Shown here one piece after another: positions 1-64,000 of a DNA stretch of 64,000 bases. This stretch comes from Pseudoclavibacter helvolus (GTDB taxonomy: Bacteria > Actinomycetota > Actinomycetes > Actinomycetales > Microbacteriaceae). Within the stretch, counting starts at the first letter, position 1. Every line of letters starts with the position of its first letter. The stretch spans positions 186,001 through 250,000 of the forward strand of contig NZ_JACHWJ010000005.1 in assembly GCF_014191305.1 (NCBI RefSeq), given 5' to 3'. The notes beneath the pieces are model-generated. The model saw nothing but the letters and a program-made list of their open reading frames with translations. It had not been told where the DNA came from and did no database searches. A program made the translations under genes and the position numbers.

Positions 1-2
1 CG

Positions 3-722
3 CTCGTCGACGAGCTCGATGAGATCGGCACCCCGGTCATGGTGGCTTACCACCGCAGGTACGACCCTGCCTACCAAGCCTTACAAGCGCGGGTTGCTGC
101 AGGCGACATCGGCACGCTCCGCGTCATCTCAGCGACCAACCACGACCACCTTCCCCTCTCCCTGGACTACATCCCGACCTCGGGCGGCAGCTGGAGGGAC
201 CTCCTCATCCACGACTTCGATGCCATCACCTGGGTGGCTGGCGAAGAGGTCGTGTCAGTGCAGGCGGCCGGGGCTGTCCTGGACGAACCGCGATACGCGG
301 ACTCAGGAGACACCGACACCTGCGTCGCCTTGCTGCAATTGCGTTCCGGCGCAATCGCAACCGTCAGTGGTCTGCGGCGCAGCGAATCCGGCCAGGACTG
401 CCGGATGGAAGTCATCGGCACCGAGGGTGCCTTCGCGGCCGGCCTCGAGTCGCGTACGCCGATCACCTCCTTGGAGCCAGACGTCCCAGCTCCGGCAGCG
501 CCGTACGAACAGTTCATCGACCGGTTCGAGCCGGCTTTCCGAAGCGAGATCCACCACTTCCTGCGCCTTGTCGCAGGTGACTCGACCGCGAACCACACCT
601 CCCCGCGCTCGGGTATCGCCGCCCTGCGCATCGCCAACGCCGCCGAGGAATCCCGCCGCACCGGCACCACCATCCACCTTCAGCCCGAAGTGGCGACGCA
701 GAGAGAAGCAGTCACCTCATGA
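3..722 (+). CDS. Gfo/Idh/MocA family oxidoreductase, 5'-truncated by the window edge
   Basis: C-terminal two thirds of an NAD(P)-dependent sugar or polyol dehydrogenase; the Rossmann half lies before the window. The frame is open from base 3 and shows the family core YHRRYDPAYQ, then GGSWRDLLIHDFD, where the Asp and His of LLIHD are the usual catalytic or proton-relay residues, and a closing AAEESRRTG helix. Its TGA overlaps the ATG of the next gene (ATGA), so both are translationally coupled. Beside iolG, iolB and iolD it is probably a second inositol dehydrogenase of the scyllo-inositol or IolX/IolW type. That specificity is inferred from context only. Confidence 0.85.
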   Translation, partial: LVDELDEIGTPVMVAYHRRYDPAYQALQARVAAGDIGTLRVISATNHDHLPLSLDYIPTSGGSWRDLLIHDFDAITWVAGEEVVSVQAAGAVLDEPRYADSGDTDTCVALLQLRSGAIATVSGLRRSESGQDCRMEVIGTEGAFAAGLESRTPITSLEPDVPAPAAPYEQFIDRFEPAFRSEIHHFLRLVAGDSTANHTSPRSGIAALRIANAAEESRRTGTTIHLQPEVATQREAVTS

Positions 723-1726
723 CCAAGACGACACGCATCGGTCTCATCGGCACCGGCCGAATCGGCCAGGTCCACGCACGCTCCATCAGCGAGCTCGATC
801 ACGTCGAGCTCGCCTGGGCCTGCGACCCGTTCATCGCCGGCGCCGAAGCCCTCGCGGCTCGCCACGGCTCCAGGGCGACGGCAGACGCCGCAGAGGTCTT
901 CGCCGACTCGAGCGTCGACGGCGTCATCATCGCCACGCCCACGTCGACACACGTCGACCTGATCGAGCAGGCCATCTCCGCTGGCATCCCGGCATTGTGC
1001 GAGAAGCCGATCGACCTCGACATGACCCGCGTCGACTCCATCCGCGACCGTGTGCGCGAAGCTGGTGTCTTCGTCGGCCTCGGCTTCAACCGACGCTTCG
1101 ACCCGCACTTCGCAGAACTCCACCGGCGAGTGCAGCTTGGCGACATCGGGCGCCTCGAGCAGCTCAGCATCATCAGCCGGGACCCCGCCGAGCAGCCAGC
1201 CGAATACGTCGCGACCTCGGGCGGCATCTTCCGCGACATGACAATCCACGACCTCGACATGGCCCGATTCTTCGTGCCCGAGATCGTCGAGGTCACGGCC
1301 CGCGGCTTCAACAGCTTCAGCGACACCACGCGGGAGCTCGGCGACTTCGATGGTGCCGCCGTCACGCTTCGCGGTTCACACGACGAGCTCATCACCATCA
1401 CGAACTCACGACACAGCGCCTACGGGTACGACCAGCGCCTCGAAGCCTTCGGCTCCCGTGGGCTCCTCTCCGTCAGCAACATCGCCGAAACCGTCGTGCG
1501 CCACTCCAACGACACGCTCGTCGAGGCCCGTCAGCCATACCTCAACTTCTTCCTCGAGCGATACCGCGACGCCTACCGCCTCGAGCTCGAAGAGTTCATC
1601 TCCGGAATCCATGGCGCAGAAGTCTCGACCCCCGACTTCGAAGATGGACGCGCAGCGCTTCTCCTCGCGGATGCCGCCGAGGAGTCCGCCCGAACCGGCC
1701 AGTCCGTAGCTGTGGATCTCAGCTGA
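719..1726 (+). CDS. iolG: Inositol 2-dehydrogenase (Gfo/Idh/MocA family)
   Basis: 335 residues, normal family length. It oxidises myo-inositol to 2-keto-myo-inositol with NAD+, the first step of inositol breakdown, in the cytoplasm. The N-terminal Rossmann motif GTGRIG is at residues 11-16, the EKP signature at 95-97, GFNRRFDP near 122-129, and the catalytic D173-x3-H177 pair lies in DMTIHDLD. The start overlaps the upstream stop, and its own TGA overlaps the ATG at 1726. The iolG call rests on sequence style plus the adjacent iolB/iolD; a related Gfo/Idh activity such as scyllo-inositol dehydrogenase cannot be excluded. Confidence 0.85.
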   Translation: MTKTTRIGLIGTGRIGQVHARSISELDHVELAWACDPFIAGAEALAARHGSRATADAAEVFADSSVDGVIIATPTSTHVDLIEQAISAGIPALCEKPIDLDMTRVDSIRDRVREAGVFVGLGFNRRFDPHFAELHRRVQLGDIGRLEQLSIISRDPAEQPAEYVATSGGIFRDMTIHDLDMARFFVPEIVEVTARGFNSFSDTTRELGDFDGAAVTLRGSHDELITITNSRHSAYGYDQRLEAFGSRGLLSVSNIAETVVRHSNDTLVEARQPYLNFFLERYRDAYRLELEEFISGIHGAEVSTPDFEDGRAALLLADAAEESARTGQSVAVDLS

Positions 1727-2601
1727 TGGTGGCTCCACGTCTCATCGCGACCTGCTGGACCAGCGCAGGCGACGCACTGCCTGGAGCAGCCGACGAGCGA
1801 AGCCCGTTCGAGCCGCTCGAGCGCGTGCGGGCCATCGCCGAAACCGGCTGGAGCGGGTACGGCTTTGCCCACCACGACCTGGCATACGTGCGTGACACGA
1901 TCGGGTTCCAGGAGCTGAAGTCCGCGTCCGATGAACTGGGACTCGGTCACATCGAGATCGAGCTCGCCAGCGACTGGTGGCTCGAGGACCGCTCGACGTG
2001 GGAGGCGACCTGGCAGCTGCTGCTCGAAGCTGCGACCCAGCTCGACGCCGCGCACATCAAAGTCGGTACGGCCTTCGGCAGCCCCGTCGAGAATCTCGAC
2101 TTCCTCGTGGCGCCCATGCGTGACCTCGCCGAGCAGGCCGAGCAGGCAGGCACACGTGTAGCGCTCGAGCCGCTCCCGTTCTCGATGATCGGTTCGATGC
2201 CGCAGGGTGCGCAGCTCATCGAGCGTGTCAATCACCCGGCTGCCGGGCTCATCGTCGACTACTGGCACGTCTTCCGAGCTGGAACCACCCTTGAGCAGCT
2301 CTCCGCAGCCGTGCCCCTCGAAGCGATCTTCGGCGTAGAGCTCAGCGACGCTGCAGCTGAGCCCGTCGGGACGTTGTTCGAGGACACCCGCGATCGACGA
2401 ACGCTCATCGGTGAAGGAGATCAAGACGTCGTCGGCTTCATCACGATGCTCACGGCGCTCGGCTACACCGGGCCGTGGGGCGTCGAGATCCTCTCCAGCG
2501 AACACCGCGCGCGCCCGCTCGGAGAAGCACTCCAGCTCGCGCACGAGACCGCACTGGCAACTTTCCACGATGCGGGCGCCGTCTCATCGGCCCTCGCATA
2601 A
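1726..2601 (+). CDS. Sugar phosphate isomerase/epimerase-like TIM-barrel protein
   Basis: 291 residues of the AP-endonuclease-2/xylose-isomerase-like TIM barrel superfamily, which includes the inositol enzymes IolE, IolH and IolI. Candidate metal ligands are the Glu of VALEPLPF, the Asp and His of IVDYWH, and the Glu of WGVEIL near the C-terminus. The ATG overlaps the iolG stop codon by one base. In this operon it probably handles an inosose, either as a dehydratase (IolE) or an isomerase (IolI). I cannot decide between them, because no second IolE candidate is visible and the operon continues upstream of the window. Confidence 0.8.
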   Translation: MVAPRLIATCWTSAGDALPGAADERSPFEPLERVRAIAETGWSGYGFAHHDLAYVRDTIGFQELKSASDELGLGHIEIELASDWWLEDRSTWEATWQLLLEAATQLDAAHIKVGTAFGSPVENLDFLVAPMRDLAEQAEQAGTRVALEPLPFSMIGSMPQGAQLIERVNHPAAGLIVDYWHVFRAGTTLEQLSAAVPLEAIFGVELSDAAAEPVGTLFEDTRDRRTLIGEGDQDVVGFITMLTALGYTGPWGVEILSSEHRARPLGEALQLAHETALATFHDAGAVSSALA

Positions 2602-2627
2602 CCCCACACGACTCGAAAGGACAAGAC

Positions 2628-3473
2628 ATGTCACAGCCACAGGTATGGAAAGCCGGCGAATGGGACAAGATCACGCCGCAGAAAGCCGGGTGGACGTACG
2701 TCGGCTTCGAGGTCCTCACCCTTGAAGCCGGGGAAAGTGCAGACTTCGACGCCGACGGTGAAGAGCGGGCCTTCATCCCGCTCTCCGGCAAGGTCATCGC
2801 CGACATCGACGGAACACGCCACGAGCTCGGGGGACGCGCATCCGTCTTCGACGGGCTCGGGTACTGCCTCTACGTTCCTCGTGACACTGCGGTGACCATC
2901 GAAGCGCTCAGCACCGTCGAACTCGCCGTTGCGTCCGCGCCGGCACAGACCAAGCACGAGGTCGTCCTCGTCACCCCAGACGACCTCAGCGTCGAAGCTC
3001 GAGGCGGTGGCAACGCCAGCCGCCAGGTCTCCACGCTCATCCCGCCGGGCTTCCCCGCCGACCGCCTCCTGGTCGTCGAGGTCTGGACCCCCGGTGGCAA
3101 CTGGTCGAGCTACCCGCCTCACAAGCACGAGCACGACGGAGACGGCGAAGCCGAACTCGAGGAGACCTACTACTACCGCCTCCGTGACCCCGAGAAGGGC
3201 TGGGCCGTGCAGCGCGCCTACCAGCCGGAGCGCGGATTCGAGCTCGTCGAGACCGTGCACGACGGCGACATCTGCACCCTCCCCTGGGCTTACCACACGA
3301 CCGTCGCAGCCCACGGCCACGACCTGTACTACCTCAACGTGCTCGCGGGGCCGGCCCCGGAGCGGACGCTGCAGGCCTGCCAGGACCCCGAGCTCGCCGC
3401 GATCGCCGACGACTGGGAGGCCATCGGCATCGATGCCCGCGTCCCCTTCGTCCCGAAGCACCCACAGCACTGA
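2628..3473 (+). CDS. iolB: 5-deoxy-glucuronate isomerase
   Basis: 281 residues, typical IolB length. It converts 5-deoxy-D-glucuronate to 2-deoxy-5-keto-D-gluconate, following IolD in myo-inositol catabolism. It is a bicupin: the metal-binding cupin motif is visible as YPPHKHEHDGDGEAELEE followed by the later His of LPWAYHTTVAAHGHDLYYLN. The start has a GAAAGG ribosome binding site at 2615-2620, seven bases before the ATG. The 26-base gap from the TIM-barrel gene supports one transcript. Confidence 0.95.
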   Translation: MSQPQVWKAGEWDKITPQKAGWTYVGFEVLTLEAGESADFDADGEERAFIPLSGKVIADIDGTRHELGGRASVFDGLGYCLYVPRDTAVTIEALSTVELAVASAPAQTKHEVVLVTPDDLSVEARGGGNASRQVSTLIPPGFPADRLLVVEVWTPGGNWSSYPPHKHEHDGDGEAELEETYYYRLRDPEKGWAVQRAYQPERGFELVETVHDGDICTLPWAYHTTVAAHGHDLYYLNVLAGPAPERTLQACQDPELAAIADDWEAIGIDARVPFVPKHPQH

Positions 3474-3521
3474 CCACAGAGACCGCAGCGTTCCGCTGCA
3501 CACGAGAGAAAGGGTGACGCG

Positions 3522-5417
3522 ATGTCGCAGAGCCACACCACTCCAACCCCGGCAACGACTCGTCGACTGACCGTCGGCCAAGCGATCGTCGAGTTCCTGA
3601 ACGTGCAGTACGTGGAACGCGACGGTGAGACGAAGCACTTCTTCGGCGGCGCGTTCGGCATCTTCGGGCACGGCAATGTCGCCGGCCTCGGCCAGGCGCT
3701 CCTGCAGTACCAGGACCAGTTCCCGTACTACCAGGGGCGCAACGAGCAGGGCATGGTGCACATCGCCACCGGCTACGCGAAGGTGCAGAACCGTCTTGGT
3801 GCGCTCGCCGTCTCGACCTCGGTCGGGCCGGGAGCCTCCAACATGGTCACTGGAGCAGCCACTGCAACCGTCAACCATCTGCCGGTGCTGCTCCTCCCTG
3901 CGGACGTGTTCGCGACGAGGCGCACCGGTGCCGTGCTCCAGCAGCAGGAGATGCCGTACTCGCTCGAGGTGAACTCGAACGACTCGTTCCGCGCCGTCTC
4001 GCGCTACTACGACCGCATCACGCGCCCCGAGCAGCTCGCATCCGCGCTGCTCGAGGCGATGCGAGTGCTCACGAGCCCGGCAGACACGGGTGCCGTCACG
4101 CTCTCGCTCCCACAGGATGTCCAGGCCGAGGCCTACGACTTCCCCATCGATCTCTTCCGCGACCGCGTCTGGCACATCGCCCGGGCGAGGGCCGACCGCG
4201 CCGCTCTCGAGCGCGCCGCCGAGATCATCCGCGGTGCCCAGCGTCCAGTCATCATCGCCGGCGGCGGGGTCATCTACTCCGACGCGACGGATGCGCTGGT
4301 CGCGTTCGCCGAGGCCACTGGCATCGGCGTCGGGGTCACGCAGGCCGGCAAGGCCTCGTTCCCGCACGAGCACGCCCTCGCCCTCGGGGCACTCGGCGCG
4401 AGCGGCTCCCGGTTCGCGAACGGCATCGCGCAGGATGCCGACGTCGTCATCGGCGTCGGCACGCGATACACGGACTTCACGACTGCTTCGAACACCCTGT
4501 TCCGGGACGAGAACGTGCAGTTCGTCAACATCAACGTCGCCGAAATCGACGCGCTCAAGGAGTCGGCGACCGCGCTCGTGGGAGACGCTCGCGTCACCCT
4601 CGAGGAGCTCCTCGAGCTGCTCGCCGCGCACACGGCGCCATCCGAGGCCGTCGCGCAGGTGAAGACGAACGCCGCTGAATGGCGGCAGGAGATCGACCGC
4701 ATCATCGCCGTCGAAGATGCATCGTCGAGCCTCTCGCAGGCCCAGATGCTCGGCATCCTCAACTCCGTGGCCGCCGACGAGGACGTCGTCGTCAACGCTG
4801 CCGGGTCAATGCCGGGAGACCTGCACCGCCTCTGGCGACCGGGCTCCGTCAAGGGCTACGACATCGAGTACGGCAACTCCTGCATGGGCTACGAGATCCC
4901 GGGTGCCATCGGCAACGCCCTCGGCGCTCCGGAACGTCACGTCTTCGGTCTTGTCGGTGACGGCACCTACCTCATGGGTGCGCAGGAGATCCTCACCGCG
5001 GTCCAGGAGCACGTGCACATGACGTTCGTCATCGTCGACAACCAGGGCTACGGCTCGATCGCCGCCCTCTCCGACACCCTCGGCTCGCAGACCTTCGGGA
5101 CGCGCTTCAACGAGCGCGGCGAAGCGCTGCGACACGACGGCGCACGCCTCGAAGTGGACTTCGTCGCCAACGCGGCCAGCTACGGCGCGAAGGTCTGGAG
5201 CGCGGACACGGCGGAGACCTTCCGCGCCGCACTCGAGGAGGCCAAGGCCCACGAGGCGACCAGCGTCGTCTACGTGCAGGTCGACTCGCAGGCCCGCTTC
5301 GGCGGGTCCGGCGCGTGGTGGGACGTGCCTGTCGCGGAGGTTTCCACCCTCGACTCGACCCTCGAGGCTCGCACCCGCTACGAGGAGGCACAGGCTCACC
5401 AGCGTCTCTACCTGTAG
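3522..5417 (+). CDS. iolD: 3D-(3,5/4)-trihydroxycyclohexane-1,2-dione hydrolase (ThDP enzyme)
   Basis: 631 residues, as expected for IolD. It opens the ring of the diketo intermediate to give 5-deoxy-D-glucuronate. The three-domain ThDP fold is evident: the Pyr domain carries the conserved Glu in GRNEQGMVHIATGYAK, the middle domain includes PVIIAGGGVIYSDA, and the PP domain carries the cofactor motif GDGTYLMGAQEIL followed by VDNQGYGS. An AGAAAGGGTG ribosome binding site precedes the ATG. A strong 13-bp hairpin begins seven bases after the stop, so this gene probably ends the enzyme transcript. Confidence 0.95.
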   Translation: MSQSHTTPTPATTRRLTVGQAIVEFLNVQYVERDGETKHFFGGAFGIFGHGNVAGLGQALLQYQDQFPYYQGRNEQGMVHIATGYAKVQNRLGALAVSTSVGPGASNMVTGAATATVNHLPVLLLPADVFATRRTGAVLQQQEMPYSLEVNSNDSFRAVSRYYDRITRPEQLASALLEAMRVLTSPADTGAVTLSLPQDVQAEAYDFPIDLFRDRVWHIARARADRAALERAAEIIRGAQRPVIIAGGGVIYSDATDALVAFAEATGIGVGVTQAGKASFPHEHALALGALGASGSRFANGIAQDADVVIGVGTRYTDFTTASNTLFRDENVQFVNINVAEIDALKESATALVGDARVTLEELLELLAAHTAPSEAVAQVKTNAAEWRQEIDRIIAVEDASSSLSQAQMLGILNSVAADEDVVVNAAGSMPGDLHRLWRPGSVKGYDIEYGNSCMGYEIPGAIGNALGAPERHVFGLVGDGTYLMGAQEILTAVQEHVHMTFVIVDNQGYGSIAALSDTLGSQTFGTRFNERGEALRHDGARLEVDFVANAASYGAKVWSADTAETFRAALEEAKAHEATSVVYVQVDSQARFGGSGAWWDVPVAEVSTLDSTLEARTRYEEAQAHQRLYL

Positions 5418-5423
5418 CTGTCG

Positions 5424-5456
5424 TTCTGGGCCCGCCGGCGCGGGGCGGGCCCAGAA
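5424..5456 (+). terminator. Hairpin terminator after iolD
   Basis: Perfect 13-bp stem (TTCTGGGCCCGCC at 5424-5436 pairing with 5444-5456) around a 7-base loop, just after the iolD stop. There is no T-tract, as is common for high-GC actinobacterial terminators. Confidence 0.75.
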
Positions 5457-5598
5457 CACCCCACCGCGCATCCGCTTACTTCCCCTCGGCCCGAATACCG
5501 GCCCGCACACCTCACTGAGATTCGTCGACACCGACGTCACGCCGACCATCAGTGCGCTCAAAAACGCAGCACCCTCACGTCAACCAAAGGAGATTTTC
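5457..5598 (+). promoter_or_regulatory. Promoter region of the sugar ABC importer operon
   Basis: 142-base gap between the iolD terminator and the binding-protein gene. It must hold the promoter if the terminator is efficient. I see only an imperfect palindrome CGTCGACACCGACG near 5524-5537 and the ribosome binding site AAAGGAG at 5586-5592. No regulator motif is recognised. Confidence 0.4.
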
Positions 5599-6594
5599 GT
5601 GAAGAAGACAAAGCTCATCAAGGGCATCGCAATACTCGCCTGCATCCCGGCACTCGCACTCGCCGCCTGCTCGTCAAGCGGCGGACGCGACACCGGAACT
5701 AGCACGGAAGGCACCGGCGGAGCCGTCGCCGACACCCCAGAGATCACCATCGCGATGATCACGCACGCAGCCCCCGGTGACACATTCTGGGACATCGTCC
5801 GCAAGGGCGCCGAGACCGCCGCTGCCAAGGACAACGTGAACCTCGTCTACTCGGGCGACCCGGACGGAGGCCGGCAGGCGCAGCTCATCCAGCAGGCCAT
5901 CGACCAGGATGTCGATGGCATCGCCGTGACCTTCGCGAAGGCGGACGCCGTCAAGGACGCGGTCGCGAACGCAATTGCGGCGGGCATCCCCGTCGTCGGC
6001 TTCAACGGCGGGCAGGAGGAAGCTCTCGAGGCCGGGGTCGTCACGTACGTCGGCCAGGACGACCTCGTTGCTGGCCAGACGGCGGGCGAGAAGCTGGTCG
6101 AGGACGGCTTCACGCACCCGATCTGCATGATCATGGAGCAGGGACACGTCGGCCTCGAGGCACGCTGCGCCGGCATCAAGGAGAAGGTGCCGGGCACGGA
6201 GATCCTCTACGTGCAGGGCACGGACATGACCCAGGTCACTTCAACGCTGACCGCGAAGCTGCAGTCCACGCCCGACGCTGACATCGTCATGGGCCTCGGC
6301 GCACCCTTCACCGTCGCAGCAGTGGGTGCCGTCGAAGACCTCGGCTCCGACATCAAGGTGGGCTCGTTCGACATGTCGGCCGACCTCGCGAAGCTCATCG
6401 CCGACGGCTCCGTCGTATTCACCGTCGATCAGCAGCCCTACCTGCAGGGGTACGAGTCGGTGGATGCGCTCTGGCTCTACAACAACGGCGGTTTCGAGCT
6501 CGGTGGTGGCGGCCCGATCGCGACTGGCCCCAACATCATCACGACCGAGAACGCGGCACTTGTGCTCGAACAGGCCGAGAAGGGGATCCGCTAA
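5599..6594 (+). CDS. Sugar ABC transporter substrate-binding lipoprotein
   Basis: 331 residues, GTG start behind the ribosome binding site AAAGGAG. The N-terminus is a lipoprotein signal: a KKTK basic patch, a hydrophobic core and lipobox LALAAC with Cys at about residue 24. The mature part is a type I periplasmic-binding fold (Peripla_BP_4, RbsB-like): [42 protein letters not shown] and VVGFNGGQ are family signatures. It captures a sugar or polyol outside the membrane for the permease and ATPase that follow. The iol context suggests inositol as ligand, which is an inference. Confidence 0.9.
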
Positions 6595-6607
6595 CCACGT
6601 CGCCTGT

Positions 6608-6637
6608 GGGCGCCGGCCGTGAGAGCGGCCGGCGCCC
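6608..6637 (+). promoter_or_regulatory. Intercistronic hairpin between binding protein and permease
   Basis: Perfect 12-bp stem (GGGCGCCGGCCG at 6608-6619 with 6626-6637) and 6-base loop in the 63-base gap before the permease. Such hairpins commonly stabilise the upstream mRNA or partly terminate it, giving more binding protein than membrane components. The ribosome binding site AAAGGA follows at 6643-6648. Confidence 0.65.
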
Positions 6638-6657
6638 CAGAACAAAGGATCACGCTC

Positions 6658-7694
6658 ATGGCAACCATCACAGCCCCCACCACGGACGAACGCATCGGAC
6701 GAAAATCCCCGATCAGCGTCTTCCTCGCGCGCCCAGAGATGGGCGCCATCGTCGGCGCCCTCGCCGTCTTCGCCTTCTTCGCCGTCGTCGCCCCGACGTT
6801 CACCCAGATCAACTCGATCGCCACAGTTCTCTACGGTGCTTCCACCATCGGCATCATGGCCGTCGGAGTCTCGCTGCTCATGATCGGCGGCGAGTTCGAC
6901 CTCTCCACCGGCGTCGCGGTCATCTCGTCGGCACTCACAGCCTCCCTGTTCAGCTGGTACTTCGCCACCAACGTGTGGGTCGGCGTGCTCATGGGCCTCG
7001 TCTTCGCCCTCGGCGTCGGCTTCGTCAACGGCTGGCTGCTCATCAAGACGAAGCTGCCGTCGTTCATCATCACTCTGGCCACCTTCCTCATGCTGACCGG
7101 CATCAACCTCGGCGTGACCCGACTGATCGGCGGGGGCGTCTCCAGCCCCTCGATCAGCGATCTCGACGGGTTCGAGTCGGCAAAGGCGATCTTCGCCGCG
7201 AAGCTCCCCATCTTCGGCGTCAACGTCGAGATCACCGTCATCTACTGGATCGTGCTCGTCGCGGTCGCCACGTGGATCCTCATGCGCACCAAGGTGGGCA
7301 ACTGGATCTTCGCCGTCGGCGGCGACGAGAACGCGGCCCGCGCGGTTGGTGTGCCCGTCACGGCCACGAAGATCGGGCTCTTCATGGGCGTCGGCTTCTG
7401 CGCCTGGGTACTCGGCATGCACAACCTGTTCGCCTTCAACGTCGTCCAGTCGGGCGAGGGCGTCGGCAACGAGTTCCTGTACATCATCGCGGCCGTCATC
7501 GGCGGCTGCCTCCTCACCGGCGGCTACGGCTCAGCGATTGGCGGCGCCATCGGCGCCCTCATCTTCGGCATGGCCAACAAGGGCATCGTCTACGCCCAGT
7601 GGAACCCGGACTGGTTCAAGTTCTTCCTCGGCCTCATGCTCCTGCTGGCCACGATCGTGAACCTCGTCGTCAAGAAGCGAGCGGAGCAGAAAGC

Positions 7695-7698
<4 letters not shown>
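6658..7698 (+). CDS. Sugar ABC transporter permease (RbsC/FrcC type)
   Basis: 346 residues. I chose the ATG at 6658 because AAAGGA lies ten bases upstream and the protein then begins [16 protein letters not shown]; an earlier in-frame ATG at 6619 would start inside the hairpin. About nine to ten hydrophobic segments follow the BPD_transp_2 pattern, with signatures [16 protein letters not shown] and [15 protein letters not shown] (the EAA-like cytoplasmic loop contacting the ATPase) and [15 protein letters not shown]. It forms the membrane channel for the sugar captured by the preceding lipoprotein. Its TGA overlaps the ATPase ATG. Confidence 0.9.
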
Positions 7699-8579
<881 letters not shown>

Positions 8580-8598
8580 CCCCCGCCCGAGATCCGCG

Positions 8599-8631
8599 TC
8601 GCTGCCGGGTTCGATGTGAGCCCGGCAGCGA
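8599..8631 (+). terminator. Hairpin terminator after the ABC importer operon
   Basis: Perfect 11-bp stem (TCGCTGCCGGG at 8599-8609 with 8621-8631), 11-base loop, 20 bases after the ATPase stop and before the MFS gene. Confidence 0.65.
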
Positions 8632-8671
8632 CCAACCGGCGCAGGATGCGCCACAGCAATTAGGGAGCGAC

Positions 8672-10120
8672 ATGAGTACCACAAGCAATTCGCACACCGA
8701 GCGGCCAGCGCTACCAGCGCTGACCCCAGGGCCGTACCGCAAGCGCCTCGGCCTGATCTCCATCGTCGCGTGCTTCGGCGGCCTCCTCTTCGGCTACGAC
8801 ACCGGCGTCATCAACGGCGCCCTGCGTCCGATGGCCGCCGAGATCGGCCTCGACGCCTTCACCGAAGGAATCGTCACGAGCTCCCTGGTGTTCGCCGCGG
8901 CTTTCGGCGCTCTCTTCGGTGGGCGCATCTCTGACGCAATCGGTCGCCGCCGAACCATCCTGATCCTCGCGATCATGTTCTTCCTCGGCACCGTCGTGGT
9001 CGTCGTCTCCCCCAACTTCGCGCTCCTGGTTGTGGGGCGCATCATGCTCGGACTCGCCGTCGGCGGCGCATCCACGGTGGTGCCCGTCTTCCTCGCGGAG
9101 CTCGCGCCGTTCGAGATCCGCGGATCCATCACGGGGCGCAACGAGGTCGCCATCGTCATCGGACAGCTCTCGGCGTTCGTGATCAACGCGATCCTCGGGA
9201 ACACGCTCAGCCACATCGACGGGGTCTGGCGCATCATGTTCGCCGTCTGCGCCGTCCCTGCCATCGCTCTCTTCTTCGGGATGCTCCGCATGCCCGAGTC
9301 GCCGCGCTGGCTTGTCGAGAAGGGACGGCACGCGGAGGCGCTCGCCGTCCTCAAGACGGTGCGCTCCGAGGAGCGTGCCATCGCCGAGCTGGGCGAAGTC
9401 GAGCAGATCGCCCAGGAGGAACAGAAGGAGGAGAAGATCGGGCTGAGTGCTCTGCTCACCAACAAATGGCTGATCCGTATTGTCCTGATCGGTATCGGCG
9501 TTGCCATGATGCAGCAGCTGACGGGCATCAACTCGATCATGTACTACGGCCAGGTCGTGCTCATCGAATCAGGCTTCGAGGAGTCGGCAGCTCTCATCGC
9601 GAACATCGCACCGGGTGTCGTGGCGGTCATCGGCGGATTCATCGCCCTGTACCTCATGGACCGCGTCGACCGGCGGAAGACGTTCGCGATCGGGCTCACG
9701 CTCACCACCACGTGCCATCTGCTCATCGGCGCCGCCTCGTTGCTGCTCCCGGTTGGCAACCCTGCCCGCCCGTTTGTCATCCTGATCCTCGTTGTCGCGT
9801 TCGTGGCGTCCATGCAGACGTTCTTGAATGTCGCCGTCTGGGTCTACCTCGCCGAGATCTTCCCGCTGCACATGCGCGGCCTGGGCATTGGCATCTCGGT
9901 GTTCTTCGGCTGGACGACCAACGGGTTCCTGGCGCTGTTCTTCCCGACACTCATCGAGAATCTCGGCATCAGCGGAGTGTTCTTCCTCTTCGCCGGTGTC
10001 GGTGCTCTCGCGCTCCTGTTCACGATTACGCAGGTCCCAGAAACCCGCGGTGTGACCCTCGAGAAGCTCGAGGTCGGCGTCACGACGGGAGCCATCCACG
10101 TGCTCGGCAAGAGCCGCTAA
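8672..10120 (+). CDS. Sugar:proton symporter, MFS sugar porter family (IolT-like)
   Basis: 482 residues with twelve predicted membrane segments. Sugar-porter signatures are visible: GGLLFGYDTGVINGAL in TM1, GRISDAIGRRRTIL in loop 2-3, MPESPRWLVEKGR before the central loop, QQLTGINSIMYYG in TM7, and a C-terminal VPETRGVTLEKLE. It imports a sugar or inositol using the proton gradient. The start is the ATG at 8672 behind TAGGGAG. As the last gene of the iol region it resembles IolT, giving the cell a second uptake route beside the ABC importer. The exact substrate is inferred. Confidence 0.9.
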   Translation: MSTTSNSHTERPALPALTPGPYRKRLGLISIVACFGGLLFGYDTGVINGALRPMAAEIGLDAFTEGIVTSSLVFAAAFGALFGGRISDAIGRRRTILILAIMFFLGTVVVVVSPNFALLVVGRIMLGLAVGGASTVVPVFLAELAPFEIRGSITGRNEVAIVIGQLSAFVINAILGNTLSHIDGVWRIMFAVCAVPAIALFFGMLRMPESPRWLVEKGRHAEALAVLKTVRSEERAIAELGEVEQIAQEEQKEEKIGLSALLTNKWLIRIVLIGIGVAMMQQLTGINSIMYYGQVVLIESGFEESAALIANIAPGVVAVIGGFIALYLMDRVDRRKTFAIGLTLTTTCHLLIGAASLLLPVGNPARPFVILILVVAFVASMQTFLNVAVWVYLAEIFPLHMRGLGIGISVFFGWTTNGFLALFFPTLIENLGISGVFFLFAGVGALALLFTITQVPETRGVTLEKLEVGVTTGAIHVLGKSR

Positions 10121-10139
10121 GCACAAGAGAATTCAAGAC

Positions 10140-10163
10140 TCGGCCGCTTCTGCGAGCGGCCGA
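10140..10163 (+). terminator. Hairpin terminator after the MFS porter gene
   Basis: Perfect 9-bp stem TCGGCCGCT / AGCGGCCGA with a 6-base loop (10149-10154), 19 bases after the stop codon. The remaining DNA to 10326 (about 160 bases) shows no gene and must carry the msr promoter; GGAGAGG at 10312-10318 is the ribosome binding site. Confidence 0.65.
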
Positions 10164-10326
10164 CCCGCCCGCGGGGATCGGCTTAGATCTGGACGTCCTG
10201 GCCGGACCCCGCGGGCTTCTGTGCGCGCCTACCTGAGCGTCCGCCGAAAAGCGCGAAGACGTGCGTCCGATGTCGGAACGCTTTCGCCCGCCCGCGTGTT
10301 GTCCTGATATTGGAGAGGACATACCC

Positions 10327-10782
10327 ATGACGCAGTACACGAAAGACCAAGACGCCATCGCTCGGCTCACTCCTGAGCAGTACGCCGTGACCCAGCAGTC
10401 GGCGACCGAACGCCCCTTCGACAACGAGTTCTGGCACAACGACGACCGGGGCCTCTACGTCGACATCGTCTCCGGCGAGCCCCTGTTCGCCTCAACCACC
10501 AAGTACGACAGCGGATGCGGGTGGCCCAGCTTCACGAAGCCACTGAGCGCGGAGAACATCGTCGAGAACTCCGACACGTCGCTCGGCATGCGGCGCACTG
10601 AGGTGCGTTCGGCCGCCGCGGACAGCCACCTCGGCCATGTCTTCGACGATGGCCCCGTCGACCAGGGAGGGCTGCGCTACTGCATCAACTCGGCTGCGCT
10701 GCGCTTCGTTCCGCTCGGAGACCTTGAGACGGACGGCTACGGCCAGTACATCGGACTGTTCGAGCACAAGGCGGGAATCTGA
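10327..10782 (+). CDS. msrB: Peptide-methionine (R)-S-oxide reductase, zinc-free type
   Basis: 151 residues. It reduces the R-epimer of methionine sulfoxide in oxidised proteins, in the cytoplasm. The catalytic Cys is C119 in [12 protein letters not shown]64 in DSGCGWPSF is a candidate resolving residue. The two CxxC pairs that bind zinc in many MsrB proteins are absent: where they should sit the sequence reads [11 protein letters not shown] and [14 protein letters not shown]. This matches the zinc-less subgroup of the family. The start is the ATG at 10327 after GGAGAGG. The stop overlaps msrA by one base, so both reductases are co-translated. Confidence 0.93.
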
Positions 10783-11291
10783 TGGCTGACGAGCGCGCGA
10801 TCCTCGCCGGCGGATGCTTCTGGGGGCTCGAGGAACTCATCCGCGACCTGCCTGGGGTGTTCAGCACGCGGGTCGGCTACGCCGGCGGCACCACCCCGAA
10901 CGCTACCTACCGGCACCACGGCGACCATGCCGAGGCCGTCGAGATCGAGTTCGACGCGTCGAAGACCTCCTACCGTGATCTGCTCGAGTTCTTCTTCCAG
11001 GTACACGACCCGACCACGAAGAACCGGCAGGGCAACGACCGTGGCGCGAGCTACCGCTCGGTGATCTTGACGCTGAACCCCGAGCAGGAGCGAGTGGCGC
11101 GCGAGACGATCGCCGACATCGACGCATCAGGTCGCTGGCCCGGCAAGGTCGTCACGCAGGTCGAAGCGGCCGGCGAATTCTGGGACGCGGAGGAAGAACA
11201 CCAGAACTATCTCCGCAAGCACCCGGGCGGCTACACGTGCCACTACGTGCGCCCCGGCTGGGTGCTCGAAGAGTCGGCTGCGACGAGCTAG
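10782..11291 (+). CDS. msrA: Peptide-methionine (S)-S-oxide reductase
   Basis: 169 residues. It reduces the S-epimer of methionine sulfoxide, complementing msrB. The catalytic motif GCFWG is at residues 11-15 with nucleophilic C12; [20 protein letters not shown] and AEEEHQNYL are family signatures. A C-terminal Cys in YTCHYVRPG may resolve the disulfide. The ATG overlaps the TGA of msrB. An 8-bp inverted repeat follows the gene. Confidence 0.95.
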
Positions 11292-11301
11292 CCGCGAGCC
11301 G

Positions 11302-11344
11302 CGAGCACGTCTGGGCGTCCGCCGTCGGGCACTGGGCGTGCTCG
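11302..11344. terminator. Possible bidirectional terminator between msrA and the MarR gene
   Basis: Inverted repeat CGAGCACG (11302-11309) / CGTGCTCG (11337-11344) in the 81-base gap between two convergent genes. The 27-base loop makes it a weak candidate. Confidence 0.35.
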
Positions 11345-11372
11345 ATGGTCGCTCATCTCGAGCGGGTCGCCG

Positions 11373-11882
11373 TCAGGCGTTCGACGACTCCCCGTCGACA
11401 ACCGCGGTGACCCGGTCGAGGTACAGCGAGACGAGCTTCGCCTCCTGCGGGGACAGGTCCTCGGAGAGGTGACGGATCTGCCCGGTGACCGGGTCGATCT
11501 CATCAGCGTCGAGGTCGGTGTCGACCGGCACGATCATCTTGCGGCGGCGATCATCCGGGTCCTGCATCGTGCGGACGAGGCCAGCGTCCGTGAGGCGCTG
11601 CACGAGCATCGTCGCCGACGCACTCGTGACGTCGAGGTAGTCGGCAAGCCCTCCGGGGCTCGTGCTGATCCCGTCGCCCGTGCGCTCGAGAATGAACCTC
11701 ATCGCAGAGCGGTGCGTCTCGCTCAGCTCGCCGGTCGCCTGGCGCCGCCGACCGAGGCGGGCCTCCGCGCGGCGGAGTTCATCGACGGCATCCGACGCAT
11801 CATCGCCAGCCGTCGGTTCGGGATGTTCGCGCGTCGTCGCGCGGCTGTCACGGCTGTCACGGCTGTTGGAGAGTTCAGTCAT
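11373..11882 (-). CDS. MarR family transcriptional regulator
   Basis: 169 residues with the MarR winged helix: SAMRFILERTGDGISTSPGGLADYLDVTSASATMLVQRLTDAGLVRTMQDPDDRRRKMIVPV, where DPDDRRR is the wing signature. The N-terminus up to about residue 45 is charged and low in order. I chose the ATG at 11882 (MTELSN); a longer frame to 11963 reads as unrelated basic sequence and overlaps the small membrane gene. The likely ligand and targets are unknown. The neighbouring 57-residue membrane protein gene lies just upstream on the same strand and may be co-transcribed. Confidence 0.85.
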   Translation of the reverse strand: MTELSNSRDSRDSRATTREHPEPTAGDDASDAVDELRRAEARLGRRRQATGELSETHRSAMRFILERTGDGISTSPGGLADYLDVTSASATMLVQRLTDAGLVRTMQDPDDRRRKMIVPVDTDLDADEIDPVTGQIRHLSEDLSPQEAKLVSLYLDRVTAVVDGESSNA

Positions 11883-11904
11883 GAGGTGCGGCTCGCGGCC
11901 GGCA

Positions 11905-12078
11905 TCAGAGGAACGTGGACACGGTGGCGATGAAGCCGACGCTGAGCATCGCGCCGATCGCACACAGTGCCAGGAACTCCTTGGGGAGCGTGCTGCGCTG
12001 GTAGGCGTCCCAGTAGCGGTCCGAGGTGGAGCGCTGGGAGGACTTCTCGGAGGGGGAGGTGGGGGCTACGGAAGTCAT
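11905..12078 (-). CDS. Small hypothetical membrane protein (57 residues)
   Basis: Short reading frame with ATG at 12078 and TGA at 11905-11907. The product starts MTSVAPTSPSEKSSQRS, then DRYWDAYQRSTLPKEFL, and ends with one hydrophobic segment (LALCAIGAMLSVGFIATVSTFL). A polar N-tail of about 35 residues and a single C-terminal membrane helix suggest a small tail-anchored or regulatory membrane protein. It sits 22 bases upstream of the MarR gene on the same strand, and an AT-rich promoter-like stretch (TTAGCCTAGCTATAT) precedes it. I do not recognise a family. Confidence 0.6.
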   Translation of the reverse strand: MTSVAPTSPSEKSSQRSTSDRYWDAYQRSTLPKEFLALCAIGAMLSVGFIATVSTFL

Positions 12079-12082
12079 GTAG

Positions 12083-12101
12083 TTAGCCTAGCTATATTCC
12101 T
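12083..12101 (-). promoter_or_regulatory. AT-rich promoter/operator region upstream of the small membrane gene
   Basis: The stretch GTTAGCCTAGCTATATTC is clearly AT-rich against its surroundings and carries an imperfect dyad around TTAGCCTAGC. It could be a -10 region, a MarR operator, or a weak DtxR-like site (about 13 of 19 consensus bases by eye). Confidence 0.3.
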
Positions 12102-12135
12102 CGGAGGCGACAAAGTGAGAACTCCCCGCCACCCC

Positions 12136-12885
12136 CTACCGCCCGAGCGCCCCCGAGATTCCGCGCGCCGCCATCCGCACCCCGAGCGCGAACTGCGGCT
12201 CGGCGAGCCGCTCGACGTGCGCGATGATCGACACGGCCGCCACAACCTCGCCGTGCGCATCCACCACCGGGGCGGCCATCGAGAAGGCCCCCGGCGTCAT
12301 CTCCTCGACCGACCTCGAGATGCCGGTCGCGCGGATCTCCGCGAGCCGCCGCCGCAGCGCCTTCGGATCGGTGATCGTATTCGGCAGATACTGTCGCGGC
12401 TTCGACGCGACCACCTCGTCGAACACCTCGATGGGCGAATGCGCGAGCAGCACGAGCCCAACGCCGGTAGCGTGCAGCGGCAGACGCGTGCCGACATCTG
12501 AGATGACCCGCACCGCGTTCGGGCTCGAGATGCGCTCGAGGTAGACAGCGCCGAGTCCGTCGCGCACCGCGATGTGCACGTTCTCCTCCGTCGCGTCCAG
12601 CAGGTCTTCGAGGTAGGGGCGCGCGATCGCGCGCAGCCGCTCGGCGGTCGTGCGACGCGCACCCAGGCGCCACAACTTGATACCGACGCGGTACGAACCA
12701 GAGTCGGTGCGCTCGAGGCCACCCCACTCGGTCCAGGATGCGAGCATCCGGTGCGCCGTCGACACCGGGAGGTTCGCCGCCGCCGCGATCTGCGTGAGTG
12801 TCAGCTCCTCCTTCGCGGCGAACGCCTCGGCGATCGCGAAGAGCTTCTGCGCCACGCTGCGCTCGTCACCACCGCCACCTGCCAT
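12136..12885 (-). CDS. IclR family transcriptional regulator
   Basis: 249 residues. The N-terminal winged helix is clear (SVAQKLFAIAEAFAAKEELTLTQIAAAANLPVSTAHRMLASW), followed by the IclR effector domain with signatures GVYLERI-like LGAVYLERISS, LPLHATGVGLVLLA and GAFSMAAPVVDAHGEVVAAVSI. It is transcribed divergently from the extradiol dioxygenase gene at 13061, and a perfect palindrome lies between them, so it most likely regulates that gene in response to an aromatic compound. The ATG at 12885 starts MAGGGGDERSV. Confidence 0.9.
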   Translation of the reverse strand: MAGGGGDERSVAQKLFAIAEAFAAKEELTLTQIAAAANLPVSTAHRMLASWTEWGGLERTDSGSYRVGIKLWRLGARRTTAERLRAIARPYLEDLLDATEENVHIAVRDGLGAVYLERISSPNAVRVISDVGTRLPLHATGVGLVLLAHSPIEVFDEVVASKPRQYLPNTITDPKALRRRLAEIRATGISRSVEEMTPGAFSMAAPVVDAHGEVVAAVSIIAHVERLAEPQFALGVRMAARGISGALGR

Positions 12886-12921
12886 GCCGCAATGCTAGCC
12901 GCGAGCGGAGCATCCACATCG

Positions 12922-12938
12922 ATGATGCTCGGCATCAT
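12922..12938. promoter_or_regulatory. Candidate IclR operator between regulator and dioxygenase
   Basis: Perfect 17-base palindrome ATGATGC-TCG-GCATCAT in the 175-base divergent gap. Its place between an IclR gene and its probable target makes it the best operator candidate; binding is inferred. Confidence 0.5.
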
Positions 12939-13060
12939 GAAGTTCAGCTTCCCTGATATGTGGGTTCGAGACGAAAGTTGTGGTGTGCCCAAGAACGGCA
13001 CGTGCACACCGCGGCCGAGAACCGCCACAGACGCACTGCACCAGACGAAAAGGATCGACG

Positions 13061-14083
13061 ATGATCAAACTGCTCTCCCATCTCTCGCACATCGAGATCG
13101 CGACGCCAGACGTCGAAGCCTCGGTGAGGTTCTACGAAGAAGAATTCGGCCTGCGCGTCGTCGCTCGCGAAGACGGCAAGGTCTACCTTCGCTCGTGGGG
13201 CGACTACTACACGTACAGCCTCGTCATCGCCGAGGGCCCGGAAGCGGCGCTCAACGTCATGGGCTGGCGCACCTCCAGCGCCGAAGCGCTCGACGAGGCC
13301 GCCAAGCGCGTCGAGGCCGCAGGCGTGCAGGGCACGTGGGCCGAGGGCAGCGTCGGCCACGGGAAGTCGTACACCTTCACGGGGCCCTACGGCCACACCA
13401 TGGAGCTCTACTGGGACGTCGAGAAGTACCAGGCAGACGCCGAGCACGCCTCCGTCTTCCCCGACCGCCCCGAGAAGCGCTCGAAGCACGCCGTCGGCCC
13501 CCGCCAGCTCGACCACGTCACCGTCGCCGCCTCCGACGTGCGCGGCTTCGCCAAGTGGTACAACGAGGTCCTCGGCTTCCGCATCATGGCCTACACGGTG
13601 CTCGACGACCACCCCGTCACCGTCTTCTCCGTGCTCACCACCAACGAGAAGTCGCACGACCTCGGCGTTGTCCTCGACAGCTCGTCGCGCCCCGGCCGCA
13701 TCAACCACTACGCCTACTGGGTCGACACCCGCGAGAAACTCCTCCAGGGCGCCGACGTGCTCATGGAGAACAACATCCCCATCGAGTACGGCCCCTCCAT
13801 CCACGGCATCGGTGAGCAGAGCTTCCTCTACCTCCGCGACCCCAGCGGCATGCGCATCGAGGTCAACACCGGCGGCTACCGCAACTACGTCCCCGACTGG
13901 GAGCCCAACGACTGGAAGCCCTCCACCGGCTCCAACAACCTCTACCGCAACGGCGCCATGCCGATCTCGATGACCGAGTCCTTCCCGCCGGACGCCGGCC
14001 GCCCCACGGCCACGGAAGAGGGCATCCTGCCGGGCACGGAAGAAGCCATCCTCAACCCATACGCCGTGCAGGGACGCGGCTAA
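13061..14083 (+). CDS. Extradiol ring-cleavage dioxygenase (catechol 2,3-dioxygenase, VOC family)
   Basis: 340 residues, two tandem vicinal-oxygen-chelate modules. It cleaves a catechol next to the hydroxyl pair using Fe(II) or Mn(II) and O2. Probable metal ligands lie in the C-terminal half: His in QLDHVTVAASD, His in RINHYAYWVD and Glu in GMRIEVNTGGY; YLRDPSG is a family signature. The start is the ATG at 13061 after AAAAGGA. The size and C-terminal tail resemble homoprotocatechuate 2,3-dioxygenases. It is alone: no other meta-pathway enzyme lies nearby, so the substrate is open. A divergent IclR regulator precedes it. Confidence 0.9.
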   Translation: MIKLLSHLSHIEIATPDVEASVRFYEEEFGLRVVAREDGKVYLRSWGDYYTYSLVIAEGPEAALNVMGWRTSSAEALDEAAKRVEAAGVQGTWAEGSVGHGKSYTFTGPYGHTMELYWDVEKYQADAEHASVFPDRPEKRSKHAVGPRQLDHVTVAASDVRGFAKWYNEVLGFRIMAYTVLDDHPVTVFSVLTTNEKSHDLGVVLDSSSRPGRINHYAYWVDTREKLLQGADVLMENNIPIEYGPSIHGIGEQSFLYLRDPSGMRIEVNTGGYRNYVPDWEPNDWKPSTGSNNLYRNGAMPISMTESFPPDAGRPTATEEGILPGTEEAILNPYAVQGRG

Positions 14084-14149
14084 CCCGCCACAAGCGACGT
14101 CGCCGTTTCTCCAGCGGCGGCGTGAGATCCGCACGAGCGAGATCTGCGC

Positions 14150-14206
14150 TCCCCAGATCTGCACTCCCCAGATCTGCGCTCCCGAGATCTGCGCTCCCGA
14201 GATCTG
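14150..14206. repeat. Short direct repeats ahead of the terminator
   Basis: About five degenerate 15-16-base copies of GATCTGCGCTCCC-AGATCTGC between the dioxygenase stop and the large hairpin. No gene is visible in 14084-14516. Confidence 0.55.
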
Positions 14207-14264
14207 CGCGGGCCACGCGCATCCACCAGGTTCCTCCTTTCCTGGTGGATGCGCGTGGCCCGCG
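14207..14264. terminator. Very strong hairpin after the dioxygenase gene
   Basis: Perfect 24-bp stem: 14207-14230 pairs with 14241-14264 around a pyrimidine loop of ten bases (TTCCTCCTTT). It lies between convergent genes (dioxygenase + and SDR -) and could terminate both. Confidence 0.7.
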
Positions 14265-14293
14265 TTCGCGCGCGCGGCCGGCCACTTCTGAAT

Positions 14294-14359
14294 CTCGGGA
14301 TGGCTTCCTCACTTCGGGATGGCTTGCAACCCATCCGGAGATGAGGAACCCATCCCGAG
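14294..14359. repeat. Palindromic element, TTGCAA-loop family, copy A
   Basis: 29-base arms (14294-14322 and 14331-14359) with 25 pairing positions around the loop CTTGCAAC. Arms are built of two CGGGATGG blocks. Related elements lie at 15514-15579, 33939-34002 and, more distantly, 18385-18442. Confidence 0.75.
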
Positions 14360-14479
14360 TCGTGGCATGTCGGGCATCCCGAGTCGTGGCATGTCGGGCC
14401 TCCCGAGTCGTGGCATGTCGGGCCTCCCGAGTCGTGGCATGTCGGGCCTCCCGAGTCGTGGCATGTCGGGCCTCCCGAG
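14354..14479. repeat. Tandem array of five 24-base repeats
   Basis: Five head-to-tail 24-base units starting CCCGAGTCGTGGCATGTCGG at 14354, 14378, 14402, 14426 and 14450, plus a 6-base partial. Unit 1 differs at one base (GGGCAT for GGGCCT); the others are identical. The first unit begins inside the palindrome arm, so the array seems to have grown out of that element. No spacer sequences, so it is not CRISPR. Confidence 0.9.
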
Positions 14480-14516
14480 GAGCGCCGGCTTCACGAGGGA
14501 GACGCACCATCGCCAC

Positions 14517-15443
14517 TCAGTCGGCGATAAGGGTGCCGCCGTCGATGACGATGTTCTGGCCCGACACGAATGCGCCAGCACGGGACGCGAGCCAGACGAC
14601 CGCTCCCGCGACCTCCTCCGGTTTACCGAAGCGGCCGAGCGGCGTCTTCGCGAGGCGGGCGAGGGCGGCCGCCCCGCCGCCCGTGATGGGCTTCGCGAAG
14701 TCGGTCGAGATGACGCCCGGCGAGATCGCGTTCGCTCGCACGCCCTTCGAGCCCCATTGCACGGCGAGGTTGCGCACCAGTTGCGCGTTCGCGGCCTTCG
14801 TCACCCCGTAGCCCGCGAGCGCGCGGTTTCCGCGGAGCCCCGCGATGCTCGACATCACGATGAACGCACCTCCTCCCACCGCCGCCATTGTCGGAAGGGT
14901 GAGCTCGGCGAGCAGCGCCACCGAGCGCACGTGCAGGCGGTACATGGCGTCGAGGGTTTCCACCGAGTCGAGGCCGCCGGGTCGGTCGAGGGCCGCACCT
15001 GCGTTAGCGAGGACGGTATCGATGCGGCCAGCCCGCTCGCGGGTGCGCTCGACAAGCTTCGCGAGCTGATCGTCGTCGGTGAGGTCACAGATTTCGCCGA
15101 CGACATCGAGACCGGATGCACTCAGCTCGGCCGCAGCCCGCCCCGGCCCGCTCTCCGCGAGTCCCGCGATCACGACGTGCGCGCCGGCGGCCGCGAGCGC
15201 CGTCGCCGAACTCAGGCCAATGCCGCTTGCGCCGCCCGTCACGATCGCAACCTGGCCGCTGCAGTCGAACAGCGCGGCGGGGGCGAGGGTGGCCGGGTCC
15301 GGGGGTGTCGAGTCTGGTGCCCCAGGAGCAGGCGCCGTCGGAGCGGGTGGAGACGGATCCGGCAACCCCGGAAGCGGCGATATCGGGTCGGGAGGTTCTG
15401 GCGTCGTTGCCGGGGAGGTCATCTCTCGATTGTGTCCGTGCAT
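14517..15443 (-). CDS. SDR family NAD(P)-dependent oxidoreductase with Pro-rich N-terminal extension
   Basis: 308 residues. The classical short-chain dehydrogenase core begins near residue 60: cofactor motif TGGASGIG, NAG in LANAGAAL, catalytic Ser in MSSIAG and the Tyr-x3-Lys in GYGVTKAA, ending with the VSGQNIVIDGG signature. The substrate is an alcohol or ketone of unknown nature. The first ~55 residues are Pro/Ala-rich (repeated PDP, PAP), which is unusual for this family and may be a linker. An alternative ATG at 15422 removes seven residues; neither start has a convincing ribosome binding site, and the true start could be nearer the core. Confidence 0.85.
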   Translation of the reverse strand: MHGHNREMTSPATTPEPPDPISPLPGLPDPSPPAPTAPAPGAPDSTPPDPATLAPAALFDCSGQVAIVTGGASGIGLSSATALAAAGAHVVIAGLAESGPGRAAAELSASGLDVVGEICDLTDDDQLAKLVERTRERAGRIDTVLANAGAALDRPGGLDSVETLDAMYRLHVRSVALLAELTLPTMAAVGGGAFIVMSSIAGLRGNRALAGYGVTKAANAQLVRNLAVQWGSKGVRANAISPGVISTDFAKPITGGGAAALARLAKTPLGRFGKPEEVAGAVVWLASRAGAFVSGQNIVIDGGTLIAD

Positions 15444-15513
15444 CCGCTCGCTCGTGATCGTTTCTGCCTATGCGCACATCAGCGCCACCGCCTTCGCGAG
15501 TGAACCCGGGAGT

Positions 15514-15579
15514 TTCGGGATGGCTTCCTCACTTCGGGATGGCTTGCAACCCATCCCGAAGTGCGGAACCCATCCCGAA
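15514..15579. repeat. Palindromic element, TTGCAA-loop family, copy B
   Basis: 29-base arms (15514-15542 and 15551-15579) with only two mismatches and loop CTTGCAAC. A 19-base direct repeat of the right arm (CCCATCCCGAAGTGCGGAA) runs on to about 15597. It separates the SDR start from the stop of the following IclR gene on the same strand. Confidence 0.8.
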
Positions 15580-15661
15580 GTGCGGAACCCATCCCGAGAC
15601 GGAGAAGCGGCACGGGAGAGCGGCACGGCAGAGCGGCACGGGGCACCCGCACCGCGGTCGG

Positions 15662-16447
15662 CTACGAGCCGGAGATGCGCCGGCGAATCTCAGCTGCGGC
15701 CACCTCGAGCAGGCCCCTCATCCGGTCCTCGTCCTGCGGGCGATCTTCAGACCAGGTCACGGCGATGGCGGCCGCGGGCCACCCGGCGTGGTCGAGCACG
15801 GGCATGCCGACGGAGCGCATCCCGACGGAGACCTCGCCGTTCTCGGAGGCAAGCCCGCCGCTGCGAATCTCGTCGAGCACCGACCGCAACTCACGAGGCT
15901 TCTTCGGCCCGCGACCAGTGCGGTCGGCGAACGACGAAGCGTCGGGGTACAGGGCACGCACCTGTTTCTGCGGCATCGCGGCGAGCATGGCGCGACCGGA
16001 TGCGGTGAGGTGCGCCGGCAGTCGCACGCCGACGTCGGCCACGAGCACGGGCCGGCGCGGGGCGCGCTCGTCGACGATGTAGAGCACATCGCGGCCGCTC
16101 ATCACCGCGAGATGTGCGCTCTCTCCCACCTGATCGACGAGGTCGGCGACCACTTGGTGTCCGACGCGGGCGAGGGGCTCCTGCCGCGCGTATCCGCCTG
16201 CAAGCTCAAAGGCCGCCGTGCCGAGTCCCCACCGACGTTCGCCGCGCAGGTGCACGACAAAACGGTGCTCGAGCAGCGTCGTCAGCAGGTGATAGACGGT
16301 CGAGCGTGGGATGCCAAGCTGCGTCGCGATCGTGCTCGCAGCCACAGGTCCTCGCTGCCAGCTCATGAAGCTGAGAATCGCAAGCGTCTGATCGGCCGCG
16401 GGCACCTGCGGGCTGGACCGAGCCGCCGAGCCTCCCCGGGCGGTCAC
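15662..16447 (-). CDS. IclR family regulator, probable regulator of histidine ammonia-lyase
   Basis: About 261 residues from a GTG at 16447 (VTARGGSAARSS). A longer frame to 16528 starts with Arg-rich sequence lacking family character. The winged helix is ALAILSFMSWQRGPVAASTIATQLGIPRSTVYHLLTTL; the effector domain contains LPAHLTASGRAMLAAM and MRSVGMPVLDHAGWPAAAIAVTW. It is divergent from hutH at 16686 with a TCTG-N6-CAGA palindrome between them. In corynebacteria histidine use is controlled by an IclR protein, HutR, so this is a good HutR candidate; that assignment is inferred from position and operator. Confidence 0.85.
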   Translation of the reverse strand: MTARGGSAARSSPQVPAADQTLAILSFMSWQRGPVAASTIATQLGIPRSTVYHLLTTLLEHRFVVHLRGERRWGLGTAAFELAGGYARQEPLARVGHQVVADLVDQVGESAHLAVMSGRDVLYIVDERAPRRPVLVADVGVRLPAHLTASGRAMLAAMPQKQVRALYPDASSFADRTGRGPKKPRELRSVLDEIRSGGLASENGEVSVGMRSVGMPVLDHAGWPAAAIAVTWSEDRPQDEDRMRGLLEVAAAEIRRRISGS

Positions 16448-16613
16448 GCGCCGACCCCGGCTGCGCCCTGCGTGCGCGACACGCGGGCGTTGACGCCGCC
16501 ACCGACAAACTTCGGTGACAAAACGCACCGAACGCGCCGGAAACGAGCCAGAACCGCCGAGTCGTCACCGAGATTTGCAGCGCGGCACGAGCACACGTCA
16601 GCCTTGCCCGTCA

Positions 16614-16631
16614 TGTCTGAGATCACAGACA
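16614..16631. promoter_or_regulatory. Candidate HutR-type operator
   Basis: Inverted repeat TGTCTG-AGATCA-CAGACA, 55 bases before the hutH start. As I recall it, the corynebacterial HutR motif is TCTG-N6-CAGA with an AT-rich centre; this site keeps both outer half-sites. Confidence 0.5.
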
Positions 16632-16685
16632 ATGAGTGTCCTCGCCGGGGAGACAACGCGCAACGGTTGGAGTGGAATCGATGGC

Positions 16686-18314
16686 ATGAGCACACCCGTA
16701 CCCGCAGCAGGCCGCAATGAGCGCGAAGCAGACGTCGCCAGCCCAGGCACCGGCCGCGTCGCCGAGGAAACAGCCGGCAGCGTCACCGTCACCATCGGCC
16801 TGCGCCCGCTCGAGCCCTCCGAGGTGGTCGCGGTCGCGCGGCATGGCGTGCTCGTCGAAGTCGCGCCGGACGCACTCGCCGAGGTCGCCCGCTCGCGTGA
16901 GCTCATCGAGCGCCTCGCGGACGACCCGAACCCGCATTACGGCATCTCGACGGGCTTCGGCGCGCTCGCGACGACCTTCATCGCGCCGGAGCGGCGCGTG
17001 CAGCTGCAGGCGAGCCTCGTCCGCTCGCACGCGGCGGGCACGGGCCCCGAGGTGGAGCGCGAGGTGATTCGGGCGCTGCAGCTCCTGCGCCTGCAGACGC
17101 TCACGACGGGGCGTACCGGGGTGCGCCCGATTGTCGTCAAGACGTACGCGGCCATGTTGAACGCCGGCATCACGCCGATCGTGCGCGAATACGGCTCCCT
17201 CGGCTGCTCGGGCGATCTCGCCCCGCTCTCCCACCTGGCGCTCGCCGCGACGGGCGAGGGGACGGTGCGCGACGCATCCGGCACCGAGGTGGATGCCCGA
17301 GACGCGCTCGTCGCGGCCGGCATCGAGCCGCTCGTGCTCCGCGAGAAGGAGGGCCTCGCGCTCATCAACGGCACGGACGGGATGCTCGGGATGCTGCTGC
17401 TCGCCATCCACGACATCGAGATGCTCCTCACGACGGCCGACGTCGCGGCGGCGATGTCGGTCGAGAGCCAGTTCGCGACCGACGCCGTCTTCGCCGCTGA
17501 TCTGCAGGCACTGCGCCCGCAGCTCGGGCAGGGTGACTCCGCAGCGAACCTGCGCCGCTTCCTCGCCGGGTCCCCCATCGTCGCGAGCCACCGCGGCGCC
17601 GACGACGGCCGGGTGCAGGACGCCTACTCGCTGCGCTGCTCCCCGCAGGTGCACGGCGCGGCCCGCGACACGGTCGCGCACGCGACCCTGATCGCGTCGC
17701 GGGAGCTCGCGTCCGCCGTCGACAACCCCGTCGTGACGGTGGATGGTCGGGTCGCCTCGAACGGCAACTTCCACGGGGCGCCGGTCGCGTACGTGCTCGA
17801 CTTCCTCGCGATCGCGGTCGCCGACGTGGCGAGCATCTCCGAGCGGCGCACCGACCGCGCCCTCGACCCGGCCCGCAACCGCGGGTTGCCGCCGTTCCTC
17901 GCACACGAAGTCGGCGTCGACTCCGGCCTCATGATCGCGCAGTACGCTGCGGCCGGCATCGTGTCTGAGTTGAAGCGGCTGGCGGTGCCCGCATCCGTCG
18001 ACTCGATCCCGTCGTCGGCGATGCAGGAGGACCACGTGTCGATGGGCTGGGCCGCAGCCCGCAAGCTGCGCCGCGCCGTCGACGGACTCGGGCGGGTACT
18101 CGCCATCGAGGTGCTCACCGGGTCGCGCGCGTTGCAGCTGCGAGCACCGCTCGAGCCGGGGCCCGCGACCGCAGCCGTCAGCGCTCTCGTCGCCACCGTC
18201 TCCGCCGGCGCAGGCCCCGACCGCTTCCTCAGCCCCGAGATGGAGGCCGTGGCTGAGCTCGTGCTCTCCGGCGAGGTCGCCCGGACCGCGCTCGAGAACT
18301 CAGCCGCGAACTGA
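16686..18314 (+). CDS. hutH: Histidine ammonia-lyase
   Basis: 542 residues; the family is usually near 510, and the extra length is an N-terminal tail of about 30 residues. It removes ammonia from L-histidine to give urocanate. The MIO prosthetic group would form from C174-S175-G176 in GSLGCSGDLAPLSH; most family members read Ala-Ser-Gly, so Cys replaces Ala here, a variant also seen in part of the family. Other signatures are YGISTGFG, QDAYSLRC and VDNPVV. The ATG at 16686 is chosen; the upstream frame is not protein-like. No hutU, hutI or transporter is nearby, so the rest of the pathway must be elsewhere. Confidence 0.92.
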   Translation: MSTPVPAAGRNEREADVASPGTGRVAEETAGSVTVTIGLRPLEPSEVVAVARHGVLVEVAPDALAEVARSRELIERLADDPNPHYGISTGFGALATTFIAPERRVQLQASLVRSHAAGTGPEVEREVIRALQLLRLQTLTTGRTGVRPIVVKTYAAMLNAGITPIVREYGSLGCSGDLAPLSHLALAATGEGTVRDASGTEVDARDALVAAGIEPLVLREKEGLALINGTDGMLGMLLLAIHDIEMLLTTADVAAAMSVESQFATDAVFAADLQALRPQLGQGDSAANLRRFLAGSPIVASHRGADDGRVQDAYSLRCSPQVHGAARDTVAHATLIASRELASAVDNPVVTVDGRVASNGNFHGAPVAYVLDFLAIAVADVASISERRTDRALDPARNRGLPPFLAHEVGVDSGLMIAQYAAAGIVSELKRLAVPASVDSIPSSAMQEDHVSMGWAAARKLRRAVDGLGRVLAIEVLTGSRALQLRAPLEPGPATAAVSALVATVSAGAGPDRFLSPEMEAVAELVLSGEVARTALENSAAN

Positions 18315-18384
18315 ACGCGCGAGCTGACGGACGCGCTGGCCCGACCCCGCGCATCCGCTCGCTCACGCGCAGCCCCCGACCTCA

Positions 18385-18442
18385 GGATGGGAAAGTCGCT
18401 TCGTTGCGGGAAGTTCCCCACAACGAAGCGAGGTTCCCATCC
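18385..18442. terminator. Two-level palindrome between convergent hutH and nitroreductase genes
   Basis: 22-base arms (18385-18406 and 18421-18442, 20 positions pairing) enclose a second small palindrome GGGAAGTTCCC. The ends GGATGGGAA/TTCCCATCC recall the TTGCAA-loop elements (distant copy D). Position suggests a bidirectional terminator. Confidence 0.7.
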
Positions 18443-18479
18443 CGAAACGGAATTGCGGCGGGTTCGTGGCCGCCCCGAG

Positions 18480-19292
18480 CTACCTGCCAGACGAAGGCGT
18501 AGCCTCGTCCCATCCCCGCTGTGGGGTCTCGCAGGTGTCGCGGAACACGTACTGCGAGGGCAGCTTTCGCTGGTGTGACGACCAGTCGATGGCGGGGCGG
18601 CGCTGCTCCTTGGGGAGGTAGCCGAGGCGGTAGACGGCCATGAGCTCGAACTCGTCCGGCACCTTGAGCAGGTCGACGATCTTGTCCCATTGGCCGGGCA
18701 CCTCCATGGGGAACGACACGAACTGGATGCCCATGCCGATCTCGCCCGTCGTGAGCCAGATGTTCTCCATCGCGGCGCCCATGCTGAAGACCGAGTAGAA
18801 CGACGACAGCTCGCCCGGCCGGTATTCGGCGCGGTCGAGCATGACGCCGAGGAGCAGCGGGGAGCCGGCGACGAGCTTCCGGTTCTCTTCGCCGAGCGTG
18901 TTGGGCACGCGCAGGGAGTTCATGAGGAACTGCCCACGCTTCGTGAAGACCTGGCTCGTGAGCGGCCGCAACGGTGCGGGGAGCTTGTCGAACAGCATCC
19001 CGTCGCGCCGCTGCTCCATCTCCTCCTTGCTGAACCGGAAGTACGGCTTGTAGCGCTCGAAGAACGTGCCGTTGCTCATCGCGGTCGTCATGCTCTCGCC
19101 GCTGATGCTCGCGATCGCCTCGATCGTCTCGCGAGCCTCCACAACGACGAATCGCCACGGCTGGCTGTTGAGCTGCGAAGGCGCACGACCGGCGACCTCC
19201 ATGAGGAGGCGCTGGTGCTCCTCGCTGACGGGATCGGGAAGGAAGGGGCCGTTCGTGGTCTTGCGGCGTCGCAGAACGTCGAGGAATTCCAT
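18480..19292 (-). CDS. Nitroreductase family protein
   Basis: 270 residues. FMN-dependent nitroreductase fold: the N-terminal [15 protein letters not shown], then [18 protein letters not shown], where the [10 protein letters not shown] segment contacts FMN, and later [23 protein letters not shown]. It probably reduces nitro, quinone or flavin-like electrophiles with NAD(P)H. The middle is longer than in small nitroreductases ([22 protein letters not shown] insertion). It is single, with palindromes on both sides. Confidence 0.87.
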
Positions 19293-19332
19293 GCGCTGAG
19301 TCTGGCGTATCAGTCTGAAACGTGTGCCGAGC

Positions 19333-19396
19333 GATCACTGCCAGGGAAATGGCCCTCTAGCACTCACTCTGAAGGGCGATTCGGCTGCCAGCGATC
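19333..19396. repeat. Palindromic element, ATCGCTGCCAG family, copy 1
   Basis: Left arm GATCACTGCCAG (19333-19344) and right arm CTGCCAGCGATC (19385-19396), with inner GGCCCT / AGGGC blocks. The same blocks recur at 21849-21993. It lies between the upstream gene's stop (19437) and the nitroreductase start, in terminator position for a - strand transcript. Confidence 0.65.
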
Positions 19397-19436
19397 GCCA
19401 GGACAAGCCCAAGAAGGGGTGTTTGGCTTGCAGGTG

Positions 19437-19775
19437 TCAGCGGCGCGTGGATGCGCGCACCGCGAGCGCGTAGAAGGGTGCGGCGGTGAGGGCGAGCGAC
19501 GGGTGGCGCCGCGAGTGGGTGCCAGCGAAGGGGATCGCGGCGAGCGGCACCGCGGTCGGCAGCAGCAGCTTTCCGGCGCGGCGGCGGCGCTCGTCGCGGC
19601 TCGTGAGCAACGCGACGCCCGCGGCGAGTGTCAGCGCGGATGTGCAGATGTAGAGAGCGTGGTGGATCCAGTGCCAGCGACCGGTTCGCACCACTCCGGT
19701 CGCGACGCTGAGCCCAAGCGCGCAGTTGGCGGCGTAGCTTGTCGTCGCGGCGACCAGCAGCGGGGGCACATTCAC
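19437..19775 (-). CDS. Small hypothetical membrane protein in the type III PKS operon
   Basis: 112 residues from a GTG at 19775 (VNVPPLLVAATTSY); the frame is open further upstream but lacks membrane character there. Four likely membrane segments: LLVAATTSYAANCALGLSVAT, WIHHALYICTSALTLAAGVALL, LLLPTAVPLAAIPFAG and SLALTAAPFYALAVRA, with a basic RDERRRRAGK loop. It lies 71 bases after the methyltransferase gene on the same strand. Homologous operons often end in a membrane prenyltransferase, but this protein is too short for that. No family recognised. Confidence 0.65.
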   Translation of the reverse strand: MNVPPLLVAATTSYAANCALGLSVATGVVRTGRWHWIHHALYICTSALTLAAGVALLTSRDERRRRAGKLLLPTAVPLAAIPFAGTHSRRHPSLALTAAPFYALAVRASTRR

Positions 19776-19846
19776 GACGCCGAAACTACACGGGCGGCCT
19801 GAAGCGAAGGCTGGAGCCGTGCGCTCTCGGCGGGACGAGCATCCGC

Positions 19847-20569
19847 TCACCCCTGCGGTGTGAGCGTCTCGTCTCGAGTCAGCAGCAGCCGGTACGGGAG
19901 CTCGCATCGCACGAGCCAGCCCTGCGGAACCGCGGCACGGAGTTCGGGGGCCGTGTAGCTGCGGCGGATGGACAGCGTCCCGTCGTAGTGCACAAACGAC
20001 CCGCGGTCGAGGGGCTTCGTCGCGGCGCCGAACGCGGCGAGCGCGAGTCGTCCGCGTTCGATGTCGCTGTGCAGGGCGAGCGGGGCGAGGGACGCGCTGT
20101 CGGCGAGCAGGCTGGCGAGCGCGTCCGGGTCGAGGTGGTGCAGCAGGTGGTTGGAGGTGACGATGTCGAAGCGCTCCCCCGCCGCCACGAGCTCGCCGCT
20201 CGAGGCCGCCCGGAAGTCGACGCCGAGCCGCGTCAGCCCGCGCGACTCCACGAACTCGTGCGCCCGCTCATCGGGGTCGATCGCGGTCACCTCGAGGCGG
20301 AGTCCGTCGCGTGCCGCCCACGAGGTGAGGGCGAGCGGAATGTCGCCGCCCCCGAAACCGATATCCAGCAGCCTGGATGCGCGCCGCCGGTCGAGCACGG
20401 GCCGCACGTCGCGCAGATACACACGCCGCCACCCGGCCACGAGCGCGTTCACGGCGCGGAACTGGGCATACGTCGCGAAGAGGCGGTCGCGGTCGCAGTC
20501 GGGGTCGTCCATGAGCTCGAGCGAGGTCGTGTCGCGTGGCAACGAGAAGCGGGAACGGGATGCACTCAC
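19847..20569 (-). CDS. SAM-dependent methyltransferase, type III PKS-associated
   Basis: 240 residues, GTG start. Class I methyltransferase fold: motif I LLDIGFGGGDIPLAL, acidic residue of motif II in VTAIDPDERA, and FDIVTSNHLLHHLD as motif IV. The N-terminal MDDPDCDRDRLFATYAQFRAVNALVAGWRRVYLRDV is characteristic of methyltransferases found next to type III polyketide synthases. It probably methylates the product of the synthase at 20681-21790, 111 bases upstream. Confidence 0.87.
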   Translation of the reverse strand: MSASRSRFSLPRDTTSLELMDDPDCDRDRLFATYAQFRAVNALVAGWRRVYLRDVRPVLDRRRASRLLDIGFGGGDIPLALTSWAARDGLRLEVTAIDPDERAHEFVESRGLTRLGVDFRAASSGELVAAGERFDIVTSNHLLHHLDPDALASLLADSASLAPLALHSDIERGRLALAAFGAATKPLDRGSFVHYDGTLSIRRSYTAPELRAAVPQGWLVRCELPYRLLLTRDETLTPQG

Positions 20570-20680
20570 TGCAGCGGGCCGCTCGTTCGGGGTCGGCGGG
20601 TTGCGGCAAGCGACCGGGTTGCCGACGGGACCGTCCTCGGAGCTGTGACGTTCACGAGACCGCCAAGCCGCGCTCGAACC

Positions 20681-21790
20681 TCACGCGCGCATCCGCGTGA
20701 ACCGACCGACCTCCACCGTCAGGCCCGGCCCGAACGCCATCGCGCAGAGCGCCTCGCCGACGCCCTCGAGGTGCGTGTCGTCGGCCCCCTCTGCCAGCAG
20801 CCGCTCGAGAATGAACAGCACGGTGGCGCTCGACATGTTGCCGTAGTCGCGCAGCACGCCGCGCGACGGGGCGAGCTGTTCTTCTGTGAGCCCGAGCGAC
20901 TGCTCAACCTTGTCGAGGATGCTCCGCCCGCCCGGGTGGATGGCCCACAGCGGCGTCTCAGCTGGCACGGTCGGCGCGAGCAGGGGCGCGACGACGTCCT
21001 CGATCGACGCCCCGATGATGCTCGGCACGTACCCGGAGAGGCGCATCCGGAACCCGCTGTCGCCGATCGTCCAGGCCATCTCCGACTCGCCCTCGTCGGT
21101 GATGGTGCTCTCGAGGGCGTCGATGCTCAGGATGCTCGTGCCAGCGGGCGCGGGGCGTGCGGTCACAAGGGCTGCCGCGGCCCCGTCGGCGAAGACGGAG
21201 GTGGCGACGATCTGCTCGGGGTCGTTGGAGCTGGTCAGGTGGATGGTGCACAGCTCGACGCACACGATAAGGACCACGGCGTTCGGGTCGGCGCGGGCGA
21301 ACGCATCCGCTGCCCGCAGCGCCGGGAAGGCGCCGTAGCAGCCCATGAAGCCGAGGTGGAAGCGCTGCACGCGCGGTGACAGGCCGAGGCCGCGCACGAT
21401 CTCGTAGTCGGGGCCGGGCGCGTAGAAGCCGGTGCAGGAGACGGTGACGACGTGCGTGATGTCGGATGCTTCGAGCCCGCTGCCGTCGAGGGCGGAGCGG
21501 GCCGCGCCGAGCAGCAGCTCCGGGACACGCTCGGCGTAGAGCTGGTTGCGGGCACCCGTCGATGCGTCGAGGACGATCCCGTCAGCGACGAGGGCCGAGT
21601 CGGAGCCGCCGGCGAGCGCATCCACGACCGTGTGCCTGCGGTTGATCGCCGAGCCGTCGAACGCCGCGCCGATGAGGCGGGCACCGAGGCGGTTGACGCC
21701 CGGCTGGCCTGCGAATAGGTCACGGGCCTGGGTCTGCGGCAGCTCGGTCGGGGGTACTGCGGTGCCGATGCTGCGGATGTGCACGCTCAC
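20681..21790 (-). CDS. Type III polyketide synthase (chalcone/stilbene synthase-like)
   Basis: 369 residues from a GTG at 21790 (VSVHIRSIGTAVPP). It condenses malonyl-CoA units on an acyl-CoA starter, probably to an alkylresorcinol, pyrone or naphthol. The catalytic triad is visible: C151 in GFMGCYGAF, H285 in WAIHPGGRS and N318 in DYGNMSSAT. Length is within the usual 350-400. Together with the following methyltransferase and small membrane protein it forms a compact - strand operon, an arrangement common in actinobacteria where the products are often membrane-associated phenolic lipids. Confidence 0.93.
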   Translation of the reverse strand: MSVHIRSIGTAVPPTELPQTQARDLFAGQPGVNRLGARLIGAAFDGSAINRRHTVVDALAGGSDSALVADGIVLDASTGARNQLYAERVPELLLGAARSALDGSGLEASDITHVVTVSCTGFYAPGPDYEIVRGLGLSPRVQRFHLGFMGCYGAFPALRAADAFARADPNAVVLIVCVELCTIHLTSSNDPEQIVATSVFADGAAAALVTARPAPAGTSILSIDALESTITDEGESEMAWTIGDSGFRMRLSGYVPSIIGASIEDVVAPLLAPTVPAETPLWAIHPGGRSILDKVEQSLGLTEEQLAPSRGVLRDYGNMSSATVLFILERLLAEGADDTHLEGVGEALCAMAFGPGLTVEVGRFTRMRA

Positions 21791-21848
21791 GCCACGACGG
21801 TACGCCTCGCATCCTGAGAGCACCCGCGCGCCGCCGCGAGCCAGCACA

Positions 21849-21993
21849 ATCGCTGCCAGAGAGATGGCCCTATACGCCGCCCCTTAGGGGCACATCGGCT
21901 GGCAGCGATCACGCATGGTCGACCCTCGAGGGCACATCGACTGGCAGCGATCACGGAGGGGCGCCCCTGAAGGGCACATCGACTGGCAGCGAT
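21849..21993. repeat. Palindromic/direct repeat cluster, ATCGCTGCCAG family, copy 2
   Basis: One left arm ATCGCTGCCAG (21849-21859) faces three copies of its complement CTGGCAGCGAT at 21899, 21941 and 21983. Copies 2 and 3 share a longer direct repeat GGGCACATCGACTGGCAGCG. The region 21791-22091 between the PKS start and the M23 stop holds no gene. Confidence 0.8.
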
Positions 21994-22040
21994 GCAACCG
22001 CGAGTGCCCGTGAGACTCACAAGTCCCGCAAGACCCGGTA

Positions 22041-22074
22041 GACCCGCAAGAAGCCGTCAAAGAGGGCGCGGGTC
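22041..22074 (-). terminator. Possible terminator after the M23 peptidase gene
   Basis: 7-bp inverted repeat GACCCGC (22041-22047) / GCGGGTC (22068-22074) 18 bases beyond the stop on the - strand; loop of 20 bases, so only a weak candidate. Confidence 0.35.
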
Positions 22075-22091
22075 ACACCGCCTCGCCCCCG

Positions 22092-23363
22092 CTACTCGCC
22101 CGGGTAGGTCATGAGGTCGCCGGTGAGCGGCACCTGGCCGGTGCGCTCCCCCGCGTTCGCCTTGTCGACCTCGTACCCCTTGCCCTGTTCGCCGGCGTCG
22201 AGGGCGGCCTGCGAGGTGACCTGGCCGTCGAGCGTGAACGTGTCGAACACGAACGGCAGCCCGTTGGAGGCGAGGGGGTTCGGGGAGTCCATGATGTGGA
22301 AGTGGAGGTGCGGGGCGTCGGTGTTGCCGGTGTTGCCGAGCAGGCCGAGGCGGTCTCCGCGCGTGAGCTGCTGCCCGACTTCGAGCTCGAAGGCGTTTCC
22401 AGTCTTGAGGTGCGCGTAGAAGGCGTAGTTGCCGCCGCCGATGTCCTGCACGACATAGTTGCCGCCGTATTCGTCGAGCGTGAGCGTGGGGCCGGGAGCT
22501 GTGCCGGCCTTCTGCTCCTCGCGGTCGCTTGTGATGGCGACGATGGGCCCGTCGGCGACGGCGATGACGTTCTCGCCGAAGCCGGGGTAGCTGCGCGCGT
22601 TGTCGCGGGCCCCGTCGTAGAGCTTCATCGTCGGGGTGAGCTTGACGTAGTCGATGGCCCAGCGTTCCGGCGCCCAGTAGGTGCCGTTGATGGGGCTGAC
22701 GGCACCGCGGTGCGCGGTGAGGCCGCAGCAGCCGTTGGCGTCGAGCCAGCCGCTTCCGGTGAGGGGCGGGCCGATGACAGCAACCTCGCGTCTGTCGACG
22801 GCGACGGCCTGCGTGGTCTCGGCGATGGTCTTCTCGTACAGCGGCAGTTGCGCCTTGGGCATCTCGACGGTGACGGTGTGGTCGATGCGGTCAGGCACGT
22901 CGGTGTCGGATGCGACGGTCGCGTCCATCCACACCGTCGCGTTCTGCCCAGGCCCGAGCTCAAGCCCTCCGCCGTCGGTGGCACCGGCCACGCGCATCAC
23001 GTTGTTCAGGTCGTCACCCTCGAGCTCCTGCAGCACCGTTCCGCCGCTGCTCGCCTCGACCGCCTGGATCTTCACCTTCGACGGCGACCCGTTGGTGAGC
23101 TGCAGCTCGTAGGCGAGGTGGATGCGCTCATCCGTGCCGAGCACGGGGATGGGCGCGGCGAGGGCGGAGACGACGACGGGCGTGAACTGCTCGCCGGTGG
23201 CTCCGGGTGCGGTCTCGACGGGAGGCGTCTCGCTGACGGACGGGGGTGCATCCGCCCCGATGGTGAGGGCCGGGCTCGCCGAGCAGGCGCTGAGGAACAG
23301 GAGGCCCGCCGCCGCGAGGGCGGCCGAGAAGACACGCGCGTTCCCCGCCCTGATGCCGGTCAT
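22092..23363 (-). CDS. M23 family metallopeptidase lipoprotein
   Basis: 423 residues. Lipoprotein signal with lipobox LFLSAC near residue 27, then a Pro/Thr-rich linker, a beta-rich middle domain of about 150 residues, and a C-terminal M23 (LytM-like) zinc peptidase domain. Visible motifs: AHRGAVSPINGTYWAPERWAIDYVKL, where the Asp of AIDY is a zinc ligand, and HLHFHIMD, the final H-x-H. In this variant the residue before AIDY is Trp, not the His of classical HxGIDY motifs, although AHRG upstream may supply one. It probably acts on peptidoglycan cross-bridges outside the membrane or has become an adaptor. Confidence 0.85.
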   Translation of the reverse strand: MTGIRAGNARVFSAALAAAGLLFLSACSASPALTIGADAPPSVSETPPVETAPGATGEQFTPVVVSALAAPIPVLGTDERIHLAYELQLTNGSPSKVKIQAVEASSGGTVLQELEGDDLNNVMRVAGATDGGGLELGPGQNATVWMDATVASDTDVPDRIDHTVTVEMPKAQLPLYEKTIAETTQAVAVDRREVAVIGPPLTGSGWLDANGCCGLTAHRGAVSPINGTYWAPERWAIDYVKLTPTMKLYDGARDNARSYPGFGENVIAVADGPIVAITSDREEQKAGTAPGPTLTLDEYGGNYVVQDIGGGNYAFYAHLKTGNAFELEVGQQLTRGDRLGLLGNTGNTDAPHLHFHIMDSPNPLASNGLPFVFDTFTLDGQVTSQAALDAGEQGKGYEVDKANAGERTGQVPLTGDLMTYPGE

Positions 23364-23441
23364 GGGTTGAGCTTAGGCTCGCGAACGGAGGCTCGCCAGG
23401 TGAAAACGCAATGGTTGGCGGCAGCACACGGCCAGCGCGAA

Positions 23442-23457
23442 GTGACCATCGTTTCAC
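23442..23457. promoter_or_regulatory. Weak LacI-type operator candidate before the AraR-like gene
   Basis: GTGACCATCGTTTCAC has GTGA/TCAC ends like the perfect palindrome before araB (24632-24647), but the centre is imperfect. It could mediate autoregulation; evidence is slight. Confidence 0.25.
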
Positions 23458-23498
23458 GGGCCGACCGGGCCCGACGGCCGATCGGAGATAATCAACCC

Positions 23499-24506
23499 GT
23501 GCCGACTCCCAGCCCCGCCTCGACGCCGCGTGCCGCGAGCGTCTTCGACGTCGCGAAGACGGCCGGTGTCTCGCACCAGACTGTCTCGCGCGTGCTCAAC
23601 AACCACCCGAGCGTGCGCGAGACGACGCGCGCGAAGGTACTGGATGCGATGCGCGAGCTCGACTACCGCCCGAACCTCGCGGCCCGCACCCTGTCGTCGA
23701 AGCGCAGCCGCACGCTCGGCGTCATCTCGACGTCGAAGGGCGAGTTCGGGCCGGCATCGAGCATCTCGGCGATCACCGAGGCGGCCCGCTCGCGCGGCTA
23801 CAGCACGATCATCGAGTACGCCGACGAGCTGTCGCCGACCTCGGTGGATGCGGCCCTTGCGAGCCTCGCGGAGCTCGCGGTCGAGGGCATCGTCGCGGTC
23901 GCCCCGCAGACCCGGGTACTCGAGGCGCTGCAGTCGACGCACACGAGCATCCCCTTCGTGACGGTGCAGAACCGCGAGACGCTCGATGGAGTCGAGGTGG
24001 CATTCGACCAGTTCCGCGGGGCCCAGCTCGCGACAAAACACCTGCTCGACCTCGGCCACACCAGGATCGTGCACCTCGCCGGGCCCGGCGACTGGCTCGA
24101 CGCGACCTCGCGTCTGCATGGCTACGAACACGCGATGACGGAGCGCGGCTTGTCACCCCAGCACGTCGACGCCCGGGCCTGGACCCCGGCCGCCGGCTAT
24201 GGGGCAGGCCGCGAATTGCTCACTTCCGATGCCACCGCGATCTTCTGCTCGAACGACCAGCTGGCGCTCGGCGTGCTCCACGCCGCCCACGAGCTGGGCG
24301 TCGAGATACCGGGCCGCGTCAGCCTCATCGGCTTCGACGACATCCCAGAGGCGGCCCACTTCTGGCCGCCGCTGACCACGATCCGGCAGGACTTCTCGGT
24401 CGCGGGCCGCCGCTGCGTCGAGCAGCTGCTGGACGACGGGGACGCGACACCCGCAACGGAGCTGACGCTGGTGACGCGCGCATCCACGGGTCCCACCCCG
24501 ATCTAG
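23499..24506 (+). CDS. LacI family regulator, probable arabinose repressor
   Basis: 335 residues, GTG start behind a CGGAGA ribosome binding site. The LacI headpiece SVFDVAKTAGVSHQTVSRVLNNHPSVRETTRAKVLDAMRELDYRPNLAARTLSS is followed by a periplasmic-binding-like effector domain with IPFVTVQN, TRIVHLAGPGDW and a closing RVSLIGFDDIPEAAHFWPPLTTI. It lies directly upstream of araBDA on the same strand, 176 bases away, and the araB promoter holds a perfect LacI-style palindrome. In several actinobacteria the L-arabinose regulator AraR is of this LacI type, hence the suggested role. Confidence 0.85.
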   Translation: MPTPSPASTPRAASVFDVAKTAGVSHQTVSRVLNNHPSVRETTRAKVLDAMRELDYRPNLAARTLSSKRSRTLGVISTSKGEFGPASSISAITEAARSRGYSTIIEYADELSPTSVDAALASLAELAVEGIVAVAPQTRVLEALQSTHTSIPFVTVQNRETLDGVEVAFDQFRGAQLATKHLLDLGHTRIVHLAGPGDWLDATSRLHGYEHAMTERGLSPQHVDARAWTPAAGYGAGRELLTSDATAIFCSNDQLALGVLHAAHELGVEIPGRVSLIGFDDIPEAAHFWPPLTTIRQDFSVAGRRCVEQLLDDGDATPATELTLVTRASTGPTPI

Positions 24507-24631
24507 CGGCCGGCCCGACAGAGCAGCGCGCCTCGCCCCAAAGCCGCGCTTTGGCCATGCGACGCATTCCCGGGCCCGGGACGCGCCTCCGGTTCCCTTT
24601 TCAAGGTTCTTGTCGTAGCCTCTCCCACAGA

Positions 24632-24647
24632 ATGTGATCGATCACAT
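24632..24647. promoter_or_regulatory. Perfect 16-base palindromic operator upstream of araB
   Basis: ATGTGATCGATCACAT, centred 43 bases before the araB ATG. The central CG and TGTGA/TCACA arms are typical of LacI-family operators. The spacing (4 bases between TGTGA and TCACA) does not fit a CRP site, which needs 6. Confidence 0.65.
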
Positions 24648-24682
24648 GACCTCGAGGCACAGCCAAAGGAGACCTGCCGACG

Positions 24683-26458
24683 ATGAGCGAGCCAACCGAA
24701 ACGCGCGAAGCACAGCGCGAGACCTACGTCGTCGGCGTCGACTACGGCACCCTCTCGGGCCGGGCGGTCGTCGTCCGGGTCCGCGACGGCGCCGAGCTCG
24801 GCGTCGGCGAGCTTCCGTATCCGCATGCCGTGGTCGACGAGCAGCTCCCAGCAACGGGCGAGAAGCTCCCGCCCGAGTGGGCGCTGCAGGTGCCGAGCGA
24901 CTACGTCGACGTACTCAAGGTCGCCGTGCCTGCCGCCATCGCCGACGCGGGCATCGACCCGGCCGACGTCATCGGTATCGGCACCGACTTCACGGCCTGC
25001 ACGATGGTGCCGACGCTCGCCGACGGCACTCCCCTCAGCGAGGTTGCCGGCTTCGAAACCCGCCCGCACGCCTACGTGAAGCTCTGGAAGCACCACGCCG
25101 CGCAGCCCCACGCCGACCGCATCAACGACCTCGCCGACCTCAGAGGCGAGAAGTGGCTCGCCCGCTACGGCGGCCTCATCTCGAGCGAGTGGGAGTTCGC
25201 GAAGGGCCTGCAGCTCCTCGAGGAAGACCCCGAAGTGTACGCCGCGATGGACCACTGGGTGGAAGCGGCCGACTGGATCGTCTGGCAGCTCACCGGCACC
25301 TACATCCGCAACGCCTGCACGGCCGGCTACAAGGGCATCCTGCAGGACGGCGAGTACCCGAGCCGCGAGTTCCTCGCCACCCTCAACCCCGACTTCGCGG
25401 GCTTCGCCGACGACAAGCTCGCGCACGAGATCGGCCAGCTCGGCGACGCCGCCGGGACGCTCTCGGCGGAGGCAGCGGCCTGGACCGGCCTGCCAGAGGG
25501 CATCGCGGTCGCGGCCGGCAACGTTGACGCGCACGTCACCGCCCCGGCCGCCGCGGCGACCGAGCCCGGCCAGATGGTCGCCATTATGGGCACCTCCACC
25601 TGCCACGTCATGAGCTCCGACAAGCTCGCGGAAGTGCCAGGGATGTGCGGGGTCGTGGACGGCGGCATCGTCGCGGGGCTCTACGGCTACGAGGCCGGCC
25701 AGTCCGGCGTGGGCGACATCTTCGCGTGGTACGTCGAGAACCAGGTGCCCGCGCGCTACGAGCGCGCGGCGGCCGAACTTGGCATCTCGGTGCACGAGCA
25801 CCTCACCAACCTCGCGGCAGCGCAGCCCGTCGGCGCGCACGGCCTCATCGCACTCGACTGGCACAGCGGCAACCGCTCCGTGCTCGTCGACCACGAGCTC
25901 TCCGGCTTGCTCGTCGGGGCAACGCTCGCGACCAAGGCGGAAGACGTCTACCGCGCCCTGCTCGAGTCGACCGCCTTCGGCACACGCAAGATCGTCGAGA
26001 CCTTCAACGCCTCGGGCGTCCCGGTCACCGAGTTCATCGCGGCCGGCGGCCTGCTCAAGAACGCGTTCCTCATGCAGACCTACAGCGACATCCTCGGCAT
26101 GCCGATCTCGACGATCGACAGCGCGCAAGGGCCGGCGCTCGGCTCCGCGATCCACGCGGCGATCGCCGCAGGCGCGTACCCGGATGCGCGTGCCGCGGCC
26201 GCCGCCATAGGCCGGGTGACGCGCGCCAAGTACACGCCGAACCCCGACGCCGTGGCCGCCTACAACGAGCTGTACGCCGAGTACGACCTGCTGCACGACC
26301 ACTTCGGGCGGGGCGCGAACCAGGTCATGAAGCGCCTCAAGCGGCGCCGCCGCGAGGCGATCGCCGGCGGATCGACAGCCGAGGGAGCCGCATCCCCTGC
26401 CGCCGCAGCAGACCCATCCGCATCCGCACTCGCAACCCACGAGGAGGTCAGCGCGTGA
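24683..26458 (+). CDS. araB: Ribulokinase
   Basis: 591 residues; FGGY carbohydrate kinase. It phosphorylates L-ribulose to L-ribulose-5-phosphate. N-terminal phosphate-binding loop VGVDYGTLSGRAVVV; ribulokinase-specific segments GTDFTACTMVPTL, HAYVKLWKHHAAQPHADRIN and GNVDAHVTAPAAAATEPGQ, followed by IMGTSTCHVM and the C-terminal AAGGLLKNAFLMQTYSDIL (FGGY signature region). The start ATG follows AAAGGA at 24665. The last ~45 residues are Arg/Ala-rich and probably disordered. Its TGA overlaps the GTG of araD. Confidence 0.96.
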   Translation: MSEPTETREAQRETYVVGVDYGTLSGRAVVVRVRDGAELGVGELPYPHAVVDEQLPATGEKLPPEWALQVPSDYVDVLKVAVPAAIADAGIDPADVIGIGTDFTACTMVPTLADGTPLSEVAGFETRPHAYVKLWKHHAAQPHADRINDLADLRGEKWLARYGGLISSEWEFAKGLQLLEEDPEVYAAMDHWVEAADWIVWQLTGTYIRNACTAGYKGILQDGEYPSREFLATLNPDFAGFADDKLAHEIGQLGDAAGTLSAEAAAWTGLPEGIAVAAGNVDAHVTAPAAAATEPGQMVAIMGTSTCHVMSSDKLAEVPGMCGVVDGGIVAGLYGYEAGQSGVGDIFAWYVENQVPARYERAAAELGISVHEHLTNLAAAQPVGAHGLIALDWHSGNRSVLVDHELSGLLVGATLATKAEDVYRALLESTAFGTRKIVETFNASGVPVTEFIAAGGLLKNAFLMQTYSDILGMPISTIDSAQGPALGSAIHAAIAAGAYPDARAAAAAIGRVTRAKYTPNPDAVAAYNELYAEYDLLHDHFGRGANQVMKRLKRRRREAIAGGSTAEGAASPAAAADPSASALATHEEVSA

Positions 26459-27171
26459 GCATCCAGACCATCACGCCTGAAACTCAGGCGAGCATCGACA
26501 CGATCCGCGCCGAGGTAGCGGCTCTCCACGCCGAACTCGTGCGCTACGGGCTTGTCGTCTGGACGGGCGGCAACATCTCCGGCCGAGTGCCCGGCACCGA
26601 GCTTTTCGTGATCAAGCCATCCGGTGTCAGCTACGACGACCTGGCCGCCGACAACATGATCCTCTGCACCCTCGACGGCGAGGTCATTCCGGGCACACCC
26701 GGCTCCGATCGCTCCCCCTCGAGCGACACCGCTGCACACGCCTACGTCTACCGGAACATGCCCGAGGTGGGCGGGGTCGTTCACACGCACTCCGACTACG
26801 CGGTTGCCTGGGCAGCGCGCGGCGAGCCGATCCCCTGCGTCATCACAGCCATGGCGGATGAGTTCGGCGGGGAGATCCCCGTCGGGCCGTTCGCGATCAT
26901 CGGCGACGACTCGATCGGGCGCGGCATCGTCGAGACGCTGCGCGGGCACCGCTCGCGGGCCGTGCTCATGAAGAACCACGGCCCGTTCACCATCGGCAAG
27001 GACGCCCGCGACGCCGTCAAGGCGGCCGTCATGGTCGAGGACGTCGCCCGCACCGTGCACATCTCCCGCCAGCTCGGCAGCCCTAACCCCATCCCCCAGC
27101 AGGCCGTCGACTCGCTGTTCGACCGCTACCAGAACGTCTACGGACAAGACCCGACAGGAGCCCTCAGTTGA
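26455..27171 (+). CDS. araD: L-ribulose-5-phosphate 4-epimerase
   Basis: 238 residues, class II aldolase fold. It converts L-ribulose-5-phosphate to D-xylulose-5-phosphate, which enters the pentose phosphate pathway. The motifs are [42 protein letters not shown], the zinc-binding [10 protein letters not shown], and VHISRQLG with the third His. The GTG start (26455) overlaps the araB stop (GTGA), behind GAGGAGG in the end of araB. Its TGA overlaps the TTG start of araA, so the three enzymes are translationally coupled. Confidence 0.96.
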
Positions 27172-28685
27172 GCGCACTCCCCACTTCCTTCGACGCTGCG
27201 GAGATCTGGTTCTTCACCGGCAGCCAGGGCCTCTACGGCGAGGAGACGCTGCGTCAGGTCGCCGACCAGTCGCAGGCCATCGTCGAGACTCTCAACGAGT
27301 CGCCGAACACGCCCGTGAAGATCGTCTGGAAGCCGGTGCTCACCGACTCCGACGCCATCCGCCGCGCTGCCCTCGAGGTCAACTCGAACGACAACGTCAT
27401 CGGCATCGTCGCGTGGATGCACACCTTCAGCCCCGCGAAGATGTGGATCCAGGGCCTCGACTCGCTCGCGAAGCCGCTCCTGCACCTCCACACGCAGGCC
27501 AACGTCGAGCTGCCGTGGGCCGACATCGACTTCGACTTCATGAACCTCAACCAGGCGGCGCACGGTGACCGTGAGTTCGGGTACATCCAGACGCGCCTCG
27601 GCATCCCCCGCAAGACGGTTGTGGGACACGCGTCGAGCACGAGCGTGACGCGGCAGATCAACAGCTGGTCGCGCGCCGCGGCCGCCTGGCAGGCCGTGCG
27701 CACCATGAAGCTCGCCCGCTTCGGCGACAACATGCGCTTCGTCGCCGTCACCGAGGGCGACAAGACGGAGGCCGAGCTGCGCTTCGGCGTGCAGGTCAAC
27801 ACGTGGGGCGTCAACGAGCTCGCCGACGCCGTAGCCGCGGTTGATGACACTGCCGTGGATGCACTCGTCGCCGAATACGAGGAGCTGTACGACGTCGCCC
27901 CCGAGCTGCGTCGCGGCGCCGAGCGCCACCAGTCGCTGCGCGACGGTGCGGCAATCGAGCTGGGCCTGCGCTCGTTCCTCGAGGCCGGCGGCTTCAGCGC
28001 CTTCACGACGAGCTTCGAGGACCTCGGCGAGCTCAAGCAGCTGCCGGGGCTCGCCGTGCAGCGGCTCATGGCGGAGGGCTACGGCTTCGGCGCGGAGGGC
28101 GACTGGAAGACGGCCATCCTCGTGCGGGCCGCGAACGTCATGGGTGCTGGCCTGCCGGGCGGCGCGAGCCTCATGGAGGACTACACGTACGACCTCACGG
28201 AGGGCAGCGAGCTCATCCTGGGCGCGCACATGCTCGAGGTGAGCCCCTCCCTGACGGTCGCCAAGCCGACCCTCGAGGTGCATCCGCTTGGCATCGGAGG
28301 CAAGGACGACCCGGTGCGCCTCGTCTTCACGGCCGACCCGGGCCCCGCGGTGGTTGTTGCACTCAGCGACATGCGCGACCGGTTCCGCCTCGTCGCGAAC
28401 GTCGTCGAGGTCGTCGAGCCCACCGCTCCCCTGCCGAAGCTGCCCGTCGGCCGCGCCGTGTGGAAGCCAGAGCCCTCGTTCGAGGTGTCGGCCGCCGCCT
28501 CGCTGACGGCGGGTGCCGCGCACCACACGGTCATGTCGACCGCGGTCGGCATCGACGTGTTCGAGGACTTCGCGACCATCGCGAAGACCGAGCTGCTGCG
28601 CATCGACGCCGACACCACCCTGCGCGAGTTCAGCAAGGAAGTGCGCTGGAACCAGGCCTACTACCGCCTGGCGCAGGGCCTCTAA
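27168..28685 (+). CDS. araA: L-arabinose isomerase
   Basis: 505 residues, normal length. It isomerises L-arabinose to L-ribulose, the first step of the pathway, using Mn(II). The family opening [17 protein letters not shown] is clear, as are [40 protein letters not shown], and the metal-site segments [17 protein letters not shown] and MLEVSPSL / [17 protein letters not shown]. The start is a TTG at 27168 overlapping the araD stop (TTGA) with GACAGGAG just upstream. Gene order araBDA is the usual actinobacterial one. Confidence 0.96.
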
Positions 28686-28688
28686 GCA

Positions 28689-28728
28689 GGGCGGCTTCTG
28701 CACGGCATGCGCGCCGGCAGAGCCGCCC
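28689..28728 (+). terminator. Hairpin terminator after araA
   Basis: GGGCGGCTTCTGC (28689-28701) pairs with GCAGAGCCGCCC (28717-28728), one bulged base, starting four bases after the stop. Confidence 0.65.
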
Positions 28729-28849
28729 CGAGATCGGGGTCGCCGACGCGCCTCCTTGCGTCGGCGGCCCCAAACAACGACCACGTGGTGGCGCCACTCT
28801 TCTTCGGAGAGGGCCAACGGCGCCACCCCGTGGCGCGAACTCCCGCCCG

Positions 28850-29115
28850 CTGGCCCAGACCTGGGCCTCACGCATCCGCTTGTCCTGCTGTAGATGCGCA
28901 ACCCCCAACATGTGCGCAGGAGCCGAACGCAGACCTGGGGCTACTTCATCCACCCCGCGCGGAGCGGGTGCGCAACCCCCCAGGTCTACGGAAGCTATGT
29001 CTGCAGAGGGGCCGCGCGAGCCCTAGGGCTTCTACAGCCAGCTTGCGAGAAGCGGATGCGCAAAGCCCCGGTCTGCACGGGGAACGACGCAAAGCACCGG
29101 TCTGCAGAGGGCCCC
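28850..29115. repeat. Degenerate repeat-rich intergenic DNA between convergent araA and siderophore ATPase genes
   Basis: No gene in 28686-29120. Recurring pieces are GATGCGCAA followed by a C-run, CCGGTCTGCA (29069 and 29097) and GTCTGCAGAGGG (29000s and 29100s). A 10-bp inverted repeat AGACCTGGGG (28931-28940) / CCCCAGGTCT (28978-28987) forms a hairpin. Function unknown; the palindromes may terminate transcription from both sides. Confidence 0.6.
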
Positions 29116-29120
29116 GCCCC

Positions 29121-29996
29121 CTACTCCGCCCACACCCCTTCGCGTGGGATCACGAGCGGCGTGCCCGTCTCGGGGTCGTCGATGATCCGGCAGGACAGCG
29201 AGAAGATGTCCTCGACGAGCTCCGCCGTGAGCACCTCGCCCGGCTCGCCCTGCGCCACGATCTCGCCGTCGCGCATGATCACGAGATGTGTCGCGAAGCG
29301 GGCCGCCTGGTTGAGGTCATGCAGCACGGCGACGAGCGTGCGCCCCGCGCCTCGCAGCCGGCGGAACAACTCAAGCAGCTCGTACTGGTGCGAGATGTCG
29401 AGGAACGTCGTCGGCTCATCGAGCAGCAGCACTGGCGCTTCCTGCGCGAGCGCCATCGCAACCCACACACGCTGCCGCTGACCGCCGGACAGCTCGTCGA
29501 CGAACCGCGACGACAGTGCATCCACTCGCGTCGCCGCCATCGCCGCGCTCACGGCACGCTCGTCGGCCTCCGACCAGCGGTCGAACATACCCTGGTGCGG
29601 GAACCTGCCGCGCGCGACGAGGTCGGCGACGCGGATGCCCTCCGGCGCGAGCGACGTCTGCGGCAGCAGGCCGAGGCGCTTCGCGACGTCCTTCGTCTTG
29701 AGCGTGAAGATGTCGGTGCCATCGAGCAGCACGCCGCCGACGCTCGGCTTGAGGAGCCGCGCGAGCGCCTTCAGGAGCGTCGACTTGCCGCACGCGTTCG
29801 GGCCGATGATGACCGTGAACGAGTGAGCGGGCAGGTCGAAGTCGAGGCCCTCGATGATCCGCTGCTCGTCGTAGCCGACATGCACGGAACGGGCCTGCAG
29901 GTCGGCGGTGCCGGCAGCGCTGGCAGCTGCGCTCGCAGCGGATGCGGCTGGCTTCGCCTGGGTGGTGTCCGGAATGGTGTGAGCTTTGATCGTCAT
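29121..29996 (-). CDS. Siderophore ABC transporter ATP-binding protein (FepC/FhuC type)
   Basis: 291 residues from the ATG at 29996, which overlaps the permease stop by one base. After a ~35-residue Ala-rich N-tail the ABC domain has Walker A GPNACGKST, Q-loop LLPQTSLAP, signature LSGGQRQR, Walker B VLLLDEPTTFLD and H-loop AVLHDLNQAARF. The sequence HQYELLELFRRLR and RGRFPHQGMF are typical of the ferric-siderophore ATPases. It powers iron-chelate uptake together with the permease and lipoprotein of the same operon. Confidence 0.92.
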   Translation of the reverse strand: MTIKAHTIPDTTQAKPAASAASAAASAAGTADLQARSVHVGYDEQRIIEGLDFDLPAHSFTVIIGPNACGKSTLLKALARLLKPSVGGVLLDGTDIFTLKTKDVAKRLGLLPQTSLAPEGIRVADLVARGRFPHQGMFDRWSEADERAVSAAMAATRVDALSSRFVDELSGGQRQRVWVAMALAQEAPVLLLDEPTTFLDISHQYELLELFRRLRGAGRTLVAVLHDLNQAARFATHLVIMRDGEIVAQGEPGEVLTAELVEDIFSLSCRIIDDPETGTPLVIPREGVWAE

Positions 29997-30805
29997 CACT
30001 GACGTCCCTTCTTCGTGACCTGCTCGTGGACGAGCAGCCAGGCGAGGTAGATGCCGCCGACGCACACGGTGAGCACGCCGAGGACGATGAGGGGAAGGCA
30101 CGTGAGCACAACTTCCATCGACCTGCCGCCGATGGAGCCGACGCCCCAGAAGCGGGTGACATTGAGGGCGTCGATGTTCTTCAGCACGATCGCCGAGGTG
30201 AACCCGCCGAGCACGGCGCTGATCGCGACCCCCGCCAGGGTGAGAGCCAAGGGTGTCGCCTTGCCACCGCCGACGGATCCCATGGCGTAGACGAGCATGG
30301 TCGCGAGGAATGCCCCGATGAGCGCGAACCACACGTACTGGCCTGGAGCCGTGAAACCGAAGATCCCGACCGCGAGCGTCACGACGAAGCTCGCGCCGGC
30401 GTTGACGCCGAGGAGGCCGGGGTCGGCGAGCGGGTTCCGGGTGAACGCCTGGATGAGGGCGCCGCACAGGCCGAGCGCCGGACCGACGACGAGTCCCACG
30501 ACGGTGTGGGGGATGCGCAGGTCGAGCACCATGACGTGCTCCTCCGTCGCCCGCGAGCCGAGGAGGCTCTCCCAGACGACTTCGGGCGCGATGGCGCGGG
30601 CACCCACGAAGATGCTCAACAGCACCGTGCTGGCCAGCACCGCGAGGGCGATGACCAGCGCCAGGGTGCGCTTCGCGTTGCTGCTCGCCAGGCCGCTGCC
30701 ACGTGCATCCAGGCCGCTGCCGCGAGAATCCGGGCGGCTGCCGCGGGCGCCCGAGCCTGGAATAGCCCCTGTTGCCCGCGGCCCTGCAGTGCTGACTGCG
30801 ACCAC
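29996..30805 (-). CDS. FecCD-type siderophore permease with missing C-terminal half
   Basis: 269 residues from a GTG at 30805; an upstream ATG at 30868 would overlap the previous gene by 56 bases and adds only Arg/Ser-rich sequence. The FecCD pattern is normal from RTLALVIALAVLAST through RIPHTVVGLVVGPALGLCGALIQAFTRNPLADPGLLGVNAGAS and ALTLAGVAISAVLGGFTSAIVL to FWGVGSIGGRSMEVVLTCLPLIVLGVL. There the sequence jumps to CVGGIYLAWLLVHEQ, which resembles the last helix of the family. About 100 residues are absent, including the cytoplasmic ATPase-contact loop (usually ...LGxxxARxLG...) and the GFVGLxxPH segment. No second permease is present. Function is doubtful. Confidence 0.75.
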   Translation of the reverse strand: MVAVSTAGPRATGAIPGSGARGSRPDSRGSGLDARGSGLASSNAKRTLALVIALAVLASTVLLSIFVGARAIAPEVVWESLLGSRATEEHVMVLDLRIPHTVVGLVVGPALGLCGALIQAFTRNPLADPGLLGVNAGASFVVTLAVGIFGFTAPGQYVWFALIGAFLATMLVYAMGSVGGGKATPLALTLAGVAISAVLGGFTSAIVLKNIDALNVTRFWGVGSIGGRSMEVVLTCLPLIVLGVLTVCVGGIYLAWLLVHEQVTKKGRQ

Positions 30806-30812
30806 GATGCGA

Positions 30813-31742
30813 CTAGAGCCCGACCGAGGCGTAGATGCGGAAGACCTCGTCGATGCGGGTTTCCTCATCGACCTGTTCGCCGTCTTCGGACTCCCCGTAC
30901 AAGTCCATGATCTGCTGCTTAATGGACTCGTCGAGCGCCTCCCACTTGGCCGTCCAGGCTTCGACCTCGTAGGTCCAATAGCCGACGACCTTGTAAGCGG
31001 AGCCTGGCAGGCCGAGCGTGTGACGGAGGTGGCTGCGCACCTCGCGGGTCACGCGCGTCTCCCCGGCGACCCACACGTAGACGCTGCCGTCTGTTGGGAT
31101 GTCGAGTCGCTTGACGGTCTCGACGAGGCGGCTCGGGCGGTGCCCGTTGCCGGAGCCACGCACCCAATTCGCCGCCTTCAGGTCGGCCGCAGGGAACAGC
31201 TCGTAGCCCGCATCCCGGATCTCACAGACGATCTCCGTCTCGACGTCCGGCGTGAGCTCGGCCACGCGGAGGGCGGCTGGGAGTGCTGGCTCGTCGCAGA
31301 TGAGCATCTGCTTCGTGACCCCCTCCGGCAGCGCGTAGAGGTCGCGCGGCGGGTTGATGCCGAGCACGTAGCCGGGCTTCGCGCCGAGCACCCACGTGCT
31401 CGCGATACCCCTCTCGTGGATGACGAAGTCGATGTCGATCTCGCCGGGTCGGTGGTCGCGGATCGTGTACGTGCGCATCTGCGACGGCTCGACGCCCTCC
31501 TCGTAGTCCCAGCCGCGGCCGGAGACGAAGGGGAGGCGCGGTTCGAGGTGTGCCTCGTCGGGGAAGAAGAGGCGCACGTACTCGTCGCCGATGCCCGTCG
31601 TCGGGTAGTCGAGCAGGTCGTCGCCACCCAGCGTGACGCGGATCATCCCAGGCCCGAGCTGCTTCACCCCGGTCACGACGGCGCGGTGGATGCGCTCCTC
31701 GTACTCGGTCGCTTCAGTTCCGGATGCGGTGCGGTAGGTCAT
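30813..31742 (-). CDS. Siderophore-interacting protein (FAD/NADPH ferric reductase)
   Basis: 309 residues from the ATG at 31742. It is a ViuB/YqjH-like flavoprotein that releases iron from imported siderophore by reduction in the cytoplasm. The FAD-binding part includes GMIRVTLGGDDLLDY and MRTYTIRDHRPGEIDIDFVIH, then GIASTWVLGAKPGYVLGINPPRDLY; the NAD(P)H domain has MLICDEPALPAALRVAE and YVWVAGETRVTREVRSHLR, ending with YKVVGYWTYEVEA. Its ATG overlaps the binding-protein stop by four bases. A C-terminal acidic tail extends beyond the usual end. Confidence 0.92.
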   Translation of the reverse strand: MTYRTASGTEATEYEERIHRAVVTGVKQLGPGMIRVTLGGDDLLDYPTTGIGDEYVRLFFPDEAHLEPRLPFVSGRGWDYEEGVEPSQMRTYTIRDHRPGEIDIDFVIHERGIASTWVLGAKPGYVLGINPPRDLYALPEGVTKQMLICDEPALPAALRVAELTPDVETEIVCEIRDAGYELFPAADLKAANWVRGSGNGHRPSRLVETVKRLDIPTDGSVYVWVAGETRVTREVRSHLRHTLGLPGSAYKVVGYWTYEVEAWTAKWEALDESIKQQIMDLYGESEDGEQVDEETRIDEVFRIYASVGL

Positions 31743-32857
31743 TCTGCGCCTCCGACGCCGTTGCCGTCGATGGCCGAGTTGAGCATGGGAACGAACTCGT
31801 CGATTGCCCACGGGATGGAGAGGGGCGTCGGCGCGTTCGTGGCCATCGCGAGGGGCTCACTCTCGAGGAAGAGGTAGTGGCCGGTCGCGATGGGCTCCCA
31901 CAGCTTGAAGGTGGGGTGGTTCAGGGTGTAGTCGAGCTCTTCCTCGCTGTTGGACCAGGCGACGAAGATGTCGGCGGGGATCGTGTCGAGTTCCTCAAGG
32001 CTCACGGCGCCGTACCAGTTGTCACCCTCGACGGTGCCGAGCACGGTTTCCATGGCTGGCGTGTTCTGCAGGCCGAGCTCGGTGAGGAACTGCACCCGCA
32101 GGTCGCTCGGGATGTAGATGCCGGCTTCCGTTGCGCCGTCGCTCAGGGTGAGGCCGTATGCGAAGGTCGTGTCAGCGAACCTGGGGTTCTCTTCCTTGAC
32201 GGCGTCGAGCTTGCTCTGCGTCTCCGCGATGATCTCGTCGGCCTTCGCGGGCTGGCCGAGGCTGTCGCCGACGATCTCGACAAGCGACTGCCACGACTCC
32301 GAAGCCCACGGCTTCTCGGGGTACGCGACGGTCGGGGCGATCTCGCTGAGGCGGTTGTACTCGACCTCGGTGAGGCCGGAGTGCGGGGCGAGAATCACGT
32401 CGGGCTCTAGGGCGAGCACCTGCTCGAAGTCGAGCTCGTTCGCGTCGTTGTAGTTCAGGATCTCCGGCATCGTGCCGCCGAGCTCCTCGACCTCAGCGCG
32501 GAACCAAGGCGAGTAGCCCTCTTCGTCCCCGCCCCACGTCTCGGGGATCCCGACGGGGACCGTGCCGAACGCGGCGACGACGTCCTGCGTCGCCCAGCCG
32601 ATCGTCACGACGCGCTCTGGTGCCTCGGTGATCGTCGTCTCGCCGAGGGCGTGCTTCATCGTCACCGGCAGGGCACCTTCTTCGGCTGCCGTTGCCGTTA
32701 CGCCGTCCGCCGCCGCGGCGTCACCGGATGCGCATCCCGCAAGGGCGAGGACTGCAACGGTTGCCGCCGCGAGGGCTCCTGTCCAGCGGCGGTGCGCCGG
32801 CCGGACCGGGGAGGTCCGGGAGGAGGTGGACGGGCGGCGGCTGACAGTCGAGGTCAA
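31739..32857 (-). CDS. Iron-siderophore substrate-binding lipoprotein
   Basis: 372 residues. TTG start at 32857, supported by GGAG five bases upstream. The signal peptide ends in lipobox LALAGC at about residue 42, after an unusually long Ser/Arg-rich n-region. The mature protein is a type III (helical backbone) binding fold: RVVTIGWATQDVVAAFGTVPVG, EILNYNDANELDFEQVLALEPDVILAPHSGLTEVEYNRLSEIAPTVAYP are characteristic of FepB/FhuD-like proteins. It captures ferric siderophore outside the membrane. It is the first gene of the uptake operon, behind a DtxR/IdeR-like box at 32889. Confidence 0.92.
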   Translation of the reverse strand: MTSTVSRRPSTSSRTSPVRPAHRRWTGALAAATVAVLALAGCASGDAAAADGVTATAAEEGALPVTMKHALGETTITEAPERVVTIGWATQDVVAAFGTVPVGIPETWGGDEEGYSPWFRAEVEELGGTMPEILNYNDANELDFEQVLALEPDVILAPHSGLTEVEYNRLSEIAPTVAYPEKPWASESWQSLVEIVGDSLGQPAKADEIIAETQSKLDAVKEENPRFADTTFAYGLTLSDGATEAGIYIPSDLRVQFLTELGLQNTPAMETVLGTVEGDNWYGAVSLEELDTIPADIFVAWSNSEEELDYTLNHPTFKLWEPIATGHYLFLESEPLAMATNAPTPLSIPWAIDEFVPMLNSAIDGNGVGGAE

Positions 32858-32888
32858 GGTGGCTCCATTCGACAGAAGTACAAACGCT

Positions 32889-32907
32889 AGAGGTAAGGCT
32901 AACCTCA
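32889..32907. promoter_or_regulatory. DtxR/IdeR-type iron box
   Basis: AGAGGTAAGGCTAACCTCA contains GGTAAGGCTAACCT, matching the consensus core GGTTAGSCTAACCT at 13 of 14 positions (15 of 19 over the whole consensus TWAGGTTAGSCTAACCTWA). It lies about 32 bases upstream of the binding-protein start, where a repressor would block transcription when iron is sufficient. Confidence 0.75.
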
Positions 32908-33038
32908 GAACACACCGAGCCTACGGATGTGACGTATCGCTCCGCGGACACTCGGCGTCGCATTCCTGCCACGGTCCCGCCCACCCGTCGCGGAGCCGAC
33001 GGCGCGAAACCGGCCTCGTGCCGCGCTACGCTTCGAGA

Positions 33039-33833
33039 GTGAATCAAGACGCGCTGTTCGGGGGACTGCTCGTCATTTTCGTGCTCGCTGTCATCGCGAT
33101 CGGCGCGATCGTCGCGTTCGGCGACCTCAGCATCCGCCCCCGCCAGCGGCGCCTGCCCGTGTGGCAGTACAAGCACCGTGTGATCGGCAAGGACCAGCCG
33201 TACGTCACCTCGGCCGGCTCGTTCCCGGCAAGTGAGCAGCGCCTCTGGGAGATGTGGCTCGAGACCCACAAGCCCGGCACTCTCGTCGCGGTCCCTCTCG
33301 AAGACGAGGAATCGACTGTGGCACCGGCCGAAACGACCGACGCGGAAGACGACGCAGCAGCGGAGGACAAGGGCGCCGCCGAAGACAAAGGCGCTTCCAA
33401 GAACAAAGCTGCGGAGGATGCCCCGGAGAAGCTCCCCGAGATGAGGCAGATGCGGGTCTCCCGCGTCTCCCGGGAACTTCGCTCCGTGCATCCGATGGCC
33501 CTCGTCGGCTTCAACGCCTACTTCGAGGAGTACGAGAAGAGCGAGTTCCCCGTGGGTCTCATCGTGCGCGGCAGCGACGGTGTCGCAATGGTGACGCTCA
33601 CGGACGAGGACCTCGTCGCGTTCGACGAGCGCGGGCGTCGCCTCTGGTCCAGCCGCTGGGAGCGACTCATCTTCTCCAACGCCCACGACCTGCTGCTCTA
33701 CAACGGACACATGCAGATCCGCATCGACGACGAGGACCAGCGCGATCTCGTCGAGGCGCTTGTCGTCAAGTACGGAAGGTTCGAGCAGATGCATTTCCTT
33801 CCGGGCCCGGAGCGCCGCGCGTCGGACTCCTGA
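33039..33833 (+). CDS. Hypothetical membrane-anchored protein
   Basis: 264 residues from a GTG at 33039 (VNQDALFGGLLVIFVLAVIAIGAIVAFG); a GTG at 33018 is also possible. One N-terminal membrane helix (residues 6-28), a basic patch RPRQRRLPVWQYKHR, then a charged Ala/Glu/Lys linker (about 85-130, AAAEDKGAAEDKGASKNK), and a C-terminal folded part of about 130 residues (VHPMALVGFNAYFEEYEKSEFPVGLIVRGSDGVAMVTLTDEDLVAFDERGRRLWSS...). The C-terminal part has a beta-rich look like a PH-type domain. No family is recognised. It is divergent from the siderophore operon and shares its upstream region with the iron box. Confidence 0.7.
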   Translation: MNQDALFGGLLVIFVLAVIAIGAIVAFGDLSIRPRQRRLPVWQYKHRVIGKDQPYVTSAGSFPASEQRLWEMWLETHKPGTLVAVPLEDEESTVAPAETTDAEDDAAAEDKGAAEDKGASKNKAAEDAPEKLPEMRQMRVSRVSRELRSVHPMALVGFNAYFEEYEKSEFPVGLIVRGSDGVAMVTLTDEDLVAFDERGRRLWSSRWERLIFSNAHDLLLYNGHMQIRIDDEDQRDLVEALVVKYGRFEQMHFLPGPERRASDS

Positions 33834-33900
33834 CGCCTGACGCCCTGCCGAGCACGCGGCGCCCTGCCCACAGACCGCGCGCAACCAAAGCATCCCCGGC

Positions 33901-33930
33901 AACCGCTGCAACCGCTGCAACCGCTGCAAC
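33901..33930. repeat. Nine-base tandem repeat
   Basis: Three copies of AACCGCTGC plus AAC, directly before the palindromic element at 33939. Confidence 0.8.
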
Positions 33931-33938
33931 TATTCGAC

Positions 33939-34002
33939 TCCGGATGGGTTCCGCACCTCGGGATGGGTTGCAAGCCATCCCGAAGTGCGGAAGCCATCCC
34001 GA
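33939..34002. repeat. Palindromic element, TTGCAA-loop family, copy C
   Basis: 28-base arms (33939-33966 and 33975-34002) with three mismatches around GTTGCAAG. It sits between the convergent hypothetical gene (+) and AraC gene (-), again in a bidirectional terminator position. Confidence 0.8.
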
Positions 34003-34028
34003 AACGAAGGGGCGGACCGGCGGGCGGG

Positions 34029-34138
34029 GCTCGACCGATCGCCCGACCGACCGCTCGCCCGACCGACCGCTCGACCGCTCGACGGCTCGACGGCTCGACG
34101 GCTCGACGGCTCGACGAAGGCCTCCGACCGCTCGACTA
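34029..34138. repeat. GACCG/GCTCGACG simple-repeat tract
   Basis: Low-complexity DNA of CGACCGACCGCTCG units, ending in five perfect 8-base copies of GCTCGACG (34077-34116). No gene in 33834-34170. Confidence 0.8.
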
Positions 34139-34170
34139 GAGCCGGCGGTCGGGGGCCGGTGCGTGACGAG

Positions 34171-34956
34171 CTACGGCCGCCAGTCGCTTGGCTTCGAGCC
34201 CATGGCGCGGCGGAAGGCTGCGCTGAACGCGCTCGTCGTGGCGTAGCCCACCCGTCCCGCGACGGTCCCGACGGGCAGGTCGTCGGCGAGCATCCGCGCG
34301 GCGGCGGCCATGCGCACCATGGTGCGCCAGTGCGAGAAGGTCATGCCGACCTCAGCCGCGAAGATGCGGGCGATCGTGCGCACGCTGAGCGAGAGCTGCC
34401 AGGCCCAGGCCTCGACGCCGCGGTCATCCGCTGGATCGTTGAGCACGCGGCGCACCAACGGCGCGAGGCGCTCGTCGCGCGGCACGGGCACGGTCTCGAC
34501 GTAGCTTGTCGCTTCGGGGAGGAGCTCGATCACGACGGTCTGCGCCCGCAATCGCTGGTCGACCTCCATGGGCGACTCAGCGAGGTGGAGCAGCAGCTCG
34601 CGGAACGCGGCGCCCAGCTGCACGGTGCCAACCGAGTGCCAGTCGGGGGCGACCTCGGGCGTGAAGTAGGTGCAGCATCCGGTCGAGGACGCGTCGACCT
34701 CCATCGTGTGTGGCGTGAACGGCGGCACCCAGATGCCCTGGCCGACGGCGAGCGTGCGCATGGCGCCCTCGACGAGCACGACGACACTGCCCCGGGATGG
34801 CCACATAATCATGCCCTCTGGATGCATGTGCGGCTCGGGTTCGCCGAGGTTCGGGCCTGCAAGCACGGCGGTCGTGAGGAGGAAGGGTGCGGGGATGCCC
34901 GCCGGCCTGACCTCGACGGTCGCAGGCCCTGGGCTGAGTTCGAGCGCCTGGAACAC
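34171..34956 (-). CDS. AraC family transcriptional regulator with cupin sensor domain
   Basis: 261 residues from a GTG at 34956, preceded by AGGAG seven bases upstream. N-terminal cupin: EPHMHPEGMIMWPSRGSVVVLVEGAMRTLAVGQGIWVPPFTPHTMEVDA. C-terminal double HTH: VEAWAWQLSLSVRTIARIFAAEVGMTFSHWRTMVRMAAAARMLADDLPVGTVAGRVGYATTSAFSAAFRRAMGSKPSDWR. This regulator type often controls siderophore or efflux genes. It is divergent from the ABC half-transporter pair beginning at 35042, 85 bases away, and probably controls it. Confidence 0.9.
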   Translation of the reverse strand: MFQALELSPGPATVEVRPAGIPAPFLLTTAVLAGPNLGEPEPHMHPEGMIMWPSRGSVVVLVEGAMRTLAVGQGIWVPPFTPHTMEVDASSTGCCTYFTPEVAPDWHSVGTVQLGAAFRELLLHLAESPMEVDQRLRAQTVVIELLPEATSYVETVPVPRDERLAPLVRRVLNDPADDRGVEAWAWQLSLSVRTIARIFAAEVGMTFSHWRTMVRMAAAARMLADDLPVGTVAGRVGYATTSAFSAAFRRAMGSKPSDWRP

Positions 34957-35017
34957 GGTGAATCTCCTGGTTGTCCGCAACGCAACAGAAGTTGGCCGAA
35001 CGCATCACTAACGGGAC

Positions 35018-35036
35018 TTAGGTCAACCTTACTATC
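35018..35036. promoter_or_regulatory. Iron-box-like site between the AraC gene and the ABC pair
   Basis: TTAGGTCAACCTTACTATC. It holds DtxR-like half-sites TTAGGT and ACCTTA, but the spacer is 2 bases instead of 7; read against the full 19-base consensus, 13 positions match. It overlaps the likely promoter of the transporter pair. Confidence 0.45.
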
Positions 35037-35041
35037 AACTG

Positions 35042-36820
35042 ATGCCCCGTGAGAAGCCCCTGCCCCCGACCCCAGCATCCGTCATGCGGGACGCGCTCTT
35101 CGCGTCCGGGCGGAACTGGCGGCTCTCCCTTGCCACCCTCGGCTACGTTGTGCACGAAGCCGCGGAGGCGCTCGTGCCGGTCCTCGTGGGCGTCATCATG
35201 GACCGCACCATCGTCACGAACGACGCCACGCAACTCGCGCTGTGGCTCGCCGTGCTGCTCGCCAACTTCCTCGTGCTCTCGTTCTCCTACCGCTGGGCGG
35301 CCCGGCTCATGGTGCGCATCTACGGCCACGGCGAGCTGGAGTTGCGGCGCTCACTGCTGACGCGAGTCCTGCATCCGAACGGTGTCACGAGCCGCCGCAG
35401 CCCTGGCGAGCTGCTGCAGATCACGACGTCAGACAGCTACCGGGTCGCAGGTGTCTCGTGGTCGGTCGTGCAGCAGGGCGCGAGCGCCGCGGCGATCCTC
35501 GTTTCGTCAGCCGCCCTCCTCGCAATCTCGGTGCCCCTCGGCGTCGGGGTCCTGGTCGCGTCGCTGCTGATCCTGGTCGGCATGCACGCGGCATCCAAGC
35601 CCATCGAGGCGCGCGGCGCGCGAGAGCAGGCGTCCGCGAGCGCCGCCAGCGACGTGGCGACCGACCTCGTGGCGGGGCTCCGCATCATCCGCGGCATCCG
35701 GGCCCAGCCGCAGGCCACCCGCAGGTACCTTGACGCGAGCGCCGAGGCGAAGATCGGTGCGATCGCGTCGAACCGCGGCATTCAGCGCTACCTCGCGGTC
35801 AGCGGCATCGCATCCGGCGCGTTCCTGGCGCTGCTCGCCTTCTCCGCAGCGGCCCTCGCTTCTCTCGGGCAGATCACGCTCGGCGAACTCGTCGCCGTCG
35901 TCGGGCTCGGCCAGTACCTGCAGGGCTCGCTCGCGCACGTCGGCACGTTCGCGTCGAACTGGCTCCACAAGCGTGCGTCGGCGGTCCGCATCGTCGCGGT
36001 TCTCGCCGAGGATCACGCCGTGCCCATCGAGGACACGCACACCGGCGGGGCCGAACTCGTGGATGCGGTCCGCGCATCCTCAGCCGCCCCCGCGGCGTTT
36101 GTGTGGCGCGCCCCGGACGGGCGCGTCATCGACGTGGCCCCCGGATCGCTCGTCGGCATCCGGCCTTCTACGCCCGCGGCGGCGCGCGAGCTCGCGTCGA
36201 CACTCGCGTTCCGGACTGCGATTGAGGACAGCGAACTGACCGTCGCCGGTCTGGATGCACGCACGATGGGCCCGGACGCCTACCGCCGCCTCGTCTTCGC
36301 GCCGCCCCACGACGCGACCGTCTTCTCGGCGACGCTCGAGGAGAACCTGCTTGTGGAGGCGGGGGCAGAGCCAGGGTCGGAGTCACGCTCGTCCGCCTCC
36401 AGCACCGACCTCGAATCCGCGGCCGAGCGCGCCGCCCTCACGGAAGTCTCGGCACTCGGCTGGGACCGCCAGCTCGGCGAACGTGGCCGTCGCCTCTCGG
36501 GCGGCCAACGCCAGCGCGTCCTGCTGGCCCGCGCCTTCGCGAGCAACGCGCACGTGCTGGTGCTCGACGAGCCCGCTTCCGCGCTCGACCCGGCAACCGA
36601 GGCGCGCGTCGCCGAGTCGCTTCGCGCGCATCCCGTCACCACACTGCTCATCACTCGCAGCCCCCTGCTGCTCGCGGCCTGCGACCGGGTCGTGGAGGTG
36701 GAGGCGGGGTCGCCAGGCATCTCGCGCCGCGGCGACGCGGGCGCGGGAGGCAGCGACGCCGCTGACGCGCAGGACGTCACCACCACCACGAGCGCCGACG
36801 AGGAGCTGACACGCAGATGA
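35042..36820 (+). CDS. ABC half-transporter with degenerate ATP site (Walker A lost)
   Basis: 592 residues: exporter-type membrane domain (about 1-315, five to six helices) fused to a nucleotide-binding domain. The signature LSGGQ (485-489) and Walker B VLVLDE (505-510) are intact, but the Walker A position reads VGIRPSTPAA (371-380) with no GKS/T, the Q-loop region reads VFAPPHDATVFSATLEENL, and the H-loop His is Arg539. It cannot bind ATP normally alone. It is coupled (ATGA) to the partner at 36817, whose defects are complementary. Promoter shared with an AraC regulator and an iron-box-like site, so export or import of a siderophore is possible. Confidence 0.88.
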   Translation: MPREKPLPPTPASVMRDALFASGRNWRLSLATLGYVVHEAAEALVPVLVGVIMDRTIVTNDATQLALWLAVLLANFLVLSFSYRWAARLMVRIYGHGELELRRSLLTRVLHPNGVTSRRSPGELLQITTSDSYRVAGVSWSVVQQGASAAAILVSSAALLAISVPLGVGVLVASLLILVGMHAASKPIEARGAREQASASAASDVATDLVAGLRIIRGIRAQPQATRRYLDASAEAKIGAIASNRGIQRYLAVSGIASGAFLALLAFSAAALASLGQITLGELVAVVGLGQYLQGSLAHVGTFASNWLHKRASAVRIVAVLAEDHAVPIEDTHTGGAELVDAVRASSAAPAAFVWRAPDGRVIDVAPGSLVGIRPSTPAAARELASTLAFRTAIEDSELTVAGLDARTMGPDAYRRLVFAPPHDATVFSATLEENLLVEAGAEPGSESRSSASSTDLESAAERAALTEVSALGWDRQLGERGRRLSGGQRQRVLLARAFASNAHVLVLDEPASALDPATEARVAESLRAHPVTTLLITRSPLLLAACDRVVEVEAGSPGISRRGDAGAGGSDAADAQDVTTTTSADEELTRR

Positions 36821-38667
36821 CGCAGAACACCACCGGGGCGACACCCGCATCGGCTCCGGCCATCCTCCCCATCGCGACGGGCCGCGAGACGGCGCGCGCC
36901 GTCGCCGACCGGCTGCGCGCATCCCGGCCCCGGATCTTCGCCGTTGTCCTACTCCTGCTCGGCGGATCCTCGTCGACGCTGCTCGTGCCGCGCCTCTTGG
37001 GCTGGCTCGTGGACCTCGTCACCGGCGGTTCCGGGGTTGCGGCACTCGTCCTGCCGGGCGTGCTGCTGCTTGTCGTTACGGCCGTCTCGGCGCTGCTGGC
37101 CTACGCGGGCATCCGCTTGCTGGTCGCGCTCGTGCAGGAGCTCGTGAGCGGACTCCGCGAGGACGCGATGAGCGTCGTGCTCGGGATGCGCGCGGGCCAG
37201 GCCGAGAGTTCCAACTCGTCGGACATCGTGTCGCGCGTGACGGGCGACGTCGAGTCGGTGACCGAGGCGGCCTCAGGCGTGCTGCCCGCCGTGACGCAAT
37301 CGTCGTTCATGATCGTGCTGTCGCTGGCGGGTATCGCCGTCATCAACCCGTGGCTTGGGCTCGCGGCGCTCGTCGCCGTGCCCGTGCAGGTGCTCGCGAC
37401 CAGGTCGTTCATCCGCCGATCCCGGCCCGTGTACACGGAGATGCGGGTCGCGGAGGCGGAACGCGGGCAGGTCATCATCGAGAGCGTCAGCGGCGCCGAC
37501 ACGATCCGCGCCCACCGCCGCCAGGCGCATCAGCTCGCCGAAGTAGACTCGCGCAGCCTGCGCTCCATCGGCCTCCAGTACGAGGCCGCGCGCATCCGAA
37601 CGACGTTCTTCGGGCGGCTCAACACGGGCGAATACCTGGGCGTCGCGGCGATCCTGATCGTGAGCTTCTGGCTTGTGCACGGGGGCGCCGTCTCGATCGG
37701 CGGCGCCACGGCGGCCGCCCTCTACCTCCTCGCGCTCTTCGGACCCATCGGGTCGCTCCTGTCGAGCATCGATGAGCTGCAGCTCGCCGGGGTCGGCCTC
37801 GCGAGGCTCGTCGGAGTCGTCGCGGCCGATCGACGGGATGAGCACGTCGAGGAGCACAAGCACGACGAGCGCAACAGCCAGGGTGGCGAGGCTTCTCCCC
37901 AACTCGCGGCGGCGCCACAAGAGGAGACCCCGACGATCCCCGCCATTGCAGTCAACGCGGTCGATTTCAGCTACGACGGTGAGCGGATGCAGCTCGCCGG
38001 CGTCAGCCTGACTGTCGCGCCGGGCGAACGGGTTGCGCTCGTCGGCGAGAGCGGCTCCGGCAAGAGCACCCTCGCGCAGCTCATCGTCGGCGCCTTCGAC
38101 CCGACGGACGGCACCGTGACGGTGGGCGGGCGACCCGCGGCCAGCCGAGAGCGCGACGCGAGCGTCGTGCTCGTCACGCAGGAGATCCACGTGTTCGCAG
38201 CCACGATCGCCGAGAACCTGCGCTTCGGGTCACCGTCGGCAAGCGACGAGCGGCTCGAGGCAGCGGTGCGGGCCGTGGGAGCCGAATGGCTGCTGGACCT
38301 CGAAGCGGGTCTCGAGACTCCGGTCGGCGCATCCGGTCTCGCCCTCGACGGTGCCGCCGCTCAGCAGCTTGCCCTGGCACGCGTGCTGCTGCGCGACCCA
38401 GAGGTCGTTGTGCTCGACGAGGCCACCGCTGAGGGCGGGGGCGATGACCCGCTTGGCCTAGACGCGGCGCTCACGGCGGCAACCCACGGCCGCACCTCGG
38501 TTGTCGTCGCGCACCGACTGTCGCAGGCGCAAGTCGCCGACCGCATCGTCGTCCTCCGCGCCGGGCAGATCGTCGAGCAAGGTAGCCACGACGAGCTCGT
38601 CGAGCGCGACGGCGAGTACGCGCGCCTCTGGGCCGCGTGGCAGAGCGCCGCCTCGGCTGGCGTCTAG
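36817..38667 (+). CDS. ABC half-transporter, partner with intact Walker A but broken signature
   Basis: 616 residues. Membrane domain about 35-330; a charged linker [17 protein letters not shown] (339-354); nucleotide-binding domain from about 375. Walker [10 protein letters not shown] (410-418), Q in VTQEIHVF, Walker B VVVLDE (530-535) and His566 in VAHRLSQ are intact. The signature LSGGQ is replaced by LDGAA (510-514), and [16 protein letters not shown] replaces the usual D-loop SALD. Paired with the previous protein, one composite ATP site (this Walker A plus the partner's LSGGQ) is canonical and the other is dead at both elements. Confidence 0.88.
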
Positions 38668-38682
38668 GGACCGCTCGCGAGC

Positions 38683-38722
38683 GCAGGCTCCTCCGACAGG
38701 AAGCAGGCTCCTCCGACAGGAA
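38683..38722. repeat. Perfect 20-base tandem duplication
   Basis: Two adjacent copies of GCAGGCTCCTCCGACAGGAA (38683-38702, 38703-38722) in the 250-base gap before purT. The gap has no gene; a GTGGGAGA ribosome binding site for purT ends it. Confidence 0.85.
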
Positions 38723-38917
38723 GCAGACTCCACCAGGCGACAGCCCCGCTGCCAATTCGGGGGCGAAGTGCGTGCGCTGCATGCTCGACGTGCCGAGTCT
38801 CCCCCGTCAGCACGCGTGACTCCGTCTCGAACGGCAACGGCAGGGGAGCAGTTCGCCCTCGAATCGACCATGAGGCCGACGCGCCCGCACGGAACGTGGC
38901 GGTGGGAGAATGCGTGC

Positions 38918-40126
38918 ATGACGGACGGCACCCTCGGCACCCCGCTCACCCCCGCTTCGACGCGCGCGCTGCTGCTCGGCGCTGGCGAGCTCGGCAAGGA
39001 GGTCGCGCTCGAGCTGCAGCGCCTCGGCGTCGAGGTGGTTGCCGTCGACCGGTACGCCAACGCCCCCGCGATGCAGGTTGCGCACCGCAGTCATGTCGTC
39101 GACATGCTCGACCCCGTCGCGCTACGCGCCGTGCTGGCGCTCGAGCGTCCCGACATCGTGATTCCCGAGGTGGAGGCGATCGCGACGCAGGTGCTCGCCG
39201 AGATCGAGGCAGAGGGGCGCACGCGCGTCGTGCCGACCGCGCGGGCGACGCAGCTCACGATGGACCGTGAGGGCATCCGTCGGCTTGCGGCGGAGGAGCT
39301 CGGACTCTCGACGTCGCCGTACCGCTTCGCCGACACCTTCACCGAGTTCGCCGCAGCTATCGAGGCCGTCGGACTGCCCTGCGTCGTGAAGCCGGTTATG
39401 TCGTCGTCAGGGAAGGGCCAGTCGGTGATCCGCGAGCCCGACGACATCCAGGCCTCATGGGACTACGCGCAGGAGGGCGGGCGCACGGGGCGCGGCCGGG
39501 TGATCGTCGAGGGCTTCGTGCCGTTCGATTCGGAGATCACGCTGCTCACGGTGCGCCACGTCGGCGGCACGGTGTTCGGCGAGCCCGTCGGGCACACGCA
39601 GGTCGACGGCGACTACCGCGAGTCGTGGCAGCCCGCCGCGCTCCCGGAGGCGGCACTCGAGAAGGCGAAGATCGTCGCAAAGACGGTGACGGATGCGCTG
39701 GGTGGCTACGGGCTGTTCGGCGTCGAGCTGTTCATCGTCGGTGACGACGTCCTCTTCTCCGAGGTGTCGCCTCGCCCGCACGACACGGGCCTGGTGACGC
39801 TCGTCTCGCAAGACGTGTCGGAGTTCGCCCTGCACGCGCGGGCCGTGCTTGGCCTCCCCGTGTCTGAGCCCCTGCGCATCGGGGCGGGAGCCGGGGAGCC
39901 GGCGGCCGCTTCCTGCGCTGTGCTCGCCGAGGGGACGGGCGTGCCGGTCATCGGGGGTGTGGATACTGCACTCGCGGTCCCGACGTCGCAGTTGCGGCTC
40001 TTCGGGAAGCCGAACGTCGCGGGCAAGCGCCGGGTGGCGGTTGCCCTCGCGCGCGGCGCCGACGTCGATGAGGCCCGGCAGCGGGCGCGCGAAGCCGCTG
40101 CGGCGCTACGGATCACGCTGGGCTGA
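38918..40126 (+). CDS. purT: Formate-dependent phosphoribosylglycinamide formyltransferase (PurT)
   Basis: 402 residues, standard length. ATP-grasp enzyme that formylates GAR with formate and ATP in purine synthesis. The motifs are [43 protein letters not shown], the ATP-grasp loop [37 protein letters not shown], and [26 protein letters not shown] with the metal-binding acidic residues. The start is the ATG at 38918; the frame is open upstream but unlike the family there. It stands alone. Confidence 0.95.
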
Positions 40127-40146
40127 GGGCCGGTCGCGCCGATCCA

Positions 40147-40200
40147 ATCGAGCCGAACCGAACCGAACCAAGCCGAGCTGAGCCGAGCCGAACCGAGCCG
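40147..40200. repeat. Five-base simple repeat (CGAGC/CGAAC)
   Basis: About ten degenerate copies of CCGAA/CCGAG directly after purT, ending at the stop of the next - strand gene. Possibly a slippage product; no hairpin. Confidence 0.75.
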
Positions 40201-40201
40201 A

Positions 40202-40534
40202 CTATGGGATCCGCTTCGCTTCACGGCCCAGCAGCAGGGCCTGGGCCAAGACCGCGGCAGCGATGACCAGGATCTGCACGCCGGCCCACAGCACATAGCC
40301 GGTGGGTATACCGACGAGCGAGGTCCAGGCAGTCGAGCACCCACCGAGCTGCACGCCGAAGCCGACAAACCAGCCGAGATCGAAGCCGCCATCGGGCTCG
40401 GAGCCGGAGAACATGCACATGCCCCAGCCCTCATGCGGCACGAGCAGCACCGTCGTCACCACCAGCAGTGCAACTGCCGCGCCGATGACCGCGGCCGCCT
40501 GACGCGCGCTGGCCCTCTCCCCGAAGTTCTGCAT
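40202..40534 (-). CDS. Small hypothetical membrane protein
   Basis: 110 residues. Three hydrophobic stretches: AAAVIGAAVALLVVTTVLLV, FVGFGVQLGGCSTAWTSLVGIPTGYVLW and GVQILVIAAAVLAQALLLG. A Cys/Gly segment WGMCMFSGSEPDGGFDLGW lies between helices 1 and 2. The ATG at 40534 begins MQNFGERASARQ. It is isolated, between purT (convergent) and the HAD gene; the 136-base gap to 40670 shows nothing I can name. No family recognised. Confidence 0.65.
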   Translation of the reverse strand: MQNFGERASARQAAAVIGAAVALLVVTTVLLVPHEGWGMCMFSGSEPDGGFDLGWFVGFGVQLGGCSTAWTSLVGIPTGYVLWAGVQILVIAAAVLAQALLLGREAKRIP

Positions 40535-40670
40535 CCGCTAACTCTGGCAGAACAGGCCACACCATGCGACGCCGCCGCACAGACCTATGGGACACGCATG
40601 TTCATCGCGGAACGAGCCTGCATTTCTCGCATGTCTGTGCCCGCAGATGGGCAAGGGCAGCCCGCGGGGC

Positions 40671-41564
40671 CTAGCTCTCCAGCCCGAGCTCGCGCACGCA
40701 TTCGCGCAGGAACGCGGCCCCTGCGTCGTCGTGGATGAGGTCGCCGAACGTGATGACGTCGTAGTCCTTGTCGAGGATGCCGTCAGCGGGACGGACGTCG
40801 ACATGCGCGGCGTCGTAGCCGGTGGCATGCAGCTCGTCCGACATCTTGTAGTCACTGCGGGAGTCGCCGACGGAGCGCCAGCGCTTCGGGAGCGGACCGG
40901 CCTCAGCGAACTCGGCGAGGGCACGACGAGCGCCGTGATCCTTGTCGAGCTTCACCGATTCGATGTCGGTGGAGATGATCGTCGGGTCGATGCGGAACGG
41001 GACAAGCCCCTGTGCATCCGGTGCCTCGCGATCGCCGTGGCGCATGCCGACCCCCTGCTGCGCGGCGAGCTCGAACGCGGCGTCGTCGAAGGCCTTCTGC
41101 CGTTCGAGATACGTCTCGGAGCTGACGTCGGTGCGCTGCTCGACCGAGATCATGGCCTTCTTCGTCTCGTCGAAGAAGAGGACGTCACTGAACTCCCCCT
41201 CGCCGAGCTCACGAATCGCCGCGACGTAGGCGGCGGGCGGCACGACCGACTCGTCGATCTGCAGCTCGCTCATCCCTTCGGGTGAAATCGCCGACCAGGT
41301 TCCGCCCTTCTCGTACACGCCGAACATGCGTGCACCCGGCTGGCTCAGTGCATCGGCGAGGCCGTTCTCGAAGAGCGGCTCGATGACGCGTTCGCGGATG
41401 AACTGCTCGGAGCGTCCCGTGATGAACGCAATCGGGACTCCCGCCGCGGCAAGCGAGACGAGGTCGTCGAGGATGCTCTGGATCGCGATCGTGCGGGTCA
41501 CGGGGCTCGCGATGGGGCCGTCGACGTCGAGGAGCAGGCCGAGGTCAGGAGTTGAAGTGGTCAC
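40671..41564 (-). CDS. HAD-superfamily hydrolase (Cof/MPGP-like)
   Basis: 297 residues, GTG start at 41564. HAD motif I LLLDVDGPIASPVT with nucleophile Asp, motif II in GVPIAFITGRSEQF, and motif III/IV Lys and Asp-rich segments KLDKDHGARRAL and WRSVGDSRSDYKMSDEL. The order with a C2-type cap between motifs II and III suggests a sugar-phosphate or mannosyl-phosphoglycerate-type phosphatase. The product is cytoplasmic. It is divergent from the efflux operon at 41723; no functional link is evident. Confidence 0.85.
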   Translation of the reverse strand: MTTSTPDLGLLLDVDGPIASPVTRTIAIQSILDDLVSLAAAGVPIAFITGRSEQFIRERVIEPLFENGLADALSQPGARMFGVYEKGGTWSAISPEGMSELQIDESVVPPAAYVAAIRELGEGEFSDVLFFDETKKAMISVEQRTDVSSETYLERQKAFDDAAFELAAQQGVGMRHGDREAPDAQGLVPFRIDPTIISTDIESVKLDKDHGARRALAEFAEAGPLPKRWRSVGDSRSDYKMSDELHATGYDAAHVDVRPADGILDKDYDVITFGDLIHDDAGAAFLRECVRELGLES

Positions 41565-41641
41565 GTCTCATTGTCGCAGGGGGCGAGTGCCCGGGTCCAG
41601 GATGCGCCCGCCCAGTGTCGTAGGCCCCTGCTACCTTGTGC

Positions 41642-41678
41642 GCGGGGTCGGCAGCCGGATCGGGCTGCCGCGACCCGC
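41642..41678 (+). promoter_or_regulatory. Leader hairpin upstream of the efflux operon
   Basis: GCGGGGTCGGCAGCC (41642-41656) pairs with GGCTGCCGCGACCCGC (41663-41678) with a two-base bulge. It lies 45 bases before the adaptor start, so it is probably in the 5' leader. Confidence 0.4.
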
Positions 41679-41722
41679 AGATCTCGTCGCAGTCCTGCGG
41701 CGCGGACAGATTGGGGATCGGC

Positions 41723-42781
41723 GTGCGCGTGTGGAAGTCATGGGTCTGGCCCGGAATCAAGATTCTCCTGGTGGCTGTCATCGCCGTGGCGCTCGTGAAG
41801 ATCGCGTTCTTCAGCTCCGCGCCGGAGGAGTCCGCCGCTCTGCCGACTGGCGAGATCGTCGAGCCGACCATCAGCCCCGTCCTCGGCACGATCACCAATG
41901 ACGTCACGTTGACCGCAAACGTGCAGGAGTCGGCCGCCGTCGACGCGAAGGTGCCCATGATGGGCACGATCGACGCGGTCTACGCGACGCAGGGTGCTCG
42001 GGTGGAGGCGGGCGACGTGCTCGCGTCGATCCGCAACGAGAAGACGCCGCCGGCCGCGGCTCCCACGGCACCGGATGCGAACGGCGAGACCCAGACAGCT
42101 CCGGCCGCGGAGCCCGAGTATGAGTGGAACGAGATCGTGGCTCCCACCTCTGGCACGATCACGAAGTTGAACCTCATCGCAGAGCAGCAGGTAACCGTCG
42201 GCGAGGCCCCCGTGTCGATCACGCCGGCGAGCTTCATCGTTAAGGGCACCATCCCGCCGGCGCAGCTGTACCGCCTCGCGACGACGCCCGCGGATGCGCA
42301 GGTCACGATCACGGCCGGCCCAGCACCGTTCACGTGCACGGAGCTCCGGATCGCGTCTGGTGCCGCGGCGAAGAGCAGCAGCGCGGCTCAGGACCCGAAC
42401 GGCGCATCCGGTGGTGCCGAGACGACGGACACGACGACGGTGACGTGCCGGGTTCCCGCAGAGGTCACCGTCTTCCCGGGCCTCGAGGCGAACGTGGTGC
42501 TGCACGGCGGGGTCGCGGAGAACGTGCTCACGCTGCCCATCACAGCGGTCAAGGGGCAGGCGGAGACGGGGGTCGTGTTTGTACAGGGGGCCGACGGCGC
42601 GATCGAAGAGCGCTCCGTGAAGCTTGGCCTCACCGACGGCACACTCGTGCAGATCACCGAGGGAGTCTCCGAGACCGACATCGTGCTCGAGTTCGTGCCA
42701 GGCGCCGACCAGGCAAGCCCCGAGGACTGCTTCATCGACCCGATGAGCGGCACCGAGGTCTGCGGGATGCTGGGCGGCTGA
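41723..42781 (+). CDS. Periplasmic adaptor-like protein of a MacAB-type ABC efflux system (HlyD family)
   Basis: 352 residues from a GTG at 41723, five bases after GGGGA; the frame is open to 41636 but unlike protein there. One N-terminal membrane anchor (WPGIKILLVAVIAVALVKIAFF), then beta-barrel and lipoyl-like halves: VDAKVPMMGTIDAVYATQGARVEAGDVLASI and APTSGTITKLNLIAEQQVTVGEAPVSI, and a C-terminal VLTLPITAVKGQAETGVVFVQGADGAIEERSVKLGLTDGTLVQITEGV. The hairpin region between the lipoyl halves is short and Pro/Ala-rich. It is the first gene of a three-gene efflux operon (adaptor, ATPase, permease). Confidence 0.87.
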   Translation: MRVWKSWVWPGIKILLVAVIAVALVKIAFFSSAPEESAALPTGEIVEPTISPVLGTITNDVTLTANVQESAAVDAKVPMMGTIDAVYATQGARVEAGDVLASIRNEKTPPAAAPTAPDANGETQTAPAAEPEYEWNEIVAPTSGTITKLNLIAEQQVTVGEAPVSITPASFIVKGTIPPAQLYRLATTPADAQVTITAGPAPFTCTELRIASGAAAKSSSAAQDPNGASGGAETTDTTTVTCRVPAEVTVFPGLEANVVLHGGVAENVLTLPITAVKGQAETGVVFVQGADGAIEERSVKLGLTDGTLVQITEGVSETDIVLEFVPGADQASPEDCFIDPMSGTEVCGMLGG

Positions 42782-42782
42782 C

Positions 42783-43583
42783 GTGGCGTTCATCGAGCTC
42801 CGCGAAATCTCGAAGTCGGTACGCGCGGCAGACGACAGCGAGCTGCACATCCTGCGCGGCGTGAACCTGCAGATCGAGGAGGGCGAGCACCTCTCGATCG
42901 TCGGCCGCTCCGGGTCGGGCAAATCGACGCTGCTGAACATCCTCGGGCTCCTGGATGCGCCCACGAGCGGCGAGCTGCTCTTCGACGGCAAGCCCACCGC
43001 AGCGCTGCGCCTGCGAGCTCGCGACCGGATGCGCGGGGCGCAGATCGGCTTCGTGTTCCAGCAGTTCAATCTGCTCGAAGGTCGGACAGCGACGGAGAAC
43101 GTCGCGATGCCGCTGCTCTACGCACGCGACCGCTCGTTCTGGCGTCGTGACGCGCTCGCCCGCGAGGCCCTCACCGACGTGGGGCTCGATCATCGGCTCG
43201 ATTCGCTCCCGACCAGGCTTTCCGGCGGTGAGCAGCAGCGCGTCGCGATCGCGCGCGCCATTGTGCGCCGCCCGCGCGTGATCCTCGCTGACGAGCCGAC
43301 CGGCGCGCTCGATGTCGAGACCGGCGCTCGAGTCATGACGCTGCTCGCCGATATCTCCAAGGAGACAGGGGCCGCGCTCGTCACGATCACGCACGACGAG
43401 AGCGTCGCGGCCAGGGCTGACCGGATGCTGCGCCTCGACGCGGGCGTGCTGGTGCCGTCTGGGGCGGGGCACCACGCAGATGCAAGCTTGCGGGCGAGCT
43501 CTGACCCGCAACTGGACCTCGGGTTGGACTCGGATCCGGGCCTGCACTCGACCGCGCATCACCCGGAAGGCGCAACCTCGTGA
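42783..43583 (+). CDS. ABC transporter ATP-binding protein (MacB/LolD type)
   Basis: 266 residues, GTG start one base after the adaptor stop. Walker [11 protein letters not shown]-loop [18 protein letters not shown], signature [14 protein letters not shown], Walker [13 protein letters not shown] and H-loop [14 protein letters not shown] match the MacB/LolD/FtsE class. It drives a type VII-like mechanotransmission exporter together with the FtsX-fold permease that follows. The C-terminal 45 residues are an Asp/Ser/His-rich tail. Confidence 0.93.
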
Positions 43584-44869
43584 GCTGGTTCACGCAGATC
43601 GCCGGGGCGTTCATCGAGGCATGGGATGAGCTTCGTGTGCACCGCGTTCGGGTGACGCTCGCGCTTGTCGGCATCGGCATCGCCGTCTTCGCGATCGTTG
43701 CCGTCACGGGGCTGGGCTCGATCACGAGGCAGTCGTCGATCGAGGTCTCCGAGCGTTCGAGTGGGCGCCCCGCGAGCTACCAGCTCATGGTGTCGAGTGA
43801 GGCCACCGACGAGAAGGTGGCGATCTACGAGGCGGCGTACGCTGCCGCCATCGAGCGGTACGGCATCACGTACCAGTCGATGTCCGGATACGGGTCGACG
43901 CGCATCCAGTTCGTTGACGGGGTCGCCGACGTCGAGTCGATGATCGTCGACCCGCCCTTCGGCGAGATGCACCGAGTGAAGCTACTGGAGGGCTCCTGGT
44001 TGGCCGCCTCCGACTCGGATCGCTTGGCGCCGGCAGTGGTCATCAACGAGACGATGTGGAACCGGCTGGGTAATCCTTCGATGGCAGAGCATCCGACGCT
44101 TCAGGTCGCCGGATCCGCGCCGACGACGGCCGTCGTGGTCGGCGTCTCCGCCAACATCTACCCCGACTACCCGGAGCAGTTGTACGTGCTGAGCGACGCC
44201 CAGCATCTCATCGGCGCCAGTTCGAACGGCGGCGGGATGATGGGCGGCGGGATGATGAGCAGCTTCGTCTCAGACCCGTCGATGGGTGGCAGCGAGGGAT
44301 CCTCGGCGACGTTCCCCACCTACGAGCTGTGGTTGCCGCTCGAAAACCACGAGGAACTGTCGAGCCAGATCGTGCGCGACCTGAAGGCAGCTCTCGGCGA
44401 GGGTGGCTCGGTCGAGGCGCAGCGCATCGACTACCTGTCCTGGGGCGACGACCCGTTCCTTGCGGTGCAGATCCTCGTGACGGCGGTCGGCGGCATCGTG
44501 CTCCTGGTCGGCACGATCGGGTTCGTGAACTTGTCGATCGTGACGGTGAAGCAGCGGGTGCGCGAGATCGGCATCCGGCGTTCGTTCGGCGCGACGGGAG
44601 GCCGGGTGTTCTTCTCGATCCTGCTCGAGAGCGTGGTCGGGACGCTGCTCGCGGGCATTGTCGGGATCGGATGCGCGATCGTCACGCTCCAGAATCCGCT
44701 TGTCCAACAGGCGATCACGGGCGGGCTCGGGCTGACCGATTCGGTGCCGTTCCCGGTGGATGCGGCGGTGCTTGGCATCGTGGTGAGCGTCGGAGTCGGG
44801 CTGCTCGCAGGGTTCATCCCCGCCGTCATCGCGACGCGCAGCAATGTGATCGACGCGATCAGGTCGTAG
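43580..44869 (+). CDS. ABC transporter permease, FtsX/MacB fold
   Basis: 429 residues, GTG start overlapping the ATPase stop (GTGA). One N-terminal helix (LALVGIGIAVFAIVAVTGLGS), a large extracytoplasmic domain of about 240 residues that includes an odd Met/Gly-rich patch SSNGGGMMGGGMMSSF, and three C-terminal helices with the FtsX core VKQRVREIGIRRSFGATGGRVFFSILLESVVGTLLAGIVG. It probably exports a peptide, antibiotic or lipid-linked compound together with the adaptor. The Met-rich patch might bind a soft metal such as Cu(I); that is speculative. Confidence 0.9.
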   Translation: MSWFTQIAGAFIEAWDELRVHRVRVTLALVGIGIAVFAIVAVTGLGSITRQSSIEVSERSSGRPASYQLMVSSEATDEKVAIYEAAYAAAIERYGITYQSMSGYGSTRIQFVDGVADVESMIVDPPFGEMHRVKLLEGSWLAASDSDRLAPAVVINETMWNRLGNPSMAEHPTLQVAGSAPTTAVVVGVSANIYPDYPEQLYVLSDAQHLIGASSNGGGMMGGGMMSSFVSDPSMGGSEGSSATFPTYELWLPLENHEELSSQIVRDLKAALGEGGSVEAQRIDYLSWGDDPFLAVQILVTAVGGIVLLVGTIGFVNLSIVTVKQRVREIGIRRSFGATGGRVFFSILLESVVGTLLAGIVGIGCAIVTLQNPLVQQAITGGLGLTDSVPFPVDAAVLGIVVSVGVGLLAGFIPAVIATRSNVIDAIRS

Positions 44870-44921
44870 AAAGAAGGAGCGCCGCGGGGCTCGCGTCGCG
44901 GCCGCCGGGCCGGCTCGGGCT

Positions 44922-45015
44922 ACGGGGCTCGTTCAGGTGCACGGGGCTCGTTCAGGTGCACGGGGCTCGTTCGGATGTACGGGCTCGTTCAGGTGCACGG
45001 GACTCGTTCGGCGGC
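44922..45015. repeat. Tandem 19-base repeats after the efflux operon
   Basis: About five units: ACGGGGCTCGTTCAGGTGC at 44922 and 44941 (identical), variants at 44960 and 44979, and a partial at 44997. The gap 44870-45143 between convergent genes holds no gene. Confidence 0.85.
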
Positions 45016-45143
45016 TGCGCGCGGGCTGCATCGGCGACTCGCCCCGACGCACACCGATGAACGCCGACGTGTCTCGGCGCTGGCTGAGCCCAATCGAGCT
45101 TCGGCGACGGAGCCCCTCCGGAGCTGTCGAGTTGTGCCGGCGG

Positions 45144-45812
45144 TCAGCTGGCCTGCGTGACTTCTAGCGCGGCGATCGGCGTGCCGAAACGTAGGGCGGC
45201 TACGACGGCCCAGATAAGGAGCAGCGGCAGCGCGACGTAGGCGGCGGCCATGAGGGGCGCGATCAACGTCAGGTAGCCGGCGGCCGAAACGAGGAGCGCG
45301 AGGACGGTCGCGCCGCTGACGAGTGTCGTCCAGAGCACGCGCCGGGTCTGACCGACGAGGACGATCAGCACGAGTGCCGCGAGCGCCAGCATCTTCACAC
45401 CGTCAATGACCTGGATAGCTGCCCAGATCTGCCCTGAGTCGAGACCGATCACGCCCGCTGCTCCGTCGGATGCGAGCCCGAAGGTGAGGAGCGCTTCGCC
45501 AGCCAGCTGAACAAGCGAGAGCACGAGGGTTGCCAGTCCGGCGCCGCGGGTGGCTTTGCGCATCCGCTCGCTGCCGAGCAGCGTCGACATTCCGTAGAGG
45601 GCGACGGCGGCGAGGCCATGCACGAGGGCCGCGTTGACGAGCACGCTCGGCGAGGTGGCGTAGGCCTCCGCGATGGAGGCTGAGCTGTCGTTCGGGGTGA
45701 CCTCGGGGGCGCCGACCAGCAGTCCGCTGACCCAGGCTGAGACGTAGACGCCGCACCACACCCACAGCGTGCGCTGGATCTCGAGCGTGGGGGCCGCGAG
45801 GGGTGTTGTCAT
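45144..45812 (-). CDS. Hypothetical multi-pass membrane protein
   Basis: 222 residues from the ATG at 45812 (MTTPLAAPTLEIQRTLWVW); the longer frame to 45905 is less likely. Six hydrophobic segments, for example LWVWCGVYVSAWVSGLLVG, LVNAALVHGLAAVALYGMSTLLG, GLATLVLSLVQLAGEALLTFGL, MLALAALVLIVLVGQ, LVSGATVLALLVSAAGYLTLIA and AYVALPLLLIWAVVAAL. No family recognised. Divergent from the DUF222 gene. Confidence 0.75.
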   Translation of the reverse strand: MTTPLAAPTLEIQRTLWVWCGVYVSAWVSGLLVGAPEVTPNDSSASIAEAYATSPSVLVNAALVHGLAAVALYGMSTLLGSERMRKATRGAGLATLVLSLVQLAGEALLTFGLASDGAAGVIGLDSGQIWAAIQVIDGVKMLALAALVLIVLVGQTRRVLWTTLVSGATVLALLVSAAGYLTLIAPLMAAAYVALPLLLIWAVVAALRFGTPIAALEVTQAS

Positions 45813-46023
45813 GCTGCAACGGTAGCCGGGGCGCACGCGGAGAGGCTGTGCTCGAATAAGAGTGCTGCTTGGCGAGGCCAGGCCGGGCACTGCAAGCCGA
45901 GACATGGTCGGGCAGTCGCGAGCCAGTCGTCAGCATGCAGCACGGGCCGATCGGTCAGAATTCTTTCCGCAAGAAGTGACCGGCCATGCACAGAATGTCG
46001 GTGGTCCGCGAGACGATGCAGGC

Positions 46024-48075
46024 ATGCAGAAAGAACCGGTCGACAACGAGGCACCGCGGCCCGCGGCGCCCGGTCGTTCCGCTCGCATCCGGGAGGTGCG
46101 TGACCGCCTTGCGGCCTGCCTCGGTGTCGATCCCGCCGTCGTCGACAGCGCTTGCCAAGAGGCCGAAGACCGAACGGTCGGCCATCGCCGTACTCTGCTG
46201 ATCTACGCGCTTGCCGACAACCAGCGGCAGCTCAACCGGCTGCACGGCGAGCAAGCTGAGCTGCACGCTCGGGCACTGGAAATGGGCCTTCGCAGCGACG
46301 AGGTCGCCGGCACCTCGAGCCCGGCGGTCGAGGTGCGGTCGCTTGCGGCTGAGATCGGAGCCGTGTCTGGCAGGTCGCAGCGGTCGGTGCAGATCGAGTT
46401 GGGTCGGTCGGATGCGATGGCCAACCTGTTCGAGCCGGTCCAGGTGTCGATGAAGTCCGGGGCGATCAGTCGTGCGCATGCGCTCGTGATCGTCGACGCC
46501 GGTCTGCGCATCGTGCATCCCAACCCTGCCGAGCTCGCGCGACGCCGGGAGGAGTTCTGCCGGGTGGTGCTCGAGAAGGCCGCGTCCACGACTCCCGGGC
46601 GCATCAAGGCGATTGCGGAGCGCGCCGCGGAGGAGCTCACGGAGGAGTCGCTCGACGAGCGTTTCGAGCGGGCACGCCGCGCGCGCCGGGTCACGCTGAC
46701 CCAGCTCGACGATGGGCTTGGCGAGCTCACGATCATCGACTCCTACGCTAAGCTCCGGTTGGTCTTCGACCGAACGACGAGGCAAGCGCGAGTCATCAGT
46801 GATGCCGAGCGACGGGCAGCCAGGGATGCCAACGCAGCCGGGGAAACCAACGAGCGAGCCGACTCCGATCGCGATGCGGACGCTCCCGAGGCCGGGGCCG
46901 GCGATCCCGAGGGGCAGTTGGGCGGATCCGAACTCCCCGAGCCGCGTTCGCTCGACGAGGTGCGAGCCGATGTGCTGGGCGACAGCTTCCTCCGGGCGAC
47001 GCCAGAGGAGTTGAAGGGCCGAGATCCGATCAAGGCGAAGGTCGCGTTCGTGGTTCCCACCGAGGGGTTCCTCGCACCGGCAGCGCCTCCGCACCGCGGA
47101 ACACCGGCGGGCCCAACACCTGGTGCGCCTGAGAAAGTCGACGTTCAGCGACCGCGCGTGACCTCAACTCCGGCGCTCCTCGACGGCTACATCCCCGTAC
47201 CGACCTCCGAGGTTCGTCGTCTCATCGACGCAGCTCCCGAGTTCGAGCGCATCTTCACCGATCCGATCAAGGGCACGCTTGTCGACGTCGACAGCTACCG
47301 TCCGACGAGCGCGATGCGGCGACGTCTCGCCGTTCGCGACGGGCGATGCCGGTTCGTGGGCTGCATGATGCCGGCGAACCGTTGCGAGATCGACCACACT
47401 GAGGCGTGGGAGGAAGGCGGCCCCACGAGCCTCCCCAACCTCGGTCACCTCTGCAAGGGCGACCACACGGGCAAGCACCACGGCGATTGGGCCGTGGAGC
47501 AGCTGCCCGATGGAATCTACGAGTGGCAAACGCCCACGGGGTTCGCGTTTCGTGACGAGCCCGTGCAGTTCGGGCGGCTCACCTCACTGCCCCAGCCCCA
47601 GACCCAGACCCAGACCCAGACCCAACCTGTCGCGGATGCCCAAACCCTAGACCCGCCAACTCTTCGAGAACCGGGTGAGCCGCACAAGCCCGTGGACCCT
47701 GGGGAACCTCGGGACCCCAGCGGCCCCAGCGGCCCTGGCGACCCTGGCGACCCTGGCGACCCTGGCGACGCTGGCGACGCTGGCGACGCTGGCGACGCTG
47801 GCGACGCTGGCGACGCTGGCGACGCTGGCGACGAGGATCATCGCAGACGTTTCCCGAAGATCGGGTATCTGGAGGAGTTTCGGAGTGAGCGCGCGGCGAA
47901 GAAGGCGGCCGCGGAGGCGGAGGCCTCGCGGACGCGGCAGCCGCAGTTCCGACCCACCGCGCAACAAAGCAGGGCTGATGCGCTCGAGCGGAATCTGCCG
48001 GAGGGCGGGGCGAGAACCGGAGATCGAGCGGACGAGGGGCCCTTGGACTCCTCACACGATCCACCGCCCTTCTAG
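46024..48075 (+). CDS. DUF222 and HNH endonuclease domain protein with Gly-Asp-Pro/Ala repeats
   Basis: 683 residues. The N-terminal DUF222 (residues 1-240) contains RSDAMANLFEPVQVSMKSGAISRAHALVIVD and RRARRVTLTQLDDGLGELTIIDSYAKLRLVFD. The C-terminal HNH nuclease is RRRLAVRDGRCRFVGCMMPANRCEIDHTEAWEEGGPTSLPNLGHLCKGDHTGKHHGDW, with two Cys and the H-N-H triad apparently present. After it a QTQTQTQTQ stretch and a run of GDP/GDA triplets (about residues 570-604) form a low-complexity linker before a charged tail. Such proteins are multicopy in Microbacteriaceae; their role is not established, though a link to mobile 13E12-type repeats is often noted. Confidence 0.9.
   Translation: MQKEPVDNEAPRPAAPGRSARIREVRDRLAACLGVDPAVVDSACQEAEDRTVGHRRTLLIYALADNQRQLNRLHGEQAELHARALEMGLRSDEVAGTSSPAVEVRSLAAEIGAVSGRSQRSVQIELGRSDAMANLFEPVQVSMKSGAISRAHALVIVDAGLRIVHPNPAELARRREEFCRVVLEKAASTTPGRIKAIAERAAEELTEESLDERFERARRARRVTLTQLDDGLGELTIIDSYAKLRLVFDRTTRQARVISDAERRAARDANAAGETNERADSDRDADAPEAGAGDPEGQLGGSELPEPRSLDEVRADVLGDSFLRATPEELKGRDPIKAKVAFVVPTEGFLAPAAPPHRGTPAGPTPGAPEKVDVQRPRVTSTPALLDGYIPVPTSEVRRLIDAAPEFERIFTDPIKGTLVDVDSYRPTSAMRRRLAVRDGRCRFVGCMMPANRCEIDHTEAWEEGGPTSLPNLGHLCKGDHTGKHHGDWAVEQLPDGIYEWQTPTGFAFRDEPVQFGRLTSLPQPQTQTQTQTQPVADAQTLDPPTLREPGEPHKPVDPGEPRDPSGPSGPGDPGDPGDPGDAGDAGDAGDAGDAGDAGDAGDEDHRRRFPKIGYLEEFRSERAAKKAAAEAEASRTRQPQFRPTAQQSRADALERNLPEGGARTGDRADEGPLDSSHDPPPF
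47731..47835 (+). repeat. In-frame 9-base tandem repeat encoding Gly-Asp-Pro/Ala
   Basis: Copies of GGCGACCCT then GGCGACGCT run without frame loss for about eleven units inside the DUF222/HNH gene. Unit length is a multiple of 3, so copy-number change would keep the frame. Confidence 0.9.
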
Positions 48076-48291
48076 CCCTCGAATTCCCACCCCCCTCACC
48101 GTTGGCAGGGCGTCGAGAAGTCGTACATTGAGGCAAGGGCTCCGGAAATCGGGTGCCCATACAACACGACGAGGGCGACACGAAGCAGCGGCGGTCGCAA
48201 CAGCTTCCGCGGCAGCTCCAGCTGCCAGAGCAGCAAGCGCCCAAGCAGCAGGCAGCAAGAAGCAACAAGCTCGAGAGCGCGATCAAGCGAT

Positions 48292-48329
48292 CTCGTGAGC
48301 TCGTGAGCGCGATCAAGCAAGCTCACGAG
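48292..48329. promoter_or_regulatory. Alternating CTCGTGAGC repeats forming a hairpin before the RibD-like gene
   Basis: CTCGTGAGC occurs at 48292 and 48300 and its complement GCTCACGAG at 48321-48329; GCGATCAAG repeats three times nearby. Either left copy can pair with the right one. The rest of 48076-48348 shows Gln-codon-rich DNA but no convincing gene. Confidence 0.4.
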
Positions 48330-48348
48330 TGCGATCAAGAGAGACGCC

Positions 48349-48984
48349 ATGGCCGGTCAGATCATCATCGATCTCTTCACAACACTGGACGGGGTGCAGC
48401 AGGCTCCGGGCGGTCCTGAGGAGGATCCGGAGGGCGGCTTCCAGTACGGGGGCTGGCAGGCGCCGCTCATGGATGAGGCCGAGGGGGACGCGGTCAACGA
48501 GGGCGTTCAGAGCATGGATGCGCTGCTGTTGGGAAGGAAGACGTACGACATCTTCGCCGCCTACTGGCCTCAGTACTCGGATGGCCCCTCCGACAGCATC
48601 GCGTCGGTCTTCAACAGGATCCCGAAGTACGTGGCATCGCGGGGCAACCCCGACCTCTCGTGGGAGGCCTCGCACCTGGTCGGGCCCGACCTCGCTGCCG
48701 AGGTGGCGGCGATACGGGATCGGCACAGCAGCATCCACGTCGTGGGGAGCGTCAATTTCGCTCAGGCGCTGGTGCGTGAGGGCCTCTTCGATGTCCTGAA
48801 TCTGTGGGTGTATCCGGTGGTGCTGGGATCAGGGAAGCGTCTCTTCCCCGACGACGGGCCACCCCTCGGGCTCACGCTCCTCGAGCCGCCCATCGCTTCC
48901 CCAGGAGGATGCGTGCTCCTCAAGTACGGCCCAGGCGGACCCGTCGAAACCGCGGACATGGACGAGGCGCTCCGCGAACGCTGA
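48349..48984 (+). CDS. Dihydrofolate reductase family protein (RibD C-terminal domain)
   Basis: 211 residues. RibD_C/DHFR-like fold: IIIDLFTTLDGVQQAPGGPEEDPEGGFQYGGW at the N-terminus, LLLGRKTYDIFAAYWPQ as the central NADP-contact motif, IHVVGSVNFAQALVREGLFDVLNLWVYPVVLGSGKRLF near the C-terminus. This small stand-alone class is widespread in actinobacteria and of unknown substrate, probably an NADPH-dependent reductase. The ATG has GAGAGA just upstream. It ends 15 bases from the convergent nuclease-like gene. Confidence 0.87.
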   Translation: MAGQIIIDLFTTLDGVQQAPGGPEEDPEGGFQYGGWQAPLMDEAEGDAVNEGVQSMDALLLGRKTYDIFAAYWPQYSDGPSDSIASVFNRIPKYVASRGNPDLSWEASHLVGPDLAAEVAAIRDRHSSIHVVGSVNFAQALVREGLFDVLNLWVYPVVLGSGKRLFPDDGPPLGLTLLEPPIASPGGCVLLKYGPGGPVETADMDEALRER

Positions 48985-48999
48985 GCTTCTCAGCAGCCC

Positions 49000-50094
49000 T
49001 TACTCGTAGCGCGCAACTGACGCACGAATGAGCTCCGCGTGTTCGTAGATGTCCTGGATCTCATTAATGGGAATCTTCGTCTCGGTCTTGGCCTCGTCGA
49101 AGACCCCGAGATACTTCTGTTTCTTGCCATTGAACCAGAGGCGCGCGATCGGTTTCCGGTTGTTGTCGTCGATCAGCACAGCGAAATAGGACTTCGCGTC
49201 GCGGTGCGTGACTCTCTGCGGTTTGACGTGCGCACACGCGATGGCCTTGACGACCTGGTAGCCCTCAAGCTCCTCCAGGGTGGTTTCGATTTCAGTATCC
49301 CGGTCGAGGTCCTCGACGGCTACCCCTTCGCTCTCGACCTCATGTTGAGACTCGGCTGGCACCGAAACGGGCAGCGCGGATGCGCCCAAGGCAGTCTTGA
49401 GGCGGTCATTGACCTGTTCCGTCAGGAACTGCTTGGTGGCGTTGGGTACGAGGAGACTGAACTGTTCACGAACCTTCTGCGTAAACGACCCGTCATACAC
49501 GCGACTCGTAAAGAACTTGATCCACTCGTCAGAAGGATCACGGAACTGCGCCGCGATCTCTCGCTTCAACGCGCCAACGTACTTCAGCTCCTCAGCCGCG
49601 TTGATGATCGAATCGAGATCGAAGACTTCCTTTGTGAGCTTCTTGAGCTCAGGGATCAGTGTCTCGTCGATGTCACTCAGGTCCAACACTAGGAAGGGCT
49701 TTTCGTCCATCCTGTTCGGAGCGTCGAGATCGGTGAAGAAGTTGTAAACTTCGCCGTTAGTGAGCACCGCAATGCGGGCATTGGTCACCGCGAAGTAGCG
49801 GAACAGCTGAGATGCATGCTCGATCTTGAGCGCGCCGGTAGAGCTCTTGCACTCGATCAGCATCTGGACTTCGCCATCCCGCATGATCGCGTAGTCGATC
49901 TTCTCGCCCTTCTTCACGCCGACATCAGCCGTGAACTCGGGCACAACTTCAAGCGGGTTGAAGACGTCGTAGCCCAAAATCGTCGAGATGAACGGCATGA
50001 TGAATGCGTTCTTCGTTGCTTCTTCGGTCTGTATTGCTTCGCGTTGATTCGCGACCTTGAGTGCGAGTGCGGCGAGTCGCTCGTTGAAGTCCAT
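49000..50094 (-). CDS. HsdR N-terminal-like restriction nuclease domain protein, orphan
   Basis: 364 residues from the ATG at 50094 with ribosome binding site AGGAGTGAG. The first 150 residues resemble the type I restriction R-subunit N-terminal nuclease: DYAIMRDGEVQMLIECKSS gives a PD-(D/E)XK core with D67, E81 and K83, preceded by TEEATKNAFIMPFISTILGYDVFNPLEVVPEF. No helicase follows; instead a helical middle and a C-terminal region (SYFAVLIDDNNRKPIARLWFNGKKQKYLGVFDE) complete it. Base composition is visibly less GC-rich than both neighbours, suggesting transfer. No methylase is nearby. It may be a stand-alone defence or DNA-damage nuclease; function unproven. Confidence 0.85.
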   Translation of the reverse strand: MDFNERLAALALKVANQREAIQTEEATKNAFIMPFISTILGYDVFNPLEVVPEFTADVGVKKGEKIDYAIMRDGEVQMLIECKSSTGALKIEHASQLFRYFAVTNARIAVLTNGEVYNFFTDLDAPNRMDEKPFLVLDLSDIDETLIPELKKLTKEVFDLDSIINAAEELKYVGALKREIAAQFRDPSDEWIKFFTSRVYDGSFTQKVREQFSLLVPNATKQFLTEQVNDRLKTALGASALPVSVPAESQHEVESEGVAVEDLDRDTEIETTLEELEGYQVVKAIACAHVKPQRVTHRDAKSYFAVLIDDNNRKPIARLWFNGKKQKYLGVFDEAKTETKIPINEIQDIYEHAELIRASVARYE

Positions 50095-50193
50095 CTCACT
50101 CCTTCGTGGATTGAAGGAGATAGTAGTTCTCTTGCGCCGCGCGGTTATCCCTAGACAAATCGCCAATTATCCGGAGATCGCGCGATGAGCGCC

Positions 50194-50231
50194 TGACTGC
50201 GGAGCGAGGCCTGAGCACCGCCCCGCAGTCA
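50194..50231 (-). terminator. Hairpin terminator after the MMPL gene
   Basis: Perfect 9-bp inverted repeat TGACTGCGG (50194-50202) / CCGCAGTCA (50223-50231), ten bases beyond the - strand stop codon; 20-base loop with additional possible pairing. Confidence 0.5.
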
Positions 50232-50240
50232 TCGTGACCC

Positions 50241-52793
50241 TTAGTGCACCGGATGCTTGCGCTCGAGTGCGGCGCCTTCGACGTCGACGTTCGGCATGAT
50301 CTTGTCGAGCCACTTCGGGAGCCACCAGGCGGACTTCCCGAGGAGGTGCATGAGCGACGGCATGATGAGCATGCGCACGATGAACGCGTCGAGGAGCACA
50401 CCGAACGCGAGCCCGAAGCCGATGGAACGGATCATGGTCGACTCGGCGAACACGAACCCGCCGAAGACCGACACCATAATGAGCGCCGCCGCGATGACCA
50501 CGGCCCGCCCGGCTCGGAAGCCCTGCACCACAGCCACGCGCGCCTCGGCCCCGTGCACGTACGCTTCGCGCATCCCGGACGCGAGGAAGAGCTGGTAATC
50601 CATGGCAAGCCCGAAGAGGATGCCCACGAGGATGACGGGTAGGAAGCTCAGGATCGGCCCCGTCGCGTGCAAGCCGATGAGGTCGGCGAACCAGCCCCAC
50701 TGGAAGACGGCGACCACGGCCCCGTACGTCGCGAACAGCGACAGGATGAACCCGCCCGTCGCGATGAGCGGCACGAGGATCGACCGGAACACGAGGATCA
50801 TGATGAGCAGCGACAGGCCCACGACGAGCGCAATGTAGAGCGGCAGCACCGAGTTGAGCCCCTCGGAGATGTCGATGTTGATCGCGGCCTGACCGGCGAC
50901 GCCGAGCGTGATGCCGTCCTCGATCTCCGGCAGTGCACGAAGCTCGCCAACAAGCTCCTCAGTGGAGACGCTGTTCGGCCCCTCCGCCGGAATCACCTGG
51001 AAGGCGGTGAGGCTCTTGTTGTCGGAAACCCCGATCGGGGCGACCGCCGTGACGTCGTCGAGCGAGGCGAGCTTCTCCGCGACGAGCACCTGCTTGTCGA
51101 GCACGCCCGCGTCGTCGAGCCCCTCCGGCAGCGTCGCAGTGACGAGCAGCGGCCCAGTCGTCCCCGCCCCGAACTGCTCCTCCGTGATCGTGAACGCCTG
51201 GTACGACGCCGACTCCTCTGGCTCAGAGGAACCGTCCGGCAGGCCAACCCGCATCGAGAGCGCCGGGATTGCGATCGTCAGCAGCACCGCAACACCCGCG
51301 AACACCGTGACGATGGCCCGCCACGTGGGCATGGCCTTCAGCGGAGCCGCATGGGCAGCACGCACCTGCCCCGTCACGACGCCGACACCGCCGGTCGCAG
51401 ACCCCTCAGTGCCCGTACCGTGCAGCTTGCGGATGTGCGCCCGGCGACGCTTGTTGAGCACGCGCATCCCGAGCTTCCCCAGCAGGGCAGGCGTGAGCGT
51501 GATAGCGATCAGCACAGCGATGAGCACGCACACTGCGCCGGCCGTTCCCATGAGTCCGAGGAACGGGATACCCGTCACGTTGAGAGCCAGCAGCGCCACG
51601 ATGACCGTCGCACCCGCGAACACAACCGCGTTCCCCGCGGTGCCGTTGGCGAGCCCGATCGACTCGCGGACGTCCATGCCCTGCATGAGCTGCTTGCGGT
51701 GCCGGTTCACGATGAACAGCGAGTAGTCGATGCCCACGGCAAGTCCGAGCATGATGCCGAGGACCGGGGTGACCGACGCCATCTGGACGACGCCCGAGAA
51801 GGAGAGCACGCTGACGACACCGATCGCGACGCCAACGAGCGCCGTGAGAATCGGCAGGGATGCGGCAAGCGCCGACCCGAGCAGCACGAGCAGCACGATG
51901 GCCGCGAACACGAGACCGATGGCCTCGCCGATACCGAAGATCTGCGGAACGCTCTGCGCGATGTCCGTCGAGAACGCCACGTTGACGCCCTCCACCGGGT
52001 GCGCCTCGAAGTACTCGATGACGCCCTGCTTGGCGTCCTCGCTCAGCTCGAGGCGAGGCTCCGTGAAGGACACGTTGACGATCGCCGTCGAGCCGTCCTC
52101 GGAGACGAGGCTGATGCCGTCAGACAGCTCAACGAGCGCCGCACCGTTCTCCAGCTGCTGCAGCTGCGTGTCAATCTCGGCCTGCGACGCATCCAACGTG
52201 GCCTGCTGCTCTGCGAGCGCCTGCACCTGAACGTCCAACTGCGCCTGCTGACCCGCGAGCGCCTCGACCTGCGCGGCCGGGTTGCCCGCAGCTTCGAGCT
52301 GCTGCTTCGCCGCGTCGAGTTGCGCCTGCGCTGCATCGAGCTGTGCCTTGCCACCGTCGAGCTGGGCCTGCCCCGCATCAAGCTGGGCCTGCCCGGCCTC
52401 GATCTGCGTGCGCCCGCTCTCGACCTGCGCCGCCTGCCCCTCAAGCTCCGCCGTCGCCGAGAAGGGGTCGATGACGTCGGCGACATCGGCGAGCTCGCCC
52501 CGATCCGCGATGACCGCGCTGATCTCCGCGCGCTGCGCGTCCGTCAGCGCCGACCCGTCAGCCGTCGAGTAGACGACCGTGCCGGATGCGCCCGCGAAGT
52601 CGGGCAGCTGCTCTTCGAGCTCCGAGATGACCTCACCGGATGCTGTACCAGGCACATCGAAGCTCGACGACAGCCCCTTGAACCCGATCAGGAAGCCACC
52701 AACGGCGAGCCCCAGGATGACCAGCCAGGCCCCCACGATGACCCACACTCGGCGGGTCGCGAAGTTCCCCAGGCGGTACAGCAGTTCGGCCAT
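50241..52793 (-). CDS. MMPL family (RND) transporter
   Basis: 850 residues from the ATG at 52793, preceded by GAGAGG six bases away (earlier starts at 52799 and 52835 are possible). Twelve membrane helices in two blocks of one plus five. The first extracytoplasmic loop holds a coiled coil of repeated heptad-like units (IEAGQAQLDAGQAQLDGG...). Family motifs: VTPVLGIMLGLAVGIDYSLFIVNRHRKQL in the first half and FLPVILVGILFGLAMDYQLFLASGMREAYVHG in the second, with the Asp residues of proton relay. It probably exports a lipid or hydrophobic toxin; the divergent TetR suggests inducible efflux. Confidence 0.93.
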   Translation of the reverse strand: MAELLYRLGNFATRRVWVIVGAWLVILGLAVGGFLIGFKGLSSSFDVPGTASGEVISELEEQLPDFAGASGTVVYSTADGSALTDAQRAEISAVIADRGELADVADVIDPFSATAELEGQAAQVESGRTQIEAGQAQLDAGQAQLDGGKAQLDAAQAQLDAAKQQLEAAGNPAAQVEALAGQQAQLDVQVQALAEQQATLDASQAEIDTQLQQLENGAALVELSDGISLVSEDGSTAIVNVSFTEPRLELSEDAKQGVIEYFEAHPVEGVNVAFSTDIAQSVPQIFGIGEAIGLVFAAIVLLVLLGSALAASLPILTALVGVAIGVVSVLSFSGVVQMASVTPVLGIMLGLAVGIDYSLFIVNRHRKQLMQGMDVRESIGLANGTAGNAVVFAGATVIVALLALNVTGIPFLGLMGTAGAVCVLIAVLIAITLTPALLGKLGMRVLNKRRRAHIRKLHGTGTEGSATGGVGVVTGQVRAAHAAPLKAMPTWRAIVTVFAGVAVLLTIAIPALSMRVGLPDGSSEPEESASYQAFTITEEQFGAGTTGPLLVTATLPEGLDDAGVLDKQVLVAEKLASLDDVTAVAPIGVSDNKSLTAFQVIPAEGPNSVSTEELVGELRALPEIEDGITLGVAGQAAINIDISEGLNSVLPLYIALVVGLSLLIMILVFRSILVPLIATGGFILSLFATYGAVVAVFQWGWFADLIGLHATGPILSFLPVILVGILFGLAMDYQLFLASGMREAYVHGAEARVAVVQGFRAGRAVVIAAALIMVSVFGGFVFAESTMIRSIGFGLAFGVLLDAFIVRMLIMPSLMHLLGKSAWWLPKWLDKIMPNVDVEGAALERKHPVH

Positions 52794-52905
52794 CAGCATC
52801 CTCTCGGCACACGCGTGCTCGGCGCACGTCGTCAATGAGGCGCTCGAATCGCGGGAACGGCGAGCGCCGCCCTAGATCATACGCAACGTCTCGTCTACGC
52901 AGTTT
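52794..52905. promoter_or_regulatory. Divergent promoter region between MMPL and TetR genes
   Basis: 112 bases. The stretch CATACGCAACGTCTCGTCTACGCA has two TACGCA copies about 15 bases apart and is the likely TetR operator zone, but I find no perfect palindrome. Confidence 0.35.
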
Positions 52906-53541
52906 GTGAATATGATGGCGGGCATGCCAGAGCAAGCCCCCAGCGTCGAGGAACGCGCAGTCGCAGCCCACCGCCAGGGTCCGGTCCGCAGCGAAGCGGC
53001 CCGAGTCGCAGTGCTTCAGGCGACCTCAAAGCTCTTCGCGGAGCGCGGCTACGAGCGACTGACAATGGAGGGCGTCGCCTCGGAAGCCGGCGTCTCGAAG
53101 CAGACCATCTACCGCTGGTGGCCATCGAAGGGCGCGCTCGTCTCCGACTGCCTACTGCAGGGCCAGCTCTTCCCGAACCGCTTCACGGTGCCCAACACGG
53201 GCAACCTCAGGCGCGACCTCACGGCATGGCTCGGCACGATCTTCGCGCTCCTCGGTCAGCCGCAGGGCGAGCTGCTTGTCCGCTCGCTCATCGCGGCGTC
53301 CGTCGAGAACGCCGACATCGGGAGGCGCCTCCACGAGAGCCTCGGCGCGAGCCGCTCCCTCACCGAACGGTTCCAGATCGCCATCGCCGACGGCCAGCTG
53401 TCAGCGGATGCACGCCTCGAGGAGATCGGCGAGGCCATCATCGGGGCCCTCCTCCTTCGCGCGCTCAGCCGCAGCGAGTCGAGCCCGGAGAGCATCCAGC
53501 GCCTCCTCGACGCAGTGCTCGGGCAGGCACGACCCGCCTAG
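52906..53541 (+). CDS. TetR/AcrR family transcriptional regulator
   Basis: About 205-211 residues; possible starts are GTG 52906, ATG 52912, ATG 52915 and ATG 52924, none with a clear ribosome binding site. The N-terminal HTH AVLQATSKLFAERGYERLTMEGVASEAGVSKQTIYRWWPSKGALVSDCLL is standard, with a C-terminal helical ligand domain (TetR_C of the YxaF/AcrR kind). It is divergent from the MMPL exporter and most likely represses it until an exporter substrate binds. Confidence 0.9.
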   Translation: MNMMAGMPEQAPSVEERAVAAHRQGPVRSEAARVAVLQATSKLFAERGYERLTMEGVASEAGVSKQTIYRWWPSKGALVSDCLLQGQLFPNRFTVPNTGNLRRDLTAWLGTIFALLGQPQGELLVRSLIAASVENADIGRRLHESLGASRSLTERFQIAIADGQLSADARLEEIGEAIIGALLLRALSRSESSPESIQRLLDAVLGQARPA

Positions 53542-53600
53542 CGTCGGCAGGGCTCAGCCTGCACCGGGCTTCCCCTCCCCCTCTACCGGGGCGCAGTTAC

Positions 53601-53620
53601 CGCGGAGACCAGTCTCCGCG
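53601..53620. terminator. Hairpin after the TetR gene
   Basis: CGCGGAGA(C)-CA-(G)TCTCCGCG, 8-9 bp stem in the gap between the convergent TetR and hydrolase genes. AGTCTCCGCGG recurs once more at 53643. Confidence 0.5.
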
Positions 53621-53640
53621 CGACTCAGTCCGCACAGGGC

Positions 53641-54855
53641 CTAGTCTCCGCGGGCAGATCCCGGCGTTGCGGATTCGTCCGACTCCGCCGCCTTGAAGGC
53701 CTCCATCTGCGCCCTGAAGTGCTCGGTCTTCGCTTCGGCGATGTCTTGCGGGCGGTTGTCGGCGCTCGCGAAGAACTCGTTCCACCGCGAGCGCAGCACC
53801 TGCAGCACGAGGCGAGGGCTGACGCGGACTCGGCGATTACGCGCATCCTCGTCGGAGACCTGCACGAGCTTGCCGGCCGCGGCGTCGGCGATGTCGTCGG
53901 CGTCGACGGTCCCCGCCGCCACGGCGCTCGAACCAACGGTGCCCGAGCCAACTGCGCCCGAACCACCTGCACTCGAGCCCACCGCACTCGACCGCTCCGT
54001 CGCATCCCCGACTACTCCGACTACTCCGCCTTCCCCGCCATCGTCCGCGCTGCGAGTGTCGAAGGGTTCGCGGGCATGGTCGACGCAGAGCTCCGCGACG
54101 TCCTTCGCGTGGTCGTGCATGACGGAGTGCGCCGCCCCTTCGATCTCCCAGGTGGATGCGCGCGGCAGCAGCTCCGCCATCTCGCGCAGCCAAGAGCGCG
54201 GCACAAGCGAGTCGTGCTCACCCCTGATGAGGAGCGTGTGGGCTTGGATGCTCGGCAGCACCTCCTCGATCCGGTACCGCATCATGCGCGGGAGGACGGC
54301 TGAGAACCAGCGGAACCCGCACAGCAGGTAGGCGCCGGTGGCGAGCATCGCAACCCGGAACGGCTCGTGCGCCGACGACTCCAGGACCCGGAACGCGAGC
54401 TTCGGCAGCGAACGCTCGCGCGGGTTCGTGACCGGCCCGATGAGCACCAGCGTGCTCAGCTCCGGGCGTTGCGAGGCAAGCTCAGAGACCACCTGCGTGC
54501 CCATCGAGTGACCGCCGAGCACGGGGTCGACAAGCCCAAGCTCGTCGATGACGGTACCGAGCACGGCCGCGTAGCGCTAGATGCTCATGCGCCGCTTCGG
54601 ATACGGCACCCCCGCAAACCCGGGCAGCTCAAGCGCGTGCACGGGCCCGAATTCGCCGAGGCCAGGCGCGAGGTTCTCGTAGTAGTTCGAGGCGACGCCG
54701 ATACCGGCGACGAGCACAAACGCGCGGTCCCCATCGGCGCCGATGGTTGACACGCGCGCCCGCACCTCACCGTGGCGGATGTACCTCACCTCGACGCGCT
54801 TGCGCGTGTGGTCGCGAGCTGTGGTTGGTGGGGAGTCGGGGGACACGGCATCCAC
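53641..54855 (-). pseudogene. Alpha/beta hydrolase interrupted by an in-frame amber codon
   Basis: One continuous frame of 405 codons from ATG 54855 to 53641, broken only by TAG at 54577-54579. Before the stop: RAFVLVAGIGVASNYYENLAPGLGEFGPVHALELPGFAGVPYPKRRMSI. Directly after, in the same frame: RYAAVLGTVIDELGLVDPVLGGHSMGTQVVSELASQRPELSTLVLIGPV, with nucleophile Ser in GHSMG, later Asp in RGEHDSLVPRSW and His in EGAAHSVMHDH. Both halves match adjacent parts of the fold, so a Gln or Glu codon probably became TAG. A GTG at 54564 could restart translation but would lack the N-terminal strands. The C-terminal ~130 residues are a Gly/Ser/Val-rich and charged extension beyond the hydrolase fold. 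Confidence 0.8.
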
Positions 54856-54934
54856 TGTATCCAGGGCCTCAGCCCGCGATCTTCAGGGCGGCGGATCTCC
54901 AGGCTGTCGGAACCCGCCGGGCGCTCGAGGGCCC

Positions 54935-55615
54935 TCATTCCCCGAGGAAACGGGCCGTCGGCCGTCCGGACGTGCGCTCGAGCAGCACGACCTGTCCGTT
55001 CAGGATGCGCGGGCACCCGGCGCCCGTGACGGCCTCGATCCCAGCCCGAAGGAAGACGCCGTGGCTCACAACAATCGCCGTGCCTGGACCCATGAGGAGG
55101 GCGGTGAGCGCTGAACCCGCCCGCTCGCTGAGCTCGGCCGCGGTCTCCGACCCCGGGTAGTCGCCCGCAGGCCAACGCTCCGCGGCCTCGGCCACCTGCA
55201 TCCCCTCGGCTTCACCGAAGTCGCGCTCGAGCAGGCCGGGCTCGACGAACGGGACGGCACCACCAAGGCCCGCGTCGATCGGCGAAAGGATGCGCGAAAC
55301 GGTAGTCGGGGCAACACCCGAATCGCTCGTCGGGTCGACGTGCGGACCGGTTAGCGAGACAGCGCGCGCGCCGGCAGGTGGCGCTACCTGCGAACCGGTC
55401 GGCGAGCCAAAGTACGACCCGATGATCGACGCCGTCTGCGCCGCGCGGGTCAGCGGCGACGTGACCACGCGCCCCCACTGCGCACGGGCGAGGAGTCTGC
55501 CCGCGGCGTGTGCCTGGAGCTCCCCGTGCGCGTCGAGGGCGATGTCGCTGCGCCCCTGCAGCCGCCGCTCCAGGTTCCAGGCGGTGCGGCCGTGCCGCAC
55601 CAGAGCGAGCGTCAC
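54935..55615 (-). CDS. Histidine phosphatase family protein
   Basis: 226 residues from a GTG at 55615 overlapping the ATPase stop (GTGA). Phosphoglycerate-mutase-like fold: LALVRHGRTAWNLERRLQGRSDIALDAHGELQA with nucleophilic H8, RVVTSPLTRAAQTASII with the phosphate-binding Arg, LLERDFGEAEGM and a second catalytic His in AIVVSHGVFLRAGI. An insertion of about 45 residues (GSPTGSQVAPPAGARAVSLTGPHVDPTSDSG) follows the second motif. It is the last gene of the phosphatase/ABC cluster; its likely job is to remove phosphate from an imported ester. Confidence 0.9.
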   Translation of the reverse strand: MTLALVRHGRTAWNLERRLQGRSDIALDAHGELQAHAAGRLLARAQWGRVVTSPLTRAAQTASIIGSYFGSPTGSQVAPPAGARAVSLTGPHVDPTSDSGVAPTTVSRILSPIDAGLGGAVPFVEPGLLERDFGEAEGMQVAEAAERWPAGDYPGSETAAELSERAGSALTALLMGPGTAIVVSHGVFLRAGIEAVTGAGCPRILNGQVVLLERTSGRPTARFLGE

Positions 55616-57030
55616 GCCGCCGACACAGACTGGGATCCCGAGGCCTCGGATGCGCTGACAGCGAGTACCGACAGGGCAGCCGGGGCAGCGCCAGCACCGG
55701 CACCGGCACCAACGGCAGCGGCAGCAGCAGCAGCAGCAGCAGCGGCAGCAGGGGCAGCACCAGCCGCGACGGCAGCACCGGCAACACCAGCACCAGCACC
55801 AGCACCAGCCCCGTAGATACGTGCCTTCGCGATGCTCACCGCGACCTGGTCGCCGACCTTCGGCCGGACTCCGTGGGTCCGCGCTCGAAGCCGCAGGCCC
55901 GCCCAGTCGAGGACGAGGTCGCTGCCCTCCGGCGTGAAGAGCGCCGACCGCACGGTCGCGAAAGCGGCGGGAGCTGCCCGCAGATTGGTGTCGGCGGCGG
56001 TAGCGGCAGCGGCAGCGTCGGCGGCAGCGGCAGCGTCGGCGGCAGCTGCAGCTGCAGCGCCAGCCCTGGCGCCAGCGCCAGCGCCAGCGCCAGCGCCAGC
56101 GCCGCCAGCACCGCCAGCACCGCCAGCAGCAGGCTCCACAATCCTGACCACGACGTCGCCCGGAAGGATGGCAGCCTGCACCGCCTCGTACCCACCCGCC
56201 TCGGCCCCACCCGACTGATGCACCACGAGCCGGTCCGTGCCCACGTGAAGCGGGTGCGCATCCGCCGCGAACCCCGCCTCTTCGACAGTCCCGCCGACGA
56301 TCGTGGCGTCCGACAGGAACTTCGCAATGAACGGGGACGCCGGCCGCGTCACGAGCTCCTCCGGCGTGCCGAGCTGCTGGAAGCGCCCGCCGTCGAGCAC
56401 CGCCACGCGGTCGGCGAGGGCAAGCGCCTCCGAACGGTCGTGCGTGACGTGCACGACCGTCAGCCCGAGCTCCCGCGTGAGCGTGTGCAGCTCGAGGCGG
56501 AGGCTGTCGCGGAGCGGCTCGTCGAGCGCGGAGAGCGCCTCGTCGAGCAGCAGCACCCGCGGCCTGCCGACAAGCGCGCGAGCGATCGCGACCCGCTGCC
56601 GTTGCCCGCCGGAGAGCGTCGCCGGGTTGCGCTTCGCGTAGCCCGCCAGCCCGACCATCTCGAGTGCCTCTTCGACGCGACGGATGCGCTCCGGCTTCGG
56701 AACCCGAGCCCGGCGCAGCGGGTAGTCGACGTTGCGTCCGACGTTCCAGTGCGGCCACACGGCGTGCTGCTGGAACACCATGCCCAGCTCCCGAGCCTCA
56801 GGCGGGACGCCAGCCCCCTCCCCCGCGACGACTCGCTCGCCGATGCTCACCCGGCCAGCGGTGGGCGCCTGGAAGCCCGCGATCGTGCGCAGGAGCGTCG
56901 TCTTGCCGGAGCCGGACGGGCCGACAAGCGCGAGGAACTCACCGTCGCGCAGCGCGAGGTCAATGCCGTCGAGGCCGACGGTGCCGCTCGGGAAGCGGAC
57001 GGAGACAGAGTCGAGGGTGACGGATGCCAC
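55612..57030 (-). CDS. ABC transporter ATP-binding protein (FbpC/PhnT type) with Ala/Gly-rich insertions
   Basis: 472 residues; the class is usually about 350. The ABC domain (1-230) is complete: Walker A GPSGSGKTT, FQQHAVWPHWNV, LSGGQRQR, Walker B VLLLDEALSALDE, VTHDRSEALALADR. The C-terminal TOBE-like domain is split by two low-complexity stretches, about residues 303-345 (GGAGGAGGAGAGAG... then poly-Ala/Asp) and about 410-455 (AGAGAGAGVAGAAVAAG...). The DNA there is a GCN/GGN slippage tract, yet the frame is kept. It energises the permease at 57145 for import of iron, phosphonate or another phosphorylated compound. Confidence 0.88.
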   Translation of the reverse strand: MASVTLDSVSVRFPSGTVGLDGIDLALRDGEFLALVGPSGSGKTTLLRTIAGFQAPTAGRVSIGERVVAGEGAGVPPEARELGMVFQQHAVWPHWNVGRNVDYPLRRARVPKPERIRRVEEALEMVGLAGYAKRNPATLSGGQRQRVAIARALVGRPRVLLLDEALSALDEPLRDSLRLELHTLTRELGLTVVHVTHDRSEALALADRVAVLDGGRFQQLGTPEELVTRPASPFIAKFLSDATIVGGTVEEAGFAADAHPLHVGTDRLVVHQSGGAEAGGYEAVQAAILPGDVVVRIVEPAAGGAGGAGGAGAGAGAGAGARAGAAAAAAADAAAAADAAAAATAADTNLRAAPAAFATVRSALFTPEGSDLVLDWAGLRLRARTHGVRPKVGDQVAVSIAKARIYGAGAGAGAGVAGAAVAAGAAPAAAAAAAAAAAAVGAGAGAGAAPAALSVLAVSASEASGSQSVSAA

Positions 57031-57094
57031 GGTGTGCCCTTCTAGAAGGTCGAGCGGATGGGGATGCGGGGCGGACCGGGCAAGCGCCGGGTCC

Positions 57095-57162
57095 TACTTG
57101 GGCGCATTCGTTACTTGGGTGCATTCGTTACTTGGGCGCCGTCGTTACTTGGGCGCCCGCGT
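57095..57162. repeat. Four 17-base repeats overlapping the permease stop codon
   Basis: Units TACTTGGGCGCATTCGT (57095), TACTTGGGTGCATTCGT (57112), TACTTGGGCGCCGTCGT (57129) and TACTTGGGCGCCCGCGT (57146). Read on the - strand each contains GCGCCCAAGTA(A), so the last codons and stop of the permease gene (Arg-Ala-Pro-Lys-stop) have been copied three more times downstream. Confidence 0.85.
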
Positions 57163-58836
57163 TGCGATGCCGATGACCGCGACGCCGAGGAGCGCCACGA
57201 TGAGCGAGAGCGCGGCCGCCGTGTTGAACGCGCCCGCCTGCTGCAGGTTGAAGATCGCGACGCCCAGCGTCTGGGATCCCGGCGAGAGGAGCAGCACCGA
57301 CAGCGTCAGCTCGCGCACCGCGGTGACGGCGACGAGCACGGCCCCGGAGATGGCGGCGGGCGCGGCCATGCGGCTCGAGATGTCGACGAGCGCGCGCATC
57401 CGCCCCGCTCCACCGATCCTCGCGGCCTCCTCCGCACTCGCGGGGGTGCTCGCGAGCGGCGCCGCCACGGCCTGCACGACAAGCGCCGTGAACGAGGTGA
57501 CGTACGCACACAGAATCAGCCATGGCGTGTTGAAGAGCCCGATGTGCGGCGCGAGCACGAGCCACGCAACGGCGATGACGATGCCGGGGACCGCCTGCGG
57601 CAGCATGGCGAGCGCCCTCAGCGGCCCGCTGCCGCGCATCCGCGTTCGAGTGACGAGCACCGCGATGCCGAGCCCGAGGAGCCCGCAGATGACGGCCGCG
57701 AGCACGGCGAGCATCACCGAGTTGGTGGCGCCCTGGATGGAGTTCGCCGAGGTCACGGCCTTCACGACGTTATCGAGCGTCAGGTTCTCCGGCAGAAGCG
57801 CGAGCCCGGGTGCGCGGAGCAGCGACTGCTGCAGGAGCGCGAGCAGCGGCAGCACCGTGACGGTGAGGACAAGCACCCAGGTCACGATGGAAGCCGACAC
57901 ACGTCCCCGGCCGAGCGGCAGGAGCTGCGGCGCTGAGGAGGACGAGTCGAGCTCCCAGCGGCTCTTGCCGATGAGGAAGTCGATGACAAGCGCCGCGAGC
58001 GCAAGCACCAGCAGGACAACCCCGATGGTCGCGACGACCGCGAGCGGCTCATCCACTGTCCCCGACTGCAGGTAGCGGTAGACGAGCGTCGCGAGGGTCG
58101 TGTACTGCTCCGGCAGGCCGATGATCGAGGGGATGCCGAAGTCGGCGAGGTTGCCCACCGCGATGAGCACAAACGACGACAGCAGGGCGGGGCGGAGCAG
58201 AGGAACCGTGATCGTGAAGATGCTGCGCGCCGGACTGGCGCCCGCGATGCGCGCCGCTTGCTCGAGGTCTGACGGCACCCGGCGCAGGGCGGCCGACACG
58301 ATGAGCATCGCAATCGGGTAGCTGTGCACGGTGAGGAGCAGGATGACGCCGTCGGCGCCGTAGATCGACCAGAGCGGACCGCCGAACGCCTGCGCCCACC
58401 ACAGGTTCACAGGGCTCGTCGGACCGGCGATACCAAGCCAGGCGATCGCGCCGACGAACGGCGGGACAAGCAGCGGCGTGAGCGCGAGGAGGCGCAGCCC
58501 GCGACGGCCGGCGAGGTCGGTGCGGTCGAGCAGCACCGCGAGCGCCGTCCCGACCACAACTGCGCCGAGCGCGGATGCGCCAGCCGAGACGAGGCTGTTC
58601 GTCGCGGCTTCGACGACGTCGCTCTGCCAGAGGACGTGCAGCTGGGATCCGCCGGCAGCAAGCGCGAGGATCGCGCCGATCGGCACGAGGACCACCGCCG
58701 CGACGGCGACCCAGAGGGTGAGCGAGAGGCCGTGCACCCCGTCGAGGTTGGGACGCGAGGAGTGCGGAACCGCCGCCGGGGCGGTGCCGCTGCGAACAGG
58801 GGCACCGCTCCGGGGTGTTGTGGTGGTTGTGCTCAT
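57145..58836 (-). CDS. ABC transporter permease, FbpB/PhnU type (two fused membrane domains)
   Basis: 563 residues from the ATG at 58836 (MSTTTTTPRSG); an upstream frame to 58959 lies inside the preceding gene and is Arg/Ser-rich. Twelve predicted helices in two BPD_transp_1 modules, each with an EAA loop: LEQAARIAGASPARSIFTITVPLLRPAL and AEEAARIGGAGRMRALVDISSRMAAPA. This fused layout is typical of FbpB-like ferric iron and 2-aminoethylphosphonate transporters. It forms the channel for the binding protein encoded just upstream (19-base gap). Confidence 0.92.
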   Translation of the reverse strand: MSTTTTTPRSGAPVRSGTAPAAVPHSSRPNLDGVHGLSLTLWVAVAAVVLVPIGAILALAAGGSQLHVLWQSDVVEAATNSLVSAGASALGAVVVGTALAVLLDRTDLAGRRGLRLLALTPLLVPPFVGAIAWLGIAGPTSPVNLWWAQAFGGPLWSIYGADGVILLLTVHSYPIAMLIVSAALRRVPSDLEQAARIAGASPARSIFTITVPLLRPALLSSFVLIAVGNLADFGIPSIIGLPEQYTTLATLVYRYLQSGTVDEPLAVVATIGVVLLVLALAALVIDFLIGKSRWELDSSSSAPQLLPLGRGRVSASIVTWVLVLTVTVLPLLALLQQSLLRAPGLALLPENLTLDNVVKAVTSANSIQGATNSVMLAVLAAVICGLLGLGIAVLVTRTRMRGSGPLRALAMLPQAVPGIVIAVAWLVLAPHIGLFNTPWLILCAYVTSFTALVVQAVAAPLASTPASAEEAARIGGAGRMRALVDISSRMAAPAAISGAVLVAVTAVRELTLSVLLLSPGSQTLGVAIFNLQQAGAFNTAAALSLIVALLGVAVIGIATRAPK

Positions 58837-58855
58837 GGGGAGAAGCGGGGCCTCG

Positions 58856-59899
58856 TCAGAGGAACAGCGTGCGGAACTTCTCGACGGCCGCGTCCTGGCT
58901 GGCGCGGATCGTCTCGAGCTCTGGCGAGAGGATCGTGATCTCGTCCATAGACGGGGCACCCTCTGGCGTTCCGACGTCCTCGCGCACCGGCAGGTACGAC
59001 TGGCTGACGGCGAGCTCCTGGCCCTCGGCGCTCACGAGGAAGTCGACGAACGCCTTCGAAGCATCCGCTTCCTCGGTGTTCGCGAAGATCCCGACGGGCT
59101 GCGACACGTACGGCACGCCCTCCGTCGGGTAGGAGACGGCGATGGGTGAGCCCTGGGCTGCGAGCTCGCGCGCGAGGTAGTCGACGACGATGCCGACGGG
59201 CTGCGCGCCCGTCGCGATGGCCTGCGAGACGGGGCCGTTGCTGTCGGCGATGACGGGCTTATTGGCGGCGAGCTTCGTCAGCCACTCCTCGCCGAGCGCG
59301 GGCTCGTCGAGCCACACGGCGGCGTTGTAGGCAGCCGCGCCGGACACGTCGGGGTTGGGCATGACGAGCTTGTTCGCGTACTCGGCGTCGGTGAGCTCGG
59401 CCCAGGATGTCGGCGGCTCGGTGACGAGGCCCGTGTTGTAGGCGATGACGGTCGGGATGATTCGCGTGCCCGTGTAGTAGCCCTCCGGGTCGACGATGTC
59501 CTGGTTGAGCGACTCGACGTCGGCGGGCGAGTACTGCAGCAGCAGCTCGTCGGCCGCGTAGTCCTCGAACGTGCCGGCGTCGGCCGCGAGGAATACGTCC
59601 GCCTGCACGCCGCCGGAGGCCTGCTCGGTCGCGACTCGCGTGGTCAGGTCGCCGGTGCCCGCGCGGAACACCTCGACCGTCACTTCCGGATGCACCTGGT
59701 TGAAGGCCTCGACGAGCGCATCCGCCTTCTCCTGCGGCTCAGACGTGTAGAGGGTGATGGTGGCCGCTTCGAGCGCGGATGCTGCAGTCGGGCTGGCATC
59801 GCCGCTGGCGGCGGTGCTCGGGGAGCTGGCGCAGCCTGCGAGGAGGACGCCAGCGAGGCCGAAGGCCGCGAGCGCGGCCGGGGTGCGGAAGGAGTTCAT
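58856..59899 (-). CDS. ABC transporter substrate-binding lipoprotein (ferric iron/2-aminoethylphosphonate type)
   Basis: 347 residues. Lipobox VLLAGC near residue 23. Type II binding fold of the FbpA/PhnS/AfuA group (SBP_bac_6/11): ITLYTSEPQEKADALVEAFNQVHPEVTVEVFRAGTGDLTTRVATEQASGGVQADVFLAADAGTFEDY, RIIPTVIAYNTG, VMPNPDVSGAAAYN and VSQPVGIFANTEEADASKAFVDFLVSAEGQEL. The tyrosine pair typical of Fe(III) binders is not evident near the C-terminus, and no complete iron box lies upstream, so an organophosphate or phosphonate ligand is as likely as iron. Neighbouring phosphatases favour a phosphorylated substrate. Confidence 0.9.
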   Translation of the reverse strand: MNSFRTPAALAAFGLAGVLLAGCASSPSTAASGDASPTAASALEAATITLYTSEPQEKADALVEAFNQVHPEVTVEVFRAGTGDLTTRVATEQASGGVQADVFLAADAGTFEDYAADELLLQYSPADVESLNQDIVDPEGYYTGTRIIPTVIAYNTGLVTEPPTSWAELTDAEYANKLVMPNPDVSGAAAYNAAVWLDEPALGEEWLTKLAANKPVIADSNGPVSQAIATGAQPVGIVVDYLARELAAQGSPIAVSYPTEGVPYVSQPVGIFANTEEADASKAFVDFLVSAEGQELAVSQSYLPVREDVGTPEGAPSMDEITILSPELETIRASQDAAVEKFRTLFL

Positions 59900-59939
59900 G
59901 ATGACCTAACTGTTCGAGGGGAGAGCGGGTCTGGGGTTC

Positions 59940-60045
59940 TACGAGGGGGAGGTTCGGGGAGACAGGAGGAGCGAGGGGGAAGGTTCTGGGAGGGGGAAGG
60001 TTCTGGGAGGGGGCGAAGGTTCGGGGCGAAGTGAGGAGGCGGGAG
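59940..60045. repeat. Purine-rich tract with direct repeats upstream of the binding-protein gene
   Basis: About 100 bases almost free of pyrimidine runs on the + strand, with GGGGGAAGGTTCTGGGA repeated twice and a third degenerate copy. It lies in the 189-base gap (59900-60088) between the phosphoesterase and the binding-protein gene, in the leader of the latter. No gene. Confidence 0.7.
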
Positions 60046-60088
60046 ACGAGCAGCGCGCGAGCAGCGTGTGCCCGCGGAACCGGGCTGC

Positions 60089-60937
60089 TCAGGGCGCCGG
60101 TCGGAGGGTGAACAGCGGGGCGGGATGCTCGACGCCGACACTGGATGCGCTGACGGCGTCGGCCCCGAGGTGCACAAGCGAGTACATCGAGCGGTCGAAG
60201 CCACTCACCGTGCCCGGCTCGGCGTTCATGACCTGGTGGTACGCGAGCGCAGGGCCGACGGAGACGTGCACGCCCCGCGTCGTCGCCGCGAGTGGATGGT
60301 GGAAGTGCCCGGACAGGATGGTCCGGACGTCGGTGCCCTCGACGATGTCGAGGAAGTCTGCCGCGTCGCGGAGGCCGGCGCGGGCCAGCATCGGCAGCGG
60401 GGAGCCGAGCGGCGGGTGGTGCATAACCACGACGGTGCCTGCGGGCGCGGGCGCAGCGCTTGCCAGCTCCGCTTCGAGCCACGCGAGCTGTGCCGGGCCG
60501 AGGGAACCGGTCGACGAGTCGAGCAGCAGGAAGCGCCACTCGCCGATACGCACCGCGCGGGGGACGGCCGCGTCGGCCTGCCACCCCTCCGGCGTCTCGT
60601 GTCCGGGCAGGATGCGCGCCGGGACTCGGCTGTCGTGGTTGCCGAGCACCGTCAGCACGGGCACGCCCCACGAGTCCTCGAGTCCGAGCAGCGCGTCTCG
60701 GAGCGCCGGGTAGGCGGCCTCGTTCCCGCGCTCGATGAGGTCGCCGCTGATGACGATCGCATCCGGGGCAACTCCCGCGTTCCTGGCGTAGTCGCTTGCC
60801 GCGAGCATCCGCGTGATGCCGTCGATCGTCCCGTAGAGCTGCGCCCCTGCCGTCGCGTGCACGTCGCTCAGGTGGAGGACCGTGGTGCGGTGCGCGCCTG
60901 CGCTGGTTGATTCTTCGCTGCTCGCCACGGCGTTCAT
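60089..60937 (-). CDS. Calcineurin-like metallophosphoesterase (CpdA-like)
   Basis: 282 residues. Dinuclear-metal phosphoesterase with every block present: LHLSDVHAT (D25, H27), VISGDLIERG, VLGNHDSRV, VVVMHHPPLGSP and LSGHFHHPLA. The layout matches 3',5'-cyclic-nucleotide phosphodiesterases of the CpdA/GpdQ class, which also hydrolyse glycerophosphodiesters and other diesters. No signal peptide, so it is cytoplasmic. The ATG overlaps the stop of the preceding PtpB-like phosphatase gene (ATGA). In context it may split a phosphodiester delivered by the ABC importer; this is an inference. Confidence 0.92.
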   Translation of the reverse strand: MNAVASSEESTSAGAHRTTVLHLSDVHATAGAQLYGTIDGITRMLAASDYARNAGVAPDAIVISGDLIERGNEAAYPALRDALLGLEDSWGVPVLTVLGNHDSRVPARILPGHETPEGWQADAAVPRAVRIGEWRFLLLDSSTGSLGPAQLAWLEAELASAAPAPAGTVVVMHHPPLGSPLPMLARAGLRDAADFLDIVEGTDVRTILSGHFHHPLAATTRGVHVSVGPALAYHQVMNAEPGTVSGFDRSMYSLVHLGADAVSASSVGVEHPAPLFTLRPAP

Positions 60938-61671
60938 GACGCGACGGACGCTGGCTCAGCGGTCGGCTCAGCAGCCGGCTCTGCAGTCGGCTCTGCGGCC
61001 CGCGTTTCTCCCGCCGCCTTGGCCCGAAGCGCGAGCACGTGCTCCTCCGTGAGGCCGTGGCCGCGAAGGTAGGCCTCAGCGCCGCCGAGCTCGCGGACGA
61101 TGCCGAGCGCGTGCTCGAGCGCTTCCGGCGGGCTGTCGAGGTGGAGGCGCAGGATCTCGCTGCGCTGCTCCGCGGGATACGCAGCGGCGACGGCGAGCGC
61201 GAACGGCTCCCGCACCGATCGCACGGCGACGCCGGACAGTGCGTAGTCGGCGACCACGTCGGCCTCATCCGCTCCCCCGACCAGCTGGGCGAGCGCGACG
61301 ACAAGCCCCGTGCGGTCCTTGCCAGCCGTGCAGTGCACAAGCACGCCGCGCTCCGCGTTGGCGAGCACCGCGACGGCCTCGGCCAGCGCGCCGCCTCGGC
61401 CGCGGAGGAGCGTCTCGTAGATGTCCTCGAGGCGTCCGGCGACGGGCGGCTCGCTGCCGTACAGCGGCACCTGGCGCACCGGGATGCCGTGGTCGCGAGG
61501 TCCCGATTCTGCTCGCTCACGGAGGTCGAGGATGAGCGCGACGCCGAGGTCACGCAAGTCAGTCTCGCCGTCGAGGGTGAGCGCGTCCGGCGAACCGGCG
61601 CGAACAACCCACGGGGCCTCTGCACTTGCTGCTCGGGCGTTGAACAGCCCGTCGATCTCGATTGCCCTCAC
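60934..61671 (-). CDS. PtpB-like tyrosine/phosphoinositide phosphatase
   Basis: 245 residues from a GTG at 61671, five bases after GGAGG; a GTG at 61677 overlaps that ribosome binding site. The P-loop VHCTAGKDRTG (nucleophile C114, Arg120) is the HCxAGKDRTG form of the Y_phosphatase3 family. The Lys-Asp-Arg in the loop is as in mycobacterial PtpB, which accepts phosphotyrosine, phosphoserine/threonine and phosphoinositides. The N-terminal SPDALTLDGETDLRDLGVALILDLRERAE contains the family substrate-trap segment. The tail is an EPTAEPAAEPTAEP repeat. It is the first gene of the phosphatase/ABC cluster. Confidence 0.92.
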   Translation of the reverse strand: MRAIEIDGLFNARAASAEAPWVVRAGSPDALTLDGETDLRDLGVALILDLRERAESGPRDHGIPVRQVPLYGSEPPVAGRLEDIYETLLRGRGGALAEAVAVLANAERGVLVHCTAGKDRTGLVVALAQLVGGADEADVVADYALSGVAVRSVREPFALAVAAAYPAEQRSEILRLHLDSPPEALEHALGIVRELGGAEAYLRGHGLTEEHVLALRAKAAGETRAAEPTAEPAAEPTAEPASVAS

Positions 61672-61904
61672 GAGCACCTCCAGTTGCCTGGACGCCAGCC
61701 CCGTTACAGAGATTCCGCAGGGCTTGGAACGTCGTTACATCGGGAGTGTGACGAGCAACGGTGAACACACGGTGACGTACGGCGAGCGAGCGGATGAACT
61801 CCGGGAGACGAGTCCGCGCGGGAGCCGACCGAGGGCGACAAGCGGTGCGCTCAGGTGCTGTGCGCCCCGCCCATTGACATCGACCCTGATGACTTTTCGC
61901 GACC

Positions 61905-61928
61905 GGTGATGGGTAAAAACCCATCACC
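61905..61928. terminator. Hairpin with A-rich loop downstream of the RpiR gene
   Basis: Perfect 10-bp stem GGTGATGGGT / ACCCATCACC with loop AAAA. It lies about 175 bases beyond the RpiR stop and 230 before the phosphatase start. Confidence 0.55.
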
Positions 61929-62028
61929 AGTCGGCGAAACCCAGCACGAGCATCCGCAAAAACCCATCGCCAGTCGGCGAAACCCAGCACGAGCATCCGC
62001 AAAAACCCATCACCGCTGCGGAAACCCC
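61919..62028. repeat. 43-base direct repeats
   Basis: Two near-identical 43-base units starting ACCCATCACCAGTCGGCGAA at 61919 and 61962, and a partial third at 62005. The first unit begins in the right arm of the hairpin at 61905. No gene in 61672-62103. Confidence 0.85.
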
Positions 62029-62103
62029 GCAAGAGCCGGCGCCGCTCATCGCGGTCGCCCCGGGAGGGAGCAGCACGCCGCGGGCGTGCGAGCGCCTCGG
62101 AGC

Positions 62104-62949
62104 TCAGCCCTCGGAGAGCGCGTCGGCCACGACGTGGCGCATGCCGACAACCTCGTCGCCTCCGAGCTGCTGCGAAAGCGCCGAATGGAATGCGTGGAGC
62201 ACGATCGTGTGGCCGAGGCGGGCGAGGAACGGGTCGATGTCGTGCGCCGTGCCCGCCGGTCCGGTCGTGACGACGACATCGGCGACCCGTCCGAGCGGCG
62301 AGCGGGCGAAGCTCGTGACGAGCATCACGGTCGCGTCCTGCGCGCTCGCAGCTTCGGCCGCCCGCAGCGACTGCACGTTCGCGCCAGAGTAACTGAGGGC
62401 GAGACACACGTCTCCGCTCGAGAGCGAGCGCACCGCGAACTGCTGGGCGAGCGCATCCACCGGGGCCTCGACGGAGTGCCCCAGCGTGCTGAGGCGCATC
62501 GCGAAGTCCTGGAGTGGCGGCCCCGAGAAGCCGCTGCCGACGAGCACGATGCGGCGGGCGCCTCGCAGGGCCGCGACCGCTGCGACGATTCGCTCCGGGT
62601 CGACGTTCTCCTGCGCGAGCCGCACGGCGTCGATCGCGTCGTCGAAGGTGCTCGCCTCGCGCGCCGGCGACTGCTCGCGAGGCGCAAGCGGAGCCGAACG
62701 GGCGAGGTCGAGGCGCAAGTGCTGGAAGCCGCGGAAACCGAGGCTCTGGCAGGCCCGAATGACGGTGGCCGTCGACGTGCCGGCAGCATCCGCGAGCTCG
62801 GCCGTCGACCACTCGACAACCTCGTCTGGCCGCGACAGCACCATCTGCGCGACCTTGCGCTCGCTCGGCCCGAGGGCAGCGGATGCGGCGCGGACGCGCG
62901 TGAGCACGCTCAGCTCCGGCCGCACCACCCCGAGCTCCTGCGCTGACAT
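62104..62949 (-). CDS. MurR/RpiR family transcriptional regulator with SIS domain
   Basis: 281 residues. The N-terminal HTH_6 domain contains ALGPSERKVAQMVLSRPDEVVEWSTAELADAAGTSTATVIRACQSLGFRGFQHLRLDLA. The C-terminal SIS phosphosugar-binding domain contains RRIVLVGSGFSGPPLQDFAMRLSTLGHSV and GDVCLALSYSGANVQSLRAAEAASAQDATVMLVTS. Such regulators sense phosphorylated sugars. It lies upstream of, and on the same strand as, the phosphatase/ABC cluster, and is divergent from the quinone oxidoreductase with only 39 bases between. Either may be its target. Confidence 0.92.
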   Translation of the reverse strand: MSAQELGVVRPELSVLTRVRAASAALGPSERKVAQMVLSRPDEVVEWSTAELADAAGTSTATVIRACQSLGFRGFQHLRLDLARSAPLAPREQSPAREASTFDDAIDAVRLAQENVDPERIVAAVAALRGARRIVLVGSGFSGPPLQDFAMRLSTLGHSVEAPVDALAQQFAVRSLSSGDVCLALSYSGANVQSLRAAEAASAQDATVMLVTSFARSPLGRVADVVVTTGPAGTAHDIDPFLARLGHTIVLHAFHSALSQQLGGDEVVGMRHVVADALSEG

Positions 62950-62988
62950 GTGAGGGAGTATAGGTGCCTGCGTGAAACACTGGCCCCC

Positions 62989-63969
62989 ATGCGCGCAATC
63001 ACGGTTCCTGCACCAGGCGGGCCAGACGCCCTCACCCTCTCCGAACTCGACGAGCCAACCCCCGGCCCGCTCGAAGTCGTGATCGACGTGGCGGCAGCAG
63101 GCGTGAACCGAGCCGACATCGCCCAGCGCGAAGGCAGGTATCCGTCGCCCGCCGGCACACCAGAATGGCCGGGCTTGGAAGTGAGCGGCACGGTCGTCGC
63201 GCTCGGCTCATCCGTCACCGCGTGGAAGATCGGCGACTACGTCGTCGCCCTCCTACCTGGCGGCGGATACGCCGACAGGGTCGCCGTCGACGAGGGCCTC
63301 GTGCTGCCCATACCGAGGCGCGTCGACCTCGTCGAGGCTGCGGGTCTCCCCGAAGCCGTCGCCACCGTCTGGTCGAACCTCTTCATGAGCGCCGACCTCA
63401 AAGCGGGCGAGACGCTCCTCGTGCACGGCGGCACAAGCGGAGTCGGCACCATCGCCATCCAACTCGCCACCGCCCTCGGAGTCACCGTCTACGCGACCGC
63501 CGGCACCGCCCAGAAGGTCGCCGTGACCGAGCAACTTGGTGCCACGCGCGGCATCAACTACCGCAACGAGGACTTCGTCGACGTCATTGCTGACGTCACA
63601 GAAGGCCGCGGCGTCGACGTCGTGCTCGACATGGTCGGCGGGGACTACCTCGCCCGCGACGTCGAAGCCCTCGCCCCCGGCGGGCGCATCATGGTCATCG
63701 CCGCCCAGGGCGGCAACGACGCCACCATCAACGTGGGCCGCCTCATGCAGAAGCGCGGCCGCATCTGGGGAACGACGCTGCGAGCGCGTCCACTGGATGA
63801 GCGGCGCGAGATCATCGCGCAGGTGCGCGAGCACGTGTGGCCGCTCGTCGAGGCCGGCAAGGTGCGCCCGCTGCTCGACACCGTCGAGACCCTCGACTTC
63901 GCGCACCGCGCGCACCGCCGCATGGAGTCGGGCGACCACGTCGGGAAGATCCTCCTCGCCGTGCGCTGA
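62989..63969 (+). CDS. NAD(P)H-quinone oxidoreductase (MDR superfamily, PIG3-like)
   Basis: 326 residues from the ATG at 62989 (MRAITVPAPGGPDAL). Zinc-free medium-chain reductase: GVNRADIAQREGRYPSPAGTPEWPGLEVSGTVVALG is the quinone-reductase N-domain, LLVHGGTSGVGTIAIQLATALGVTVYATAGT the NADPH Rossmann motif, and GGRIMVIAAQGG and GTTLRARPLDERREI the C-terminal signatures. It reduces quinones or enones, likely as a detoxifying enzyme. The start codon is preceded by GTATAGGTGCC with no good ribosome binding site, so a leaderless mRNA is possible. The last 31 bases of the window hold nothing recognisable. Confidence 0.92.
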   Translation: MRAITVPAPGGPDALTLSELDEPTPGPLEVVIDVAAAGVNRADIAQREGRYPSPAGTPEWPGLEVSGTVVALGSSVTAWKIGDYVVALLPGGGYADRVAVDEGLVLPIPRRVDLVEAAGLPEAVATVWSNLFMSADLKAGETLLVHGGTSGVGTIAIQLATALGVTVYATAGTAQKVAVTEQLGATRGINYRNEDFVDVIADVTEGRGVDVVLDMVGGDYLARDVEALAPGGRIMVIAAQGGNDATINVGRLMQKRGRIWGTTLRARPLDERREIIAQVREHVWPLVEAGKVRPLLDTVETLDFAHRAHRRMESGDHVGKILLAVR

Positions 63970-64000
63970 GCACGATTCGCGCGCACCGAGTACGAGTGGG

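Follow-up and report, generated by a model that had tools for sequence, protein, structure and literature searches.

A predicted organophosphate-scavenging operon combining an ABC importer, phosphatases and an RpiR-type regulator in Pseudoclavibacter helvolus

The window analyzed here, a stretch of 64,000 nucleotides from Pseudoclavibacter helvolus (contig NZ_JACHWJ010000005.1), carries seven genes on the minus strand between positions 54935 and 62949 (Table 1). An earlier note made from the sequence alone had placed them there; the genes are real, and their proposed names agree with their Pfam families (HTH_6 and SIS, Y_phosphatase3, Metallophos, SBP_bac_6/11, BPD_transp_1, ABC_tran and His_Phos_1). 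With 67.5 bits for HTH_6 (cut-off 28.3) and 45.1 bits for SIS (cut-off 25), the regulator has the domains of the RpiR/MurR type. The junctions had been described as mostly 4-base overlaps, which had to be corrected: just two of the six overlap by 4 bases, namely Cys phosphatase/MPE (ATGA, 60934-60937) and ATPase/histidine phosphatase (GTGA, 55612-55615), and the others are gaps of 426, 189, 19 and 114 bases. The likely start of the Cys phosphatase gene is the GTG at 61671, six bases inside the annotated frame.

Table 1. Genes and predicted sites of the locus, with positions in the window.
Feature	Positions	Strand	Basis
RpiR/MurR-type regulator (HTH_6 + SIS domain), 281 aa	62104..62949	-	Pfam; matches in family genomes
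PHO box, predicted PhoP-type site, four 11-nt units GTTCATC/CGCTCGC/CGTCACC/GTTCACC	61756..61799	-	Consensus as given in PMC4415409 and PMC6754071
Conserved operator-like motif GKAAY-N3-RTTYCR-N7-YGRAAY-N4-GNAAYR, probable RpiR site (predicted binding)	61702..61738	-	
Cys-dependent phosphatase, Y_phosphatase3/PtpB type, HCTAGKDRTG	60934..61677	-	Pfam, alignment, profile
Metallophosphoesterase (MPE), Rv0805/CpdA/GpdQ type	60089..60937	-	Pfam, alignment, profile
Lipoprotein substrate-binding protein, lipobox LAGC, FbpA/AfuA/PhnS2-like	58856..59899	-	
Fused double-domain ABC permease, PhnU2-like, under PhnU2 cut-off	57145..58836	-	
ABC ATPase, Ala/Gly-rich insertions in C-terminal part	55612..57030	-	
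Histidine phosphatase, branch 1	54935..55615	-	

In profile searches, the nearest solved structure of the Cys phosphatase was PtpB (1ywf). Those of the MPE were, in order, the 'Icc protein' 3ib7 (E value 5.7e-82), Rv0805 (2hy1; 8.3e-82) and the Phosphohydrolase entries 2zo9/2dxl, which we take to be GpdQ. The metal motifs of class III (Rv0805/GpdQ) metallophosphoesterases are DxH, GD, GNHD, HH and GHxH; the MPE carries all of them, and they are invariant in 11 aligned sequences. Alignments of 10, 11 and 9 relatives showed no variation in the catalytic residues of the Cys phosphatase, the MPE and the histidine phosphatase, respectively. No signal peptide was seen in the Cys phosphatase or the MPE, and no signal sequence was visible on the phosphatases of the operon. 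As a CpdA-type 3',5'-cAMP phosphodiesterase, the MPE scored only 56 of the 225 bits of the curated cut-off (NF008359). Its closest solved relatives, 3ib7 and Rv0805, and its best NCBIfam match, a rhizobial 2',3'-cNMP phosphodiesterase model (81 bits; cut-off 400), would fit the uptake of RNA-breakdown products, e.g., 2',3'-cyclic nucleotides or nucleotides, which would be opened by this Rv0805-like enzyme and then dephosphorylated. However, no nucleoside salvage genes were recognized by eye in the gene lists of the operons, and RpiR proteins are not usual nucleotide sensors. This reading, a special case of organophosphate uptake and not its opposite, is unlikely.

That the phosphatases travel together with the transporter had been set beforehand as a test, and it was borne out in a sample of 150 Microbacteriaceae genomes. 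Clear orthologs of the binding protein (at least 56% identity) were found in 11 of them, the remaining matches at an E value of 1e-20 or better showing at most 33% identity. The regulator and the MPE each lay alongside in 10 of the 11, the Cys phosphatase in 8 of the 11 and the histidine phosphatase in 7 of the 10 evaluable genomes (the contig of G072 ends after the binding protein; the neighborhood of locus L102 in G075 was seen within 1.5 kb only). Separate searches for the partner genes agreed with these counts, and the ten best regulator matches among the 150 genomes (at least 51% identity and 260 bits; the next had 165 bits) came from the ten operon genomes. Regulator, MPE and importer occur together in 10 genera, G284 included, and the full gene set is also present in G284; four named Pseudoclavibacter loci carry it as well, among them AY1F1, which corresponds to G073. 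The clustering of these genes is thus far beyond chance, although the operon is uncommon in the family (11 of 150 genomes). All three phosphatases of the earlier note are present here with intact catalytic residues, but they are not all obligatory: the Cys phosphatase is missing from two operons (G116 and G122) and the histidine phosphatase from two (G122 and G120). The transporter was found without any other operon genes in one family genome (G064) and likewise in a genome of another family (G411).

The PHO box is the site of the phosphate-starvation activator of actinobacteria. Four 11-nt direct-repeat units of the GTTCACC type upstream of the first structural gene constitute a predicted box of this Pho-regulon kind. 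The four-unit score, which was chosen after the repeats had been seen, exceeded those of 300 shuffles (first-order Markov resamplings; p ≤ 0.003) in all 11 operon promoters, while with two or three units only 8 of the 11 fell below p 0.05. Among 259 upstream regions from 34 gene-called loci, six reached a score of at least 19, all of them before first genes of the operon; two operon promoters, those of L034 and L038, lay outside this ranking because of a short gap or an uncalled first gene. When a 64-kb strand was shuffled, 3 of 20 shuffles contained a score of 19 at some place. As a positive control, each of the same 11 genomes had at least one pstS-type gene with a two-unit score of at least 12 of 14, with no box before 4 of the 17 pstS-type copies. 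Six regions before PhnCDE-type genes and three of five CUT1 clusters had no significant box. Together with the pstS control, the PHO box adds support for a phosphorus role of the operon, which is apparently switched on by phosphate starvation.

A PHO box would also suit an importer of Pi or another anion, with the phosphatases directed at internal metabolites or signals, and the PhnDCE system of M. smegmatis is described as importing Pi despite its phosphonate name (PMC7866108). Since pstS-type genes preceded by PHO boxes of their own exist in 11 of 11 genomes, the phosphatases are lined up with the importer, and enzymes of the same types have been recruited next to other importers, we regard this explanation as highly unlikely.

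Before the first structural gene there is, in addition, a conserved inverted repeat. Most of the loci in which it was later counted had also served to derive its pattern by eye, and it was found with at most three mismatches in 13 of 14 distinct operons with the regulator, 10 of them exact, and in neither of the two transporter-only loci. In G108, the match had four mismatches, a level also seen in one control with reversed sequence and at two loci of a different kind. The repeat is probably the RpiR site.

The profile search with the binding protein gave 8x1a and AfuA (4r72, listed together with 4R73) as the closest solved structures; an AlphaFold model from five near-identical rows had a pLDDT of 32.8. 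FbpA/HitA chains were also among the matches, and a ferric transporter model was among the NCBIfam matches of the ATPase, which would fit the alternative raised in the earlier note, FbpA-type Fe(III) import beside unrelated phosphatases. FbpA binds iron through His9, Glu57, Tyr195 and Tyr196. In the HitA alignment, read by eye, these positions are occupied by P55, A106, Y241 and L242, and Y241 is not invariant, being Ser in one ortholog (L038). The sole DtxR/IdeR-like box in the window (three mismatches allowed) lies at 32889-32907 by a FecB-like gene and not at the operon, where the PHO box is present instead. Because the phosphatases travel with the transporter, the PHO box and the operator motif are present and similar enzymes recur beside other importers, iron uptake is very unlikely indeed.

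AfuA is described as a hexose-phosphate binder (4R73, PMC8427247; PMC4546632). Of its sugar-residue motif His205, Asp206 and Glu229 (PMC4546632), one of three is kept in the binding protein, with V239, D240 and V265 at these places (offset by hand). At the phosphate site of AfuA and P5PA, where Ser37-Gly38 and Ser148-Gly149-Thr150 surround the phosphate (PMC8427247), T82-G83 and S186-G187-A188 are found, invariant in 14 orthologs. Since HitA shares Ser-Gly-Ala at the second place, this match cannot tell a bound phosphate ester from a phosphate anion next to iron.

Among the NCBIfam models, PhnS2 matched the binding protein best and PhnU2 the permease, with PhnT2 third for the ATPase. Like AepXVW/PhnS2-U2-T2, the operon pairs a binding protein of the family pfam13343 with a fused permease and an ATPase, as expected if it imported 2-aminoethylphosphonate (2AEP) with the phosphatases as passengers. 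The scores, however, stayed far under the curated cut-offs (125 vs. 393, 146 vs. 593 and 267 vs. 458 bits for TIGR03261, TIGR03262 and TIGR03265, respectively). Phosphoesterases take the place of phosphonate-degrading genes, no C-P cleaving gene was recognized by eye in the neighboring gene lists, and we know of no MPE or phosphatase of these families that cuts the C-P bond of 2AEP. By comparison, AepXVW is reported to adjoin typically phnWX or phnWAY (PMC8316502). Import of 2AEP is therefore quite improbable.

In other actinobacteria, a Ugp/CUT1-type importer is accompanied by similar regulator and phosphatase types, the phosphatases coming from different branches, in the order RpiR-UgpC-UgpB-PTP-MPE-UgpA-UgpE (G063, G237, G445 and G248). 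Regulator and MPE recur beside a PhnCDE-type importer (HAD-like-PhnD-PhnC-PhnE-PhnE-MPE-RpiR; G085 and G069). A single ancestral RpiR-PTP-MPE module that swapped importers was rejected by the trees of Cys phosphatases, MPEs and regulators. Holding the operon and CUT1-type Cys phosphatases together was rejected (AU p 2.7e-84), the same constraint on the MPEs was weakly rejected (p 0.025), and the regulators from the three architectures fail to group as a single clade. Independent assembly of the enzyme set with different importers is thus the better reading of these phylogenies. The binding protein of the CUT1-type clusters was considered as a canonical UgpB and not accepted as such: sugar-binding proteins head its solved matches, UgpB chains rank below them, and no NCBIfam family was found at 1e-12.

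Taken as a whole, the locus is likely an organophosphate-scavenging operon under double control by PhoP and RpiR, in which import is followed by cytoplasmic hydrolysis. The evidence is the conserved gene set and order, the intact catalytic residues, the lipoprotein binding protein, the PHO-box-like array and the inverted-repeat motif. The preference of the earlier note for organophosphate over iron uptake is upheld by the co-traveling genes, the lacking iron ligands and the PHO box, but its set of three phosphatases is not obligatory, and the stepwise dephosphorylation and sugar-phosphate sensing that it proposed are putative. Under phosphate starvation, PhoP would bind the PHO box and activate the operon, and the RpiR protein would stay on the operator and let go once a phosphorylated intermediate binds to its SIS domain. 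A small organophosphate would be captured by the binding protein and brought in intact by the fused permease and the ATPase; the MPE would open the phosphodiester, if present, and the Cys and histidine phosphatases would free Pi from the resulting monoesters. The substrate class is most likely a small phosphodiester or a polyol or sugar phosphate, e.g., a glycerophosphodiester, the phosphodiester being favored because the MPE is of diesterase type. More specifically, and only as a tentative possibility, the operon may be a route for glycerophosphoinositol or another sugar or polyol phosphodiester, with one diesterase plus two phosphomonoesterases of different chemistry under joint control of PhoP (need) and RpiR (supply), an enzyme logic that actinobacteria would have put together on at least two independent occasions, using importers unrelated to each other. 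If the organophosphate reading is true, Microbacteriaceae transporters likened to iron or phosphonate systems need reassignment to organophosphate uptake.

Organophosphate importers as a kind are already known; to our knowledge, intact uptake in actinobacteria is known mainly from Ugp-type systems. In the titles and abstract openings of open-licence PMC literature, no described system matched this gene set, only general or neighboring ones. Ugp with UgpQ/GlpQ (E. coli; the C. glutamicum ugp cluster with glpQ) resembles the operon in that it takes up glycerol-3-phosphate and its diesters through an ABC transporter, responds to phosphate limitation and has a linked phosphodiesterase (PMC7866108). 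It differs by its CUT1 transporter family and its GDPD-type diesterase in place of an MPE, and the account in PMC7866108 describes no PTP, histidine phosphatase or RpiR regulator. According to the same source, C. glutamicum has a Ugp cluster, whereas Streptomyces is without one and probably hydrolyzes such compounds extracellularly; intact uptake with dedicated cytoplasmic phosphatases, if true, would be a different strategy from that of Streptomyces. The AfuABC hexose-phosphate and P5PA pyridoxal-phosphate importers likewise use FbpA-related binding proteins for phosphorylated compounds, proteins that rank with the nearest solved structures to the operon protein, and AfuA was first named an iron protein (PMC4546632, PMC8427247). 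AfuA differs in His205 and Glu229, both replaced by Val in the operon protein, and no phosphatase is mentioned in the main text of either paper. GpxB belongs to the PhnT/phosphonate family (3.A.1.9) and did not turn up when solved relatives of the operon binding protein were sought, and the main text of PMC12718374 mentions neither a phosphatase nor RpiR. Together with UgpB, likewise a glycerol-1/3-phosphate binding protein, it nevertheless shows that a single organophosphate can be handled by importers of two unrelated types (PMC12718374).

The seven genes named in the earlier note were all found on the minus strand with consistent Pfam matches. The four-base overlaps said to prevail between them occurred at only two of the six junctions, the remaining gaps being 426, 189, 19 and 114 bases.

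Features of the operon and of a separate iron-related region (window positions)
Feature	Position	Strand	Remark
RpiR regulator	62949-62104	minus	
Direct repeats, three of 43 nt	61915-62042		between regulator and PHO box
PHO box	61756-61799		predicted; four 11-nt units
Operator-like motif	61702-61738		before first structural gene
Cys phosphatase	61677-60934	minus	
Metallophosphoesterase (MPE)	60937-60089	minus	
Tandem repeats, 17 nt	59973-60026		within/beside intergenic gap
Binding protein	59899-58856	minus	
Fused permease	58836-57145	minus	
Tandem repeats, 17 nt	57095-57156		within/beside intergenic gap
ATPase	57030-55612	minus	
Histidine phosphatase	55615-54935	minus	
DtxR/IdeR-like box	32889-32907		3 mismatches, expected 0.00
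FecB-like binding protein	31739-32857		named by eye
Siderophore-interacting-protein-like gene	30813-31811		named by eye

The catalytic residues of the three phosphatases did not vary across alignments that included proteins of G063, a genome with a CUT1-type (Ugp-like) importer cluster: P-loop His, Cys and GKDRTG of the Cys phosphatase (10 rows), metal ligands of the MPE (11 rows), and RHG, Arg77, Glu102 and His157 of the histidine phosphatase (9 rows). On inspection of the sequences, no signal sequence was seen in any of the three, and the lipobox cysteine of the binding protein (C23) was kept in 14 of 14 rows. The earlier reading, organophosphate or phosphodiester uptake with stepwise dephosphorylation in the cytoplasm, is partly supported: sequence favours its core, a predicted phosphorus-compound importer with cytoplasmic phosphoesterases, to which sequence evidence for Pho control was added, and the stepwise order, the phosphosugar sensing and the substrate class that it names are putative. 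The ATPase carries long Ala/Gly-rich insertions encoded by tandem GC-rich repeats; it measures 472 aa in the window and 523 aa in P. terrae, as against 344-382 aa in the remaining genera for which genes were called.

Among 150 Microbacteriaceae genomes, 11 binding-protein orthologs shared at least 56% identity, and no other match with E ≤ 1e-20 exceeded 33%. RpiR and MPE genes each lay beside 10 of the 11, and the Cys phosphatase beside 8 (absent from G116, G122 and G064). The histidine phosphatase was present in 7 of 10 (absent from G122, G120 and G064), G072 being left out since its locus stops at a contig edge. Permease and ATPase occurred in all 10 loci not cut by a contig end. Phosphatases and transporter thus travel together, against the separation that the earlier note named as refuting its reading. 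The transporter stood without partner genes in G064 and in G411, of another family. In the class sample, the binding protein was detected at E 1e-60 or better in 4 of 394 genomes; all seven genes were present in G284 of this sample and in four named Pseudoclavibacter loci, one being that of G073, a genome of the same genus as the window. In reverse searches, the ten best matches of the MPE (at least 215 bits, next 152) and of RpiR (at least 260, next 165) all lay at operon loci; Cys phosphatase relatives of comparable score also occurred off-operon (G071, G121 and a second site in G051). Since the genes beyond the seven vary between loci, the unit seems to end at the histidine phosphatase. In L153 (G322) and L137 (G282), both of family f34, an MPE adjoins a histidine phosphatase, and no transporter of the operon kind was seen beside them.

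The identity of the binding protein bears on the alternative, iron import beside unrelated phosphatases. A profile search placed 8x1a and 4r72 (AfuA) first, followed by HitA and other iron chains, with P5PA seventh; a single-sequence search placed P5PA second and AfuA third. In printed alignments, the AfuA phosphate contacts correspond to T82-G83 and S186-G187-A188, unvarying in 14 orthologs, whereas only Asp206 (D240 here) of the AfuA sugar residues is retained. The FbpA iron ligands align to P55, A106, Y241 (Ser in one ortholog) and L242. Judged by these motif residues, the protein is neither an AfuA nor an FbpA. Relatives misnamed as iron proteins have precedents in AfuA and P5PA, according to passages of PMC4546632 and PMC8427247. 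PhnS2, PhnU2 and PhnT2 (NCBIfam) matched the operon proteins far below cut-off. Elsewhere in the window, a DtxR/IdeR-like box lies just 5' of a FecB-like gene and near a siderophore-interacting-protein-like gene.

Upstream of the operator-like motif, 11-nt repeats of the actinobacterial PHO unit GTTCACC (as given in parts of PMC4415409 and PMC6754071) were located. With four units, all 11 operon promoters exceeded 300 Markov shuffles (p ≤ 0.003); p was below 0.05 in 8 of 11 with two units (rest 0.063, 0.087 and 0.21) and in 8 of 11 with three (rest 0.050, 0.067 and 0.107). In the four-unit test, p was under 0.05 for two of five CUT1 promoters (L040, 0.033; L155, 0.007) and not for the other three; before PhnCDE-type (phosphonate-named) genes, none of six regions was significant. 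As positive control, pstS-type genes (TIGR00975; above its cut-off in 5 of 11 genomes) had a two-unit score of at least 12 of 14 for at least one copy in 11 of 11 genomes, four perfect; 4 of 17 copies lacked a box. Six of 259 upstream regions (34 gene-called loci; two operons lay outside this ranking) scored at least 19, all of them operon first genes, two from one genus. Eight scored 18, of which three belong to operon first genes and one to a CUT1 first gene; the others lie before the G411 binding protein, a TetR-type gene, the Cys phosphatase of a G071 pair, and an MFS gene that is followed by a lone Cys phosphatase. The G071 pair (L042) combines Cys and histidine phosphatases without a transporter of the operon kind; the MFS-like gene lies immediately 5' of its phosphatase (L087 of G349, 7540-9718), and L088 (G414) holds a similar pair. 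The operon's box is the best four-unit match on both strands of the window; since shuffled 64-kb strands attained 19 in 3 of 20 cases, the weight of this evidence rests on position and conservation.

A conserved motif that may be bound by the RpiR protein, GKAAY-N3-RTTYCR-N7-YGRAAY-N4-GNAAYR, is located between the regulator and the first structural gene. Across 30 loci (557,710 bases), most of which had served to derive it (only L025, L027, L028 and L030 lay outside that set, and these are close relatives), 11 exact matches were found, all at the operon promoter position, plus two with one, one with three and four with four mismatches. Reversed sequences gave none up to three mismatches and one at four. 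Among 14 distinct operons with a regulator, the motif was exact in 10, with one mismatch in G072 and G049, three in G051 and four in G108; the last is not secure, because L078 and L081, loci of other kinds, also reach that level. Transporter-only loci had none. In G134, where the regulator lies about 3 kb from the operon with other genes in between, the motif accompanies the Cys phosphatase gene instead. At two mismatches, the window holds a single site (expected 0.00).

Searches of open-licence PMC papers brought up no description of the operon's gene set; of the described systems, Ugp with UgpQ or GlpQ comes closest (passages of PMC7866108). Similar sets adjoin other importers. The CUT1-type order is RpiR, UgpC-like ATPase, CUT1 binding protein, Cys phosphatase, MPE, UgpA-like and UgpE-like; it occurs in G063, another Microbacteriaceae genome, and in several genera of f25, a different family, complete in G063, G237 and G248, and in G445 once tblastn view and gene list are combined. 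Further genomes gave partial views, and the covered part of the G268 locus held neither Cys phosphatase nor RpiR. The G063 ATPase exceeded the UgpC cut-off (444.5 vs. 432 bits); its UgpA-like and UgpE-like permeases fell below theirs. The PhnCDE-type order, in G085 and G069, is HAD-like (by eye; G069 copy without NCBIfam match at 1e-10), PhnD, PhnC, PhnE, PhnE, MPE and RpiR; the MPE is missing in G057, and G091 shows MPE and RpiR alone. In G069, PhnC (320.3 vs. 266.1 bits) and the phosphorus-type binding protein (147.5 vs. 112.05 bits) exceeded their cut-offs.

In the regulator tree, operon and PhnCDE-type proteins formed separate clades (100/99 each), joined neither to each other nor to the CUT1 type. 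A single clade of operon and CUT1 proteins was rejected for the Cys phosphatases (AU p 2.7e-84) and weakly for the MPEs (p 0.025), the G063 MPE being closest to MPEs lacking such neighbours (57-62% identity). Assembly of similar sets thus seems to have happened more than once; judged by gene order, this argues for a functional link of these enzyme types with phosphorus-compound importers. GpxB and UgpB are a precedent for one substrate served by two importer types (passages of PMC12718374). In L156 (G338), MPE and RpiR are neighbours of an ABC importer of BMP/nucleoside type and of a 5'-nucleotidase-like gene, named by eye.
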